DNA from: Alphaproteobacteria bacterium BRH_c36
Lineage (GTDB): Bacteria > Pseudomonadota > Alphaproteobacteria > Rhizobiales > Hyphomicrobiaceae
Direction: 5' to 3'
NCBI GenBank assembly: GCA_001516065.1
Contig: LOEV01000123.1
Span: 1-64,000 of the forward strand
Length of the DNA stretch: 64,000 nt
In this document: positions 1-64,000 of the stretch, piece by piece
How the letters are laid out: every line of letters starts with the position of its first letter
Numbering within the stretch: position 1 is the stretch's first letter
Translations under genes and position numbers: made by a program
The notes under the pieces: generated by a model
Seen by the model: the letters and a program-made list of their open reading frames with translations, nothing else
Databases searched by the model: none
What the model was told of the DNA's origin: nothing

Positions 1-467
1 GTCTGTGGTCGATTCTCAAAGATACGAGCAAGAGTTATCAACCCAAGTTACCACGCGCTGTAGGAGGAGGATCATCCACTATACACTATACGCAAAACCC
101 GCCGCGACATCATTTCTCTATCGATTATGTCTTAAGACATGAAGATGGAAGTAATCCCAACTGGTTCTTCGTGTCGCCAGTTACCATTCACTCGGCAGTT
201 GAAGGCGATAAAAATCCGCCGACACCATTCGAAAATCGCCGACCCTCAAACGATGCCGGTCAAGAGGCTGATCGCCAGGGCAGAGGATGAGGAAGAATCC
301 TCCCGTGTCAGCCACATTCGGCGGTAACGCGTGGCCCCGCAGATGCCCAACACGCCTCAGACAAGGCAACGCGCCCCATCGCCACCGCGAGTAGCGTAGA
401 TTTTTTATCTATGTGCATCTTTATTTTATCTATAGACAATATTTTTGTTGTCATGTAGGCAACCCGC

Positions 468-749
468 ATGGGAATGGATGAGTACACAATTGGCGTCGTG
501 GCCGATCGGCTGGCGGCTCTCTATAACGGCCCCTTCGGGGGCAAGGACAACGGCCGCTACCGTATCGCGGCCAAGCTTGTGCGTGCGCTTGCAGGGCGGC
601 GCAGACTTTACGAGGACGATGTTCGCGATCTGTCGCGGGCGATGATCGAGCGCGGATTCGTTCTCATCGACATGGACAGCTTCTTCGTCGTGATGTCGGC
701 GAACACGTTCGTCAACTATCGCCGCGCCAACGAGGAGTGCCTGGAGTGA
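468..749 (+). CDS. Conserved-looking 93-aa protein of unknown function upstream of the RimB/RimK cassette
   Basis: ORF in the operon direction; its 3' end overlaps the following ORF (737). No recognised domain. Confidence 0.55.
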   Translation: MGMDEYTIGVVADRLAALYNGPFGGKDNGRYRIAAKLVRALAGRRRLYEDDVRDLSRAMIERGFVLIDMDSFFVVMSANTFVNYRRANEECLE

Positions 750-1213
750 AGGCCGCCAAGACACTCAGCCCGCGAACCGACACAACACGGATCGGCTGGC
801 GGGAGTGGATCGGCCTGCCGGCGCTTCAAATCACCTCGATCAAGGCCAAGATCGACACCGGGGCGCGAACGTCTGCACTGCATGCCGTCAACCTGAGGCC
901 ATTCGAAATCAAGGGCGTCAGATGGATCGAGTTCCACGTCCCGCGCGCCGGTGTTCCGCGCACCGACCTCTGCCGCGCCATTATTGTTGACGAGCGAAAA
1001 ATCAAGAACACCAGCGGTGTTCCCAAGCTGCGCTACGTCATTTCGACGACGCTGATCCTGGGCCGGCGCCACTGGCACATCGAACTTTCGCTGGCAGACC
1101 GCGAGAAAATGGAGTTCGACATCATTTTGGGGCGAACGGCAATTCGCCGGCACGGCCTGCTCGTGGATCCGGGCCGCTCGTTTCTCGCCGGTCCGCCCAT
1201 CGCTATTCTCTGA
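737..1213 (+). CDS. RimB-like ATP-dependent zinc protease / retropepsin-fold (DUF785) protein
   Basis: WREWIGLPALQITSIKAKIDTGARTSALHA is typical of the family (DTGA motif); directly upstream of rimK. Confidence 0.85.
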   Translation: MPGVKAAKTLSPRTDTTRIGWREWIGLPALQITSIKAKIDTGARTSALHAVNLRPFEIKGVRWIEFHVPRAGVPRTDLCRAIIVDERKIKNTSGVPKLRYVISTTLILGRRHWHIELSLADREKMEFDIILGRTAIRRHGLLVDPGRSFLAGPPIAIL

Positions 1214-1298
1214 AAAGCTTCCTCGCACGCTGCCTTTCTCGAAGAGTGCCCCGTCCGACAGCCGGTCCACCGGTCCTATGCCTTAGAAAGGGCAGGTC

Positions 1299-2204
1299 AT
1301 GAAAATCGCCATGATGGCGCGCAACGCCAACCTCTACTCGCACAAGCGGCTGGTGGAGGCCGCCGAGGCACGCGGACACCAGATCGACGTGATCAACACG
1401 TTACAATGCTACATGAACATCGCGTCGCGGCGGCCGGAGGTCTATTACAATGGCCATAAGCTGCCGCACTACGATGCCGTCATCCCGCGCATTGGCGCAT
1501 CGGTCACCTTCTACGGATTGGCGGTGTTGCGACAGTTCGAGATGATGGGCGTATTTCCGCTGAACGAGTCGGTGGCCATCGGGCGGTCCCGCGACAAGCT
1601 GCGCTCGATGCAACTGCTGGCGCGAGACGGCGTCGGTCTGCCGGTGACGACTTTCGCCCACGACCCCAAGCAGACCGAGGAAGTGTTGCGGCTCGCCGGT
1701 GGTTCGCCGCTCGTCATCAAGCTGCTCGAAGGCACCCAGGGGATCGGCGTCGTTCTGGCCGATACCGACCGCTCGGCGAAATCGGTGATCGAGGCGTTCC
1801 GCGGGGCGGGCGTCAACATCCTCGTTCAGGAGTTCATCAAGGAGGCCGGCGGCACGGATATCCGGGCGCTCGTTGTCGGCGGCAAGGTCATCGCCGCGAT
1901 GCAGAGGAAGGGAGCGGAAGGCGAATTCCGCTCCAACCTGCACCGGGGCGGCAGTGCGCAAGCGATCAAGATCTCGCCGGAAGAACGCGCGACGGCTCTG
2001 CGTGCTGCAAAAGCCATGGGGCTCAACGTGTGCGGCGTCGACATGCTGCGCGCCAATCACGGGCCGGTCGTCATGGAGGTCAACTCCTCGCCGGGCCTCG
2101 AAGGTGTCGAGAAGGCCACGGGGATCGACATCGCCGGCCAGATCATCGACTTTCTTGCCAGCCACGCGAGGCCGGGCAAGACCAAAACGAAGGGCAAAGG
2201 CTGA
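1299..2204 (+). CDS. rimK: RimK-family alpha-L-glutamate ligase (ATP-grasp)
   Basis: ATP-grasp motifs ([31 protein letters not shown]) and RimK N-terminus [27 protein letters not shown]. Confidence 0.93.
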
Positions 2205-3247
2205 TGGGAGAGACGGGTCCGTTCGAGATCGGCAGGTCGATCGTCGCTTCGGGAACGCGGCAGACGGTCGAATTGCCGGTCAGCGTTCTGTCGGACCACA
2301 CTCCCGTCACGCTGTCCGCCCACGTGGTTCACGGCCGCCGGCCGGGTCCGACGATGTTCGTCAGCGCGGCGGTGCATGGCGACGAAGTCATCGGCGTGGA
2401 GATTGTGCGGCGACTGTTGCGCGCGCCCAATATCGACAACATGCGCGGCACGTTGATTGCCGTGCCGATCGTCAACTCGTTCGGCTTCATGCATCATTCC
2501 CGCTATCTGCCCGACCGGCGCGATCTCAACCGCTCGTTTCCCGGCAGCGCACAAGGGTCGCTCGCGGCGCGGCTGGCGAACCTGTTCCTGCAGGAAATCG
2601 TCCTGCGGTCGGACCTCGGGATCGACCTACATTCAGCAGCGATCCACCGGACGAACCTGCCGCAGGTGCGGGTGTCGCCTTCGAAACCGGCAACGATGGA
2701 ACTTGCTGAGGCTTTTGGAGCACCGCTCATTTTGACGTCCGGATTGCGGGACGGTTCGCTGCGGCAGGCGGCGGCAAAGAAGAACATCGATATTCTGCTC
2801 TATGAAGCCGGCGAGGGATTGCGGTTCGATGAGATCGCGGTGCGGACCGGAGTCAGCGGCATTCTCCGGGTGATGCGCAAACTCGACATGGTCTCGGGAA
2901 AGGGCATCTCGAAACCGAAGGCGGAGCCGATCCAGTCGACCGCGAGCTACTGGCAGCGTGCATCGGCGGGCGGCCTCCTGCGGACGTTCAAGACGATCGG
3001 CGAGGAGGTCCCCAAGGGAAGCGTTCTCGGTATCGTCGCCGATCCCTTCGGCGAAACCGAAACAGAGATCACCGCTGACTACGGCGGCCTGATCATCGGG
3101 CGCACAAACCTGCCGATCGTCAACGAAGGCGACGGGCTGTTTCATATCGCCAAGATCAGGAAGGCCGACAACGCGGAAGCGACGATCGACAGCCTTGCAA
3201 GTCAACTCGTCGCAGATCCGCTGTTCGACGAAGACGAGATCATCTGA
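2204..3247 (+). CDS. Succinylglutamate desuccinylase/aspartoacylase (AstE/AspA, M14-like) family protein
   Basis: Starts at ATGA overlap with the rimK stop; MFVSAAVHGDEVIGVEIVRR zinc-binding HGDE motif; DLNRSFPGS. Confidence 0.88.
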   Translation: MGETGPFEIGRSIVASGTRQTVELPVSVLSDHTPVTLSAHVVHGRRPGPTMFVSAAVHGDEVIGVEIVRRLLRAPNIDNMRGTLIAVPIVNSFGFMHHSRYLPDRRDLNRSFPGSAQGSLAARLANLFLQEIVLRSDLGIDLHSAAIHRTNLPQVRVSPSKPATMELAEAFGAPLILTSGLRDGSLRQAAAKKNIDILLYEAGEGLRFDEIAVRTGVSGILRVMRKLDMVSGKGISKPKAEPIQSTASYWQRASAGGLLRTFKTIGEEVPKGSVLGIVADPFGETETEITADYGGLIIGRTNLPIVNEGDGLFHIAKIRKADNAEATIDSLASQLVADPLFDEDEII

Positions 3248-3332
3248 GCCGTAGCGTTCAACTGCGGCGGCCTTTGTTTGGACGCGCCATACCGACTTCC
3301 AAGCAGAATTGTTTAGTGGCGCCCAAAGCCCA

Positions 3333-3887
3333 CTATTCAGCCCTGCTCGCCCTTGATTGCGCGACTTGATCGAGGAATTTATCGAGGAACTGAGACAACG
3401 CGTTCCAATCGGTGAATTCGTGGTCGCCGGTCTGTTCAAAGGTTCCGGCGGTTTTGGAGACGATGTGCTTGACGATTTCCACCTTGAAGTACTCGTACTG
3501 CGAATAGCGCAGGGCGCCGGCAAGCAGCAGAGTCCGGACAGGTTGGAGTTTCGTGATCCATAAAAATCGTTCGACGTACTTCTGCGCGGCAGGGCGTCCG
3601 TCGTCGGTCGCAGCAGAAAGGCTGACCGATATCAAAGCCGAGGGCAGAGAGTTGAACTGTTCGCGGTGGGCGATGACGAAGTTTATGAGGCTGTCCTGAT
3701 GGCGTTCCTGATGAACCGAGCCGGCTAATATCACGGCGTCGTAATTTTCCCAATCCGGCAGCGCGCCCGGTTCTTCGCTATCGATGACATCGACATGATG
3801 GGCTTTCCGCGAGACATGTCCGGCAGCCCGACGAGCGATCTTTCCGGTTTGGCCTTCCGTCGTTGCGAAGACGATCAAAATGTTCAT
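3333..3887 (-). CDS. Flavodoxin-domain protein, HemG-like (menaquinone-dependent protoporphyrinogen oxidase family)
   Basis: MNILIVFATTEGQTGKIARRAA flavodoxin P-loop; AVILAGSVHQERH; FVIAHREQFNSLPSALISVSLSA as in HemG. Start chosen at internal MNILIV. Confidence 0.75.
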   Translation of the reverse strand: MNILIVFATTEGQTGKIARRAAGHVSRKAHHVDVIDSEEPGALPDWENYDAVILAGSVHQERHQDSLINFVIAHREQFNSLPSALISVSLSAATDDGRPAAQKYVERFLWITKLQPVRTLLLAGALRYSQYEYFKVEIVKHIVSKTAGTFEQTGDHEFTDWNALSQFLDKFLDQVAQSRASRAE

Positions 3888-3941
3888 GGCAATTATCCCA
3901 AACGGGCACTTGGTTCCCAAGCGTCAGCCCGGAACCCTCGG

Positions 3942-4445
3942 CTAATGCAGCTGGCGCTTAAGGACAGCGATCATTCTTTCCACTTCGTCTTGTTGCAACC
4001 GGCCGTGATTTTGCAGGAACTCCGCGATGTCGCGGCCGGTATATCGGCCGGTCAGCGTGCCTTCCCGCAGGATCAACTGGTGTCTCGCAAGTTCGACGGC
4101 ACGATCGTGACAGACGCGGCATTTGTCCTGAAACAGGCCTCCCGAATTCAGGATGTTCTCGAAATGCACGACGAGAACGTCGATCTCCACCGGGGACAGT
4201 TTACCGTGGCCGGAATTGAGGAAGCCGCGCAGCTCCCGCGAGGATTTGCGCGTCAGCATCTTTCCTTGCGACCTGACGAGATAGTTGCGCGCGAAGTCGC
4301 CCGCGTGGGGGGAATGACATCCACCGCACCGCTGCTCAAAAATCTGGTGAGGGTCGGGTGCTTGTGCCAGAACCTGTTGATCGCGAGACGCCGCGGTGAT
4401 CGCCAAAGCGAGCCAGCCGACGAATAGCATGCGATATCTCAACAT
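3942..4445 (-). CDS. Small exported diheme c-type cytochrome
   Basis: Two CXXCH motifs (CGGCH, CRVCH), N-terminal signal-like segment; downstream of nirN. Confidence 0.8.
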   Translation of the reverse strand: MLRYRMLFVGWLALAITAASRDQQVLAQAPDPHQIFEQRCGGCHSPHAGDFARNYLVRSQGKMLTRKSSRELRGFLNSGHGKLSPVEIDVLVVHFENILNSGGLFQDKCRVCHDRAVELARHQLILREGTLTGRYTGRDIAEFLQNHGRLQQDEVERMIAVLKRQLH

Positions 4446-4510
4446 CGGGGGTGAATCTCGATTTACGATGCACCTGGCAGTTAACATAGGGGGTTGCGCA
4501 AGTTCTCGAA

Positions 4511-4524
4511 TTGAGCTGAGTCAA
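4511..4524. promoter_or_regulatory. Candidate Fnr/NnrR-family box TTGAGCTGAGTCAA
   Basis: TTGAG-N4-GTCAA imperfect dyad overlapping the nirN stop and centred about 72 bp upstream of the diheme cytochrome start. Confidence 0.4.
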
Positions 4525-6101
4525 TGGCTCGTCCCCTCCGAAAACGTGATCTTGTTCCAGACGTTGTACTTGCCCGACGGCTTGCGCATCGGCAGGCGGC
4601 GGACTTCCTCCAGGGTCTCGGCGTCGTAGACGATGACGGCGCCGTCATCCTCCCAGACCGACACGAGGGCATGGCGGCCGGACCGGTCGAATTCGACATG
4701 AGCAACGGTTGCTTCGGGCACGGGCCGCAGCGTCTTGACGATCTTCAGGGTCTGCTTATCGATGACGTGCATCGCATCCTTGTTCTTGCCGAAGAAGACG
4801 TCAGCCCAGACATAGGGCGTATTCTCGTGCGAGCGCAGGAAGAAGCCGGGGCCATCGGTCGGTATGGTCGTGACAAGGGACCAGTCGTCGACGGCGATAA
4901 CGCTGAGCTTGGCTTCCTTCAGATGCGGTGTCGCCATGACGCGGCGGCCGTTGCGAATCCAGGAGATTCCAGAGCCGAGGTGCGGCATGCCGGGAAGCGG
5001 CAGTTCTGCGATTTCGCGGCCAACCGTTAGGTTGACGACGACGCCCTTGCCGCCGTCACGTGATGCACCGATCAGATTGCGGTAGTCGGAATCGAAGAAG
5101 AAGTCGTCGATGGGTTCGGCGACAGCTATTCGTCTCAGCGCAAACAGCCCCTTTGAGGATTCTAGCGCTTCGACCATGCCTTTCTCGTGGCTGTGCACGT
5201 AGCCCTGGTAGACCGGCTCGGCATCGGGGTTGGTCGCGATCTCCCAGATCTCGGCGACATCTTTCAGCGCCAGCACGAAGCTGTCTCTCGTCGGCGCCTG
5301 GTAAACCGCTGAAACACGCGAAGGGACGCCGGACTTGTCGGAAACATCGAAAACGCGGGCGACGGAGAGATCCGATGTCGCGATGATCGTCAGCGTGTTG
5401 GGGAGATAATTGGCAACCGCCAGCCAACGGCCGTCCTTCGAGATGGCGATGTTGCGGGCGTTCAGTCCGGCGCGGATGCGGCCGACTTCCTGAAGCGACC
5501 AGATGTCGTATTTCTGCACCCAGCCATCGCGCGACATGATGAAGACGAAGCGGCCGTCGGGCGAGAACTTCGGCCCGCCGTGAACGGCAAACGGCGTGGC
5601 GAAGCGGTCCAGGCGGTTGAAGGTGTCGCCGTCGAGGATCGACACGTGATGGTCGCCGGTCTCGACGACCAGGAACAGATTGAGTGGATCGGCATCGAAG
5701 ACCGGCTTGGAAGCAGCTCTGTAATCTGCATTTAGGGTGAGGCTCGCGGCGATTTCATTCGTGGTCCACGTCGGTTTTGTGCCGAGCGGCGTCTTGATGA
5801 ACTCGGAGAGGGCTGCGATGTCGTGTTCAGAAAGCATGTCGGCGAAGGCCGGCATCTGGGTCGCCGCGCGGCCCATGGAGATGACGTCCGAAACCGCTGG
5901 GCCGCGCATCCGGTGCAAGGTTTCCGGAATCAGAGCCGGGCCTGTTCCGCCAAGCCTTTCAGCGCCATGGCAATTCGCGCAATGGGCTTGATAGAGTTGA
6001 ACGGCACGTGTCGTCGCGTTTTCTGCATTCACGGAGACCGCGGCAGTGCATGCGAACGCGGCAGTGAAGATGATGCTAGGCAAAGCGGTGCGCGGGATCA
6101 T
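4521..6101 (-). CDS. nirN: Cytochrome cd1-like NirN (dihydro-heme d1 dehydrogenase)
   Basis: N-terminal CANCH cytochrome c domain plus cd1-type beta-propeller; distal position after nirJ as in Paracoccus/Pseudomonas nir clusters. Confidence 0.88.
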
Positions 6102-7302
6102 TGCTTCGGCCTCGGAATGGTTTCATCTGGAGTCGGTCGGATTCGCTTGAGATGCCTTCCGAGAGGCCGATTTCAGCGTCGCCGAGATAACAAGCAGGAT
6201 CGGCCTCCCATGGGTCGCCGGTCAGTTGAAGGGCGCGGATACGGGTGTTGCCGCCGCAGACGGATTTGTAGGCGCAGGCGCCGCAGCGTCCCTTCAGGGG
6301 ACGTGGGCGCAGGCGCAGCGCTGCCAGCATCGGGTCGCCGAGATCCTGCCAGATCTCGCTGAACGGCCGGTTGCGCACGCTGTCGATGGAATAATCCGAC
6401 CAGTAGGTGTCGGGGTGGACGACGCCCTGGGTGTCGATGTTGGCGACGCCGAGGCCGGAAGAGTTTCCGCCCCAGGCTTCAAGGTGCTGGCGCAAATGTG
6501 CGACAGCCTCGGCCGTGAACCGGCTCTGCGCCCAGCGCAGGAAGGTGACCGCATCGGCATCGTTGTTGCCCGTCACGATCTCGAATGCCTCGCCGTTCGA
6601 AGCCGACCGCCATGCGCGCTCGATGAGAAGTTCAACCGCCTGGCGCGTCACTTGCCATTGCGTGTCGTCGGCGCGGTGCTTGTTGCCGCGGCCCGCGTAG
6701 ACAAGGTGGGATAGGTAGAACTTCTCGACGCCTTCGTCACCGGCCAGTGCCAGGAGGTCGGGTAGCTGCTGGGCATTGTCCTTCGTCATCGTGAAGCGCA
6801 GGCCAACCTTGATGCCGCGCGCCCTGCACGCACGTACTCCGGCAAGCGCCTCCTCGAATGCGCCCGCCGCGCCACGGAACCAGTCGTTCGTCGCGCCGAT
6901 GCCATCGAGGCTGATGCCGACGTAGTCGAAGCCGATCTCGGCGATCTCGTCGGCGTCATGTTCCTTGATCGTCGTGCCATTGGTGGAGAGCGCGGTGTAG
7001 AGGCCGTGGGCCTTGGAGCGCCGTGCCAGATCGAGGGTGTCGGGGCGGCTCAGCGGCTCTCCGCCCGAAAGGATCAGCGCGGGAATGCCGAAGGCAGCGA
7101 GATCGTCGAGCACGACGACGGCTTCCTCATTCGAAAGTTCGCCTGGAAAGTCGCGGTTGGCGGCAACCGCGTAGCAGTGACGGCACTTGAGATTGCAGCG
7201 CCGCGTCAGGTTCCAGATCACAACGGGGCGCACCGGCCCCTTGCGGCGGCGTACCGGTGTCGGTTCGATGAGCTGGTGCATATAATGCGACAGGCGAAAC
7301 AT
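6076..7302 (-). CDS. nirJ: Heme d1 biosynthesis radical SAM protein
   Basis: CNLKCRHCY radical SAM motif, C-terminal [18 protein letters not shown]; within nir cluster. Confidence 0.93.
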
Positions 7303-7306
7303 TGCT

Positions 7307-7798
7307 TCAGCCTCCGTTACCGGACAGACGAAGTCCGGTCTTCTTCAGGATCCGCTTCGAATAGAGAACGTCGCAAGCGCGGCAAGCCGGTCCGGCGAGC
7401 AGTGCGATCTCACGCCGCTTCGTTTCGACCTCGTCACGGGTTGTGCCATGAACCATCGCGAACAGGTTGTAGGGCCAGGACGGGAGTGCGCGCGGGCGCA
7501 GATAGCAGTGCGTCACGAAAGGCAGCGCGCCGACCTCGCGCCCGACTTCGGAGGCGACTTCGTCTTCGATGTCCCAAACCGTCATTCCGTTGGCGATCAG
7601 GCCCAGGGCATAGTGGTTTGGCGCGACTCCTATGCGACGAACGACTCCGCGTTCCATCAGATGGCCAAGCCGCACGATGACGTCGGCTTCGCCGATGCCG
7701 ACGCTCTTTGCGATTTCGGCATAGGGGCAAGGGGTAATCGCGAGGCCGGCCTGAGCCGCTTCGATGATGCTCCTGTCGATTGAATCGAGACTGCTCAT
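7307..7798 (-). CDS. nirH: Siroheme decarboxylase subunit NirH (Lrp/AsnC-like)
   Basis: [35 protein letters not shown]...[12 protein letters not shown]; start re-assigned inside the longer 7307..8419 ORF. Confidence 0.85.
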
Positions 7799-8274
7799 GC
7801 CGCCACCCTGAAGCCGATAAAGAACTCTTCGAGTTTGGGAAAGCGCAGCACGGCAAGGCCGGTTGCCTGTTCGATACGCAGGGCGGTGCTGTCTATTTCC
7901 TCGGGCGACTCGGTTGCAAGCACGAACCACATGTTGAGGGCATGCTCGCGCTCGTAGTTGTGCGCGACCTGAGGAAAGCCGTTGACGATCCCGGCGATCT
8001 CCTCGAAGCGATCCGCGGGGGCTGAGAGCGCACACAGGCAGAAGGCGCCGCCCATGGCTGCCGCATCGAGGAACGGTCCGAAGCGGGTAACAACGCCGGT
8101 CTCGGCCAACCGCTGCAGCCGCGCGATCAATTCGCTTTCGGGAATGCCGATTTTGGCCGCGACGGCGGCAAAAGGCGACGTGACCAGCGGAAATCCCTCC
8201 TGAAGGACATTGATGATCCGGCGGTCCAGGTCGTCGAGGCCGATGCTTGCGGCCAAGTGGTGTCGGGACATCAT
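7795..8274 (-). CDS. nirG: Siroheme decarboxylase subunit NirG (Lrp/AsnC-like)
   Basis: DLDRRIINVLQEGFPLVTSPFAAVAAKIGI...REHALNMWFVLATES; 4-bp overlaps with neighbours. Confidence 0.85.
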   Translation of the reverse strand: MMSRHHLAASIGLDDLDRRIINVLQEGFPLVTSPFAAVAAKIGIPESELIARLQRLAETGVVTRFGPFLDAAAMGGAFCLCALSAPADRFEEIAGIVNGFPQVAHNYEREHALNMWFVLATESPEEIDSTALRIEQATGLAVLRFPKLEEFFIGFRVAA

Positions 8275-9278
8275 GCAGCCTCCTTTGAAGCGGCAACCAG
8301 CGCGCCCGTCTGCTTGAAGCAGCGCAATGAGAAAAGGATCTGGCGGGGAACGTCGTCGAGTCCGGCGGCCGTGGAAGCTTCGACCAGTGCCCGCAGCGCC
8401 GCGTCACGCGATTTCGCATGGATCATGCAATAGAGGTTATAGGGCCACTCACTCTTGTAGCGCGTGCGACGGTAGCACAGGTTGATGCTGGGGCATTTGG
8501 CGAGGGCTGCGCCGGCGCGGTCGATGTCGGCTGGATCGACATCCCAGACCACCATCGCATTCGACCTCCAGCCAAGCGCGCGATGGCGGACTATGACGCC
8601 AATCCGGGGTAGAACTCCGGCCTCGCAAAGCTCGCCGGTACGGGCGATGACGTCGCCTTCGGCGCGGCCCAGCCGTTCTGCAACTTCGCGGAATGGCGTG
8701 GCGACCAACGGCAGCCCTGTGATGAGTTCCTGGACTAGTTGCCGGTCGCCTTCGCGGAGGCTGCGGCGCGAGACGTCCGCAGTGGCCATGTCGACGAGAT
8801 CATGCCGAACCACCTGCTCGCTGGAAAGTGGAAATCCCAGGTCAATGTGATAGGGGCGCTCCAGGCGCAGCTCGAGTACCCGGTTGCCGGTTTGGCTTTC
8901 CACTTTGGCGATCGCCGCGTTGACATAGGCACGGTCGGGCCCGGTCACCACGAACCAAAGGTTCCAATCGTTTTCTCTGAGGTAGACGTGGTTGATGCCC
9001 GGCTCGGCGCACAGAATCGCAGCTTTGCTGTCAACGTCCAGATCGGGCACCGATATCGCTGCGAGAGTGCTTGCCCCAAGCGTATTCGGGCGCACGACGC
9101 CGCCGACACGGGCAACTACACCAGATGCCTGAAGCCTCGAAAGGCGAGCGATCACGTCCTCTTCGGCGAGGCCGATCTTGTTTCCAATCTCCAGGAACGG
9201 ACGCTCAACAAGGGGCAGCGCGCGCTGCCAGCCTTCCAGCAGTTGACTATCGAAACTATCGCTTGACGAGACACCCAT
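8271..9278 (-). CDS. nirDL: Fused NirD-NirL siroheme decarboxylase
   Basis: Two tandem Lrp/AsnC-like units (LPLVERPFLEIGNKIGL and LPLVATPFREVAERLGR). Confidence 0.88.
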   Translation of the reverse strand: MGVSSSDSFDSQLLEGWQRALPLVERPFLEIGNKIGLAEEDVIARLSRLQASGVVARVGGVVRPNTLGASTLAAISVPDLDVDSKAAILCAEPGINHVYLRENDWNLWFVVTGPDRAYVNAAIAKVESQTGNRVLELRLERPYHIDLGFPLSSEQVVRHDLVDMATADVSRRSLREGDRQLVQELITGLPLVATPFREVAERLGRAEGDVIARTGELCEAGVLPRIGVIVRHRALGWRSNAMVVWDVDPADIDRAGAALAKCPSINLCYRRTRYKSEWPYNLYCMIHAKSRDAALRALVEASTAAGLDDVPRQILFSLRCFKQTGALVAASKEAA

Positions 9279-9281
9279 GGC

Positions 9282-10478
9282 TCACAGTCCTGTCCGGTGC
9301 GCACGCGAGGTGAAAAAAATTCCGCTCGGGCTGGTAGCGGCAATCTCAGCTTTCTTTTCAAAGGTCCGTGCGTCGTACACGTGGACCGCATTGGCGTCGC
9401 GCACCGAGACCCAGACTTCATGCCCCCTTGCGGTAAATTCCATGTGCAGGACTGCCGGACCCGGCTTCCATTCCTTGACGACTTCGGCTGTACGCGAGTC
9501 GATGACCTGGATCGTGTCATTGAAGGGATGGGCGAAATTGACCCAGACATGGCGTCCATCTGGCCGCGCAACGGCGAAGACCGGCTGGCCGTGCACTTTC
9601 GTCCTGCCGACCTCCGCGAAACTGCGGGTGTCGACGAAGAGTACTTCGTGGCGTCCCACCGCCGGCAACACGAATCGGTCGCCGGCCAGCGCCCAGCCTT
9701 CGAGATGAGGCATCTTGTAGACGGGGAGTTTTTCATCTCCGCGCCCGTAGTTGTCGAGAATGCGCCGTGGCTTGACGGTATCGTCCCAGAGATCGACAAG
9801 GCTGAGGCCATCCTCGCCGTAGAGGCCGGCGACGTAGTAGCGGCCATCGGCGGTGATTAGGGCGTCGTAGGGGTTGGCGCCGATGCCTTCCAGTTTGGTG
9901 ATGATGCAGGGTGCAGCACCTTTCGAGAAATCGGCGATCCAGGTTTCGCCTGCGTCCCAAAGCGTGAAAACGAACCTGCGGCCGGGCGCATCGACAAGGC
10001 CGATCGTCTTCGATAGACCCCCCGGCCACGCCGCCGGAATGTCGGCGACCGGAGCAAGCGTTGCGGCATCGAACACGCGGACGCCGCCGGGCTCGTAGTT
10101 CGAAACCGCGACGAGGGTGCCGTCATCGGAGATCGCCCCGCCGATTGAGTTCCCCGCCTGGACTACGCGCCCGGCAATCGAGCCGGTGAGGAGATCGACC
10201 TTGGTCAAGCCGCCGTCGCGGCCGAAGACGAAGGCGTAGCGCTGGTCGCGGGAAAAGACGGCCGAGGCGTGAGACAGGTCCCCGAGGCCTTCTACGCGAG
10301 AGAGAGTTTTGCGCCCGGTGGTATCGACGATGAGGAGAGAACCGGTCGCGCGCTCGATGACGATCCCCAGATCGCCAGTACCGCGCAGTTCCTGTTCCGA
10401 CGCCCGCAGGACGCCCGTGGCACCGACTGCAATAAGACCCAAGGTGAAGACCAGCAGCGCTTTCAGCAGAACCTTCAT
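9282..10478 (-). CDS. nirF: Heme d1 biosynthesis protein NirF
   Basis: cd1-like propeller without CXXCH; ELRGTGDLGIVIERATGSLLIVD; start chosen at MKVLLKALLVF. Confidence 0.88.
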   Translation of the reverse strand: MKVLLKALLVFTLGLIAVGATGVLRASEQELRGTGDLGIVIERATGSLLIVDTTGRKTLSRVEGLGDLSHASAVFSRDQRYAFVFGRDGGLTKVDLLTGSIAGRVVQAGNSIGGAISDDGTLVAVSNYEPGGVRVFDAATLAPVADIPAAWPGGLSKTIGLVDAPGRRFVFTLWDAGETWIADFSKGAAPCIITKLEGIGANPYDALITADGRYYVAGLYGEDGLSLVDLWDDTVKPRRILDNYGRGDEKLPVYKMPHLEGWALAGDRFVLPAVGRHEVLFVDTRSFAEVGRTKVHGQPVFAVARPDGRHVWVNFAHPFNDTIQVIDSRTAEVVKEWKPGPAVLHMEFTARGHEVWVSVRDANAVHVYDARTFEKKAEIAATSPSGIFFTSRAHRTGL

Positions 10479-10822
10479 CGGCCGCCCTCCTGCTGCAAGA
10501 GATAGTGGGCGATCCATTCCGCGTCGCCCTCGCTGAGCAGCGGTCGCCACGGGGGCATCGGCGTACCTGGAACCCCATCGAGGATGATCTCCTTGATCGC
10601 TTCCGGCGACGAGCCTTTAAGCGTCGTGGCGCGAATATCGGGGCCAAGGCCCCCTTTCAACGTCATGCCGTGGCAGGAGCCACAGTCCTGAAGAACGAGG
10701 CGCTCAAGGGCTGCCGCACGATCTGCGTCAACCGTCCGAGACAAGTGTTCTCCGGCCCATAAGGTTGCCGACCAGCAGAGAACTAAGCCAGCTGCGACCC
10801 ACAATCTATACATGGACGGCAA
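10475..10822 (-). CDS. nirC: Cytochrome c55X (NirC)
   Basis: Signal peptide, single CGSCH, DGVPGTPMPPW; start possibly at 10813. Confidence 0.85.
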   Translation of the reverse strand: MPSMYRLWVAAGLVLCWSATLWAGEHLSRTVDADRAAALERLVLQDCGSCHGMTLKGGLGPDIRATTLKGSSPEAIKEIILDGVPGTPMPPWRPLLSEGDAEWIAHYLLQQEGGR

Positions 10823-11609
10823 CCTCCTTTTCCGCTCTATGCAAAGCTATGGCGTCGCGAACGACAGGGCAGATGTCGCGGCTCGGATAGAGCGATACGA
10901 CGTCGCCGATGATGAACAGGACGGGGCCGTCGAAGTTGGCGCGGGCGGTCGCTCCGGCGACGTCTTCCAGGTCGGAGACAAGACGCCGTTCGCGCGAGGT
11001 GGTGCCGTTGTTGACAGCAAGCACCGGGGTCGTTGCCGACCGGCCTTCCTCGATGAGGCGCCCGGCGATTTCCGCGATGTTGGCTGCGCCCATGTAGACG
11101 ACGAGCGTTGTTTCCTTGTCGGCAAGCCCGGCCCAATCGAATTCGAGCGGCTGGTCCTGACGGCAATGGCCGGTGATATAGCGGACGCCGGTCGCCAGTC
11201 CGCGATGTGTGAGAGGCACGCCGATGCTTGCCGCGCAACCTTGCGCAGCAGTAATGCCCGGCACGATTTCGCAGGGAATGCCCGCCTCGCGCAGTGCGAC
11301 GGCCTCCTCTGAACCGCGCCCGAAGATGAACGGGTCGCCACCCTTCAGCCGGATGGTGTTGCGGCCGGCCCGCGCCTCCGCGATCAGAATCGAGTTAATC
11401 TTTTCCTGCGGAACGGGGTGGCGTCTGGGCTCCTTGCCGACAGGGATCAGCTTGGCCTGCCGACCGGCCAGCGCCAGGACTTCGTTCGAGACAAGCCGGT
11501 CGAACACGATGACATCGGCACTCGAGATCAACCGCATCGCCTTTACCGTCAGGAGATCGGGATCACCGGGTCCGGCGCCGACGAGGAAAACTCGTCCGGG
11601 CATTTTCAT
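10806..11609 (-). CDS. nirE: Uroporphyrinogen-III C-methyltransferase (NirE/CobA type)
   Basis: VFLVGAGPGDPDLLTVKAMRL...RLKGGDPFIFGRGSEE...YITGHC; within nir operon. Confidence 0.93.
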   Translation of the reverse strand: MKMPGRVFLVGAGPGDPDLLTVKAMRLISSADVIVFDRLVSNEVLALAGRQAKLIPVGKEPRRHPVPQEKINSILIAEARAGRNTIRLKGGDPFIFGRGSEEAVALREAGIPCEIVPGITAAQGCAASIGVPLTHRGLATGVRYITGHCRQDQPLEFDWAGLADKETTLVVYMGAANIAEIAGRLIEEGRSATTPVLAVNNGTTSRERRLVSDLEDVAGATARANFDGPVLFIIGDVVSLYPSRDICPVVRDAIALHRAEKEVAVHV

Positions 11610-11662
11610 GTCCTCTACTCCTCAGTTCTCTGGCTTGCGGGAAGCGTAATCATCAAAGCGAA

Positions 11663-11689
11663 GCAGGAAGCGGCAGGGCCGCTTCCTGC
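11663..11689 (-). terminator. Strong hairpin between nirS and nirE (attenuator or RNA-stabilising stem)
   Basis: GCAGGAAGCGGC-agg-GCCGCTTCCTGC, perfect 12-bp stem, 3-nt loop; no T-tract follows. Confidence 0.6.
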
Positions 11690-11702
11690 CGTCAACGCAG
11701 CA

Positions 11703-13469
<1,767 letters not shown>

Positions 13470-13525
13470 TCAACCTCCGTGCTGATGGTGCACGAAAAGG
13501 ATGAACCAAAGTTCGCGTACCCTAT

Positions 13526-13539
13526 TTGACTTTTGGCAA
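13526..13539. promoter_or_regulatory. Candidate Fnr/NnrR-family box TTGACTTTTGGCAA in the nirS/nirI divergent promoter region
   Basis: TTGAC-N4-GGCAA dyad, about 63 bp from nirS ATG and about 50-60 bp from the nirI ATG. Confidence 0.5.
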
Positions 13540-13587
13540 GGCTCATCCGTTTGGCCGTGACAGACTGACCTGGGTCATCAGAAAGGA

Positions 13588-15792
13588 TTGGCGATGGCCC
13601 TCGAGAACGGAGAGCGAATGGGCTTAAGAGATTGGCCGGCTATTGACTTGCGCCGCGTTCGGCTTGCGTTTTCGCGGCCGGTCGCGGTCCCGCTACTTGT
13701 GGCCGGTATGTTCTCGCTCTGGCTTCCTGGCGAGCCAGCCCTGTCGCAATCAAGTTTTGTTGCAAGCGATGCCATCGCACCCGCCACACCCGATCGTGCC
13801 CTGGCGGGCAGACTGCTGCCACAGGCCGGCTCAATCGAGCGTCTCGAAAGGCTTGAGGACAATCCGCAAGGTTGGGCGGCCATCGAAAATTCTGGAACCG
13901 TCGGCCTGATCGCATCAACCTGGGAAATCGCGGAGTCGGTTGGCTACTCGGGCCGGCCGATCGATATTCTTGTCGGCATAACGCAGGACGCAAAAATTTC
14001 CGGTGCCGAACTGATGAGGCACAATGAGCCCGTCTTGACGCTCGGCATTTCGAGCGAGGACATCGCACGATACGTCGCCGGGTTCGCGGGCTACGACCTT
14101 ACAGCGCCGAAAATCGAAGCCTTCAAGGACTCGCGCGCGCTGCCGCCCATCATCGCGGGGGCAACCGTTTCGACTGGCGTGATCCGCGACGCGATCCTGC
14201 GCACCGCGCGGACGGTTGCGGTCGGGCGCGGACTGATCAAAACGGCGAGTCAGGATATCGACCGCGTTTCGTTTTCCGAAGCAAACTGGGAGAAGCTTGC
14301 CGGCGACGGTTCTATTACCCAAACCGCAATGACATTCAATGAAGCTGGAAGGCGCTTCGGCGCAATCGCTCATCCTCTGCCGCAAACCGACGGAACGTTC
14401 ATAGCGATGGCGGCCGCCATTCTCGACCCGCCGACGATCGGGCGCAATCTGCTCGGACAGCAGGCCTATACGCGCGCCGTCAGTGCGCTCGCCCCCGGTG
14501 ACACGGCGCTGATGATCGCCAGCTCAGGGGCGCAGTCGCACCGCGGCACAAGCTACCGGAAATCCGGTATCTTCGAGCTCATCGAGATAATCCAGAATGA
14601 GAAGACGATCCGACTGAAGAAAGAGGACTATCTGCGCATCGACCGGCTCGCACTTGCCGGTGCGCCCGAATTCAAGGAGATCAGCGTCTTCAGACTCGGC
14701 GCCGAAACCGGCTTGCGCGCGTCCGAGGCGTTTCGCATCGAGGTGACGGCGGAGCGCGAACGCGAAGACGGTTCGCCAGCCACTCTTCGCATTCCACTCA
14801 CTTACAAAATCCCGCAACACTATATCAACATGACGGGTGCCGCCGAAGCCGCCGCAGAAGATCCGCTGTGGCTGGCCGCGTGGCAGCGCAAGCCGCTGAC
14901 GATTGCGTTCACCGCGATGATGATTATCGGCGTCGCCGGCTCCTTCTTCGTGCAAGAGTTTTTCGTACGGCGGCCCAAACTGTGGCTTTGGGGTCGACTT
15001 GGATTTCTCGCCCTGACAGTAGTATTCCTTGGAGGAATCGCCAAGGGGCAGCTCTCGGTGGTTCAGGTCGTCGCCTTCCTGCATTCGCTCCTCAACGGAT
15101 TCCGCTGGGAGACCTTCCTCATCGAGCCGGTGATTTTCGTTCTCTGGGGTTTCGTGGCTCTCGGACTGCTGTTCTGGGGGCGCGGGGCATATTGTGGCTG
15201 GTTGTGTCCGTTCGGCGCGCTGCAGGAAGTCTTGAACGAAGGCGCAAAGCGTCTTGGCGTGCGACAGATCGAAGTGCCGTTTGCGATCCAGGAGCGGCTA
15301 TGGGCGATCAAGTACACGCTGTTCGTCGTAATCCTCGGCCTGTCCTTCTACTCGATGGAGAAGGCGCTTATTTTGGCGGAAGTGGAACCGTTCAAGACCG
15401 CGATCTCGTTCCGCTTCGTGCGCGAATGGCCCTTCGTCCTTTTCGCTGTCGGACTTCTCGCGGCCGGGCTTTTCATCGAGCGCTTCTACTGCCGCTATCT
15501 TTGTCCGCTGGGGGCGGCGCTGGCGATCCCGGCGAAACTGAAGCTGTTCGACTGGCTGCACCGCAGGCCGCAATGCGGCAGCGAGTGCCGGTTCTGCGAA
15601 ACGCAGTGCACTGTCGGAGCCATCGATACGCTCGGCCGGATCAACCCGAACGAATGCATCCTGTGCCTGCGATGCCAAGTGATCATGAACGACGAAGCAC
15701 AATGCGTGGTGCTGAAGCGGCGCGCGGCGCGCCATGGTGGCGCTTCGGCTGCGGCTGCCAAAACACCGGTGGCCGCGCCGCCGCCTATGTAA
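13588..15792 (+). CDS. nirI: NosR/NirI family protein (FMN-binding, transmembrane, 4Fe-4S)
   Basis: Periplasmic FMN-binding-like region, polytopic membrane region, CGWLCPFGALQE, CRYLCPLGAAL, C-terminal CRFCETQC/CILCLRCQ clusters; divergent to nirS as in Paracoccus. Confidence 0.92.
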   Translation: MAMALENGERMGLRDWPAIDLRRVRLAFSRPVAVPLLVAGMFSLWLPGEPALSQSSFVASDAIAPATPDRALAGRLLPQAGSIERLERLEDNPQGWAAIENSGTVGLIASTWEIAESVGYSGRPIDILVGITQDAKISGAELMRHNEPVLTLGISSEDIARYVAGFAGYDLTAPKIEAFKDSRALPPIIAGATVSTGVIRDAILRTARTVAVGRGLIKTASQDIDRVSFSEANWEKLAGDGSITQTAMTFNEAGRRFGAIAHPLPQTDGTFIAMAAAILDPPTIGRNLLGQQAYTRAVSALAPGDTALMIASSGAQSHRGTSYRKSGIFELIEIIQNEKTIRLKKEDYLRIDRLALAGAPEFKEISVFRLGAETGLRASEAFRIEVTAEREREDGSPATLRIPLTYKIPQHYINMTGAAEAAAEDPLWLAAWQRKPLTIAFTAMMIIGVAGSFFVQEFFVRRPKLWLWGRLGFLALTVVFLGGIAKGQLSVVQVVAFLHSLLNGFRWETFLIEPVIFVLWGFVALGLLFWGRGAYCGWLCPFGALQEVLNEGAKRLGVRQIEVPFAIQERLWAIKYTLFVVILGLSFYSMEKALILAEVEPFKTAISFRFVREWPFVLFAVGLLAAGLFIERFYCRYLCPLGAALAIPAKLKLFDWLHRRPQCGSECRFCETQCTVGAIDTLGRINPNECILCLRCQVIMNDEAQCVVLKRRAARHGGASAAAAKTPVAAPPPM

Positions 15793-15811
15793 AATCGAGG
15801 AGGACCGTTCA

Positions 15812-16765
15812 ATGACAATGACCCGCCGGAGATTTCTCGTTACGGCTGTCGCGGCCGGCAGCGTAGGCGGCCTCGGGGCACTCATCGCCTCGGGCGATGC
15901 AAGGCCCGGGTTCATCTGGCGCGGTTCCGCTCTCGGCGGCGAAGCTCGCGTGTCGCTCTATGGAGCTGACACGGACGCCGCCCGCAGCGCGCTGAGTGCA
16001 GTGGCAAATGAGATTGAGCGGCTGGAGGACATCTTCTCGCTACATCGCGAGACGTCCGAACTTCGCCGGCTCAACCGGGATGGCCACCTGGCGTCCCCAT
16101 CGCGCGACCTTGCCGACGTGATCGGCTCGGCGCTGAGATGGCGCGAGACAACAGGCGGCGCATTCGACCCGACGGTGCAACCGCTGTGGCAGGCTGCAGC
16201 CGATGGCATCGCGCCGACACCGGAGCTTGTTGCGAGAGCGGGCGCTGCCGTAGCCGTCGGCGTGGGAGCGATCTCGATCCCGCCGGGGGCTGGGCTGACC
16301 CTCAACGGTATCGCGCAGGGCCGGATTGCCGACCGCGTCACGGAAGTGCTGCTCGCGCATGGCTTTGAGGATGTCGTGGTCGACGCCGGGGAACTGCGGT
16401 TGCCCGGCAAGGCGCGCAGGGCGGTCGGCGTTCCGGCGGCCAAGGCTGCCGTTTCGGTCGCTGAAGTCGCGATCGCCACAAGCGAACCGAAGACCCTGGT
16501 CTTCGACCAAAGTTCCTGGCGCCACCACCTTATCGACCCGAGAACCGGAGCCAGCCCGCGCCACTGGGAAAGCATCTCGGTGTTCGCGCCGACAGCGGAA
16601 ACGGCCGATGCGCTATCGACGGCATTCGCGGTGTTGCCGCATGAGGCGGTCGCGGATCTCACCTCGACGATCGGCGACATCGCGGTGATTGGCGCGGATG
16701 GCAGGGGCCGCGTGCGGCGTTTCGGCGACCTGTCGCTGATCGGTTCGAGGACTGCAACATCATGA
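15812..16765 (+). CDS. nirX: ApbE-family FAD:protein FMN transferase NirX
   Basis: Tat-like signal MTRRRFLVTAVAAGSVGG; ApbE motifs (GGAFDPTVQPLW, TLNGIAQGRIADRV); downstream of nirI. Confidence 0.88.
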   Translation: MTMTRRRFLVTAVAAGSVGGLGALIASGDARPGFIWRGSALGGEARVSLYGADTDAARSALSAVANEIERLEDIFSLHRETSELRRLNRDGHLASPSRDLADVIGSALRWRETTGGAFDPTVQPLWQAAADGIAPTPELVARAGAAVAVGVGAISIPPGAGLTLNGIAQGRIADRVTEVLLAHGFEDVVVDAGELRLPGKARRAVGVPAAKAAVSVAEVAIATSEPKTLVFDQSSWRHHLIDPRTGASPRHWESISVFAPTAETADALSTAFAVLPHEAVADLTSTIGDIAVIGADGRGRVRRFGDLSLIGSRTATS

Positions 16766-17976
16766 CACGTGTAATCGAATCGTCGCGCGCACCGATTTTA
16801 TTGAGCGAAGGCTTCCGTTTCTTCTTCTTCGCTGGACCGGTGTATGCCATTGTGGCGATGCTGATCTGGCTCGGCTGGCTCGGTATCCACGCGGCGGGCG
16901 CGGTGGCGACCTACGTTCCCTTCTCACAACCGCCGCAGCAGTGGCACGCCCACGAGATGATCTTCGGATACGGCGGCGCGGTACTAGCCGGATTCCTGCT
17001 GACGGCCGTGCCGAATTGGACGGGGGTCAAGGCCAGCCCTGCAACCTTCATTACCAGCCTTGCTGCGCTTTGGCTGACAGGCCGCCTCGCGGTGCTGTTT
17101 TCCACCGAGCTGCCCGCAGCTCTGGTCATGATTGTGGACATCGCGTTCATTCCGGTGCTCGGCGCAAACATCCTGGTCAATCTGCTGAAGCGGCCGAAAC
17201 CCCAAAACATGCTGTTCCTGATACTGCTGGCCATGATGACGGCAGGGAACGCGGCGGTGCACCTCGAATGGATGGGGGCCGCTTCGGAGACGTCCACGGG
17301 GGGGCTTCGAATGGGTCTTCTGACCCTCGCTGCAATGATCGCCGTCCTGGGCGGGCGCGTCACGCCTGGCTTCACCCGGAACGCGATGGTGCGCGCTGGA
17401 ATCGAAACGGGACTCCCGAGTTCGCGCGGCTGGCTCGACGGAATCGGCATTTCCAGCGCGATCCTGTTGGCACCGCTAGCAGCGATCGACCCGGGCGACA
17501 CGATACTGGCGGTCGTTGCCGCGATTGCAGCTGTCAGCAACGGCTTAAGGCTTTCCGGTTGGCGCACCCTCGCCGTGCTCGATCAGCCGATCCTGTGGAG
17601 TTTGCACCTCGGGTTCGCAATGCTTGCTGCTGGCTATGGATTGCTCGCGCTGCATTGGTTCGGCCTGGGATTTAGCGAAGCAGCGGCCTTGCACGTCGTA
17701 GCCATCGGCGCCATTGGCGGCATGACGATAGCCGTGATGAGCCGGGCGACGCTCGGCCACACCGGCCGGCCGCTGACCGTTCCAAAGGCGATAGCCGGTG
17801 CCTATGCGCTTGTGGCACTGGCCGCGCTCGTGCGGTCGGCGGGCGTCGTTCTTGCCCCGCAGCACTACTTCACTATGATGTTCCTGGCTGGCGGCCTTTG
17901 GGTTGCGGCGTTCGTTATTTTCATCGCCGTGTACGCTCCAATCGTGATGTCACCGCGGCTTCAAAAGTCGGAGTGA
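16762..17976 (+). CDS. nnrS: NnrS family heme/copper membrane protein
   Basis: Polytopic; PPQQWHAHEMIFGYGGAVLAGFLLTAVPNWTG typical of NnrS. Confidence 0.93.
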   Translation: MTRVIESSRAPILLSEGFRFFFFAGPVYAIVAMLIWLGWLGIHAAGAVATYVPFSQPPQQWHAHEMIFGYGGAVLAGFLLTAVPNWTGVKASPATFITSLAALWLTGRLAVLFSTELPAALVMIVDIAFIPVLGANILVNLLKRPKPQNMLFLILLAMMTAGNAAVHLEWMGAASETSTGGLRMGLLTLAAMIAVLGGRVTPGFTRNAMVRAGIETGLPSSRGWLDGIGISSAILLAPLAAIDPGDTILAVVAAIAAVSNGLRLSGWRTLAVLDQPILWSLHLGFAMLAAGYGLLALHWFGLGFSEAAALHVVAIGAIGGMTIAVMSRATLGHTGRPLTVPKAIAGAYALVALAALVRSAGVVLAPQHYFTMMFLAGGLWVAAFVIFIAVYAPIVMSPRLQKSE

Positions 17977-18039
17977 GGATTACCGCCATTGCGACAAACA
18001 CGTTCAGTCGATCGTCGTGGCACGAAAACATTAGCTCTC

Positions 18040-18053
18040 TTGCCTTTCGTTAA
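18040..18053. promoter_or_regulatory. Weak candidate Fnr/NnrR-family box TTGCCTTTCGTTAA upstream of norC
   Basis: TTGCC-N4-GTTAA about 70 bp upstream of norC ATG. Confidence 0.3.
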
Positions 18054-18119
18054 GCGCCAAGGCGGTGCAGCGAGCCACAATGCGCTCACCAACCGCCTGT
18101 TTCGAGGAGGCACAAAAAA

Positions 18120-18572
18120 ATGCGCGAAGTCATGACCAAGACGATGGCCCGCAATATATTCTACGGGGGATCGTTGTTCTTCATCATCATCTTTGTTGGC
18201 CTCACGGCCCACAGCCATTACTACATCGTCACGAAATCAACGGCCGGTCAGCCGCTGACGAGCTCCGTCGCGAAGGGCAAGCACGTGTGGGAACGACACG
18301 CGTGCATCAATTGCCATTCGCTGCACGGCGAAGGGGCCTATTTCGCGCCCGAGGTCGGCAACGTGATGACCCGGTGGGGCGTCATCGACAATCCCGAGGA
18401 TGCCTTCCAGACGCTGAAGGGCTGGATGGAAGCGCAGCCGACGGGGGTCGAAGGCCGCCGGCAGATGCCGCAGTTCAACCTCACCGACGAGGAAATCCGC
18501 GACCTCTCCAACTTCCTGATCTGGGCCGACAAAACGGACACCCAGAATTGGCCGCCGAACGACGCCGGTTGA
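18120..18572 (+). CDS. norC: Nitric oxide reductase cytochrome c subunit
   Basis: N-terminal TM, CINCHSLHGEGAYFAPEVGNV. Confidence 0.96.
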   Translation: MREVMTKTMARNIFYGGSLFFIIIFVGLTAHSHYYIVTKSTAGQPLTSSVAKGKHVWERHACINCHSLHGEGAYFAPEVGNVMTRWGVIDNPEDAFQTLKGWMEAQPTGVEGRRQMPQFNLTDEEIRDLSNFLIWADKTDTQNWPPNDAG

Positions 18573-18599
18573 TCCGAAACACGCGTGGAGAAAGCCCCC

Positions 18600-19970
18600 A
18601 TGAAATATAAAACCCAGAGAATAGCCCAGGCCTACTTCCTGACGGCCATGGCGTTGTTCCTCGTCCAGGTCACGGTCGGTCTGCTGCTCGGCTGGATCTA
18701 TGTCGCGCCCAATACGCTTTCCGAATTCCTCCCCTTCAACGTCGCGCGCATGCTGCATACGAACTCGTTGATCGTCTGGCTGCTGACCGGGTTCTTCGGT
18801 GCGGCCTATTTCCTCATTCCCGAGGAAGCGGAGCGGGAGATCCATTCGGAAAAACTGGCCTACATCCAGCTCGGCATTCTCATACTGGGAACGGCCGGCG
18901 TCGTCGTCACGTATACGTTCGACCTTTTCAACGGCAACTTCTTTCTCGGCAAGGGCGGGCGTGAATTCATCGAGCAGCCGCTTTGGGTCAAGCTCGGTAT
19001 CGTGGCTGCCGCATTGATCTTTCTCTACAACATCACCATGACGGTACTTGCCGGGCGCAAGACGGCGATCACAAACGTCCTGCTCATCGGCATGTGGGGC
19101 ATCGCGCTCCTGTTCCTGTTTGCCTTCTACAATCCGTCGAACCTGTCGCTCGACAAGATGTACTGGTGGTACATCGTGCACTTGTGGGTCGAGGGAGTGT
19201 GGGAACTGGTGATGGCCTCAATCCTCGCCTATCTCATGCTCAAGCTGACGGGTGTCGACCGCGAGATCGTCGAGAAGTGGCTCTACGTCATTGTCGGCAC
19301 CGCGCTCTTCACCGGAATCCTCGGCACGGGCCACCACTTCTACTGGATCGGCGCGCCGGGCTACTGGCAGTGGATCGGCTCGATCTTCTCCAGCTTCGAA
19401 GTGATCCCGTTCTTCCTGATGATGATCTTCGCCTTCGTCATGGTGTGGAAGGGCCGGCGCGACCACCCCAACAAGGCGGCGCTGTTGTGGTCGCTCGGCA
19501 CCGTCGTGCTCGCCTTCTTTGGAGCGGGCGTGTGGGGTTTCATGCACACGCTGCACGGCGTCAACTACTTCACACACGGCACGCAGATCACGGCGGCACA
19601 CGGACACCTCGCGTTCTTCGGGGCCTATGTTTCCTTAAATCTCGCGATCTTCACCTATGCTTTCCCGATCTTGTGGAACCGGGACCCGTATAATCAGGTG
19701 CTCAACATGACGAGCTTCTGGCTGATGTCGGGCGGCATGGCGTTCATGACCTTCGTCCTCACGTTTGCGGGTACGATCCAAACGCACCTGCAGCGCGTCA
19801 TGGGCCAGTACTACATGGACGTCCAGGATCAGCTGGCGCTGTTCTACTATATGCGCTTTGGGGCGGGCCTTGCCGTGGTGCTGGGTGTGATCCTGTTCAT
19901 CTACGCCGTCCTGGTGCCGCGCCGCGAGGTGATCGCGCCAGGCCCGGTTGTCCAAACAGCAGCGGAGTGA
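18600..19970 (+). CDS. norB: Nitric oxide reductase catalytic subunit
   Basis: MKYKTQRIAQAYF; polytopic heme-copper oxidase features; LGTGHHFYWIGAPGYWQWIGSIFSSFEVIPFF; AHGHLAFFGAYVSLNLA. Confidence 0.97.
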   Translation: MKYKTQRIAQAYFLTAMALFLVQVTVGLLLGWIYVAPNTLSEFLPFNVARMLHTNSLIVWLLTGFFGAAYFLIPEEAEREIHSEKLAYIQLGILILGTAGVVVTYTFDLFNGNFFLGKGGREFIEQPLWVKLGIVAAALIFLYNITMTVLAGRKTAITNVLLIGMWGIALLFLFAFYNPSNLSLDKMYWWYIVHLWVEGVWELVMASILAYLMLKLTGVDREIVEKWLYVIVGTALFTGILGTGHHFYWIGAPGYWQWIGSIFSSFEVIPFFLMMIFAFVMVWKGRRDHPNKAALLWSLGTVVLAFFGAGVWGFMHTLHGVNYFTHGTQITAAHGHLAFFGAYVSLNLAIFTYAFPILWNRDPYNQVLNMTSFWLMSGGMAFMTFVLTFAGTIQTHLQRVMGQYYMDVQDQLALFYYMRFGAGLAVVLGVILFIYAVLVPRREVIAPGPVVQTAAE

Positions 19971-19974
19971 GATC

Positions 19975-20781
19975 ATGCAGGCAGCAATGCAAGCGACGAG
20001 GGGGGCCGAGGTCCCCTTCTACCTCCCCCACTCGGATGAGTGCGATGTCTTCATGGCCGCATATGGCAATCGCATGCCGCTGCTTCTCAAGGGTCCGACC
20101 GGCTGCGGCAAGACCCGCTTCGTCGCGCATATGGCAGCGCGTCTTGGCCGGCCGCTCTATACGGTCGCCTGTCACGACGACCTGTCGGCGGCCGACCTGA
20201 TCGGGCGTTATCTTCTGAAAGGCGGCGAGACAGAGTGGATCGACGGACCATTGACGCGGGCGGTCCGCGAAGGCGCCATCTGCTATCTCGACGAGGTCGT
20301 GGAAGCACGCAAGGACGTCACGGTGGTGCTACATCCGCTGACCGACGATCGACGCATGCTTCCCATCGAACGCACCGGAGAAACATTGCAGGCCGGGTCC
20401 GAGTTCATGCTTGTCGCCTCCTATAATCCGGGCTACCAGAACATCCTGAAAGCGCTGAAACCATCGACGCGTCAGCGCTTCCTGGCGATCGAGTTCGACT
20501 TCCCGCCGGCTGCACGGGAGATCGAGATCGTCTGCAGCGAGAGCGGCCTTGCCAAAGACCAGGCCGCCCCGCTGGTCCGGCTCGCCGGCAAATTGCGCAG
20601 GCTCAAGGGCCAGGATATCGAGGAAGGCGTTTCGACACGGCTCCTGGTCTATTGCGCCACCCTCATCAAGGCCGGCATGCCGATCGAGCGCGCCGTCAAG
20701 GCCGCCCTCATCGAACCGCTCAGCGATGAAACCGACGTCAAGCAGGGCCTCCTCGACCTCGTCGCGGCGGTCTATGGGTGA
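19975..20781 (+). CDS. norQ: MoxR/CbbQ-type AAA ATPase NorQ
   Basis: Walker A LKGPTGCGKTRFV; VEARKDVTVVLHPLTDDRR; adjacent to norD. Confidence 0.95.
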   Translation: MQAAMQATRGAEVPFYLPHSDECDVFMAAYGNRMPLLLKGPTGCGKTRFVAHMAARLGRPLYTVACHDDLSAADLIGRYLLKGGETEWIDGPLTRAVREGAICYLDEVVEARKDVTVVLHPLTDDRRMLPIERTGETLQAGSEFMLVASYNPGYQNILKALKPSTRQRFLAIEFDFPPAAREIEIVCSESGLAKDQAAPLVRLAGKLRRLKGQDIEEGVSTRLLVYCATLIKAGMPIERAVKAALIEPLSDETDVKQGLLDLVAAVYG

Positions 20782-20789
20782 AACCTGAC

Positions 20790-22751
20790 ATGGCCACGCC
20801 GCGAGACAAACTTGATTTCGAATTCTGGGAGCCGGAAGAGACCATCGGCAAGATCTGGCACGCGCTCGCCAGCGGGCTCGACGCCCAACCTGAATTCGAT
20901 GACGCGTCGGTCTCGCTCGAGGAGATGCACGGCCGCCTCGTGATCCTTTTCCGTGGCCTCGGTGGCGAACGCGATGTCGAAATCAAACCCGCGCCGCTCC
21001 AGGAATCGCCACACCGGCTGTCGAGGCGGCGTTCGCTGGGGCAAAGCGCGGAAAGACTTGCGCGAGCCAGTTTCGATGGCGAATCCCTGCGCCTGCCCGC
21101 AAACCTTGCAGTGTTCCCGCACGCGCAAGCCAACACGGGTCTCTATCTGTGGTTGACGGCGGCAAGCGTGTTTTCCGAGCCGCCGCCGAATGACGAAGAT
21201 CCATTGCGCGCCGACGTCCGCGCCTTGCAGGCGGCGCATGCAATGACCGAGGCGGTGCTGTGCGAGTGCCCGGGTCTGAGACGCCTCTACGCCAACCTCT
21301 GTGTCGCCGCACGTTCATTGCGCCGGCCGCGTTCGCTGCCGGCCGCCGAAGCCGCGATCGAAGCTGCGGTCCTGCATCTTCTCGGCGATCCGCCGCCGGC
21401 CGACCCCCTGGCGCAATGGATTGCGAGGGCCGTTCGCGTCGGTGCCGAAGACCTCTCCACCCTTGCTGCCCCGCGCGGCTACCGAACTTTCATGCCTGTT
21501 CCAGTCTGGCCCGATCTGCGAGAGCCAGCCCGCCGCCAGAAGATCACCCGCGACGACGAGACGCCAGAACAGGGCCAGTCACCGCAGGATCAGGACGAGC
21601 GACTGTTCAACGCCAAACGGAAGAGCGCCGATCAGGCTGCGCGCAAGGACAGCCTCGTCCTGCACAAGTTCGAAGCAATTTTCTCGTGGGCGGAGTTCCT
21701 GAACATCAACCGGCGCATCGAGGACGACGACGAGGAGACCGCGAAAAAGGCAGCCGACGACCAGGACGAAATCTCCCTCACCCAGGTGCCTCAGCGCGCG
21801 CGTGCACGGCTTCGCCTGCACCTCGACCTTTCACCAGAGGAAGCCGAGTTCGAAAGACTGGCGGGCGAGCACGTTTATCGGGAGTGGGACCACCGCAAGA
21901 AGGACTACCTTCCCGACTATTGCCGGGTTCTCGCAGGACCCGTACAGCCTTCTGAAACCCCTCCGGAATTTCTCGATTGCCCCAAGACGCAGCGGCGCAT
22001 CCGGCAGGTGCGGCGCCAGTTCGAAGCGCTGCGGCCCAAGCGGGTGCATCTCAACCGGCAGATAGACGGCGAGGAGATCGATATCGAGGCGGCGGTCCAA
22101 GCGCGGGTCGAACTTGCAGCGCGTGGCGAACACTCGGACCGGGTTTATCGCGCCAGCCGCAGCCAGGAGCGCGATCTTGCCATCTCGATCCTGCTCGATG
22201 CCTCGCGATCGACCGAAAGCATCGTTGCCGGCCGTCAGGTTATCGACATCGCCCGGGAAGCCTTGATCGCACTCGCCTGGGGACTGGATGCCTGCGGCGA
22301 TGCAACATCCATCGATGCGTTTTCGTCCCTGCGCCGCGATCGCGTCTTTCTTCATTCCTGCAAGAGCTTCGAGGAACCCATGTCGCCTCGCGCACAAGCG
22401 CGCATCGCCAGCCTCAGGCCAGGCCACTACACCCGCCTCGGCGCCGCCATCCGGCATGTCTCGCACGGCCTTGCCCAACGACCCAACCAGCGTCGGCTGC
22501 TACTCGTCCTGACGGACGGAAAGCCCAACGATCTCGACCACTACGAAGGCCGGCACGGTATCGAGGACACGCACATGGCGGTGCGTGAAGCCCGGCGACG
22601 CGGCCAATCGGTGTTCGGCATTACCATTGACGCCAAATCGCAGGCGAGCTTCAGCCGCATCTTCGGCAGCGGCGGTTTCGTCGTCATCCCGGATCCGGAA
22701 AAACTGACCGCCGCCCTGCCGCAGATCTATTCCCACCTCGTCGGCCAATGA
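20790..22751 (+). CDS. norD: NorD, VWA-domain nitric oxide reductase activation protein
   Basis: VWA MIDAS-like LLDASRSTES; LVLTDGKPNDLDHYEGRHGIEDT. Confidence 0.95.
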   Translation: MATPRDKLDFEFWEPEETIGKIWHALASGLDAQPEFDDASVSLEEMHGRLVILFRGLGGERDVEIKPAPLQESPHRLSRRRSLGQSAERLARASFDGESLRLPANLAVFPHAQANTGLYLWLTAASVFSEPPPNDEDPLRADVRALQAAHAMTEAVLCECPGLRRLYANLCVAARSLRRPRSLPAAEAAIEAAVLHLLGDPPPADPLAQWIARAVRVGAEDLSTLAAPRGYRTFMPVPVWPDLREPARRQKITRDDETPEQGQSPQDQDERLFNAKRKSADQAARKDSLVLHKFEAIFSWAEFLNINRRIEDDDEETAKKAADDQDEISLTQVPQRARARLRLHLDLSPEEAEFERLAGEHVYREWDHRKKDYLPDYCRVLAGPVQPSETPPEFLDCPKTQRRIRQVRRQFEALRPKRVHLNRQIDGEEIDIEAAVQARVELAARGEHSDRVYRASRSQERDLAISILLDASRSTESIVAGRQVIDIAREALIALAWGLDACGDATSIDAFSSLRRDRVFLHSCKSFEEPMSPRAQARIASLRPGHYTRLGAAIRHVSHGLAQRPNQRRLLLVLTDGKPNDLDHYEGRHGIEDTHMAVREARRRGQSVFGITIDAKSQASFSRIFGSGGFVVIPDPEKLTAALPQIYSHLVGQ

Positions 22752-22773
22752 CGATAAAGCGGATACCCAGCTG

Positions 22774-23364
22774 ATGGACGGCGGCGGCAAGGATCGGGAC
22801 GCGGACGATCTGGGCGACGAGGATTGGGGCGTTCTTGGCGAATTGCCCGGCGACCTGATGATGTGGGTGTTGATCGTCAGCGAGTTCCTTGTCTTCGGTG
22901 CGGCGCTGATCGCGTTTCTGGGTGTCCGTGTCACCGATCCCGCCGGCTTTGCCGCCGATCAGGCACTGCTCGATCGGACGGCCGGGGCAGCTAACACCAT
23001 CGTCCTGGTCACGAGCGGACTATGCGCGGCGCTCGCCGTGCGTGCGCGAGACAACGAGGCGCGGCGCGAAGCTCACTCCTGGCTCTACGCCGCGTGCCTA
23101 TTGGGACTTGTGTTCCTGACCGTGAAGGGCTTCGAATACTGGAGCAAGGCTTCGCTCGGCATCGGCATCGACACGAGCCCGTTCTTCACGTTCTACTACC
23201 TGATCACCGGGTTTCACGCCGCCCACGTCATCGCCGGGATCGTCCTGCTCACGCTCGTGAGCTTCCAGGACAGCCGGCGCAACATGGAGACCGTGGCAGC
23301 CTTCTGGCACATGGTCGATCTCGTGTGGGTGCTGTTGTTCCCCATCATCTACGTGCTGGGATGA
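22774..23364 (+). CDS. norE: NorE, cytochrome c oxidase subunit III-like
   Basis: LPGDLMMWVLIVSEFLVFGAALIAF; FYYLITGFHAAHVIAG; HMVDLVWVLLFPIIYVLG. Confidence 0.92.
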   Translation: MDGGGKDRDADDLGDEDWGVLGELPGDLMMWVLIVSEFLVFGAALIAFLGVRVTDPAGFAADQALLDRTAGAANTIVLVTSGLCAALAVRARDNEARREAHSWLYAACLLGLVFLTVKGFEYWSKASLGIGIDTSPFFTFYYLITGFHAAHVIAGIVLLTLVSFQDSRRNMETVAAFWHMVDLVWVLLFPIIYVLG

Positions 23365-23368
23365 ACCG

Positions 23369-23653
23369 ATGCTGACAACCATCTGGCGATCACGCGATCT
23401 GGTCACGGCATGGGCCGCCCTCGCCGGCCTCAGCGCCGGCACAACTCTGCTGGCCGCGTTCAAGGACAAGGGGTTCGATCCAAACTGGCTGGCATTCGGC
23501 ATCCTTGTTCTTGCCGGCCTCAAGGCACGACTCATTCTCGGCCGCTATCTGGGGCTGCGCGCAAGCCGTTTCTGGACGAGGGGCTTCGACCTTGCGACCG
23601 GCATCTTTCTCATCACGTGCTTCACGCTGTTTGTTGGCGCGGGGAAAGGATAG
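23369..23653 (+). CDS. norF: NorF-like small membrane protein (COX subunit IV-like)
   Basis: Small polytopic ORF directly downstream of norE; NWLAFGILVLAGLKARLILGRYLGL. Confidence 0.7.
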   Translation: MLTTIWRSRDLVTAWAALAGLSAGTTLLAAFKDKGFDPNWLAFGILVLAGLKARLILGRYLGLRASRFWTRGFDLATGIFLITCFTLFVGAGKG

Positions 23654-23656
23654 CCT

Positions 23657-23902
23657 ATGGCGAAGATGGCCAACGTACCGGACAAGACGAAAATGCCGCT
23701 GTGGATCCCCGCGTTCTGCTACGCGCTGATGGGGCCGGCCTGCGCCATCAATGCCGTCTTCATCGCACTCGCCATACCGGCGATGGCGGGCTACGGGATC
23801 GGCGGCCTGCTCGCCGCAGGTGCAATCGGCGCGGTGATCGGCATCCTGCCCGGGCTGTGGCTCGCACGGCGAATCCACGAAGGCCTGCAAGACGACCGTT
23901 GA
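23657..23902 (+). CDS. Small membrane protein of unknown function at the end of the nor operon
   Basis: 81 aa, two hydrophobic segments, 3-bp gap to norF-like ORF. Confidence 0.65.
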   Translation: MAKMANVPDKTKMPLWIPAFCYALMGPACAINAVFIALAIPAMAGYGIGGLLAAGAIGAVIGILPGLWLARRIHEGLQDDR

Positions 23903-23913
23903 TATCTGCGCGG

Positions 23914-24498
23914 TTATTCAGCGGCTTCGATCGCCGGCACGAGTTCAGCGGGGAGCGGCAAGAGCAATGCCGCGCGCCGGCCCTCGGGCGACATCTTGCG
24001 GGCAGTCTTCTCGACGATGCGGTAAAGCTCCTCGGGCGTTCGCTTATCGGCAAACGGTGAGAAGTACGCGCGCATGAAGACGAGACAGGCGACGTCTTCG
24101 AGGGTCTGCGCATCTGCGTCGCGCTTGATCGCTTCCTTGCGGATGAGCGAGGCGACGCGTTGCATCGAGGCCGCATCGTAGCCTTCGGCCGCCATCAATT
24201 CGCAAACGCGTTCCGCATGATAGCGAGCGGCATCCCGGCGCCAGGTGAGATAACCGGCGCGGCCCTCGGGGTAATCCTTGCGGGGGCGCTTCCAGCGCTC
24301 GATGTGCTGGCCGCGAACCGCGATCCGAAGGAGTTCGCCCGCCTCGGGGGCGAATTCATCAAGCACCTGGGACATGCGCTGCCCGTATAAAAGCGCTGCT
24401 GGTTCGCAGTTCGCGTCGACCTGTTCAAGGGTCGGGTCCGCCGCGTTCGCGCGGTCGATGGCCGAAAGCACGGCTGCCAATAGGGCCTGCTGCGTCAC
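23914..24498 (-). CDS. DUF4202 family protein
   Basis: RGQHIERWKRPRKDYPEGRAGYLTWRR...VASLIRKEAIKRDADAQTLEDVACLVFM typical of DUF4202; 4-bp overlap with upstream regulator. Confidence 0.8.
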   Translation of the reverse strand: MTQQALLAAVLSAIDRANAADPTLEQVDANCEPAALLYGQRMSQVLDEFAPEAGELLRIAVRGQHIERWKRPRKDYPEGRAGYLTWRRDAARYHAERVCELMAAEGYDAASMQRVASLIRKEAIKRDADAQTLEDVACLVFMRAYFSPFADKRTPEELYRIVEKTARKMSPEGRRAALLLPLPAELVPAIEAAE

Positions 24499-25202
24499 TC
24501 AGCCTTCCTCCAGGGTGCGCTGCGGTCCTCGAGCATATATTCGCGCAATTTATCGACGTCGGCGATGGAGGCTTGGTTGTGCGCGATCCTCACGCCGTGC
24601 GGTTCAAGCCGGTTGAAGGCGCGCGACAGGCTCTGCGGCTGCATGCCGAGGCGACCGGCGATCAGTGTCTTGTCGTAGGGAAGGGTGATCGTACACGATC
24701 CCGTTTCGCAACTACATAACTCAAGCAGGAATTCGGCGACGCGCTGCGCACCGGTGTGGGCCTTTAGCTGTTCGAGCTGCGACACCAGCCCCTGCAGGTG
24801 GCGGAACGCGGAGGAGAGGATTGCAGTCGCGATTTCGGGGCGGTCCTTCATCATCGTAGAAAGAATGCCCGCGCGCACGAGCAACAGCCGGCCCTCCGTT
24901 ACCGCCTCGGCGGAGACTGGATAGGTGCCGCCGGCAAATGCGACGGCCTCGCCGAAGCTGCGGCCCTTGGTGAAAACGCCGACGACTGCTTCCGAGCCGG
25001 TCGGCGTAATGCGAAACAGCTTCATCCAGCCGTCCAGCACCACGAAGATGAAATCGGCGGGATCGCCCTGCAAAAAAATGGTTTCGCCGCGGTTGTACGA
25101 CCTGGTCGTGGCGCGCTGAAGAATGGTCTCGGCAAGTTCATCGGGTAGGCTCGCCAGAAGTACGGCCCCCCGCGCGGTTGTAGAATCGCCGGCCTCCAGC
25201 AC
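24495..25202 (-). CDS. Crp/Fnr family regulator, Dnr/NnrR-like
   Basis: cNMP-binding-like N-terminus (GETIFLQGDPADFIFVVLDGWMKLFRIT) and HTH (TLIAGRLGMQPQSLSRAFNRL); adjacent to nor genes; no N-terminal Fnr cysteine cluster. Confidence 0.9.
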   Translation of the reverse strand: MLEAGDSTTARGAVLLASLPDELAETILQRATTRSYNRGETIFLQGDPADFIFVVLDGWMKLFRITPTGSEAVVGVFTKGRSFGEAVAFAGGTYPVSAEAVTEGRLLLVRAGILSTMMKDRPEIATAILSSAFRHLQGLVSQLEQLKAHTGAQRVAEFLLELCSCETGSCTITLPYDKTLIAGRLGMQPQSLSRAFNRLEPHGVRIAHNQASIADVDKLREYMLEDRSAPWRKAE

Positions 25203-25482
25203 AATACGTCTCCCGGTCGTCAGAAATGCTCAGAGCAAGTTCAATTCTCCGCCGGCTGGCGGCAGCGCTTGGAATTAACGATCCGGCGCCATCAAACACT
25301 ATCACGTCGCTAGATCGGCCGAAAGCAACTTTGCTGGACCTGCCTTCATCGACGGTCGGGCAGCTTGATGGCGAGTGACTTCAATCGCCGTGGTAGAGGC
25401 ACACGACATCACCCGTTTCCGGAGCCAGATCCAAATGACAATCTGCGGTATCGCCTGAGAAATCAGCGTAAAGGAAATCTGA

Positions 25483-25695
25483 ATGCTGGTCATCGTCAGG
25501 AATGGAAGGCGAACCGTCTACACTGGCTGGCGTGCTTGGCTGCTCATGGGAGCAATGCTGCTTATTGCCTGGCTGGCACTCGCCCTGATCGCGTTCGCTT
25601 TCGTGGGCATCGCGATCACGGCAGGCATCATGTTCCTGCTGCTCGTGCCGGCGTTTCTAGTCGTGGCGGGGCTCGGCGCCTTGATGAAGAGGTGA
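25483..25695 (+). CDS. Small membrane protein
   Basis: 70 aa, strongly hydrophobic, MLVIVRNGRRTVYTGWRAWLLMG. Confidence 0.5.
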   Translation: MLVIVRNGRRTVYTGWRAWLLMGAMLLIAWLALALIAFAFVGIAITAGIMFLLLVPAFLVVAGLGALMKR

Positions 25696-25699
25696 AGCA

Positions 25700-25924
25700 A
25701 TGATGAGCGAGTGGGACTATTCGTATGGTTTTCACCTGGGCCCCATCGGGATGTTGATCATCGCGGCGATGATTGTGTGGCCGTTCTGGCGCATTTGCGA
25801 CAAGGCTGGCTATCCGGGAATTCTTGCCTTGTTCGTATTCATACCCATCGTCAACGTCATTTTCCTCTACTGGTTTGCGTTCGCAGACTGGCCGAATTTG
25901 CATCGGGGAGAACGCCCAGGTTAG
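25700..25924 (+). CDS. Small membrane protein (DUF805-like)
   Basis: FWRICDKAGYPGILALFVFIPIVNVIFLYWFAFADWP; 4 bp after preceding small ORF. Confidence 0.55.
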   Translation: MMSEWDYSYGFHLGPIGMLIIAAMIVWPFWRICDKAGYPGILALFVFIPIVNVIFLYWFAFADWPNLHRGERPG

Positions 25925-25984
25925 CTTACGCCGCTCGCATTCGAGCCGCTGATTCGGCCAGTGGACAGTTGCAGGCCCGCTTGG

Positions 25985-28381
25985 TTATTTGCCCGACTGC
26001 GACCATTCCACCCGTCGAGCATCGGTAGCGTGCTCATAGATATCTTCTTCCTGGGCATTATGGATTCGCACCAGCGACTCGATTGACTCGATGACGCGCT
26101 GCGCATCCCTGGTCAGGTAGCGATCGGCGTCGTCAGGGTCGAGGTCGGTCGCCAGTCTGTCAAGCAGGCGGCCGAGGTGCTGAATTTCCCGGTGTGCGCG
26201 ACTCATGGCGTTCAGGCCGTGACCATCAGGCAGATACCTGCTCAGACCCGGATAGACACTATTCTCGTCCGCCCGCTCGTGCTTCAGAACTTGCTGCTCC
26301 ACGATCCTGTTGGCCTCGGTGATCAGAGCTACCGCCGACTCATATTCCGCATCATCGAGGCCATCGGCTATTTCACGCAGCCGGTCGAGAGCGGCTTCTA
26401 TCTGCTCGTGCTCGACGCGCAGGGCCGTTGCTGCCGCTGCGGGCATCGGGGTGCGAGCGAAGGACCAGGGGGGAACATTTGCGCGCAGCGCGTTGAGGAT
26501 GACAGCAACATCAATGGCTTCCTGTGCGATGGCACCGGCGACGGGACTGAGGTATCCGGCCGCGGCAAATCCCATTGCGATGCCCGAGAGACCAAGGCCG
26601 ATGACGATACTCTGGACAGCGATGCCGCGTGCATGCCTGGCAATGACCACAGCCTCGGACACGCGGTCCAGGCGGTCCACGAGAATGACGACGTCGGCGG
26701 CTTCCGAGGAGGCGCTCGCCCCCCTGACACCCATCGCGACGCCGACGTCAGCGGCGGCCAACGCTGGCGCATCGTTGATACCGTCCCCAACCATCAGCGT
26801 CGGATGGAGACGCTGCTCTGTTGCTACGGCATCGACTTTGTCAGCCGGCACGCGGTCGGCTAGAACGGCATCAAGATCCAAAGCCGAACCGATGATCTCT
26901 GCGGCATCCGTACGGTCTCCCGTCACCATGACAATTCGCTTTACCCCGCTGTTGCGCAGCACCTGAATGGCATGCGGCGTGTCACGCCTCAGTTCGTCTC
27001 CCATCAGGAGTGCGCCAATCGTCTGCCCGTCAACCGCAACGAAGACACTGAGCGCCGAGCGCCACGATGCGCGCCGCAGAACGCGCTGCGCCCAGTCTTC
27101 CGGCTTTCGGCCGCCGTAGACGAACTGGTGGGAGCCGACCGAGACCGCTTGCCCCGCGACAAGTCCCCTCAAGCCGGAACCCACGCTTTCAGCGATCTGT
27201 TGTGGATGTCCCAGTTCGAGGTGTTTCTTGCGCGCTGCCTCGACGATGGCACCTGCGACGACATGCTGAGAAGCCTGCTCCAAAGAAGCCGCCAAACGCA
27301 GAACATCATCCGGGCTTTGCCCCGGCGCTGCTTCGATCGCGATGAGGCGGGCCCCGCCGACCGTGAGTGTGCCGGTCTTGTCGAACATGACCGTGTGCGT
27401 TCGCGCGAGAGCCTCCAGCGGTCCACCGCCCTTGATCAGGATACCCTTCCGGGCGGCCTGTGACAATCCGGCGATGAATGCAACGGGGGCAGCGATGATC
27501 AACGGGCATGGAGTTGCCGCAACGAGGACCGCCAGCCCGCGCACCGGGTCGCCTGACAAAAACCACGCCCCGCCGGCAACAGCGAGCGTGAGGGGAAGGA
27601 GAAAAAGAGCGTATTGATCGGCTAGGCGTATGAAGGGAGACTTCGCGGTTTGTGCCGCCGTTACCATACGTACAATCCCGGCGTAGGTGCTTTCGCCCGA
27701 CGTGGAGGTCGCACGCATTTCAAATGTCTCGCTGGCATTGAGCGTCCCGCTCTGCGCGTTTTCCCCCTTTCGGCGGGTGACGGGAATTGGTTCGCCGGTA
27801 AGGGCGGACTCGTCGATAACGGCCACTTCGCTGATAACGACTCCATCGACAGGTATGATTTCCCCAGCCCGGACCATGATGAGGTCGTCGGCCCTGACCT
27901 CCTCGACGGGAATGTCGGAGATGACCGACCCAATCCGTCGATGCGCAACCCTGGGCGCGCGGTCTACCAATGACTTCAGGTCGCGTTGGGCGCGTGCGAC
28001 GGCAAAATCCTCAAGTACATTCCCGCCGGCATACATTACTGCAACGACAACGCCAGCGAGCATCTCCCCAAGCAGGAGTGCAGCAGACATCGACACGAAC
28101 GCAATGGCATCGACGCCGACCCTGCCTGCCATGAATTCCTGGATCATGGAAATCAGCAGGCCCACGGCAACGGGCGCGGTGCCGAATGCCCAGATCCATT
28201 GGGCTGCGTCCGCATAGCCGCCCATCCATGCAGCGAGGCCGACGCCAAGCGACACCAGGGCGATCAGGATCAGCGCCATGCGTAGTCGTTCCGCGGGGAT
28301 CATAGGGAGAATGCAATCCCTTGGATGAGTTGTAGGGCGACCTCTGGTCGAACCTTGGCCCCACCGCCGACGGGCCAACAT
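25985..28381 (-). CDS. Heavy-metal P1B-type ATPase with C-terminal hemerythrin-like (HHE) domain
   Basis: DKTGTLTVGG, ATPCPLIIA (TPCP), MVGDGINDAPALAAADVGVAMG; C-terminus VEHEQIEAALDRL...VLKHERADENSVYPG...AHREIQHL...HNAQEEDIYEHA. True start may be at 28303. Confidence 0.92.
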   Translation of the reverse strand: MLARRRWGQGSTRGRPTTHPRDCILPMIPAERLRMALILIALVSLGVGLAAWMGGYADAAQWIWAFGTAPVAVGLLISMIQEFMAGRVGVDAIAFVSMSAALLLGEMLAGVVVAVMYAGGNVLEDFAVARAQRDLKSLVDRAPRVAHRRIGSVISDIPVEEVRADDLIMVRAGEIIPVDGVVISEVAVIDESALTGEPIPVTRRKGENAQSGTLNASETFEMRATSTSGESTYAGIVRMVTAAQTAKSPFIRLADQYALFLLPLTLAVAGGAWFLSGDPVRGLAVLVAATPCPLIIAAPVAFIAGLSQAARKGILIKGGGPLEALARTHTVMFDKTGTLTVGGARLIAIEAAPGQSPDDVLRLAASLEQASQHVVAGAIVEAARKKHLELGHPQQIAESVGSGLRGLVAGQAVSVGSHQFVYGGRKPEDWAQRVLRRASWRSALSVFVAVDGQTIGALLMGDELRRDTPHAIQVLRNSGVKRIVMVTGDRTDAAEIIGSALDLDAVLADRVPADKVDAVATEQRLHPTLMVGDGINDAPALAAADVGVAMGVRGASASSEAADVVILVDRLDRVSEAVVIARHARGIAVQSIVIGLGLSGIAMGFAAAGYLSPVAGAIAQEAIDVAVILNALRANVPPWSFARTPMPAAAATALRVEHEQIEAALDRLREIADGLDDAEYESAVALITEANRIVEQQVLKHERADENSVYPGLSRYLPDGHGLNAMSRAHREIQHLGRLLDRLATDLDPDDADRYLTRDAQRVIESIESLVRIHNAQEEDIYEHATDARRVEWSQSGK

Positions 28382-28503
28382 TATGATAAAGTTACGCAGA
28401 TGCAGCTTGCCGGCAGAATGATATACGTCAATGACCCTGGGGCCGAATGTCCCTCATGTGCCATGGTTCGGAGCTTGTGCAGAGCTTCCCTAATGTTCCT
28501 CAT

Positions 28504-28556
28504 GGTTCTGTCATTTGCTCGGAACCTAGCCGGACAGGGTAGCAAATGTCAGAACC
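28504..28556. repeat. Intergenic hairpin element (A), degenerate neighbours to about 28764
   Basis: GGTTCTGTCATTTGCT / AGCAAATGTCAGAACC, 16-bp stem with one mismatch. Confidence 0.8.
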
Positions 28557-28669
28557 GGAACACTGGCGCCTACTGCTCCGGGGCTTGACGGAGGCCATCG
28601 TTGATCGTCAGTGTAGAGTACCAAAGTTCGCAACCACCAGCGGCGAACGTGCGAGAGAGCTTCGGAATC

Positions 28670-28764
28670 ATCACACTAGAATCATTTCGTCGTGTGGCTC
28701 AGATCGCGAAGTTCACTCCGGCGCGAGCGGCAGGAGGAAGCGAATTCCGCGATCATCACACTAG
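28670..28764. repeat. Intergenic hairpin element (F) bounded by two ATCACACTAG copies
   Basis: ATCACACTAG at 28670-28679 and 28755-28764; stem GATCGCGAAGTTC / GAATTCCGCGATC. Confidence 0.75.
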
Positions 28765-28807
28765 TTAACATCTCGCCTGTGCACTCTTCTCCTCTCAGGA
28801 CCGACCA

Positions 28808-29308
28808 ATGTCAAAGCGTTCCAAGTTCATTGCCTCACTCCGATCTGTCACCGCGTGTGCGGTTCTCGCATTTGCGGCGATTCCGCAATTTGCCGCCACG
28901 GCAAGCGCGGCTGGACAATTCGAAAAGTTGCTTGGATCCTGGGGAGGGTCGGGCACATACCGGCTCGCCAGCGGGAAATCGGAAAAACTGCGCTGCGACG
29001 CCTACTACACAGGCGGGGGGACGCAACTGGGCATGGTCGTGCGATGCTCGGGCGGAGAGAACAAAATCGAGATCCGCAGTAAACTCAGCGCCAGCGGAAA
29101 CAATCTGAGCGGCCATTGGGAAGAGCGCACCTTCAACGCAGAAGGCACTGCGACGGGCCGGGTCAGCGACGGCCACATTTCGCTTGGCATCAGCGGTGCC
29201 GTGTCTGGCAGCATGAGCGTCGAATTCAGCCGCTCGCGCCAAACCGTTTCAATCTCCACGCAAGGCACCGAGCTGGCGGGCGTGAGCGTCAGTCTTTCCC
29301 GGAAATAG
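28808..29308 (+). CDS. Secreted hypothetical protein
   Basis: Signal peptide SLRSVTACAVLAFAAIPQFAATASAA; domain starting FEKLLGSWGGSGTYRLASGKSEKLRCDAYY. Confidence 0.75.
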   Translation: MSKRSKFIASLRSVTACAVLAFAAIPQFAATASAAGQFEKLLGSWGGSGTYRLASGKSEKLRCDAYYTGGGTQLGMVVRCSGGENKIEIRSKLSASGNNLSGHWEERTFNAEGTATGRVSDGHISLGISGAVSGSMSVEFSRSRQTVSISTQGTELAGVSVSLSRK

Positions 29309-29426
29309 TTCGTTGCAGGACCTCCATGGTCGCCGTCAATTGCCGTAGGCCCGAAGCTTCGCAGGCATTCGCTGCGATGGTTCCGGCGAATGAGCGAAGG
29401 CACGCTGTTCAGATAGGCTTCAGAGT

Positions 29427-30563
29427 GTGAGTATTACACCGTCCATAACCTCCGGCGGCGATGGGGATACGAAGCGGCTGATGGCAGCCGGGTCATGGAC
29501 GGCGGCCAATGCGAACCTGCTTGAACCGCTCATCGATGCGGCGGCAAGCAAGACCGCCGGAGAGCCGAGCCTGCTGATCGACATGGCCGGGGTCACTCAA
29601 TTCGATACGTACGGCGCATGCCTCTTGAAGCGTCTGCAGCAGGCGCGCAGCGCGCGCAATGAAGCGACAGGCATAACTGCATTGCAGGGTCGGTTCGAGG
29701 AACTCTTTTCCGAAGTTCAGGAGACGCCGCCTGGTGCAGCGGCGCGGGAGCAGAAGGCAGGTAGTCTCCGATCGGCATTCGAGTTCCTGGGCCGCGCCAC
29801 GATCGGGTTCGGCCACGATCTCTTCGCCCTCGCCGAGATGCTTGGCCTGCTCTGCCGGTCAGTTGTCCGGGTGATGGCGAATCCGCGTGCGTTCCGATTG
29901 ACCTCGACGACCTATCACATCGACCGTGTCGGCTGGCAGGCGGTTCCCATCATCGTCCTCATCACCTTTCTCATCGGCTGCATCATCGCGCAACAAGGCT
30001 TCTTCCATTTCCGTAAGTTCGGCGCCGACGCTTACGTCGTCGACATGGTCGGAATCCTGATCCTCCGCGAGATCGGCGTCCTACTTGTCGCGATCATGGT
30101 CGCCGGGCGCTCGGGGAGTTCCTACACCGCGGAACTCGGCTCGATGAAAATGCGCGAGGAGATCGACGCGCTGCGCACGATGGGGCTCGATCCAATCGAC
30201 GTCCTCGTCCTGCCGAGGGTCCTGGCACTGGTGATCGCGCTGCCGATCCTCACCTTTATCGGATCGATGGCAGCGCTCTACGGGGGCGGCCTCGTCGCCA
30301 ACCTCTATGGCGGCATGAGTCCGGATATCTATATCGCCCGACTGAAAGAAGCGATCTCGGTCACGCATTTCCAGGTCGGCATGATCAAGGCGCCGTTCAT
30401 GGCCCTTGTGATCGGGATCGTCGCATGCGCTCAAGGCTTCCAGGTCAAGGGCAGCGCCGAATCGCTCGGGCGGCAGACCACCAACGCCGTGGTGAAATCG
30501 ATCTTTCTCGTTATCGTCCTTGACGGGCTGTTTGCCATTTTCTTCGCTTCGATCGACATGTGA
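29427..30563 (+). CDS. MlaE-family ABC transporter permease with N-terminal STAS-like domain
   Basis: STAS-like N-terminus (LLIDMAGVTQFDTYGACLLKRL) then MlaE permease motifs (GRSGSSYTAELGSMKMREEIDALRTMGLDPIDVLVLPRVLAL). Confidence 0.92.
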   Translation: MSITPSITSGGDGDTKRLMAAGSWTAANANLLEPLIDAAASKTAGEPSLLIDMAGVTQFDTYGACLLKRLQQARSARNEATGITALQGRFEELFSEVQETPPGAAAREQKAGSLRSAFEFLGRATIGFGHDLFALAEMLGLLCRSVVRVMANPRAFRLTSTTYHIDRVGWQAVPIIVLITFLIGCIIAQQGFFHFRKFGADAYVVDMVGILILREIGVLLVAIMVAGRSGSSYTAELGSMKMREEIDALRTMGLDPIDVLVLPRVLALVIALPILTFIGSMAALYGGGLVANLYGGMSPDIYIARLKEAISVTHFQVGMIKAPFMALVIGIVACAQGFQVKGSAESLGRQTTNAVVKSIFLVIVLDGLFAIFFASIDM

Positions 30564-30569
30564 GCTGAT

Positions 30570-31349
30570 ATGTCAGAGCCGATCATTCATGTGCGCGACC
30601 TAGTGGTCGGTTTTGGCGATCGCGTCGTGCTCGACCACGTCTCGGTCGACGTGATGGGCGGTGAAATCTTCGGGTTTGTCGGCGGGTCGGGAAGCGGCAA
30701 GTCGGTTCTGTTGCGCACGATCATCGGCCTGCTTGCGGTCCGTGGCGGCTCGATCGAGGTTCTGGGAACCCGACTCGACACCGCGAGCGGCAGCGAGCGG
30801 CGCGCCATCGAACGCAGATGGGGAATCTTGTTCCAGCAAGGCGCGCTTTTTTCGTCCCTTACCGCCCTGCAGAACGTTCAGTTTCCAATGCGCGAATATC
30901 TGCATATTTCACCGCGGCTAATGGACGAGATGGCGGCAGCCAAGCTGGAGATGGTCGGGATTCGCGCCGTCGATCATAACAAGTTTCCAGCCGAGCTCTC
31001 CGGGGGCATGACGAAGCGCGTCGCCCTGGCGCGTGCGCTCGCACTCGATCCGGAACTGGTTTTCCTCGACGAGCCAACGTCCGGCCTCGATCCTATCGCG
31101 GCCGGCGATTTCGACGAGTTGATCCGCACGCTTCAGAAGACACTCGGCCTGACGGTCTTCATGATTACGCACGATCTGGATAGTCTCTACACAGTGTGCG
31201 ATCGTATCGGGGTCCTGGCCGACGGGCGTGTCGTCGCAGTCGGCGGAATTTCGACGATCCTCGCGTCCCCCCATCCCTGGGTCCAAGCCTATTTCCGCGG
31301 CCGGCGCGCAACGATCGTGCAGAGCCGGATCGCCAACAGGACAAGCTGA
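30570..31349 (+). CDS. MlaF-like ABC transporter ATP-binding protein
   Basis: Walker A GGSGSGKSVLLRTI; signature ELSGGMTKRVALARALA; Walker B LVFLDEPTSGLDP. Confidence 0.94.
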   Translation: MSEPIIHVRDLVVGFGDRVVLDHVSVDVMGGEIFGFVGGSGSGKSVLLRTIIGLLAVRGGSIEVLGTRLDTASGSERRAIERRWGILFQQGALFSSLTALQNVQFPMREYLHISPRLMDEMAAAKLEMVGIRAVDHNKFPAELSGGMTKRVALARALALDPELVFLDEPTSGLDPIAAGDFDELIRTLQKTLGLTVFMITHDLDSLYTVCDRIGVLADGRVVAVGGISTILASPHPWVQAYFRGRRATIVQSRIANRTS

Positions 31350-31358
31350 GTTCGCAAA

Positions 31359-32510
31359 ATGGAAACGAAGGCACGCTACGCGCTCGTCGGAATGTTCACC
31401 CTCGCCGTCATCCTCGCGGGATTCGCCTTCGTCTACTGGTTGAACAATACCGGCGGATTCGGGCGGCGCGACGTCTATCAGGTCAAGTTCACCGGCTCGG
31501 TATCCGACCTCCTCGCTGGTTCGCATGTCCTGTTCAACGGCATCCGCGTGGGCGAGGTCACACGACTAGGCATTGATCCCGAGGACCCGCGCCAGGTCGT
31601 CGTCGACGTGGAAGTCGATCAATCGATCCCGATGCGGGCGGACACGTCGGTCTCCATGGATTTCCAGGGCTTGACCGGCGCGCCTGTCATCCTGTTCAAG
31701 GGCGGCAGCCCGGAAGCTCCCGCGCTCGTTTCGTCAGGCGGAAAACCGCCGCTGCTCGTCGCCCCGCCTGGTGCGGGCGACAGCCTGACGCAATCGGCGC
31801 GCAATACGCTCGGGCGCCTGGATACGATCCTCAACGACAACGCAACTCCGCTGCATGATGCAATCGACTCCATCAGCACATTCTCGAAGGCGCTTGCGCG
31901 CAATTCCGATCGCGTCGATGGCATTATCGCCGGCATCGAACGGATGACAGGGGCGGGGGCTGCCAAGGAAAAGCCGACATTCTACGATCTCACAGCGGCC
32001 AGGGACTTGAAGCGATGTGAAAGCCCGAAGCTTGGAAACCTGCTGATCCCGGAACCGACAGCACCGCTGGCACTCAATTCAGATAAAATCCTGGTCGTTG
32101 GCGAGGACCCCGGCGCTGCTTCCTTCGCCAATGCGCAGTGGGTCGATAACGTTCCAGCGCTGATGCAGGCGAGAGTCATCGAGAGTTTCGAAAACACCGG
32201 CTGCTTCCGCTCGGTCAGCCGGCCGCTCGATGCCATCGAGCCAGACCTCACGCTGCGCTTCGAGATCCGCAACTACGGCATTACCGTGTCGCGGGAACCG
32301 ATCGCGGACATCGAGATCTCTGCAAAGTTGATTGCCGCTAAGGATAACGCTGTAACGACCACAGTGATCCATGAAACTGTGCCGCTGCAGGCGTCCGACT
32401 CGACTGGCGCCGTTGCGGCCTTCGACAGCGCCTTCGCCAAAACCGCGCAGCGGCTGGTGGACTGGGCTTCGGCGGGCGCGGCGACCGACATCGACAAAAG
32501 CGAAAAATAG
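31359..32510 (+). CDS. MCE (MlaD-like) protein with C-terminal PqiC-like auxiliary domain
   Basis: MCE N-terminus (YQVKFTGSVSDLLAGSHVLFNGIRVGEVTRLGID); C-terminal region after YDLTAARDLKRC resembles ABC-type transport auxiliary lipoprotein family. Confidence 0.87.
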   Translation: METKARYALVGMFTLAVILAGFAFVYWLNNTGGFGRRDVYQVKFTGSVSDLLAGSHVLFNGIRVGEVTRLGIDPEDPRQVVVDVEVDQSIPMRADTSVSMDFQGLTGAPVILFKGGSPEAPALVSSGGKPPLLVAPPGAGDSLTQSARNTLGRLDTILNDNATPLHDAIDSISTFSKALARNSDRVDGIIAGIERMTGAGAAKEKPTFYDLTAARDLKRCESPKLGNLLIPEPTAPLALNSDKILVVGEDPGAASFANAQWVDNVPALMQARVIESFENTGCFRSVSRPLDAIEPDLTLRFEIRNYGITVSREPIADIEISAKLIAAKDNAVTTTVIHETVPLQASDSTGAVAAFDSAFAKTAQRLVDWASAGAATDIDKSEK

Positions 32511-32556
32511 ATTTCCGGAACTGCTGACCCAACCCCCGGACCCGAAAGCTGAGCGT

Positions 32557-32592
32557 GCAAAGCCCCCGCGGCTTCGCGGTGCAGGCTTTCGC
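32557..32592 (+). terminator. Hairpin downstream of the MCE operon
   Basis: GCAAAGCCcCCGCGGCTTCGCGGtgcaGGCTTTcGC; no long T-tract. Confidence 0.45.
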
Positions 32593-32747
32593 TGAGCATG
32601 TTCCAGAGCACCCGGCTTCTATAACCTCTATAGGTTTGGGTCGCCTTTTCGGCGGTCTGGCTAACGGGTCGGAAATCGGTGGCTGTTATAAGAGGTTAAA
32701 CGTCTGGGCCCACGAAGGGCTCAGAAAAACTGGCGGAGCCAAGCAGA

Positions 32748-33158
32748 ATGAGTGTGTCAAACGAGCCCGGCACGAGCGTTGCGGCGATATTGAGCAGGCT
32801 GTTGGCGCCACGCGGATCTTGTGACCGGCGCGTCCACCCGCGATTAGCGCTCGGCGCTCTGGCCGCCCTTCGGGTCCGCGGAGTTCAATTCGGTGTGGTC
32901 CTACGCAACATTTCTGACGGCGGCGCCGCCATTCAGCTTCGCAGCGGACTGGTGCCATCCGTGAATGACTGCGTTGATCTGACCCTCATTGATGGCACGG
33001 ATCTGCCGGCTGTCGTCATCCGGCAAACCGAGTGCGAATGCGAGTCTGGCATCGCTTTTCTTCCAGCCAGCTTCCGGGCAGATGATCACCTGACCTACGA
33101 GCACATGGGCTCCGACTATTTCAGGTCGATCGTTCGAATGCAGCGACTTCTCAGATGA
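32748..33158 (+). CDS. PilZ-domain-like protein
   Basis: DRRVHPRLALGALAALRVRGVQFGVVLRNISDGGAAIQL matches PilZ R-x(n)-(D/N)xSxxG pattern. Confidence 0.65.
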   Translation: MSVSNEPGTSVAAILSRLLAPRGSCDRRVHPRLALGALAALRVRGVQFGVVLRNISDGGAAIQLRSGLVPSVNDCVDLTLIDGTDLPAVVIRQTECECESGIAFLPASFRADDHLTYEHMGSDYFRSIVRMQRLLR

Positions 33159-33173
33159 TCGGGCGGGGCGGCC

Positions 33174-34079
33174 TCAATCCGACGAGCCGTTTGCGAACGT
33201 GTTGATTGCCAGTGCATAGTGACCCTTAGATTGGACAAGGCGCGCGGTAAATACCTGCGAGCCGTTGCAGGTGGCAACAACGTTGTATTGAGCTTCCAGC
33301 GGCAATTCGATCACCGAGCCGACCCTGAGGGCTGCCACCTCCCGCAACGTCGAGCTATGCGCCTGAACGACAGCTCGAAGCGACACCGTCGTACTCTCCA
33401 GCCCGTCCTTCAGCCGATTGGTCCAATCCTCGTCGACCAATGCCGACGTGTGTCCGCCCCGGCGTTCAAGCTTGGACCGCAACGGATAGATGCCCGAGCG
33501 CGGAATCATGATGAACATGTTGCCGCGGCGATCGAGAAGCTGGATGTCGATCTGCGCCCGGGCCACCCCCGTTTCAGCTGGGCCCAGCATAACGGACGAT
33601 ATCGCAGGCTCGACACGATCGAAAACGAGATCGATGGCCGAAATGCCGCTGAGAAACTTATTCAAAGAGGCGGCGGCAAGTTCGGCGACTTTCTGCCCGA
33701 GCCGAAGCTCCAGCTTAGTGAACAGCCGATCGTCGACTTCCGGCTCCTCTGACCCATCACCCCCAAATACACTCTCGACAAGCAGGAAGACCGTCGCCCG
33801 CTCAAGCCCGACGACGACCTGTGTTCCCCATCCATTTGCATGGAAGATATAAGCGATGCCATCCCGATACCTGTCCAGGACCTCTGAAGCGTTGCAGAGC
33901 CCGGCCTCTTCGAGCGCGAATGTCATAGGATGCGGGCAAATCGCTCGAATGCCTTCCCCGCAATCGGTCGCGAGGGTGGTGAAGGCATCCTTGAGCACCG
34001 GCAGCCGATCCATCGAGAGTTCAGGATGGCGAAACAGCTTTTCGACCGCGTCGCGACCGCCTCCAGGCGTTTGTGACAT
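33174..34079 (-). CDS. fliM: Flagellar motor switch protein FliM
   Basis: C-terminal SpoA-type domain, position next to fliG, rhizobial FliM-like length. Confidence 0.82.
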   Translation of the reverse strand: MSQTPGGGRDAVEKLFRHPELSMDRLPVLKDAFTTLATDCGEGIRAICPHPMTFALEEAGLCNASEVLDRYRDGIAYIFHANGWGTQVVVGLERATVFLLVESVFGGDGSEEPEVDDRLFTKLELRLGQKVAELAAASLNKFLSGISAIDLVFDRVEPAISSVMLGPAETGVARAQIDIQLLDRRGNMFIMIPRSGIYPLRSKLERRGGHTSALVDEDWTNRLKDGLESTTVSLRAVVQAHSSTLREVAALRVGSVIELPLEAQYNVVATCNGSQVFTARLVQSKGHYALAINTFANGSSD

Positions 34080-34141
34080 GCCGTTACTCCATCTCTTCGC
34101 GCGGGAAGGCCGACAGGGTCTCTGTGGTCCGCAAAGCGGGC

Positions 34142-35161
34142 TTATTCGTCATGCGATCCGCCTATCTCAATCAGACCGCGATCGGCCATGTCGAGGACGA
34201 GATCCGCAATCCAGCGCTGCGCCTTTTGCACGTCCTTCTTGGTAGCGGGCGCGCCGCCCGTCAGCTCCTGCTCGATCATTCTCCTGGCTCTCGAAGAGAC
34301 ACCGCCCAATGCGGCCTCAACGACCTCAGGCTGGGCATCCTTGAGCGCCATGATCGTGACTTCGGAGGGTACTTCGTCGAACAGTTTGGCACGCGCTTCC
34401 GGCGCGAGTTTTACGATGTCGTCGAATACGAACAGAAGGCCCCTGACAAGCTTGGCTCCCTTCGGGTTGACCGCCTCGATGCTCTTGAGTGCCTCGTCCA
34501 TCTGCTGTTTTTCAAGCTTGTTGAGGACGGAAGCCAGTTTGGCCTGAAGGTTGGTATCACCATCGGAGGTGACACCGGACAAAAGGTTTTCCGCAAGGAT
34601 TTCCTCCAGCAGCGCTGCGGCGGCGTCGGTCATCGGCTTAAGCGCCAGCATTCTTCGCATCACGCTATTGCGTTGCGCGGCCGGCATCTGTGCGACCACC
34701 GAGGCGGCAAGATCCGGGGCAACCATGGAAAGGACATATGCGACGGTCTGGGAATTCTCCTGCATCAGGAATTTCGCGACATTCGCCCCAGGGGTCCTCG
34801 ACAGGCGCGGCCAGAGCGTCTTGCCCGACGACCCGTTGACCGTCTCGAGAATCTGGGCTGCGTCCTCTTCGGAAACGACCCCCGAAATGAGTTCTTGTGC
34901 CTGCCCAGGCGTCGCGACAAGTCCGATCCCGACTTCGAGCTGCTTCACCAGATCGTCGACAATCCTGTCAAGCACCGGCCGTTCGACCGTCCTCAAGGTG
35001 GATGCCGAACTGGCGACCCGCTTCAACTCGTCGCTATCGAACCTTTTCACAATGCGGTCAGCGAGCGGCTTGCCCATCGCCAGCAACAAAATGGTTGCCT
35101 TCTCCACTCCGGACAGCCGCTGCATCCGGTTCAAGTCGGACGAGCTGTCATCAGTAGCCAT
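34142..35161 (-). CDS. fliG: Flagellar motor switch protein FliG
   Basis: LSGVEKATILLLAMGKPLADRIVKRFDSDELKRVASSAS...; C-terminal MALKDAQPEVVEAALGGVSSRARRMIEQEL. Confidence 0.93.
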   Translation of the reverse strand: MATDDSSSDLNRMQRLSGVEKATILLLAMGKPLADRIVKRFDSDELKRVASSASTLRTVERPVLDRIVDDLVKQLEVGIGLVATPGQAQELISGVVSEEDAAQILETVNGSSGKTLWPRLSRTPGANVAKFLMQENSQTVAYVLSMVAPDLAASVVAQMPAAQRNSVMRRMLALKPMTDAAAALLEEILAENLLSGVTSDGDTNLQAKLASVLNKLEKQQMDEALKSIEAVNPKGAKLVRGLLFVFDDIVKLAPEARAKLFDEVPSEVTIMALKDAQPEVVEAALGGVSSRARRMIEQELTGGAPATKKDVQKAQRWIADLVLDMADRGLIEIGGSHDE

Positions 35162-35208
35162 CGCTGCCCCAGTTCGCAATGAGCCAAGACCTGTCGTCGG
35201 CCAAAGTC

Positions 35209-35442
35209 ACACTAGTACCGCCGATCAGAAGTCCCTGCATCATGCCATTCAAACACCGTCATGGACTTCTGATCGAAAAGCGGCACTAGAAACAATATCT
35301 TGCCAGTACCCTTTACTTTCCGAAGTTCGCTCCGGAGGTTGACTCACGAACTTCGGAAAGTGGGTGCTTGTGTGATTCAGATTCAGAAGTTCGCTCTGAA
35401 CCTAGCCGCAGGTGGTAGCGAACTTCTGAATCATCACACTAG
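35209..35442. repeat. Array of three intergenic hairpin elements (E, D, C) between fliG and the transglycosylase gene
   Basis: Stems CGATCAGAAGTCC/GGACTTCTGATCG, ACTTTCCGAAGTTCG/CGAACTTCGGAAAGT, ATTCAGAAGTTCGCT/AGCGAACTTCTGAAT, all perfect; array bounded by ACACTAGT and ATCACACTAG. Confidence 0.88.
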
Positions 35443-35447
35443 GATTG

Positions 35448-36365
35448 CTACGGCAGAGAGCTTGCCCGGAGCTTGCCAACAATGTCATCCGCCGTATTGC
35501 GCGCCTCGGTGACGGTGGCAGCCCAGCCTCTTTCGTCGTGTACTTTCTTGTGCGCGGTGGCGGCTGACCCAAGTTGAACCGGTGCTCGTGAAGCGCACGC
35601 CTCGCCAACGCCGCGGATATCGGGCAGGCCGACTTTGCCATTGCCGTTACATCGCGCTTGGGGCTCATCACAAAATCGACTCGCGGCCGGCGTCCAAGCA
35701 CCGACACCTGCGGCAACAAGTTTCTTTATGACCGCGCAAACGTATCTCTTCTGGGCCTTGAAATTCTTCTTTCCCGCATGATAGCGCGCGACCGCCATCG
35801 TCCAGTTGCGTTCCTCCTCATAAAGCTGTTTGAGAAATCTGGCCGCATAATCAACGTTGCGTTCAGGATCGAGCATCTCGGAGACCGAGGAGAAATGCTG
35901 CTTGTGGTAATGATGGTTGATCTGCATGCAGCCTATATCGATCAGCTTTATGCCACGACGTCGGGCTTGGGAGAACAGTTTCAGCGCTTGCTGCGGGCTG
36001 AGATCGTAATGCGATTGGCCGGCAATGTTCAGGGCATTGGGGCGCAAGCCGTCGCCGCGGCCGGTTTCCGTCTGTCCAACTGCATGAAGGACTTCGGCTG
36101 GAACCCCGTGCCTGCGCGCTGAACGATCAATCTCTCGTTCGCAGTCGGTCGCCGCTGCAGGCGGCGCAAACCACAATGTGCTAGACAACAACACTGCGAG
36201 GATTGCGCGTGCCGGCCAACATGCCGGGCTCGACGGGTTCGGTTTTGGCGGTATTGTTCGAGTGACCGGCAGTGTCTTTCGAGTCGTCCCGTTCCCTACC
36301 TGAACCTGTGGTGTCTGCATTGCCATCTCCGCGCCCCCCAGTGGTATTCCTGCCCGTCGCATCAC
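35448..36365 (-). CDS. Lytic transglycosylase (SLT) associated with the flagellar cluster; start uncertain, overlaps fliK 3' end
   Basis: CEREIDRSARRHGVPAEVLHAVGQTETGR...IDIGCMQINHHYH...ERNVDYAARFLKQLY SLT motifs. Confidence 0.85.
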   Translation of the reverse strand: MMRRAGIPLGGAEMAMQTPQVQVGNGTTRKTLPVTRTIPPKPNPSSPACWPARAILAVLLSSTLWFAPPAAATDCEREIDRSARRHGVPAEVLHAVGQTETGRGDGLRPNALNIAGQSHYDLSPQQALKLFSQARRRGIKLIDIGCMQINHHYHKQHFSSVSEMLDPERNVDYAARFLKQLYEEERNWTMAVARYHAGKKNFKAQKRYVCAVIKKLVAAGVGAWTPAASRFCDEPQARCNGNGKVGLPDIRGVGEACASRAPVQLGSAATAHKKVHDERGWAATVTEARNTADDIVGKLRASSLP

Positions 36366-37770
36366 CCCGCAACTGTTGATCAGGCTGGTTTCGCACCTGT
36401 TCCAGATCGGTGCGATGAACTTTCAATTCGTCGAGCGTGTAGCCTGCGTTCTTCAGGGCTGCCTCGATGCTGTCGCGTTCGTTATTGATGGCATCGAGCG
36501 CGGATTGTGTGTCCGCCGAGAGGCTGACCGAGAGTTCCTGGCCGCGCAAAGAGAGACGCACAGTGAGCGCGCCCAGTGAAGCGGGCTGCAGCCCGACCTC
36601 CAGGATGCGCACAACGTTGCCGCCGATCGGGGACGATGGCTGCAGCGTCGCCACCTTCGAGGGCGCCGCGGGTGCGGCTGGTGGCGCTAGTGGCGCGACT
36701 TCACGAGCGATCCTCTTCGTCAACTGCTGAGCGAAGCCGTCAACGCCCGAGTTGCTCTCCAGCGCGATGGGGCTGTCTTCCATTCTTACCGACTTGATAT
36801 CTTCTGTCATTTCGTCCCGTGGGGCGCGGACAGGGGCAGAAGCTTGGAGCAGCGCCGGGACCGGGGCGGAGGCAGAGGCAGACGCCTGGCCCGGGGCAGA
36901 AGCTTGGGACTGGAGCGGGGCAGGCGCGGGGGCAGAATCATGGAGCGGAGCAAAGGCAGAGCCAGCGACCCTTTTCGGTGCATTCCCGACGACCAACGGT
37001 CGATCCGCGATGGGAGGCTCGGGTTCAGGCGATTGCAACGACCACGGCTCGAACGCCCCCCGCTTGTCCAAACCCCACAGCGGCAATGTCGGCATGTGCT
37101 TTTCCTGCCGCCGGACATGGATTTCAAGCACGGCTGAATTGGAATCCTGCCAACCAGTGACTCCTTTGCGATTGGACGGAAGGAAATGATGCTCAAGAAG
37201 CTCACCGAGCGCGGAGGCAACCTCGGGCAGCGCATTACGGGCATGACCTGCCGGCGATGCGGCGTCGCCGGTCGCCAGCAGAGCGGTACTCGCGTGGCTG
37301 GACTCTTCGGCGCGCACTGGCGGCGATGGCATCGTGAGGCTCATCTCCAGCTTCGGCTCCAGTGTCTTCAAAGGAACTGGAAAAATGCTCCCGGGGTGGG
37401 ATTGCGCTTGCGGGATCGGGAAATTCGCTGCAGCGCGCAGGGCTGCTGTCTCGACGTCAACAGTGCCGGAGAATCGCTCGTTCGCATCTATCATGCGGCC
37501 GCGAATGGCAAAATCTGGACCCGACCGGCCTTCGACCCCGGGACCGCCCTTGATCTCCACACCCTGCGCATCGCCGGCACTCTTCGAACGTTGGATTTCC
37601 AGGTCCTCGACTGGCCACTGTTGACGCTTTACGAACTCCTCGACCGCCTTGGAGAACTCTTCCCCCAAGGCATCGTTCAGGCGCGCGCCCGCGGGCGACT
37701 GCGCCTTCTTCGGGCTTGCGTTGTTTGCAAGGGCGTTGAGATTTTCCGGCAGTCGGCTCTCGAGGCTCAT
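36181..37770 (-). CDS. fliK: Flagellar hook-length control protein FliK
   Basis: FliK C-terminal region VRILEVGLQPASLGALTVRLSLRGQELSVSL; low-complexity Ala/Pro/Ser middle; next to motC. Confidence 0.85.
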   Translation of the reverse strand: MSLESRLPENLNALANNASPKKAQSPAGARLNDALGEEFSKAVEEFVKRQQWPVEDLEIQRSKSAGDAQGVEIKGGPGVEGRSGPDFAIRGRMIDANERFSGTVDVETAALRAAANFPIPQAQSHPGSIFPVPLKTLEPKLEMSLTMPSPPVRAEESSHASTALLATGDAASPAGHARNALPEVASALGELLEHHFLPSNRKGVTGWQDSNSAVLEIHVRRQEKHMPTLPLWGLDKRGAFEPWSLQSPEPEPPIADRPLVVGNAPKRVAGSAFAPLHDSAPAPAPLQSQASAPGQASASASAPVPALLQASAPVRAPRDEMTEDIKSVRMEDSPIALESNSGVDGFAQQLTKRIAREVAPLAPPAAPAAPSKVATLQPSSPIGGNVVRILEVGLQPASLGALTVRLSLRGQELSVSLSADTQSALDAINNERDSIEAALKNAGYTLDELKVHRTDLEQVRNQPDQQLRGDATGRNTTGGRGDGNADTTGSGRERDDSKDTAGHSNNTAKTEPVEPGMLAGTRNPRSVVV

Positions 37771-38984
37771 AAGTCCAGCTCCGCCAAATATTTGTCGATC
37801 ATTCCCAATGTCTTCCGACTGGACGACAGTGCCTCGTTTTCAGCCTTGCCCTCGTCCGCCCCTGGCGCCGTTTGCGTCGAAGCCGGCTCATCAGGCTGCC
37901 TGCTCGTGATCTCAGCAGCGTCCGTGTTTTTCGCTATCGAATCGATTAACCGGTTCGCCGCCTCGGCCAGTTCGCGCTCGCGCTTCTCTAAGCGCGACGT
38001 GTTGACACCGGCAAGAGCGGCGACCCCGGCCTCGAAGTCATCGGTAAGTATGAGTGTCGCGGCAGCATAGACCCCGGAAGCATTGACGTCCGTTCCGCCC
38101 GCGGGAGGAAGTGCCGACATCCTGTCGAGCGCCAGCCTTGCCGTAGCGATGTGGCCCAGCGCCAGACTTTCCTTGATGACGCTGGAGAGCAGTGCCTGCT
38201 GCTTGTCGATCGCGAGCAGCGAGAGAACGCTTTCGAAGAATTTTGCGCGCGGGGGGGAACTGCCATAGTCATGCTCCGCGAGTGCGACACCGATTTGCGA
38301 CAGCAGGCCATCCGCGTAGAGCGAGTTCGGGAACCTGCGAAGATAACGCGTGGCCAGGGCTTCGAAACGTTTCAGTTCGCCCATCGACGCCATCGCCGGC
38401 GCATGCCTGCGAAGGGAGGCTTCCTCGACGATCGTCCCCGGCGACAGCAGACACGCTTCATCGAGGAGCGCGTAGGCTTCATTTGAATTCATGGCCCCGC
38501 TGACCAGCGCCTTGACCAGTGAAACGTGCCCACCCAGGCTCGGCTCCAGCTTGCGGTGATCGATGTCCTTGAAGTACCTGTGCGCCTCCGCCTTGCGGCC
38601 TTCCGCAAACGCAAGGGTCGCAGCCCCCAGAGGCAGGTAAGGCTGCGCCAGCAGCTTTGCCTCAACCAGTTTCTTCAGGATGTCGGGAGGACCTCCGCTC
38701 AACACCAGTTTTATCACAGCCCGTGCGTTGCGAGGATTGTCGGGCCATACTGCCTTGTCAGCCGAGAGCAACGCATTACTCGTTTCAACGAGCCGCGCCT
38801 GGAGGGTCGCCAATGCGGCGCGGTCGCCATGAAGGATTTTGTTGTGTTCAACGCTGAGCGAGTGGACCAGTCGATAGGGTTCAGCCGGTGGATCTTTGCT
38901 GATCGCAATGGATGGCGACGCGAGCCCAAAACAAATGACGAGCAAAATGCCCGCACTCCGGAATTGTGCTGGACAACCGATCAT
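37767..38984 (-). CDS. motC: Rhizobial flagellar motor protein MotC
   Basis: PYRLVHSLSVEHNKILHGDRAALATLQARLVE...; between motB and fliK as in Sinorhizobium. Confidence 0.88.
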   Translation of the reverse strand: MIGCPAQFRSAGILLVICFGLASPSIAISKDPPAEPYRLVHSLSVEHNKILHGDRAALATLQARLVETSNALLSADKAVWPDNPRNARAVIKLVLSGGPPDILKKLVEAKLLAQPYLPLGAATLAFAEGRKAEAHRYFKDIDHRKLEPSLGGHVSLVKALVSGAMNSNEAYALLDEACLLSPGTIVEEASLRRHAPAMASMGELKRFEALATRYLRRFPNSLYADGLLSQIGVALAEHDYGSSPPRAKFFESVLSLLAIDKQQALLSSVIKESLALGHIATARLALDRMSALPPAGGTDVNASGVYAAATLILTDDFEAGVAALAGVNTSRLEKRERELAEAANRLIDSIAKNTDAAEITSRQPDEPASTQTAPGADEGKAENEALSSSRKTLGMIDKYLAELDL

Positions 38985-40129
38985 TTCTGCCTCTTGCGCA
39001 GCAGTACTTCGATTCTCCGGTTAACCGCTGCGTCGGGTGCATTCTCGTCCCTGAGCATGCGGTCCGCATATCCCTCGATTCGGTCGAAGCGCTGCTCTTC
39101 GACACCGGCGAGCATGAGCGCGCTGTAGGCGGTGTAGGCGCGCGCCATCGACAATCGCCAATTGTCGTTGTCGGTGGTTCGGAACGGCCTTCCATCGGTA
39201 TGGCCGCGCACCACGATCGGCCCGTCCATCGATTTCAGTATCCCGCCGATCTTCGCCATCAATTCGCTCATGCGCTTTTCCGGTTCGGCGGATGCGGTTG
39301 CAAACATCTCGAAGTCCGACTTGTCCGTAAGACTGACGAGAATGCCCTCAGGCACGATGGATATCTCGACGTTAGGAAGCTCGCTGGCCTCGACGCCGCC
39401 GGTTGCCTTTCTGAGTTCTTCGGCAAGTTTCCTGGCTTCCTCTTTCACTGCTTCGCTGGGCGTCTTTCCTTCATGCTGCAGCAGCGAACCGGCTGCGGAC
39501 GGCACGTCGGCGGCATGGTCTTTTGCGACTTCGCTCGCAGGGTCGCTCCGGGGGGACTTCGGCTCCGGCTCGTTCGAGATGGCGTCATTGGCCATTGCCA
39601 GGGTTTCGCTGCGGAAAACCGGATCGAACGGATCGCGGAACGCCTTGCCTTTGTCGATTGCAGGCCCGCCGCCCTTTGCTTCCGTTTGCGCGCTCAGGCC
39701 GGTGCCGCTGGGCTCCACCTTCTGCGATAATCTGCGGATCGCGTCATAGGGATCGGCAAGATGCGGGCGGACGATCTTCTCTGGCCCACCATCGAGCGTC
39801 CCTGGATCCTCGCCGCTATTGTTTGCGCGTCCCTCGGGCTCTTGATTCACCGTCTCTTTATCGACGATGACCTCGCCATCGACAGCGCGGATTCCCTTCT
39901 CAAGCGGCTGGATGTCGGTCAGTTCGATGGGATTGAAATAAGTCGCTATCTGCTTCTTGGTGGCAAGATCAGTCGCGTTCGTCAGCCACAGAACCAGGAA
40001 CAGCGCCATCATTGCGGTCATGAAGTCGGCAAAAGCGATTTTCCAGGCCGTGCTGCCGTGGCCATCCTCATGACCGTGCCCCCGGCGCCGAACGATGATG
40101 ATCTCGCTTGCGGCGACATCCTCGCTCAT
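38981..40129 (-). CDS. motB: Flagellar motor protein MotB
   Basis: WKIAFADFMTAMMALFLVLWLTN plug/TM; OmpA-like VRGHTDGRPFRTTDNDNWRLSMARA. Confidence 0.94.
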   Translation of the reverse strand: MSEDVAASEIIIVRRRGHGHEDGHGSTAWKIAFADFMTAMMALFLVLWLTNATDLATKKQIATYFNPIELTDIQPLEKGIRAVDGEVIVDKETVNQEPEGRANNSGEDPGTLDGGPEKIVRPHLADPYDAIRRLSQKVEPSGTGLSAQTEAKGGGPAIDKGKAFRDPFDPVFRSETLAMANDAISNEPEPKSPRSDPASEVAKDHAADVPSAAGSLLQHEGKTPSEAVKEEARKLAEELRKATGGVEASELPNVEISIVPEGILVSLTDKSDFEMFATASAEPEKRMSELMAKIGGILKSMDGPIVVRGHTDGRPFRTTDNDNWRLSMARAYTAYSALMLAGVEEQRFDRIEGYADRMLRDENAPDAAVNRRIEVLLRKRQK

Positions 40130-40755
40130 GCCGAAGCCTCCTCAACGCGCTTCACCCAGTTGCCGATCTGCGTTCGAAAGAGGCTCGTGTCGACCTGAAC
40201 CGTGAGTTCTGGATCGCTCTCATCGGCCGTCGCGGTCAGCTGCCAGCGTTCAGGGAGCCGTTGCTGCAATGCGCCGATCAGCGCGGCAGGACCCGTCACG
40301 CGCAAATGGACATCACGAGTATCCTGATTCATTGCCATGATGCTTTCCGCAAGATCGTCTACCGCCAAGGCTCGCATCTGCGTATCGATGAAGGGGAGGA
40401 CGCTGCGCGCAGCGTCCCGCGCCAGATCCTCCCTGATCCTGTCGATCGCCTGGGTCAGATCTTCGACGAGCCGGGCTCCGCACCTTTCCGCGAATTCCAA
40501 CTCCGCGGCCGCGAGTTGAATGCGCGTCTCCTCGTCGCGTTGGCTGAGCACGACCTCGAACTGCGCCGTCGCTGCCTGATAACCCGCCTCATAGCCGTTA
40601 TCATGAGACCGCTGCAGATCAGCTTCGGTCAGGACGTTGACCGACTTCGCCGCGGGCTTCTGCGGCTCCTCGTCCTTCGCCCATGCAAGCGCGTTGCCGC
40701 CTTCAGCTGCGGTATCGAATTCTTCAAGAACCATGAAGGCGGGTGTAAACCTCAT
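40126..40755 (-). CDS. FliH-like flagellar export protein
   Basis: Position between fliF and motB; coiled, acidic helical N-terminus; C-terminal FliH-like QVDTSLFRTQIGNWVKRVEE. Confidence 0.6.
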   Translation of the reverse strand: MRFTPAFMVLEEFDTAAEGGNALAWAKDEEPQKPAAKSVNVLTEADLQRSHDNGYEAGYQAATAQFEVVLSQRDEETRIQLAAAELEFAERCGARLVEDLTQAIDRIREDLARDAARSVLPFIDTQMRALAVDDLAESIMAMNQDTRDVHLRVTGPAALIGALQQRLPERWQLTATADESDPELTVQVDTSLFRTQIGNWVKRVEEASA

Positions 40756-42392
40756 GTGGCAGCCTCTTTCCTGATCCACTGCTTCAGAACTTCCACAATC
40801 TGCTCTTCCTCGATTTCAACGAGCTTTTCGAGCCGATCCTTGGGAGACAGCGACCGGCCGGTATCCGGGCCAGACAGGTGGGCAAGGCCGTTGTTGATTG
40901 CCGCGCCTGCGCCCTCGCCGTTCGGCAGCATGGGCGCCTGCGAATTCTCGTTCTCGCTGTCGAGCGCGACCGGCGGCGGAGCCTGCGAGAGGGCGGCCAC
41001 AGCTGGCCTCAGACCAAACCACACGACCATGGCGACGACTGCGAGCGCGGCGAGGGCGTTGATAATCGTTCCGATGTTTCGAAGCAGATGGTCGAGGATT
41101 GAAAGGTCCGAGATCGGCGCCAGACCTTCGGCATCGTCGAGGAAGTCGATCGCAGAGATCTGTATCCTGTCGCCGCGATCTTCTTTGACCCCGGTCGCCG
41201 CCGAGACGATTCTGGACAGCTCTTCGAGCTGCAATGAAACCTGCTCTTCGCTCGCGGAGCCGCCGAGGCTTTCCACGAGCCGCTTCTTGTTGACGATAAC
41301 CGCCATTGTCAGTGACTCGATGCGATATCCGTTACTCTCCGTCTGGACCCGGCGCGAGTTCAGCTCATAGTTGGTCATCTCCTCGCGGCGCTCCTCCTGC
41401 CTGCGGCTCTGATCCCCGTTTGTGTTGTCGCCGTCCTCGGCGGGAATATTCTGCTCGACGCCGACTGCCGGATTGGAGGCCTTGTTTTCCGTCTTGCCTT
41501 CCTCGCGAACGACCTTGACCGAGCGCTCGACCCGCGATTCTGGATCAAATGTCTGTTCGTTCGTTTGCTTCTTGTCGGTGTTCAGTTGGAGCGCGACGCT
41601 GATCTGGTAGTTGCCGAGGCCGAGGTGGGGCGCCAAAGTATTGCCAGCCGCCTCTTCGAGCTGACTGCTCATGTTCTTTTCGAGTTCGAGCATGTTGCCC
41701 GGCGCCGCTATCGACGAGTCCCCGACAGCTGCCAGGACAGAACCCTCGGTGCTGAGAACCGATACCTGATCGAGCGACATTCCCGGCACGGCGGCGGCAA
41801 CGAGATGGCGAATGGCCTGGGTCCCGTTAAATACACTCGTTGGCCCGGCAAGCCTGACAACGACGGACGCAGAAGGCGGACGCTGTTTGCGGCGAAAGGA
41901 ACCGGGATCAGGCAGAACCAGATGAACGCGGGCGGCCTGAATGCCTGCCATGGACTGGACGGTCCGCGAGATTTCACCCTCAAGCGCCCTGACCCGCGTT
42001 ACCTCCTGCATGAACGAGGTCAGCCCCATCGATCCGAGCTGATCGAACAGCTCATAGCCGCTGGATGCACTGCTCGGAAGGCCCTGTTGCGCAAGCAGCA
42101 TGCGGGCGCGTGCGGTGGTGCCGTACTGCACGAAAATGCTCTTACCTTCCGCGCTGACATCGAACTGAACGCCGGCCCTTTCGAGGGCCCCCGAAATGCG
42201 GCCAACGTCCTGCGTCTCCAATCCGCTGTAGAGAACCTCCATGGTCGGCCGGCTCAGATAGTAGGCGCTGCCGCCCACGGCGAGGATGACGGCAAGCCCG
42301 ATCGCGGCGAGCGCGCCGAGGCGGCGTCCACCGAGTTGCTGTAGGCTGCCGAGTAGCAGCGAAAATTGCTCTTGCCCCATTGCCGAAGACAC
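40752..42392 (-). CDS. fliF: Flagellar M-ring protein FliF
   Basis: EVLYSGLETQDVGRISGALERAGVQFDVSAEGKSIFV; ELFDQLGSMGLTSFMQEVTRVRALEGEISRTVQSM. Confidence 0.95.
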   Translation of the reverse strand: MSSAMGQEQFSLLLGSLQQLGGRRLGALAAIGLAVILAVGGSAYYLSRPTMEVLYSGLETQDVGRISGALERAGVQFDVSAEGKSIFVQYGTTARARMLLAQQGLPSSASSGYELFDQLGSMGLTSFMQEVTRVRALEGEISRTVQSMAGIQAARVHLVLPDPGSFRRKQRPPSASVVVRLAGPTSVFNGTQAIRHLVAAAVPGMSLDQVSVLSTEGSVLAAVGDSSIAAPGNMLELEKNMSSQLEEAAGNTLAPHLGLGNYQISVALQLNTDKKQTNEQTFDPESRVERSVKVVREEGKTENKASNPAVGVEQNIPAEDGDNTNGDQSRRQEERREEMTNYELNSRRVQTESNGYRIESLTMAVIVNKKRLVESLGGSASEEQVSLQLEELSRIVSAATGVKEDRGDRIQISAIDFLDDAEGLAPISDLSILDHLLRNIGTIINALAALAVVAMVVWFGLRPAVAALSQAPPPVALDSENENSQAPMLPNGEGAGAAINNGLAHLSGPDTGRSLSPKDRLEKLVEIEEEQIVEVLKQWIRKEAAT

Positions 42393-42476
42393 GCATCAAA
42401 GCTCCACGTTGAATCAGAGCCCAGCGTCGTTGATTTAGCTTGTGCGAGAATGGTCTTGGCTGATCAGATTGCCAGT

Positions 42477-42506
42477 TGAGCCACGCCCGACGCCGGGCGT
42501 GACTCA
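42477..42506 (-). terminator. Hairpin downstream of flagellin gene
   Basis: TGAGcCACGCCCG-acg-CGGGCGTGaCTCA long stem 34-63 bp past the flagellin stop; no T-tract. Confidence 0.55.
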
Positions 42507-42539
42507 TTCGCGTTGTAGTGGCTAACCTTGAATTGAAGT

Positions 42540-43583
42540 TTAGCGGAACAGCGAGAGGATGTTTTGAGCCGACGAGTTGGCGATCGACAGCGACTGGATG
42601 CCAAGCTGCTGCTGAACCTGCAGAGCCTGCAGGCGCGTCGACTCTTCGTTCATGTCCGCGTCGACAAGCGAAGAAATTCCACGATCAATGGAATCCATCA
42701 ATGCACCGACGAAGTCCTTCTGCAAGTCAATGCGCTTCTTGGCCGAGCCGAGATCGGTCGCGGAGGTCGTCATATCCTGAATGGCGCGATCGGCAGCCGA
42801 GATGTAGTCGTTTATCTCAGCGTCGGTTGCAGTGCTAATGTCGATCTCGGACGTTCCATCGTAGGATGCGAGCACGATCGAACCAGTATCGGTTCCGGCA
42901 ACGATGCCGCCGGCGACAGCAGTAGTTTCAGCAGAGGCGGCTGCCTCTGCCGCTGTATAGCGCTGCGAACCGAGAATGCCGAGCTGGCCTTCGGTTGCCG
43001 AACCGCTGCCGGCTGCGCCGCCCTGGCCGTCGGTGTTGGAGTTGAACAGGTAGGTGTTCGATACGTCGATCGAAATCGTACCTACCGATACGGCGTTATC
43101 GGTGCGCGTGAATGAGGCGACAATCTCCTCGGAGTCGGAATACGTGTAGGTGCCGGCGCCGTCCTGTCCATTGTCCACCTGCAGCCAGTTTTCGCCGGTG
43201 AACGAGGACGAGCTGGCGATCGAGCGGAGCTGATCTTGAAGCGCGTCGATCTCGCTCTGCACCTTGACGCGGTCCACACCAGGCTCGCGAGCGGCCACGA
43301 GCTTCGCCTTCATTTCGTCGGCGACATCGATGGCGCTGTTGATTGCGGTGTAGGCGACGTCGACCGTTGCCGCACCGAGGCCCAGCGCATCGTTCACCGT
43401 CGACAAGGAGCGGTTGTCCGAGCGCATCGTCGTTGCCATGGACCAGTAGGCGGCGTTGTCTTGAGCTTCACCAACGCGAAGACCTGTTGCGATCCTCTGC
43501 TGGGTCTCAAGCATATTCTTGTTGGTCTGGTTGAGCGATTGAAGCGCGGTCATCGCCGCAACGTTCGTGTTTATGCTGTTCAT
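42540..43583 (-). CDS. Flagellin
   Basis: MNSINTNVAAMTALQSLNQTNKNMLETQQRIATGLRVG N-terminus; C-terminal LGIQSLSIANSSAQNILSLFR. Confidence 0.96.
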   Translation of the reverse strand: MNSINTNVAAMTALQSLNQTNKNMLETQQRIATGLRVGEAQDNAAYWSMATTMRSDNRSLSTVNDALGLGAATVDVAYTAINSAIDVADEMKAKLVAAREPGVDRVKVQSEIDALQDQLRSIASSSSFTGENWLQVDNGQDGAGTYTYSDSEEIVASFTRTDNAVSVGTISIDVSNTYLFNSNTDGQGGAAGSGSATEGQLGILGSQRYTAAEAAASAETTAVAGGIVAGTDTGSIVLASYDGTSEIDISTATDAEINDYISAADRAIQDMTTSATDLGSAKKRIDLQKDFVGALMDSIDRGISSLVDADMNEESTRLQALQVQQQLGIQSLSIANSSAQNILSLFR

Positions 43584-43624
43584 GGAGAATGTCCCTAGAG
43601 ATTGACTGTCGATTCGATTGGGAC

Positions 43625-43643
43625 ATACCGGTTCGACCGGTAT
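43625..43643. promoter_or_regulatory. Inverted repeat in flagellin upstream region
   Basis: ATACCGGT-tcg-ACCGGTAT, perfect 8-bp arms, about 42-60 bp upstream of flagellin ATG. Confidence 0.5.
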
Positions 43644-43740
43644 AGCGGTACGGCATCATGCCTTTGGAATTCCAATCCGCTATGAGATCGCTACACTAGA
43701 ACTCGGACCCTTTAATTCTAGTAAACTTCCATTTTCTTCT

Positions 43741-44478
43741 TCATGAGTAGGACCTTACCAAGCTGCCGACCAGGAGATACCAACCGTCAAGTAGCACGAA
43801 GAAGAGGACCTTGAAGGGCAGCGAAATAGCAGTTGGCGGTAACATCATCATCCCCATGGACATGGTCAAAGTCGCAACGATGAGGTCGATCACCAGGAAC
43901 GGGAGGACGATCAGGAAGCCGATCTCGAACCCGCGCCTGAGTTCGGAAATCATGAAGGCAGGCAACAGAACACGCAGTTCGATATCGTCACCGGCCTGTC
44001 GCGATGCAGACAGGCCCGCAAGCTCCTCGAACAGCCGAACATCCTTGTCGCGGACATGCTGCGTCATGAACTTCTTGAATGGCGCCGAGATGCGCTCAAA
44101 GGCTTCTTCCTCGCCGATCTTCTCCTCGATAAGCGGCTTAACCCCTGTCTGCCACGCCTCGTCGAATGTCGGTGCCATGACGTAGAATGTGAGAAAGAGC
44201 GCCAGGCTGACCAGCACAAGGTTACCTGGGGTCGTCTGTAATCCGATGCCGATTCTCAGAAATGACAGCGCGATGATGAAGCGCGTAAAGCACGTCACCA
44301 TGATGAGAAGTCCCGGAGCGACCGAAAGAACCGTCAATAGCGCAACGAGCTGCACGATGCGGCCGCTGGCGCTCGTCGAGCCTTCCGGCAACAGGGAGCC
44401 GAGGTCAGGCAGCTGTGCGGCCGCAGGAGTAGCGGCGACAACCGTCACGACCGCGGCAACAATGATCAACCTCGTCAT
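43741..44478 (-). CDS. fliP: Flagellar biosynthetic protein FliP
   Basis: IMVTCFTRFIIALSFLRIGIGLQTTPGNLVLVSLALFLTFYVM...FLVIDLIVATLTMSMGMMMLPPTAISLPFKVLFFVLLDGW. Confidence 0.96.
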   Translation of the reverse strand: MTRLIIVAAVVTVVAATPAAAQLPDLGSLLPEGSTSASGRIVQLVALLTVLSVAPGLLIMVTCFTRFIIALSFLRIGIGLQTTPGNLVLVSLALFLTFYVMAPTFDEAWQTGVKPLIEEKIGEEEAFERISAPFKKFMTQHVRDKDVRLFEELAGLSASRQAGDDIELRVLLPAFMISELRRGFEIGFLIVLPFLVIDLIVATLTMSMGMMMLPPTAISLPFKVLFFVLLDGWYLLVGSLVRSYS

Positions 44479-45089
44479 TCGACGACAAGCCCCTTGATGA
44501 CGAGCCGATCAGCGGCTCCATGCGTGCGCACCCGTACGATGTCGGTCAGGTCATCAGTCAGATATTCGAGCCCTTGGGCTCCCTCGATCTGCGCTGCATT
44601 GACCGTGCGCAGGTAGGCGACGAAATCGTTTGAAACCTCGGCCGCGACTGTCTTCATGTTCTCCTCCGGCTGCCTCTTGAAGATCAAGGAAACCTCCAGC
44701 CTGATCCACGAGGGAGGCCCTTGCGCCAGTGTGGTCACGACGGGATCGATGCTTACGATGAACGGCTCACCAGCGGCCGCGCCGTGCTGACCTGAATTGA
44801 CTTCCTCGCCGTGCGCGCCAAGATTGGATTTCTCGCCGTGAGCCGCCTCAGGATGCCCGTCGGGCTTCCCAGCATGCTGCGCGGGCTCCGCATTCGCCAC
44901 TGCGGCCTTGGTTTCGCTGGTCGCCGGGCTGAGGAAATAGAGTTTGAATCCGATGCCGAAACCAGCCCCCAGGATCGCCAGTACGAGGAACGGTAATAGG
45001 GCTCCCCCGAGACCGGCTTTCTTTACGTCATCCGCTTTGCCGGCAACTGCCATTTTCGCAAGCCCCCCACCTTGTTCGGCCCCGTCCAC
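44475..45089 (-). CDS. fliL: Flagellar basal body-associated protein FliL
   Basis: N-terminal TM, C-terminal GLEYLTDDLTDIVRVRTHGAADRLVIKGLVVE; upstream of fliP. Confidence 0.85.
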   Translation of the reverse strand: MDGAEQGGGLAKMAVAGKADDVKKAGLGGALLPFLVLAILGAGFGIGFKLYFLSPATSETKAAVANAEPAQHAGKPDGHPEAAHGEKSNLGAHGEEVNSGQHGAAAGEPFIVSIDPVVTTLAQGPPSWIRLEVSLIFKRQPEENMKTVAAEVSNDFVAYLRTVNAAQIEGAQGLEYLTDDLTDIVRVRTHGAADRLVIKGLVVE

Positions 45090-45143
45090 CGTTATAGGCG
45101 ATCGGACCGTGTCCCCATTCGGGGCGCAGTTCGAAGCGCCCCT

Positions 45144-45860
45144 TCAGAATGGGCTGACCGCGTCCAGTATCTGGTGCCCCCAACCTGGCTGTTGCACCTC
45201 CATCAGACGCCCGCGGCCACCATACGAAATTCGCGCTTCGGCGATCCGCTCGTAGGACACGGCGTTTTCGGAACTGATATCCCTGGGGTCGACGAGGCCG
45301 GAAACGCTCAGGACGCGCAATTCGTAATTCACCCTCACCTCCTGCGAACCGTTGATGATGAGACTGCCGTTGGGCAACACGTCGGTCACCACTGCAGCTA
45401 CGACGAGATTGATTTTTTCCGAGCGTTCGATCGCACCCTTGCCCTTCGATTCAGTATTCGCGGTAATTCCCGATCCGAGCGAACCTGAACCTGACGACGA
45501 CCAGCCCCGCCAGTTCACGTCGTGGTCGAACTGCAGCCCGAGGTCGTGCTTGGCGTCGCGCGACCGATCCGAGGAGTTGTCCAGCGCCGCCTTGTCCGAA
45601 ATCTGAATCTTGACCTTGAGAACATCTCCGACGCGACGGGCCCTTGGATCCTTGAACAGGTCCGCGGAACTGTCCCGCCAGAACGATTGGCTTTGATAGC
45701 TGGCTTTATGGATTGCCGCGTCCGTCGGCATCTTCAGAACGGGCTGATTGACTCCGGCACCGACAGGGCTCAGTTCCGGCTCGCGTCCGATCTCGCGGGG
45801 ATTGATCGCGCACCCCGCCAAAATGGGAAGCGCCAGTAGTGATACCTGTGCCAGCTTCAT
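45144..45860 (-). CDS. flgH: Flagellar L-ring protein FlgH
   Basis: Lipoprotein signal LPILAGCAI; SADLFKDPRARRVGDVLKVKIQISDKAALDN; GSQEVRVNYELRVLSVSGLVDPRDISSENAVSYERIAEARISYGGRG. Confidence 0.95.
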   Translation of the reverse strand: MKLAQVSLLALPILAGCAINPREIGREPELSPVGAGVNQPVLKMPTDAAIHKASYQSQSFWRDSSADLFKDPRARRVGDVLKVKIQISDKAALDNSSDRSRDAKHDLGLQFDHDVNWRGWSSSGSGSLGSGITANTESKGKGAIERSEKINLVVAAVVTDVLPNGSLIINGSQEVRVNYELRVLSVSGLVDPRDISSENAVSYERIAEARISYGGRGRLMEVQQPGWGHQILDAVSPF

Positions 45861-46468
45861 GTCTTGCCGCCCTTGCCGACCCTGGCGGCTCCCGCAATCG
45901 TAGCGGCCAGTCTCGCGGCGCGCTCCGGATCCATTTCGTTGAGGATGGAACTCGCCGTTCTGGGCTTCAATTTCATTAGGATAGCGGCCGCCGTTCTCTC
46001 GTCGACAGCGATAAGTTGCGCGGAGGCCGAATCCGGCCGCATCGCTGCAAAGATGTTCACCAGCGTGTCTGTTCCACGGCTGACGAAGTCATCGCGCCGG
46101 CGGACCCAGTCCTTCAGCTCGGCGAGTTTCTGTTCGAGCGCGGCGGACCGCTTGGCAACCTGATCGGAAAGCTCCCGCAGTTCCTGCTTCTGCTTTGCCA
46201 GCAGCAAGTTAGCCGCCTTGTTGGCGACGTTGGTGCAGTAGCGCTCTGCGAGCGTTTGCGGTTGCCGGCCCTCACCGACGAACGTGTGCTCCGGCTCGGC
46301 GCCAACCTGCCGCCCAGTGAGGCAGATGAAAAGGAAAGCGAATAGCGCCACCAGCGCCCCGACTCCGACATTCGGTTCCCAAGCGTCAGCCCGGACTGCC
46401 AGACTCGCTATTTGTTCGTGCGCTGGATTCACAAACGCACGAGGACGTTGGCTGTTTTGTACGTTCAT
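45857..46468 (-). CDS. motE: MotE-like periplasmic protein (MgtE-N-like)
   Basis: Coiled KQKQELRELSDQVAKRSAALEQKLAELKDWVRRRD; AAILMKLKPRTASSILNEMDPERAARLA; between flgI and flgH. Confidence 0.82.
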   Translation of the reverse strand: MNVQNSQRPRAFVNPAHEQIASLAVRADAWEPNVGVGALVALFAFLFICLTGRQVGAEPEHTFVGEGRQPQTLAERYCTNVANKAANLLLAKQKQELRELSDQVAKRSAALEQKLAELKDWVRRRDDFVSRGTDTLVNIFAAMRPDSASAQLIAVDERTAAAILMKLKPRTASSILNEMDPERAARLAATIAGAARVGKGGKT

Positions 46469-46508
46469 CGTCCTGCTGCGCTCCTGTAAGCTTCGACCAA
46501 ATTCTGCC

Positions 46509-47609
46509 TCACTGAACGACGAGTTCCGCCTGGAGTGCCCCCGACGACTTCATTGCCTGCAGGATGGCAATGATACCGGGAGGCTTCAGACCCATTCTGT
46601 TGAGACCGTTCACGAGAGAGTGCAGATCCGCTCCGCGCACGATCGACAACATTCCATTTTCCTGGACAGCATTGACCTCGGTCTCAGAGGTCGCGACCGT
46701 CTGCCCGTCCGAAAATGGCAACGGCTGGGAAACAACTGGTGTCTCCGTCACACGTACCGTCAGGTTGCCGTGCGTCACCGCGACGGTCGAGATACGGACA
46801 TCGCGCCCGATGACGATCGTTCCTGTTCGCTCATCGATCACCACCCGTGCGGGCATGTCCGGCTCGACGAGCAGTTCCCCGACCTCGGCCAGAAACCGGC
46901 TGGTGGAGATGCCGGCAGGAACCTTGATCGACACCGAGCGCATGTCGAGTTCCCTGGCCAGACGTCCTCCGAACCGGGACTGGCTATATTCATTGATGGC
47001 ATCGGCGACCTTCACGGCGGTCCCGAAATCGGGATTGCGCAGCTCAAGATTGATCTGGCTCGCCTGGTCGAGGCCCTGTGGCGCCGATCGCTCCACCAAA
47101 GCGCCGTTGGCAACCCGGCCCGCGGTCGGTACGCCGTGCGTCAGGCTTTCGGCATTGCCTTTGGATTCGAAGCCCGAAACGGCGATCGAACCCTGCGCCA
47201 CCGCGTAGATCTGCTGGTCGCCTCCATACAATGGGGTCATCAGCAGCATGCCGCCGGCCAGCGACGTCGCATCACCCAGAGATGTCACGGTCACGTCGAT
47301 GCGCCCACCCGCTCGCGAGAACGGAGGCAGCTCGGCGGTGACCATGACGGCTGCGGCATTCTTGGTTCGCGCGCCGGCGTCGCGAATATTGACCCCGAGT
47401 CGCTCCAGCATCGAACGCAGCGACTGCTCGGTAAACGGCGCGTTGCGAAGGCTATCGCCGGAACCCTTCAGTCCGACGACAAGCCCGTATCCGAGCAACT
47501 GGTTGGAGCGGATTCCGGTGACGTTCGTCACATCCTTGAGCCGTGCAGCGGCGCAGGCGTCACCGCTGGCGATCGCAAGAATTGCCAGAACCAGGAGGGG
47601 GCGCATCAT
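46509..47609 (-). CDS. flgI: Flagellar P-ring protein FlgI
   Basis: RLKDVTNVTGIRSNQLLGYGLVVGLKGSGDSLRNAPFTEQSLRSMLERLGVNI; start at MMRPLLVL inside the longer ORF. Confidence 0.95.
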   Translation of the reverse strand: MMRPLLVLAILAIASGDACAAARLKDVTNVTGIRSNQLLGYGLVVGLKGSGDSLRNAPFTEQSLRSMLERLGVNIRDAGARTKNAAAVMVTAELPPFSRAGGRIDVTVTSLGDATSLAGGMLLMTPLYGGDQQIYAVAQGSIAVSGFESKGNAESLTHGVPTAGRVANGALVERSAPQGLDQASQINLELRNPDFGTAVKVADAINEYSQSRFGGRLARELDMRSVSIKVPAGISTSRFLAEVGELLVEPDMPARVVIDERTGTIVIGRDVRISTVAVTHGNLTVRVTETPVVSQPLPFSDGQTVATSETEVNAVQENGMLSIVRGADLHSLVNGLNRMGLKPPGIIAILQAMKSSGALQAELVVQ

Positions 47610-48070
47610 AGCCCCCCAACATTGATGGTGCCGTCCTGCTGGATGACGCCCCTTACGAGCCGCCCGCTGTCGATGTTTTGAACGCTGATCGTATCGCCGA
47701 CCGAGCCCGCCTGAATAGCTTTGCCAATCCCCTTGATCGTGAAGCCGCTGGCGCCGAAGACGAGCGTTACACTGCTGCCTTCGGTGACGACGTCGCTCGT
47801 TTGCAGGGCGTTTCTTGGTATCGGACGTCCCGCAACAAGCGTGCGCCGCGCGACCTTGCCGACGATATCGTCCAGATCCCGAATGTAGGAGCCGATTGCC
47901 CTGGTGCTCAGCCGGAAGCGCTTCTCGATCAGCAGGTCGGAGGCAATCGCGTCCCCCGTATATATGGTCATGGAGGGGACAGGATAAACTACCTGAACGA
48001 CTTCGGCGCTCGCGGCTTTCGCGCCGCCGAGCAAGGCAAGTACCACCAGGAATAGACTCGGAATACGCAT
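47606..48070 (-). CDS. flgA: P-ring assembly chaperone FlgA
   Basis: Signal peptide; SYIRDLDDIVGKVARRTLVAGRPIPRNALQ; SVGDTISVQNIDSGRLVRGVI. Confidence 0.92.
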   Translation of the reverse strand: MRIPSLFLVVLALLGGAKAASAEVVQVVYPVPSMTIYTGDAIASDLLIEKRFRLSTRAIGSYIRDLDDIVGKVARRTLVAGRPIPRNALQTSDVVTEGSSVTLVFGASGFTIKGIGKAIQAGSVGDTISVQNIDSGRLVRGVIQQDGTINVGGL

Positions 48071-48099
48071 TCACTTCCCCCCTTGCGAGCCTCGTCTGT

Positions 48100-48888
48100 T
48101 TAACGAAGGCCCTTGCTTGTTGTGGACAGCATGTCGTCAGCCGCCTGGATGACCTTCGAGTTCATTTCGTAGGCCCGCTGTGCAGAGATCAGCTCGGTAA
48201 TCTCCTTCACGGGATCAACGTTGGAGTCTTCGAGATAGCCTTGCCGGATCGTGCCGAATCCCGGCTCACCTGGAACGCCAGTCGTCGCCGCACCTGAGGC
48301 CTCGGTCTCGCGGAAGAGGTTGTTACCCAACGGCGTAAGACCGGCCTCGTTTGCAAACGTCGCAAGGGTCAGTTGCCCAATTTCCTGAGGCGCGGTCTCT
48401 CCATCGACCAGCGCGAAGACTTTGCCGTCCTGATTGATCGTCAACTTCACGGTCTGGTCGGGAACGGAAATTGCAGGCTGCACCAGGTAGCCGTCGATCG
48501 TGACGATGCGGCCGGCGGAGTCGGTATTGAAAGCGCCGGAGCGCGTGTAGAGCGTCTCGCCGTCCGGGCTGTCGATCTTGAACCAGCCCGATCCGATCGT
48601 TGCGAGGTCGAGCTTGTTGTCGGTTTGCGCCAACGCACCTTGCGTGTGTACGTTGCGCACCGCTGCAGCGCGGACGCCAAGCCCGACGTTGATACCTTCC
48701 GGCACAACGGTGTCGCTGCCCCTGGCGGCAGCACCGGCAGTGCGTTCGGCCTGGTAGAGCAGATCGGTGAACTCGGCTCGCCCACGCTTGAATCCTGTCG
48801 TATTGATGTTTGCGATATTGTTCGCAATCACCTCCACGTTCAGTTCCTGCGCATTCATGCCGGTCGCGGCAATGGCCAACGCTCTCAT
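48100..48888 (-). CDS. flgG: Flagellar distal rod protein FlgG
   Basis: [46 protein letters not shown]. Confidence 0.96.
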
Positions 48889-48900
48889 GACTTCCCTCGC

Positions 48901-49203
48901 TTAGATTTGCATTCGGCTGATCTCGAGATAGGCCTGGACGACCTTGTCTCGGATGGCTATCGCGGCTTGCAGTTTCTGCTCGGCATCCATGACCGTGCTG
49001 ACGACTTCAAGCTGCGATGCCTCTCCCTTGACTCCACTGATCGAGACGGCCTCCGCCTGACGCAGACGACCGGCAACGTCCATCACCGCACCCGTCAATG
49101 CGGCCTCGAAGTCGCCTGCGGCCGAATGATCCATTCGTGCGGTCGCCGCCGGTCCCGACCCGATCGTCTGCAACGCGTTGACTTGACCTATGTTATCGAT
49201 CAT
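48901..49203 (-). CDS. fliE: Flagellar hook-basal body protein FliE
   Basis: C-terminus AEQKLQAAIAIRDKVVQAYLEISRMQI. Confidence 0.92.
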   Translation of the reverse strand: MIDNIGQVNALQTIGSGPAATARMDHSAAGDFEAALTGAVMDVAGRLRQAEAVSISGVKGEASQLEVVSTVMDAEQKLQAAIAIRDKVVQAYLEISRMQI

Positions 49204-49622
49204 CGGCTTGTCCTCAGCAGGTCGATCGTTGCGGAGATCATTTCGCGGGCCTGGCGCACCAATTGCAGATTCGCCTCATAGGAACGCGTCGCCTCGCGCA
49301 TGTCGGCCACTTCCGAAATCATGTTGACGTTGGGAAAGCGGACATAGCCTTCGGCGTTGGCGGCGGGATGGCCTGGCTCATGCACCAGCCGGAAGGGCGC
49401 GCTGTCCCTGGCGATTTCAGAAACGCGCACGCGTGCCGAGCCCTGCCGATCGTCTATCATCTGCGCGAAGCTCACGACCTTGCGGGCGTAGGGCTCACCG
49501 CCGGCCACTTGTGCGGTGGACTGAGAGTTTGCAAGGTTTTCGGACACCACTCGCAGTCGAACAGACTGTGCATGAAGTCCCGATGCCGCAATCGAGGCAG
49601 CCATGCTCAGTGCGTCAGCCAT
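49200..49622 (-). CDS. flgC: Flagellar rod protein FlgC
   Basis: AASIAASGLHAQSVRLRVVSENLANSQSTAQ; GYVRFPNVNMISEVADMREATRSYEANLQ. Confidence 0.94.
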   Translation of the reverse strand: MADALSMAASIAASGLHAQSVRLRVVSENLANSQSTAQVAGGEPYARKVVSFAQMIDDRQGSARVRVSEIARDSAPFRLVHEPGHPAANAEGYVRFPNVNMISEVADMREATRSYEANLQLVRQAREMISATIDLLRTSR

Positions 49623-49626
49623 CTGC

Positions 49627-50007
49627 CTAACCCCTTACCGCTGAAGCCAGCATCTGGTGGAACGACCTCACGATCGACACCGCAAGCGTGTGATTGCCTT
49701 GAATCTGACCGGCCCGAATCAGTTCGCGCTCGAGGCTCACCGTGTTTCCCGAGTGCTTGACCTCGCCCCCGGACCGATCGCTGGTCTGCACCGGAAAGCG
49801 CTGGCCAGCATCGGTCGACTGGTGAGCGGGCGAAGTCACCGTCAATTCGATCTGCGAGCCATCGAGGTAGGAAGAGAACGGAGCAACGTCCCTGGCGCGG
49901 TAACCGGGAGTATCCGCGTTCGCAATGTTGCTTGCGATCGCTGACTGCCGAGCAGACAGCCACTCCATTCGCTGCGTGGAAATTGCGAATATCGCCAGAT
50001 CAGACAA
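49627..50007 (-). CDS. flgB: Flagellar rod protein FlgB
   Basis: LSARQSAIASNIANADTPGYRARDVAPFSSYL. Confidence 0.92.
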   Translation of the reverse strand: MSDLAIFAISTQRMEWLSARQSAIASNIANADTPGYRARDVAPFSSYLDGSQIELTVTSPAHQSTDAGQRFPVQTSDRSGGEVKHSGNTVSLERELIRAGQIQGNHTLAVSIVRSFHQMLASAVRG

Positions 50008-50159
50008 GGCAGCTTCCTTTTCAACTGTGCTGATGTTCGGTCAGCTTAAGAATTTCCGCTTGCCCCAACCTGACCAACCTGAACGAATGCCCAACGGACT
50101 ATTTAATATTAATTAAATGCCCATTTTTTCCAACCACAAACCCAATTCATGCGAAAGGA

Positions 50160-50615
50160 TTATTCGCCGCCATTCCGGGCCGGTTGCAGACGTGTCCGCT
50201 GCAATGATTCGCGAAACCTTGATTCGAAGTACTCTAAATCGTTTTGCCAGTCGGTTGGGCAATCGATGAAATCAATCCCGATGGCGCCATAGGCGTCGCT
50301 GAGAAGCATCCGGAAATAAAGCTCCAGGGGAAACGATCTTAACCTGAAATTGAACTGTATTTCCGGTGTCTTTCCCCAGGCAACGTGGACATCGCCGGAA
50401 TCCAGGATTTCGATATTCCCCGGCTTAAAGAACTGCTCGACCGCAGATTCTACCAGCGACTTGAGGCTATCGTTGCGCTCCAGACGGCTGAATGCGATGA
50501 GATCGACGACGTCAAATCCGCGCAATTCGCTCAGCAGCGGCAGAAGCTGGTGGGCCAGCATTGCTTCGCACTCTCCAACTGCTACCCAGCCCTGCTTTCG
50601 CATCGTTTGCTTCAC
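50160..50615 (-). CDS. Uncharacterised protein encoded directly downstream of flhB
   Basis: 151-aa ORF, 2-bp gap to flhB stop, same strand; no recognised domain. Confidence 0.7.
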   Translation of the reverse strand: MKQTMRKQGWVAVGECEAMLAHQLLPLLSELRGFDVVDLIAFSRLERNDSLKSLVESAVEQFFKPGNIEILDSGDVHVAWGKTPEIQFNFRLRSFPLELYFRMLLSDAYGAIGIDFIDCPTDWQNDLEYFESRFRESLQRTRLQPARNGGE

Positions 50616-50617
50616 CG

Positions 50618-51700
50618 TTACGGCTTCGTGGTCGCGGAGGGAGGCTGCTTCGACAATGTCAGGACGAGGCTGGCAATCGCACCGTAGAACTCGGAGGGAA
50701 TCAACTGGTCGATTTGAACAGCATCGTAGAGCGACCTTGCCAGTGCCTTGTCTTCGATGACGGGGATGCCTTCACGTTCCGCAATTTCCCGGATCTTTAG
50801 CGCAATCCGGTTCTTACCCTTCGCCAATACCGCGGGGGCTGGAGTCTCGCCCTTCACATAGCGCAGCGCGACCGCGTAATGGGTCGGGTTCGCAATGATC
50901 ATCGTCGCCCTCGGTACCGAGGAGATCATCCTTCTTCTGGCGAGGTCGCGAATCATCGAGCGCACCCGCGAGCGTACGATCGGATCGCCTTCGAGTTGCT
51001 TGTGCTCGTCCTTGACTTCCTCTTTCGACATGCGCAGGTCACGGCGCCACGAGAACTGCGTCCAGATGACATCTGCGGCGACGATCAAAAGAAATGCCAG
51101 CGTCACGCCGACCAGCATTCCGTTTGCAAGCTCGTGGAGGAGTTGTATCTGGCTGGCGGGCGATACCTGGAGCATGGCCACCACTTTGGCCTTGTAGACG
51201 CGAATGACGACTAACCCAACAATGCTCAGGATCGCGAACTTCGCCAGAGTCTTCAGGAACTCAACCAATCCCTTCGTCCCGAATATTCTGTTCCAGCCCT
51301 TGATGATGGAAAGTCTCGACAGATCCGGGGTAATTCGTTTGGCGATAATTCGCGGCTGGGCCTGAGAAGTCGAAGCAATCAGAGCGAAGGACATTAAGAC
51401 TGCGGCAACCGGGACAAAGATCCAAAGGCTCTGCATGGCCGTGAAGAGGAAAAGGTAGTGAGCATCCTCACCGCTCAGCAACCTCCACTGATCCGGCTGT
51501 TCAAGGAATTGACGCAATAACAGCAATATTTTCTTAATACCGAATTCCAGGAAGAATACCGAAATAAAATAAATCCCGAACATAGACACAAAGATGCCGA
51601 CCTCCTTGGAAATTGCAACATTGCCCTCTTCGAGAGCGTCGTGCAGTTTCTTGGGAGTGGCCTCTTCGGTTTTGCTGTCCTTATCGCCCGTATCACTCAT
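50618..51700 (-). CDS. flhB: Flagellar biosynthetic protein FlhB
   Basis: DKDSKTEEATPKKLHDALEEGNVAISKEV; autocleavage NPTH motif (MIIANPTHYAVALRY). Confidence 0.96.
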   Translation of the reverse strand: MSDTGDKDSKTEEATPKKLHDALEEGNVAISKEVGIFVSMFGIYFISVFFLEFGIKKILLLLRQFLEQPDQWRLLSGEDAHYLFLFTAMQSLWIFVPVAAVLMSFALIASTSQAQPRIIAKRITPDLSRLSIIKGWNRIFGTKGLVEFLKTLAKFAILSIVGLVVIRVYKAKVVAMLQVSPASQIQLLHELANGMLVGVTLAFLLIVAADVIWTQFSWRRDLRMSKEEVKDEHKQLEGDPIVRSRVRSMIRDLARRRMISSVPRATMIIANPTHYAVALRYVKGETPAPAVLAKGKNRIALKIREIAEREGIPVIEDKALARSLYDAVQIDQLIPSEFYGAIASLVLTLSKQPPSATTKP

Positions 51701-51930
51701 CCTGCGACACCAGACTTTCGCGGGCTTGGCGCGTCAGCTGCTTGCGACCCTTCGAAACGGAAATCATGTGGCCTAGAACCGCCAGCCATCGAGAACCCTC
51801 CTACTCCGGCAGCAACACTGGGCAACGGAAGCGTTATCGCGGGAGAGCCGGTCATATGTTCTTTGCGTTTCTAAATTCACAGCCGCTCGACCAACTGCAC
51901 CCAGTGCTGAGTCGACACGATCCAACCCCT

Positions 51931-52284
51931 TTAGCTCTCGGCTCTGTTGAGGCCGGCCACGCTCGTCAAGGAGACGCCAAAGCGGGATTGATCCTCGTCG
52001 AGGATCACGACTTCGCCATGCGCAACCACCTTGTTGTTGACGATGACATCGACTGGCTCGCCGACCTTGCGATCGAGTGGAATGACAGTTCCTCGCGAAA
52101 GCTTCATAAGTTTCGAGAGCGGCATTTTCACGCTCCCCAGCACGATTTCGACATCGACGGCGATACTCATGACGACGCTCATGCCGTCGGCGACTGCGCT
52201 TCGTGCACCGTTTCCGGCTTCGATACGCTCAGGTTCGCCGTTCTCACGATCCAGAGAGGTGTCCATATCGGGAGACGTTGACAT
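51931..52284 (-). CDS. fliN: Flagellar motor switch protein FliN
   Basis: VEIVLGSVKMPLSKLMKLSRGTVIPLDRKVGEPVDVIVNNKVVAHGEVVILDEDQSRFGVSLT. Confidence 0.95.
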   Translation of the reverse strand: MSTSPDMDTSLDRENGEPERIEAGNGARSAVADGMSVVMSIAVDVEIVLGSVKMPLSKLMKLSRGTVIPLDRKVGEPVDVIVNNKVVAHGEVVILDEDQSRFGVSLTSVAGLNRAES

Positions 52285-52359
52285 CGGTCTTGCGCTTTCC
52301 TCTGTTTCTTGCCGGAAGCCGGCTTGTTAAGTACACGGCTTGATGTGGACTAGTGATCC

Positions 52360-52506
52360 GGTTCTGACATTTGCTTCCCCGTGCTGCGACGTTCGGAGCA
52401 CATGTCAGAACCATAAGAAACACTAGCAACACTATGATTCTAGTGTAGTTTTTCCACCTGACGTTTGGTTTTAGTCCAGCCGCAAGCGGGTGCCAAACGT
52501 CAGGTG
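52360..52506. repeat. Pair of intergenic hairpin elements (B, G) between motA and fliN
   Basis: GGTTCTGACATTTGCT/AGCACATGTCAGAACC and CACCTGACGTTTGG/CCAAACGTCAGGTG, with CTAGTG/ATTCTAGTG/CTAG boundaries; stem B nearly identical to element A 24 kb away. Confidence 0.85.
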
Positions 52507-52513
52507 CGCTAAA

Positions 52514-53392
52514 CTAGGCGGCGATCTTCTCCTCACTCTTGCCGCCATTGGCGGTTTCCGCCTCGAGCTCGTCGATCGAGGGTCGTTCGCCGAAGTTGAT
52601 CGTCTTTCGACCATATTCGATGGCAATTTGCGGCACCGCGCCATTCATGAATGCGAGTAGCGTCTGTTTGACCACGACGTACTGGCGCATATTTTTTTCC
52701 CTCACGATTTTTATCTGCGTCGCGATCGGAGCGAAGATGCAGTAGGAGAAGAATATCCCGGCGAAAGTGCCGACCAATGCCGCTCCAATCAGTTTGCCAA
52801 GAACCTGCGGCGGCTGGTCGAGCGAGCCCATCGTCTTGATGACGCCCAGGACGGCAGCAACGATTCCGATTGCCGGAAGCCCTTCGGCAACCGAGCTTAG
52901 GGCCGAATAGGCCTTGAGCTTGTCGGCGCGCGAGGTCTCGATTTCCTCGTCCATGAGCGCCTCAATTTCGTGGGGCCTGGCGCTGCCCATGATGATAAGG
53001 CGGAAGTAGTCACAAATGAATGTGCGCAATTCGGGGTTCTTCTGGAGCTTTGGAAACGCCTGGAAAATCGGAGATTCGTCGGGATTTTCGACATGACCTT
53101 CGACCTCGCTGCGAGACTTGCTTCTGAACTCACGCATCAGAAGGAACAGACAGCCGAGTATCGAGAGGTAGTCGGTCTTCTTTGGAACCTTGCCCGCAAA
53201 AGCCTCGATCACTGCCTTGCCGGTGTCGATGATGACCTTGACCGTGTTGGCCACCACAAACGTGCCGAACGACGCCCCAAGAATAATGACATATTCCCAT
53301 GGCTGCCAAATCACGAGCACCTTGCCGCCCATCGCCGCGAAGCCGCCAAGCACGCAGGCAAGCGTTATTACAAGGCCGATAACGATCGTCAC
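52514..53392 (-). CDS. motA: Flagellar motor stator protein MotA
   Basis: MTIVIGLVITLACVLGGFAAMGGKVLVIWQPWEYVIILGASFGTFVVAN; VAEGLPAIGIVAAVLGVIKTMGSLDQPP. Confidence 0.96.
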   Translation of the reverse strand: MTIVIGLVITLACVLGGFAAMGGKVLVIWQPWEYVIILGASFGTFVVANTVKVIIDTGKAVIEAFAGKVPKKTDYLSILGCLFLLMREFRSKSRSEVEGHVENPDESPIFQAFPKLQKNPELRTFICDYFRLIIMGSARPHEIEALMDEEIETSRADKLKAYSALSSVAEGLPAIGIVAAVLGVIKTMGSLDQPPQVLGKLIGAALVGTFAGIFFSYCIFAPIATQIKIVREKNMRQYVVVKQTLLAFMNGAVPQIAIEYGRKTINFGERPSIDELEAETANGGKSEEKIAA

Positions 53393-53610
53393 AGCTGTCT
53401 CCCATCCCTAGATTCGCGAGCATCAGAAGCTGATCCGCTTGCGTGAGGCTTGTTTCGCGGCAGCGCGAATCCGCTGAACGGGAAGCGCTACCCAGGCGCA
53501 GCCGCAAATAAGTCACCCCTGATCGGACTCGCATCGCCGCTGCCAGCAGACTCAAGGTTGGCGCAAGCCGACCGAGGCATAGAGAGGGCCGGCATCAGGG
53601 ATCATCTGCA

Positions 53611-54396
53611 ATGTTGACCACTATCGCGAGCTATCGCCTGCTGACCCAGGACGTTGAGCGCAACCTCTCCAACACACGGTCGACTCCGGCCGTGCAGCGG
53701 GAGTCCGACTACTATCTCGCCAACATCGAGAAAGTGAAATCGATCGACGACTTTCTGGGCGACAACCGCCTCTTTAATTATGCCATGGAGGCTTTCGGCC
53801 TGGAGGAGATGAGCTATGCCAAGGCTTTCATGAGAAAAGCCCTCGAAGGCGGCATCGATGAAACAAATTCTTTCGCGAACGGCCTTGCCGATGCCCGCTA
53901 TCGCGAATTCGTCGAGACTTTCAATTTTGCCCGATACGGTGAAACCGCGACGATCTTCGAACGGGCGCGCTCAGGCACCGTCGATCGATTTGTGAGACAG
54001 ACCTTCGAGATCGAAGCCGGAAACCAAAACCAGGGCGTCCGCCTGGCGTTGTACTTCCAGCGCAAGGCGCCGACTGTCAGCAGCGCCTTCGGCATCCTTG
54101 CCGACCGTGCGCTGCTCGAAGTTGCCCAGATCGCGCTCGGATTGCCCGGCAACATGTCGAACCTCGATATTGATCGACAGGCAAAAATCATCTCCGACCG
54201 GCTGGAAATCGCCGACCTCAAGGACCCTCGAAAACTTGAGAAGCTGATCGAAGGATTCACGGCCCGCTGGGATATTTCCAACCCTTCCAGCACGACAAGC
54301 ATCGCAGTGCCGAACGCGATTTTAAGCTCGCCCACGATTGCCGGCGTTGGCATCGACATCCTGGCAAGCCTGCAAAACCTCAAATACGGAGGATAG
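53611..54396 (+). CDS. DUF1217 domain flagellar-cluster protein
   Basis: SYRLLTQDVERNL...YYLANIEKVKSIDDFLGDNRLFNYAMEAFGLEEMSYAKAFMRKALEGG; upstream of flgF as in other rhizobia. Confidence 0.85.
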   Translation: MLTTIASYRLLTQDVERNLSNTRSTPAVQRESDYYLANIEKVKSIDDFLGDNRLFNYAMEAFGLEEMSYAKAFMRKALEGGIDETNSFANGLADARYREFVETFNFARYGETATIFERARSGTVDRFVRQTFEIEAGNQNQGVRLALYFQRKAPTVSSAFGILADRALLEVAQIALGLPGNMSNLDIDRQAKIISDRLEIADLKDPRKLEKLIEGFTARWDISNPSSTTSIAVPNAILSSPTIAGVGIDILASLQNLKYGG

Positions 54397-54402
54397 TTTT
54401 CC

Positions 54403-55128
54403 TTGGAGAGCGGGCTCTACGTCGCAGTCTCCGGCCAGCTGGCGGCCCAGCGCCGGCTGGATACGATTGCGCACAACATCGCCAACATAAACACTCCGGG
54501 GTTTCGCGCCGAAGAGGTGAGCTTCGCGAGCCTGATCTCCAACGCGGGCAAGGATCCGGTCGCCTTTTCGTCATCCGGCGAGTCGTTCATCTCGCGCAAA
54601 ACCGGACCGGTGATCCAGACCGGGAACCCACTCGACATCGCCGTTTCCGGGGATGCGTGGATGGCAATGGAAACGCCCTCCGGTCTCGCCTATACCCGCG
54701 ACGGCCGGTTGCAGGTCACCCAGGAAGGCCAGTTGCGTTCAATCAACGGCTATCCCGTTCTGGATGTCAGCGGTGCCCCAATTCAGGTCGGGCCGAAAGA
54801 CGGGCCCATCACCATCTCCGCAGACGGCATGGTCAGTCAGCAGGGCTTGCGCCTCGGCGCGGTGGGTCTGTTCACGCTCGACGAGCAGTCCAAGCTTGTG
54901 CGCTACGACAATTCGGCACTGTTGTCGGACATACCCGGCCAGCCCGTCGTAAACTTCAACAACGTCTCCGTTCAGCAGGGATTTCTTGAGAAGTCCAATG
55001 TCGATGCGATGATGGAGATGACGAAACTCATCACGCTGACCCGAAACTTCGAAGCCGTTTCTTCCGCGACCGATCAGTTCCAGGACTCGCTGAAAGAGGC
55101 TATCCGCAAGCTCGGCACGAATGGCTAA
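54403..55128 (+). CDS. flgF: Flagellar rod protein FlgF (TTG start)
   Basis: GLYVAVSGQLAAQRRLDTIAHNIANINTPGFRAEEVSFAS. Confidence 0.94.
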   Translation: MESGLYVAVSGQLAAQRRLDTIAHNIANINTPGFRAEEVSFASLISNAGKDPVAFSSSGESFISRKTGPVIQTGNPLDIAVSGDAWMAMETPSGLAYTRDGRLQVTQEGQLRSINGYPVLDVSGAPIQVGPKDGPITISADGMVSQQGLRLGAVGLFTLDEQSKLVRYDNSALLSDIPGQPVVNFNNVSVQQGFLEKSNVDAMMEMTKLITLTRNFEAVSSATDQFQDSLKEAIRKLGTNG

Positions 55129-56494
55129 TCAGAATAACTCGCCAACACGTGAAGCGCATTCGCAAAAAACCGCCTTGTCGCGACTTGCAGATGTGCTCAC
55201 CACGGCGCGCAACTCGAATATCAGCCAGTTGGGCGGCCGCGTGATCGAAATCGGGCGCAATCACTACCTAGTCGAAGGATTGGGGAATTCCGGCCGGCTC
55301 GGCGACATCATCACCGTGACAAGTGATAGTCGCCAGACGATGGGCGAGATCATCCGCCTCCAGACCGGGCGAGCCGTCGTGAAGCCATTCGAATCCACCG
55401 ACATGATAAAACTCGGCGATACTGCCTGGTTGACCGAGCGGCTCGATATTCGCCCGGCAATGTCCTGGAAAGGGCGCACCCTCAACGCAATGGCCAAACC
55501 GATCGACGGACTTTGCGAACTTGAGGAAGGATTGCGAGGCTACGAACGTGACTGCCCGCCGCCTCTGCCAATGACGCTTCAACGAATTTCAAAGCCCGTT
55601 AGGACCGGCGTCCGCGTCATCGACATGTTCACACCGCTGTGCTGCGGCCAGCGGATCGGGATCTTTGCCGGCTCCGGTGTCGGCAAATCCTCATTACTTT
55701 CCATGCTCGCCCGGGGGCAGAGCGTCGATTCCGTCGTTCTTGCCCTTGTCGGAGAACGCGGCCGAGAAGTGCGCGATTTCCTCGAGGATGTGCTTGGTAG
55801 CCAGAAGCAGCGGACCATCGCGGTCGTGGCCTCCAGCGCCGAGAGCGCGATGATGCGGCGCCTCGCCCCTCACACCGCCATGTGCATCGCTGAATACCTG
55901 CGCGACGAGGGTGAGGATGTTCTGCTCATCGTCGATTCGCTGACGAGATACGCCCATGCTTCACGCGAGTTCGGACTGGCCGCCGGAGAGCCGCCTGTAG
56001 CACGCGGCTTTCCGCCTTCCGTGTTCAGCGACTTGCCACGGCTGCTCGAACGTGCCGGTCCCGGGGAGGAAAACTCCGGTTCGATCACCGGTATCTTTTC
56101 CGTGCTCGTCGAAGGCGACGACCACAACGACCCGATCGCAGACACCATCCGCGGCATTCTGGACGGACACATCGTGCTGGAACGCGGAATTGCCGACCAG
56201 GGCCGCTATCCGGCGGTAAACCTGCTCGCTTCGATCTCGCGTCTCGCACACGTCAGCTGGACCCCATCGCAACGCGATCTCATCCAAAAGCTGAAGGCGC
56301 TGATTGCCAGGTTTGAGGAAAGCCGCGATTTGAGATCGGTGGGCGCCTATCAGCCGGGCGCCGATCCCGAACTCGACGATGCGGTAAGAATCGTCCCGAA
56401 ACTCTATGAAGCATTGACGCAGCGTGCGAGCGAGTTGGACACCCAGAATGCATTCGCCATCGTCGCAGCGCACCTTGGCGACAAGAAGATCTAG
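55121..56494 (+). CDS. fliI: Flagellum-specific ATPase FliI
   Basis: Walker A GIFAGSGVGKSSLLSMLAR; VLALVGERGREVRDFLED; LLIVDSLTRYAHASREFGLAAGEPP. Confidence 0.97.
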   Translation: MANQNNSPTREAHSQKTALSRLADVLTTARNSNISQLGGRVIEIGRNHYLVEGLGNSGRLGDIITVTSDSRQTMGEIIRLQTGRAVVKPFESTDMIKLGDTAWLTERLDIRPAMSWKGRTLNAMAKPIDGLCELEEGLRGYERDCPPPLPMTLQRISKPVRTGVRVIDMFTPLCCGQRIGIFAGSGVGKSSLLSMLARGQSVDSVVLALVGERGREVRDFLEDVLGSQKQRTIAVVASSAESAMMRRLAPHTAMCIAEYLRDEGEDVLLIVDSLTRYAHASREFGLAAGEPPVARGFPPSVFSDLPRLLERAGPGEENSGSITGIFSVLVEGDDHNDPIADTIRGILDGHIVLERGIADQGRYPAVNLLASISRLAHVSWTPSQRDLIQKLKALIARFEESRDLRSVGAYQPGADPELDDAVRIVPKLYEALTQRASELDTQNAFAIVAAHLGDKKI

Positions 56495-56594
56495 ATCAGT
56501 CGATCCCGCCTTCTGGGAAATACTCTCGCGGTCAGTAGTGCACGGCGCGAGCGGGCTAAAGCTTCTTGTGTTTCATCACATCATGGCGCCGCAG

Positions 56595-57329
56595 CTACGA
56601 AGCGTCGGTCCAGTACTCGACGCTTTCCATGAGAACGAAACGGCGGGACCATTCGACTGGTCGCATCTCAGCGTCGTAAGCAAGCCGGTCGCAGACCAGG
56701 ATCGACGAACTCATTTCGATCTCCAGCTGTGCTGCGCAGTCTTCGTCCGGGAAGGCCGGCCGCACCCGTTCAGTGCAACGCCTGATGTAGGCGCTATAGC
56801 CAAGGATGTCATTGTCTGAAATTTTCGTCCGACGCTTGTCATCGGCAGCCAAGCCGTCGAGGACATCCTCGGGAACCTGGAGTTCCTCGAGCAGCCGAAG
56901 AATCCCCTTGATGATCTTCTTGCGCCTGATGCGGATGACGCTATCGCCTTTGCGCAGTTCCAGGCGTGAAGCCACCTCTGGACGGGCAAGCTCAACCGTG
57001 CAGGACAAGTAGTTGTAGCCGTCCGGGGAGAAATGCTCCCCGTTGAGGTAGAAGTGATTGAGCCGCCGGCGCGAGGCTTGCCGCGGATCCGTCACGAACG
57101 TTCCGCGGCCCTGTCTGCGTGAGATCCAGCCTGCGGATTCCAACTCCTGCAGGGCCTTGCGCATGGTACCTATGCTGACGCCATAGGCTCGCGCCAGATC
57201 CGACTCGTTCGGTAGCGCCATTCCCGTCGACCACTTGTTCGACAGGATGTTTTCGTGCAGCAACTTTTTTATTTGTACATAGAGCGGGCCGGCATAGATC
57301 GACTTCCGCACCATCATCTCATCTACCAT
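56595..57329 (-). CDS. GntR-family transcriptional regulator with UTRA-like domain
   Basis: wHTH LPNESDLARAYGVSIGTMRKALQELESAGWISRRQGRGTFV; C-terminal effector-type domain. Confidence 0.9.
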   Translation of the reverse strand: MVDEMMVRKSIYAGPLYVQIKKLLHENILSNKWSTGMALPNESDLARAYGVSIGTMRKALQELESAGWISRRQGRGTFVTDPRQASRRRLNHFYLNGEHFSPDGYNYLSCTVELARPEVASRLELRKGDSVIRIRRKKIIKGILRLLEELQVPEDVLDGLAADDKRRTKISDNDILGYSAYIRRCTERVRPAFPDEDCAAQLEIEMSSSILVCDRLAYDAEMRPVEWSRRFVLMESVEYWTDAS

Positions 57330-57738
57330 TGCTCCCCCGATCAGATTGTATGAACTCGATCAGTACGGCGCCTTGCCGAGCCGACGAGTGCGCGACCGAA
57401 CCATGCTGTTTGTCTTGGATCTGCGTAACCGGACGCCACTTGAGCCGATGCGCACCGCCTGGCGCTGACTGAAATATTGGCGCAACGGGCCTGATTCGCA
57501 ATTGATCTTTTGCTACTTAAGGTAGAATTCTGTTCACTATTGGACCGTCCTGCATACTTTGCATTTCAGGAGGCGTCTCTTCTAAAACAGCATGGGATCA
57601 GCGGAAATAGCTATGTAATGGTCGAAGTCCAGACCATACAGCTCGGGGGGACCCGCATATTTGAGTCTCACATAAACACAACCTTAGGATTGCACCTCTA
57701 CCATCGCGCCTGGCGCAGCAGTCGCACTGCGCGTTCTG

Positions 57739-58224
57739 TTGAATCCGAGTACCCGGATGTCCGCTGTTTCCTTCGAGTCGATGCTTCGCAGACTGGCAAT
57801 GCAAGGTCGCGTCGATCTGCGGCCTCTGCGTGGGCCGGATATCAGTTCGATCAGTACGCAGCGGGTTGCCGGAGCGGATAATTCGCCACCCCCCTCGGCA
57901 ATGCCGCCAGCTGACAAAGACAGTTTTCTGAAAGTCTATCTATCGCACATCGATCCGGACTCGCTGCGGGATGACGTGAGCGAGACGCCGCAACACGACT
58001 TGCCGCTCCTGCTTGAAACTTCGCGAAAGACGCTCGCAGCGGTGGCAGCGGTCACGCCATCTGAACCCGGTCTACTGCTTCAGCTCCGTTCACAGTACGC
58101 ACGCAGGTTTCATCCCGACAGGCTGCCGCGCCATCTCTATCATATTGCGAACAGCAAGATGGCGGAGGTCAACGCGCACGTCGATGCCGCAATCGCAGCT
58201 CATGCCCGATGCATAAAAATCTAA
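57739..58224 (+). CDS. Hypothetical protein with J-domain-like HPDR segment
   Basis: C-terminal LRSQYARRFHPDRLPRHLYHIANSKMAEVNAHVDAAIAAH; start may be at 57757. Confidence 0.65.
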   Translation: MNPSTRMSAVSFESMLRRLAMQGRVDLRPLRGPDISSISTQRVAGADNSPPPSAMPPADKDSFLKVYLSHIDPDSLRDDVSETPQHDLPLLLETSRKTLAAVAAVTPSEPGLLLQLRSQYARRFHPDRLPRHLYHIANSKMAEVNAHVDAAIAAHARCIKI

Positions 58225-58312
58225 GCATCTCGCCGGCGAACGGTTAACCATCCCAATATCAGCAATTTTATCATTAACCCCGTGCGAAGGCCGGCGCGGC
58301 AAGCTGCTGTGT

Positions 58313-58582
58313 ATGAAACATGCTACGCAAATAGCCCCACTCCAGCAGCGCAGAGAAGCGATCCAGCAGTGGCTCGACGACACGGCACCTTACGCCGACG
58401 TCGACCAGCGCCACCTCGATCAGGGCACACCCGAGCGTGCCTATTGGCACCTGGGTTACCAGGCGGCGCTCGCTGACATCATGGAGCAGCTCTTTACCGG
58501 TTCTGAATCGCCATACAGCGAGGACACACCCAGTTCGTCCCCTTCGGCCGATCCGGATGCAAATGGTTCCCAGGCGGCTTGA
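58313..58582 (+). CDS. Hypothetical 89-aa protein
   Basis: Compositionally plausible ORF (QQRREAIQQWLDDTAPYADVDQRHLDQGTPERAYWHLGYQAALADIMEQL). Confidence 0.6.
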   Translation: MKHATQIAPLQQRREAIQQWLDDTAPYADVDQRHLDQGTPERAYWHLGYQAALADIMEQLFTGSESPYSEDTPSSSPSADPDANGSQAA

Positions 58583-58841
58583 ACTTGTGGAACAGTTCAC
58601 AATGTGACTCGAATGTCTCCCGGTCGCTGGGAGTTTCCAGGTACTTGAAATAGGCGCTTGTCCCGATGAGTTCCCGCAGCGCGTTGCGCAGATCTCGATC
58701 GCTGCGTCCGACATGGGCAATTCTGAAGCGCCCGTCGAAATCCTCATGCCCCAGTGCAAAGACGCCTCTTTCGACCTCCAAGATCGCTCCATCGATGCCA
58801 TCCGCAGTCAGCCTGTAGGGTCCCTTCAGTCCGCTTTTCAC
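58494..58841 (-). CDS. Hypothetical protein, possible GIY-YIG-like fold
   Basis: GTG start; GVFALGHEDFDGRFRIAHVGRSDRDLRNALRELIGTSAYFKYLETPSDRETFESHCELFHKF; 89-bp convergent overlap with 58313..58582. Confidence 0.6.
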   Translation of the reverse strand: MKSGLKGPYRLTADGIDGAILEVERGVFALGHEDFDGRFRIAHVGRSDRDLRNALRELIGTSAYFKYLETPSDRETFESHCELFHKFKPPGNHLHPDRPKGTNWVCPRCMAIQNR

Positions 58842-58926
58842 TCGATGGTCTCCTCCGACAATTCCCGCTGCGCGGCAGCCCGCCCGCACGTCGGCTGTCG
58901 AAGCGGTTCACGGCCGGCGATGCAGG

Positions 58927-59382
58927 CTATTCCACTTTCTTCGCACATCTAACTTGCTCGACCGATATATAATTAATCTGATCGATAAGAGCCTCCTCGA
59001 CGATGTTCTCGCCCAGCGACCCATTCACTCGATCGAGTATTTCCTTCTTGATGTCATCCAGATCGCCAGGCCGTATCCCCCCCTTTTTCTGGTTGTAGAG
59101 GACGCGAAAAACCGAGTCGATGAAATGGGGCTCGACGCGTTCTGCGATGTGCTTGTCTCCGGTGTCGCGGATCCCGTAGACGAATTGCGCAACCACGTAT
59201 CCGTCGAGCTCTCCATCCCTGAGGACCGGCACCGACATCGGCAACATCTTCGAATAAGTGATGCCGCCGACGCGTACCGACATTGGGTCCCTTGCACCAG
59301 TGGCAAGCAGAAAATCTGCGCCGTAGATGCCGCCAAGCGTCGCCAGGCACACCCACACGCCGAGAATGATCTGCTGAATCAT
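58927..59382 (-). CDS. Membrane-anchored flagellar-cluster protein of unknown function (FliL-like layout)
   Basis: N-terminal TM MIQQIILGVWVCLATLGGIYGADFLL, soluble C-terminal domain; 4-bp overlap with upstream ORF. Confidence 0.7.
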   Translation of the reverse strand: MIQQIILGVWVCLATLGGIYGADFLLATGARDPMSVRVGGITYSKMLPMSVPVLRDGELDGYVVAQFVYGIRDTGDKHIAERVEPHFIDSVFRVLYNQKKGGIRPGDLDDIKKEILDRVNGSLGENIVEEALIDQINYISVEQVRCAKKVE

Positions 59383-59840
59383 TTCGCCCTGCCGCGCGTG
59401 GCATGGTGGACTGAATACGTGCCGTCGGAGTCGGACATATGGATCGCATTGCGAAGAATTTCTGAAACCTCCCGGACAGCTTCGAGCTGCCTCGACAGAA
59501 TTTCCGCGTTGGTCTTCACCGCTTCCCTGAGGGCTTGGATCCGCTCACCGGCACGCTCTGCGAGTTCCTGCGAACTCAATCCGCCGATGACTCTCTGCAG
59601 TTCAAGTAGCGCATGGTTCTTGCGCGCTATGTGCTCGCTGGCATCGACGACCGACCTCGTTCGCAGGCACTCATTCTCGAACTCGAGCGTCCTTTGCAGA
59701 CGAAGGAACAATTGCGGTATCGGATCGAACCGGTCGACCGAATCCTTGCCGCCGCCCTGATTTTCTCTCACTTCGAATTCCCCGCGATCGTTCCATACTA
59801 AACCTGCGAAGCAGGCCGCCTTCCATGCTGCACTGACCAA
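59379..59840 (-). CDS. Coiled-coil protein of unknown function (possible FlgN-like export chaperone)
   Basis: Helical ORF between flgJ-like and FliL-like genes; overlaps both. Confidence 0.55.
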   Translation of the reverse strand: MVSAAWKAACFAGLVWNDRGEFEVRENQGGGKDSVDRFDPIPQLFLRLQRTLEFENECLRTRSVVDASEHIARKNHALLELQRVIGGLSSQELAERAGERIQALREAVKTNAEILSRQLEAVREVSEILRNAIHMSDSDGTYSVHHATRGRAK

Positions 59841-60289
59841 GGACCGCCATCGGTATTCTCTGCCGATCGGCCCTTAGCATCACGGAACAACTGGAGATCG
59901 AGCGCCGGCCCGACCTCCTTTGCGATGTGCTCGGCAAGCATCGATCTCCACATGCGGCCGGCGGTTCCCTGACCGGTCAGGCTCTCACCTTGCTTGGATA
60001 GCATCACTTCAAGGACCGACTGCAGAAGCAGGCCCTGCAGCATGACCTCGGCACCCTGCGCCTTGGGCGCGGTATGCACTGCGCCGACGTGGGCAGCCTG
60101 CGTCGTCGATTTGGGCGGGTCGGCCGCTCCCGACTTCGCGGCAAGCGTATTGGCGAAGCTGCCGGCGTTAACCGCAGCGGGCGCGGCGGCGGCGGCTCGA
60201 CTCGCGTTGATCTCCTGCAATGGCAGAGACTGCGGACGCTGCCGGTGCGCTTCCTCGATCACTGACATTATGAGATCACCGGGAATCAT
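59798..60289 (-). CDS. Rod-binding FlgJ N-domain/CheL-like protein
   Basis: MLQGLLLQSVLEVMLSKQGESLTGQGTAGRMWRSMLAEHIAKEVG typical of rod-binding domain. Confidence 0.8.
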   Translation of the reverse strand: MIPGDLIMSVIEEAHRQRPQSLPLQEINASRAAAAAPAAVNAGSFANTLAAKSGAADPPKSTTQAAHVGAVHTAPKAQGAEVMLQGLLLQSVLEVMLSKQGESLTGQGTAGRMWRSMLAEHIAKEVGPALDLQLFRDAKGRSAENTDGGPWSVQHGRRPASQV

Positions 60290-60357
60290 CTGCCGCCTCC
60301 TGTGAATTGGAATTAGTCTGAAGGAGGAAGCTTGCAGGAAGCTTGCCGAGCGTCCTG

Positions 60358-60735
60358 TCAGTCGCGAACAGACCGCGTCGAAATTTCGTCGACGGTGGCT
60401 TGTTCAGACTTGCGGATTGCGGCGACGGCGGCTCCTGCAATATGTCGCCGCACGCGTTCCAGCTGCGCCTTGCGCGGAGCCGCGCCCTTTGCGCCTTCCG
60501 CAATCTCGACCTCGATCTGCTTCATAGCCGCGGCGAGGCGGACCGAGTTCGACAGCAAGTCTTTCATCAATCCAATCATGCATGGGTTCTCACTCGACAA
60601 CGCCTTCTGAATGGCATCTCGCCGCTCGGCGAGTTCGCTTCTGCGCGCGCGCAATTCCATCAATTTCAACTGGTCGGACCAGTAGAGGGAATCAAACAAC
60701 GATTCCAGCCGCCGCAGGCGCTGCATGACCGACAT
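60358..60735 (-). CDS. Coiled-coil FliJ-like hypothetical protein
   Basis: RLRRLESLFDSLYWSDQLKLMELRARRSELAERRDAIQKAL; 5 bp after fliR stop. Confidence 0.6.
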   Translation of the reverse strand: MSVMQRLRRLESLFDSLYWSDQLKLMELRARRSELAERRDAIQKALSSENPCMIGLMKDLLSNSVRLAAAMKQIEVEIAEGAKGAAPRKAQLERVRRHIAGAAVAAIRKSEQATVDEISTRSVRD

Positions 60736-60740
60736 GACGG

Positions 60741-61496
60741 TTAGCCCTCAATGATGAAGCTGCGGAAAACGGCAAAGTAAACAGCCATCATTTCCCCGAG
60801 CAGAAAATACAATAAGGACAGCCCGCCGGCGATCAGGAACGGGATCGATACAAAGTATGCCGGAATCTGCGGCACCATCTTGTTCACCAACCCGAAAAGC
60901 AGGTTGACGATGAGGCCATATGCGAGAAACGGACCTCCGATCTGCAGCACCAGGAGAAAACTCCGCGAGAGCGCACTTGCGATTTTCTCCAATGCTTCAC
61001 CCGGATCGATGCCGGAGCCGAACGGCAGATATTCGTAGCTCAAGACGAGCCCCCTCAGGACTTCCAGATGAAGATCAAGCAGGAAGAACAGAATGGTGGC
61101 TACCGAGGTGATGAACAAGGACAGCGAGGCCAGTGGCTCGTCAAGATCGGCGGGGATGCCCGGAAGTGTTCCCAGTCCGATGTACATGCCGATCGCCGTC
61201 GTCATGAACTGAAGCGCACTGAGAAACACACGAACGCTCAAGCCGAGCAGCACGCCAATCAGCGTCTCCGTTATGATGAGCTGGATCAAGCGCCCGCCAG
61301 TGGCCTCGCCAATGGATCTTTCGCTGGCATCCAGGATCAGGGGAGCCAGCGTCAGAGCAACGGCAAACGCAATGAACAGCCGGACCTGCATCGGCACTTG
61401 CGCCGATGCGAGGCCTGGTACCAGCAGCAGGCAACCGCCGATCCGGCAAAACAGGAGGAATGTGGGAATGACGTAGCCAGCAAGATCACCGATCAT
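60741..61496 (-). CDS. fliR: Flagellar biosynthetic protein FliR
   Basis: [40 protein letters not shown]; 4-bp overlap with flhA. Confidence 0.94.
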
Positions 61497-63592
61497 TTTG
61501 CGATCGTGCCCAACGCCCGCAGCTGAATGCCCTTGGCAATTTCGGTATTTGAAAGCACCGCAAGCGATGGGTACATTCTTTCGATCACCATTCGCACGTA
61601 AGGGCGCGAATCGGGCGCCGTCACGACGACGAATTGTTCGCCCTTGTCCATCAAGGACCGAATCACCCTAGTCGCTTCATTGCCGAATTCTTCAATCAGC
61701 CGCGGATCGATGTCGAACTCCACGATCTCCCCATTAGGTCCCCGCTTCAAAGCCTGGTGGAACGCCAAATCCCATTGCCCACCCAGCCTCAATACGCCGA
61801 GGACGCCGTCGCGCGACACCTCACCGCAAATCTGCTGGGATATCCGAATCCGAACGTGTTCGACGATCTGCTCGGCTCTGCGGGCATGCGGTGCGATCTC
61901 GGCGATAGCCTCGAGGATGAGGCTCAGGTTGCGTATCGAAACGCGCTCGGCCAACAACATTTTCAACACACCCTGAATTCCCGAATAGGAAATGTGCGTC
62001 GGCGTGAATTCGTCGAGAAGGCGCTTGTATTCAGGGGGCTGCGAATCCAGAAGCTTGCGCATGTGCTTGTAGGACAACAACTGCGCCAGATTGTTGCGAA
62101 TGACCTCACTGATGTGGGTCAGCAGCACGGACTGGGCATCGACAGGCGAAAATCCTTCCCTGCGAACCTCCTTGGCGTAGGCTTCAGGAATCCAGAATGC
62201 GCGCATCCCGAAGGCAGGCTCGCGCACTTCATCTCCCACTACGGCGGGAGGCTTAGCGTCACCCACGATCACAAGCACGTCCCCAATTCTTAAATCCTGC
62301 TTGGAAACAACCGTGCCGTGAATCTTGATGAGATAGGACTTTGGCGGCAGTGAAACATCGTCACTGAGCTGGATATCGGGAACGACGAATCCATACTCCT
62401 TGGCGAATTTCCGCCGCATCTTTCCGACGCGAAGCGCTAGCTCCTGCTTGCTTTGCAGCATCTCGTTGGCCAGATGGGTGCCGAAACAGACCTCAACCTC
62501 GGGCACCACCAGCGCATCCTGCACGGAGCCGCTTGCGCGAACCGCGGCCTCGCGTTCGGCCTCCACCTTTCGCGATGAAGCTTCCTGCGCCTTCTCCTTG
62601 CGCTGATTAAGCACGGCAAAGGACACGTACGCCAGAATGCACGCAAGAAGAGCGAACGGAAAAAACGGGAGGCCAGGAAGAACGGCGATAACAGCCATCA
62701 GTCCTGCGGACACCGTCAATGCCCTCGGATAGCCGCTGAGCTGATCGAGGATGGCGACGTCTGCTGAACCCTCGATACGACCTTTCGCGACGAGCAGTCC
62801 TGCGGCGAGCGAAACGATCAACGCCGGGATCTGCGACACAAGTCCATCGCCGACGGAAAGCTTGACGAAGACGTCGGCGGCTTCCGCAGCCGGCATGCCG
62901 TGCCGGAACACGCCGATAATGATGCCGCCGCCGATATTCACGGCCGTGATGATGAGCCCCGCGATCGCATCGCCGCGGACAAACTTCGAGGCGCCGTCCA
63001 TTGCTCCGAAGAAGGCACTTTCATGCTCAAGTTCCACGCGCCGGCGCCGCGCTTCTTGTTCGTCGATCATTCCAGCGGAAAGGTCTGCATCGATCGCCAT
63101 TTGTTTGCCGGGGACGGCATCGAGCGTGAACCTTGCTCCCACTTCGGCGATTCGTGTGGCACCCTTCGTGATAACCAGAAAGTTGACCGTCAGCAAAATG
63201 GCAAACACGATCAGACCGATTACGAAATCGCCGGCCATCACCATATTGGAAAAGCCGCCGATGACATAGCCGGCGGCGTTGTAGCCGCCGGCGCCTTCAG
63301 AAAGGATGAGCCGGGTCGTGGAAATGTTCAGAGACAGTCGCAGCATCACCGCAACCAAAAGGATCGTGGGGAACGCGGAGAATTCCAAGGGCCTGCGAAT
63401 CCACAAGGACACCATCAGGATAAGAACCGACAGGGCAATCGAGCAGGCCAGCCCCACGTCCACGAGAATCGCTGGCAGAGGCAAGAACAGAACACTGAGG
63501 ATGAATACTATGCCGATGGCGAAGCCGATGTCGCGGCCACCCTGCGACTGTCCGGCTGGCATGCGAATATCTTCAGTACCGCCGGCTGCCAT
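61493..63592 (-). CDS. flhA: Flagellar biosynthesis protein FlhA
   Basis: [54 protein letters not shown]; start trimmed to [14 protein letters not shown]. Confidence 0.96.
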
Positions 63593-63660
63593 CGACGCCC
63601 TCCCAGAAAGCATTTTTTCTGCGCAGCGGGCGTCGAAGGAGATCTCCGATTGCCATTGCG

Positions 63661-63927
63661 CTAGAATCCGTTCTCGATGCGCGAGAAGCACATCTGCGCG
63701 AAAGCAAACACGACGCCGCCCATGAACGGCGCCGAGACGATCAACATGAAGAGGATCGCGATGATTTTGGGTATGAACGTCAGGGTCATCTCTTGAACCT
63801 GCGTCAATGCCTGGAGCAACGCGATCACAACACCGACGACGATGGCCGCAACGATAGCCGGGCTCGACGCAACGATAACCGCCCAGATCGCAGCCTGCGC
63901 GAGATCCAGCGCATCAGCTTCATTCAT
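63661..63927 (-). CDS. fliQ: Flagellar biosynthetic protein FliQ
   Basis: 88 aa; [38 protein letters not shown]. Confidence 0.95.
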
Positions 63928-63936
63928 CGCAATGCA

Positions 63937-64000
63937 TCACGAGATCTTCACTCCCTCGACCATCGCGACCGTCTCGCCATCCCCGAGTATTGCGACCAGC
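63937..64000 (-). CDS. flgD: Probable C-terminus of FlgD hook-capping protein (truncated at window edge)
   Basis: Reverse-strand reading LVAILGDGETVAMVEGVKIS*; flgD precedes fliQ in rhizobial clusters. Confidence 0.5.
   Translation of the reverse strand, partial: LVAILGDGETVAMVEGVKIS

Follow-up and report, generated by a model that had tools for sequence, protein, structure and literature searches.

The window analyzed here, a stretch of 64,000 nucleotides, carries in its first 13.5 kb a run of minus-strand genes in the order nirS-E-C-F-DL-G-H-J-N-CYT2-flavodoxin (Table 1). The last two genes, which encode a diheme c-type cytochrome (hereafter CYT2) and a HemG-like flavodoxin, lie outside the standard nir set, as the initial annotation had pointed out. 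That annotation described two open reading frames behind nirN, in nir orientation, the first with CGGCH and CRVCH motifs and the second encoding a HemG-like flavodoxin, and its coordinates and motifs are correct. Both are real genes, as shown by sequence conservation among approximately 35 homologs of CYT2 and more than 20 of the flavodoxin. The gap between nirN and CYT2 is roughly 75 bp and that between CYT2 and the flavodoxin gene is 54 bp; the flavodoxin gene terminates the same-strand run, and the next gene is convergent. Converging on the nir operon from the plus strand (737–3247) are successive genes for a putative ATP-dependent zinc protease, a ligase of the RimK-type ATP-grasp class, and, as read from the sequence itself, an AstE-like deacylase.

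Divergent from nirS are a NirI/NosR-like gene, an ApbE-domain gene (nirX-like), nnrS, norB, norQ, norD, and a norE-like gene, past which a DUF4202 gene and a Crp/FNR-type regulator gene occupy the minus strand. The locus is a full denitrification island, located in a Hyphomicrobiales-type metagenome-assembled genome (MAG) with a completeness of 85.7%. Directly upstream of norB, in the norC position, is a plus-strand ORF (18065–18610) with no Pfam match, whose frame or start was perhaps misjudged. Beside the island, a single minus-strand ORF (25985–28381) encodes an unusual fusion, in which a P-type (E1-E2) ATPase carries a hemerythrin domain at its C terminus.

Table 1. Genes of the nir operon and FNR/NNR-type boxes in the window
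Feature	Position	Strand	Basis or remark
nirS, cytochrome cd1 nitrite reductase	11703..13463	-	Cytochrom_D1, 500 bits
nirE, uroporphyrinogen III methyltransferase-like	10806..11609	-	Sequence and operon position
nirC, monoheme cytochrome c	10475..10822	-	Domain match
nirF	9282..10481	-	Cytochrom_D1
nirD-L fusion	8271..9278	-	Domain/family matches
nirG, siroheme decarboxylase subunit	7795..8274	-	Domain/family matches
nirH, siroheme decarboxylase subunit	7307..7774	-	Domain/family matches
nirJ, radical SAM	6076..7302	-	TIGR04051, 578 bits (cut-off 515)
nirN, dihydro-heme d1 dehydrogenase	4521..6101	-	Cytochrom_D1 and cytochrome c domain
CYT2, predicted secreted diheme cytochrome c, 167 aa	3942..4445	-	CGGCH and CRVCH in tandem one-heme domains; ATG at 4445, end at 3942
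HemG-like flavodoxin, 184 aa, last gene of the operon	3333..3887	-	Flavodoxin_5, NF008316
FNR/NNR-type box TTGACTCAGCTCAA, 1 mismatch	4511..4524	-	About 75 bp upstream of CYT2 start; overlaps nirN stop codon
FNR/NNR-type box TTGACTTTTGGCAA	13526..13539		Between nirS and divergent nirI-like gene; 70 bp upstream of nirS

CYT2 begins with a predicted signal peptide (MLRYRMLFVGWLALAITAASRDQQVLAQA), and the two halves of the protein are homologous to one another (hhalign E = 1.4e-23), indicating tandem duplication of a one-heme domain. Both CXXCH motifs, a DPH motif, CHxxHA, and His147 in FLxxHG are conserved among CYT2 homologs; the conserved histidines number five, and the homolog alignment contains no conserved methionine. 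Because methionine is not conserved, bis-His ligation is likely, with probably one such heme in each of the repeated domains. Comparison with Pfam did not place CYT2 in a characterized family, as only short heme-motif models (Paired_CXXCH_1) passed their cut-offs; comparison with PDB sequences gave no convincing relative, and a fold search with an AlphaFold2 model (pLDDT 82.5) returned no PDB match with an E value below 0.1. The CYT2 family is uncharacterized. In the gene tree, the window's copy falls in an unresolved clade alongside copies from other families. Variants of the protein also occur: one genome (G753) encodes a natural monoheme, single-domain version (L210), and another (G680) has two copies (L196 and L198), one of which has a cytochrome b561-like gene nearby and adjoins a pyridine nucleotide-disulfide oxidoreductase-like gene. 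A search of plasmids yielded one remote homolog (L256), annotated as a hypothetical protein, on a plasmid of Azospirillum thermophilum, where it lies about 8 kb from a cluster of UbiT/U/V-like, cytochrome c, and NnrS genes.

Two known cytochromes resemble CYT2 in outline. Like NirC of heme d1 biosynthesis, CYT2 is a small secreted c-type cytochrome of the nir operon. However, where NirC and the class I monoheme cytochromes have a single heme with methionine as distal ligand, CYT2 has two CXXCH motifs, its two hemes lie in duplicated domains with no conserved methionine, and it has no detectable homology to NirC. The two proteins are present together in the window's operon, and we reject the idea that CYT2 is a NirC replacement, given that nirC is found in 63 of the 63 nirN loci that also have nirE and nirF. 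The second cytochrome is DHC, a soluble diheme cytochrome c that is encoded in the SHP operons of Rhodobacteraceae and is likewise small and secreted; it is found together with a membrane cytochrome b (PMC2909971), much as CYT2 has a cytochrome b561 gene as its neighbor in two genomes. Membership of CYT2 in the DHC/SHP group was also rejected, as it matches neither the Pfam DHC family nor the PDB DHC chains in sequence or fold. The CYT2 neighborhoods inspected also showed no SHP gene.

The arrangement of these genes behind nirN is a local novelty. Among 79 other alphaproteobacterial nirN loci, CYT2 stands behind nirN at only one, in a congener (G693) whose NirS is 90% identical to that of the window, and the flavodoxin gene stands there at none; in G693 itself, CYT2 follows nirN and the flavodoxin gene is absent. 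In a second congener (G692), CYT2 lies 22 bp after cbiX, which encodes a siroheme ferrochelatase. Apart from this cbiX neighbor, none of the loci examined beyond the window's species and G693 showed CYT2 linked to nir, and no second case of CYT2 beside the flavodoxin gene occurred in the genomes examined. We therefore reject the notion of a conserved nir-linked pair. The initial annotation had stated that homologs unlinked to nir genes in other genomes would speak against its proposal, and physical linkage is indeed almost absent elsewhere.

The gene most often added behind nirN is cbiX, which is the siroheme ferrochelatase gene of alphaproteobacterial denitrifiers and is known in this position from Roseobacter denitrificans (PMC4063343). 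We found it behind nirN at 27 or more of 76 scorable loci, typically with a 43-bp overlap with nirN. In the window, cbiX is absent from this place and CYT2, which is not homologous to the CbiX sirohydrochlorin ferrochelatase, occupies it. The rarity of the arrangement is what one would expect if the genes behind nirN were a chance insertion with no functional relation to nir, but we consider this very unlikely, because the upstream boxes and the co-occurrence described below are independent of the arrangement and are found where the genes are unlinked.

Gene content ties CYT2 to nirN more firmly than gene order does. Of 103 genomes in the window's family, 20 have nirN, 16 have CYT2, and 12 have both; CYT2 is thus present in 12 of 20 nirN-positive and 4 of 83 nirN-negative genomes (Fisher p = 1e-7). 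The association keeps its direction under within-genus shuffling (combined p about 0.002), although at the genus level it rests on few independent events and MAG incompleteness can remove genes from presence counts. CYT2 was found in none of the family's 14 nirK-positive genomes, and in 12 of 19 NirS-only versus 0 of 13 NirK-only genomes (p = 4e-4). A class-wide draw that excluded the window's own genome gave 3 of 21 nirN-positive versus 1 of 363 nirN-negative genomes (p = 5e-4). An order-wide comparison that excluded the family gave 5 of 36 versus 3 of 260 (p = 9e-4), based on two separate draws, the larger of which was assumed to contain the smaller. Outside the family, 10 of 69 nirN-positive genomes carry CYT2, and in many genomes NirS can do without it; conversely, CYT2 is present without nirN in eight genomes, including a complete one (G450).

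These distributions bear on the possibility that CYT2 is dedicated to periplasmic heme d1 maturation as its electron acceptor, in which case its electrons would be supplied by NirN, by NirF/NirC, or by the oxidation step that turns the NirJ product into the dilactone. Such a role would suit a gene that lies behind nirN in two species and behind the siroheme chelatase gene cbiX in a third, and that associates with nirS and not nirK; moreover, the maturation steps are periplasmic and require oxidants, and dilactone formation is unexplained (PMC13168839). Nonetheless, we regard a dedicated role as unlikely, since CYT2 is missing from most nirN-bearing genomes, some CYT2-positive genomes lack nirN, and NirC, which is always present, is already a candidate acceptor (PMC13168839). 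It is quite doubtful, too, that the CYT2 family, as domain-duplicated bis-His diheme cytochromes, serves some NirS denitrifiers as the electron sink for the periplasmic part of heme d1 maturation, for example by oxidizing the exported NirJ product to the dilactone or by reoxidizing NirN.

Regulatory sequences provide a further link to anaerobic metabolism. We scanned the 250 bp upstream of genes, with gene starts approximated, for TTGAY-N4-RTCAA with no more than one mismatch. Such FNR/NNR-type boxes precede 15 of 32 CYT2 genes versus 16 of 281 neighboring genes (p = 5e-9), mostly 60–125 bp before the start, although not all of these boxes are independent because some related loci carry the same one. 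Shuffled sequences gave 0.8 and random windows 29 of 840 as controls for CYT2, and nirS, the positive control, had boxes at 15 of 19 genes. The HemG-like genes of the close subfamily had boxes at 7 of 11, versus 5 of 82 neighboring genes (p = 2e-5). For CYT2, boxes at promoter distance, as expected of members of an FNR/NNR regulon, are enriched across the family; the box in the window has one mismatch and could by itself be due to chance, because 4.9 such matches are expected in 64 kb. Taken together, the strong co-occurrence with nirN, the absence of CYT2 alongside NirK, the FNR/NNR-type boxes, and the second nirN-CYT2 adjacency in a congener bear out the earlier suggestion in so far as it assigned the cytochrome to the nirS/nirN system.

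Boxes are also found upstream of CYT2 in nirN-negative genomes (L208, L019, and L258), and the box in G450, which has CYT2 and no nirN, is perfect. This is consistent with a model in which CYT2 has a general role in anaerobic or nitrosative-stress metabolism, for instance as a carrier between quinol, via cytochrome b561, and several acceptors, so that its association with nirS reflects lifestyle and shared regulation. The cytochrome b561 genes adjacent to CYT2 in two loci, and the otherwise diverse neighborhoods of the family, point the same way. However, this model leaves unexplained why CYT2 occurs in 0 of 14 nirK genomes of the family and in 12 of 20 nirN genomes, and we consider it possible but somewhat unlikely.

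The flavodoxin has no signal peptide and scores 103 bits against Pfam Flavodoxin_5 (cut-off 27). It aligns over nearly its full length and without large gaps to E. coli HemG (PgdH1; b3850), an FMN-dependent protoporphyrinogen IX dehydrogenase (33% identity over 167 residues, 2e-31), and the similarity extends through the HemG-specific C-terminal half, covering the stretch before the conserved TDW, with the HemG-specific insertion and the AGALRY...TDW region both present. HemG is a protoporphyrinogen dehydrogenase coupled to the respiratory chain (PMC7242693). Unlike HemG, the window protein falls below the curated equivalog cut-off of NCBIfam NF008316 (109 versus 142 bits), and for this reason we label it only HemG-like; it also differs in lying in a nir operon and in sharing its genome with HemJ, and therefore it is not the sole candidate protoporphyrinogen oxidase.

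The HemG-like family comprises two subfamilies. The HemG-like C-terminal region is retained in the window protein's close relatives (10 genomes, identity of 39% or more), whereas a second paralog in the same genome (L020, contig C183) is without this region and its AGALRY motif. As with HemG, the relatives are linked to anaerobic respiration and anaerobic heme genes, one lying 30 bp behind hemN (G755) and another downstream of narH, narJ, and narI (G220). Co-occurrence of the HemG-like protein with nirN is weak (p = 0.02). The upstream boxes and the linkage to hemN and narHJI fit the initial proposal of tetrapyrrole oxidation under low oxygen, and the protein most likely serves anaerobic protoheme synthesis. 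One could instead imagine a flavodoxin that reduces radical SAM enzymes and is not a protoporphyrinogen dehydrogenase, in view of the linked radical SAM genes in the window (nirJ) and in G755 (hemN). We find this quite unlikely, because the alignment to E. coli HemG runs from end to end, a short-flavodoxin model scores only 20 bits, and the narHJI linkage in G220 involves no radical SAM enzyme.

The initial annotation had also cast the two proteins as a redox pair. This is unlikely, as CYT2 has a predicted periplasmic location but a signal peptide is missing from the flavodoxin, the two genes are not adjacent in the other genomes examined, and G693 has CYT2 behind nirN without the flavodoxin. 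The different compartments of the two proteins suggest that they serve one program and not one reaction. Instead, we favor, as reasonably probable, a model in which the two genes are an anaerobically expressed addition to the nir operon whose products act in parallel, CYT2 as a periplasmic carrier and the HemG-like protein as a protoheme enzyme. Under low oxygen and in the presence of nitrogen oxides, an FNR/NNR-type regulator would switch on nir together with both added genes. CYT2 would be exported, loaded with two c-hemes, and assist NirS-type, heme d1-dependent denitrification as a carrier of electrons in the periplasm. The HemG-like protein would stay cytoplasmic and oxidize protoporphyrinogen IX without oxygen, as HemG/PgdH1 of E. 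coli does, delivering the electrons to the quinone pool or respiratory chain. Heme d1 branches off before protoporphyrinogen, via siroheme, and a HemG-like enzyme would therefore lie off the d1 path; the protoheme that it helps to make would supply the c-type cytochromes needed by NirS-type denitrification. The secretion and electron-carrier role of CYT2 and the enzymatic activity of the HemG-like protein are inferred. Both proteins look like denitrification accessories.

Which electron acceptors serve the periplasmic steps of heme d1 synthesis, and by what route the NirJ product becomes the dilactone, are open questions (PMC13168839). CYT2, which tracks NirS and not NirK and has oxygen-sensing boxes at many of its loci, is a concrete candidate for a redox partner in the NirS branch, and one that gene-neighborhood surveys by themselves would overlook. 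The HemG-like protein suggests that some HemJ-carrying alphaproteobacteria retain an additional enzyme, of the HemG type, to supply heme anaerobically. The main interest, however, lies in the CYT2 family, whose duplicated architecture, enrichment in anaerobic control boxes, and preference for NirS over NirK make it a testable lead.
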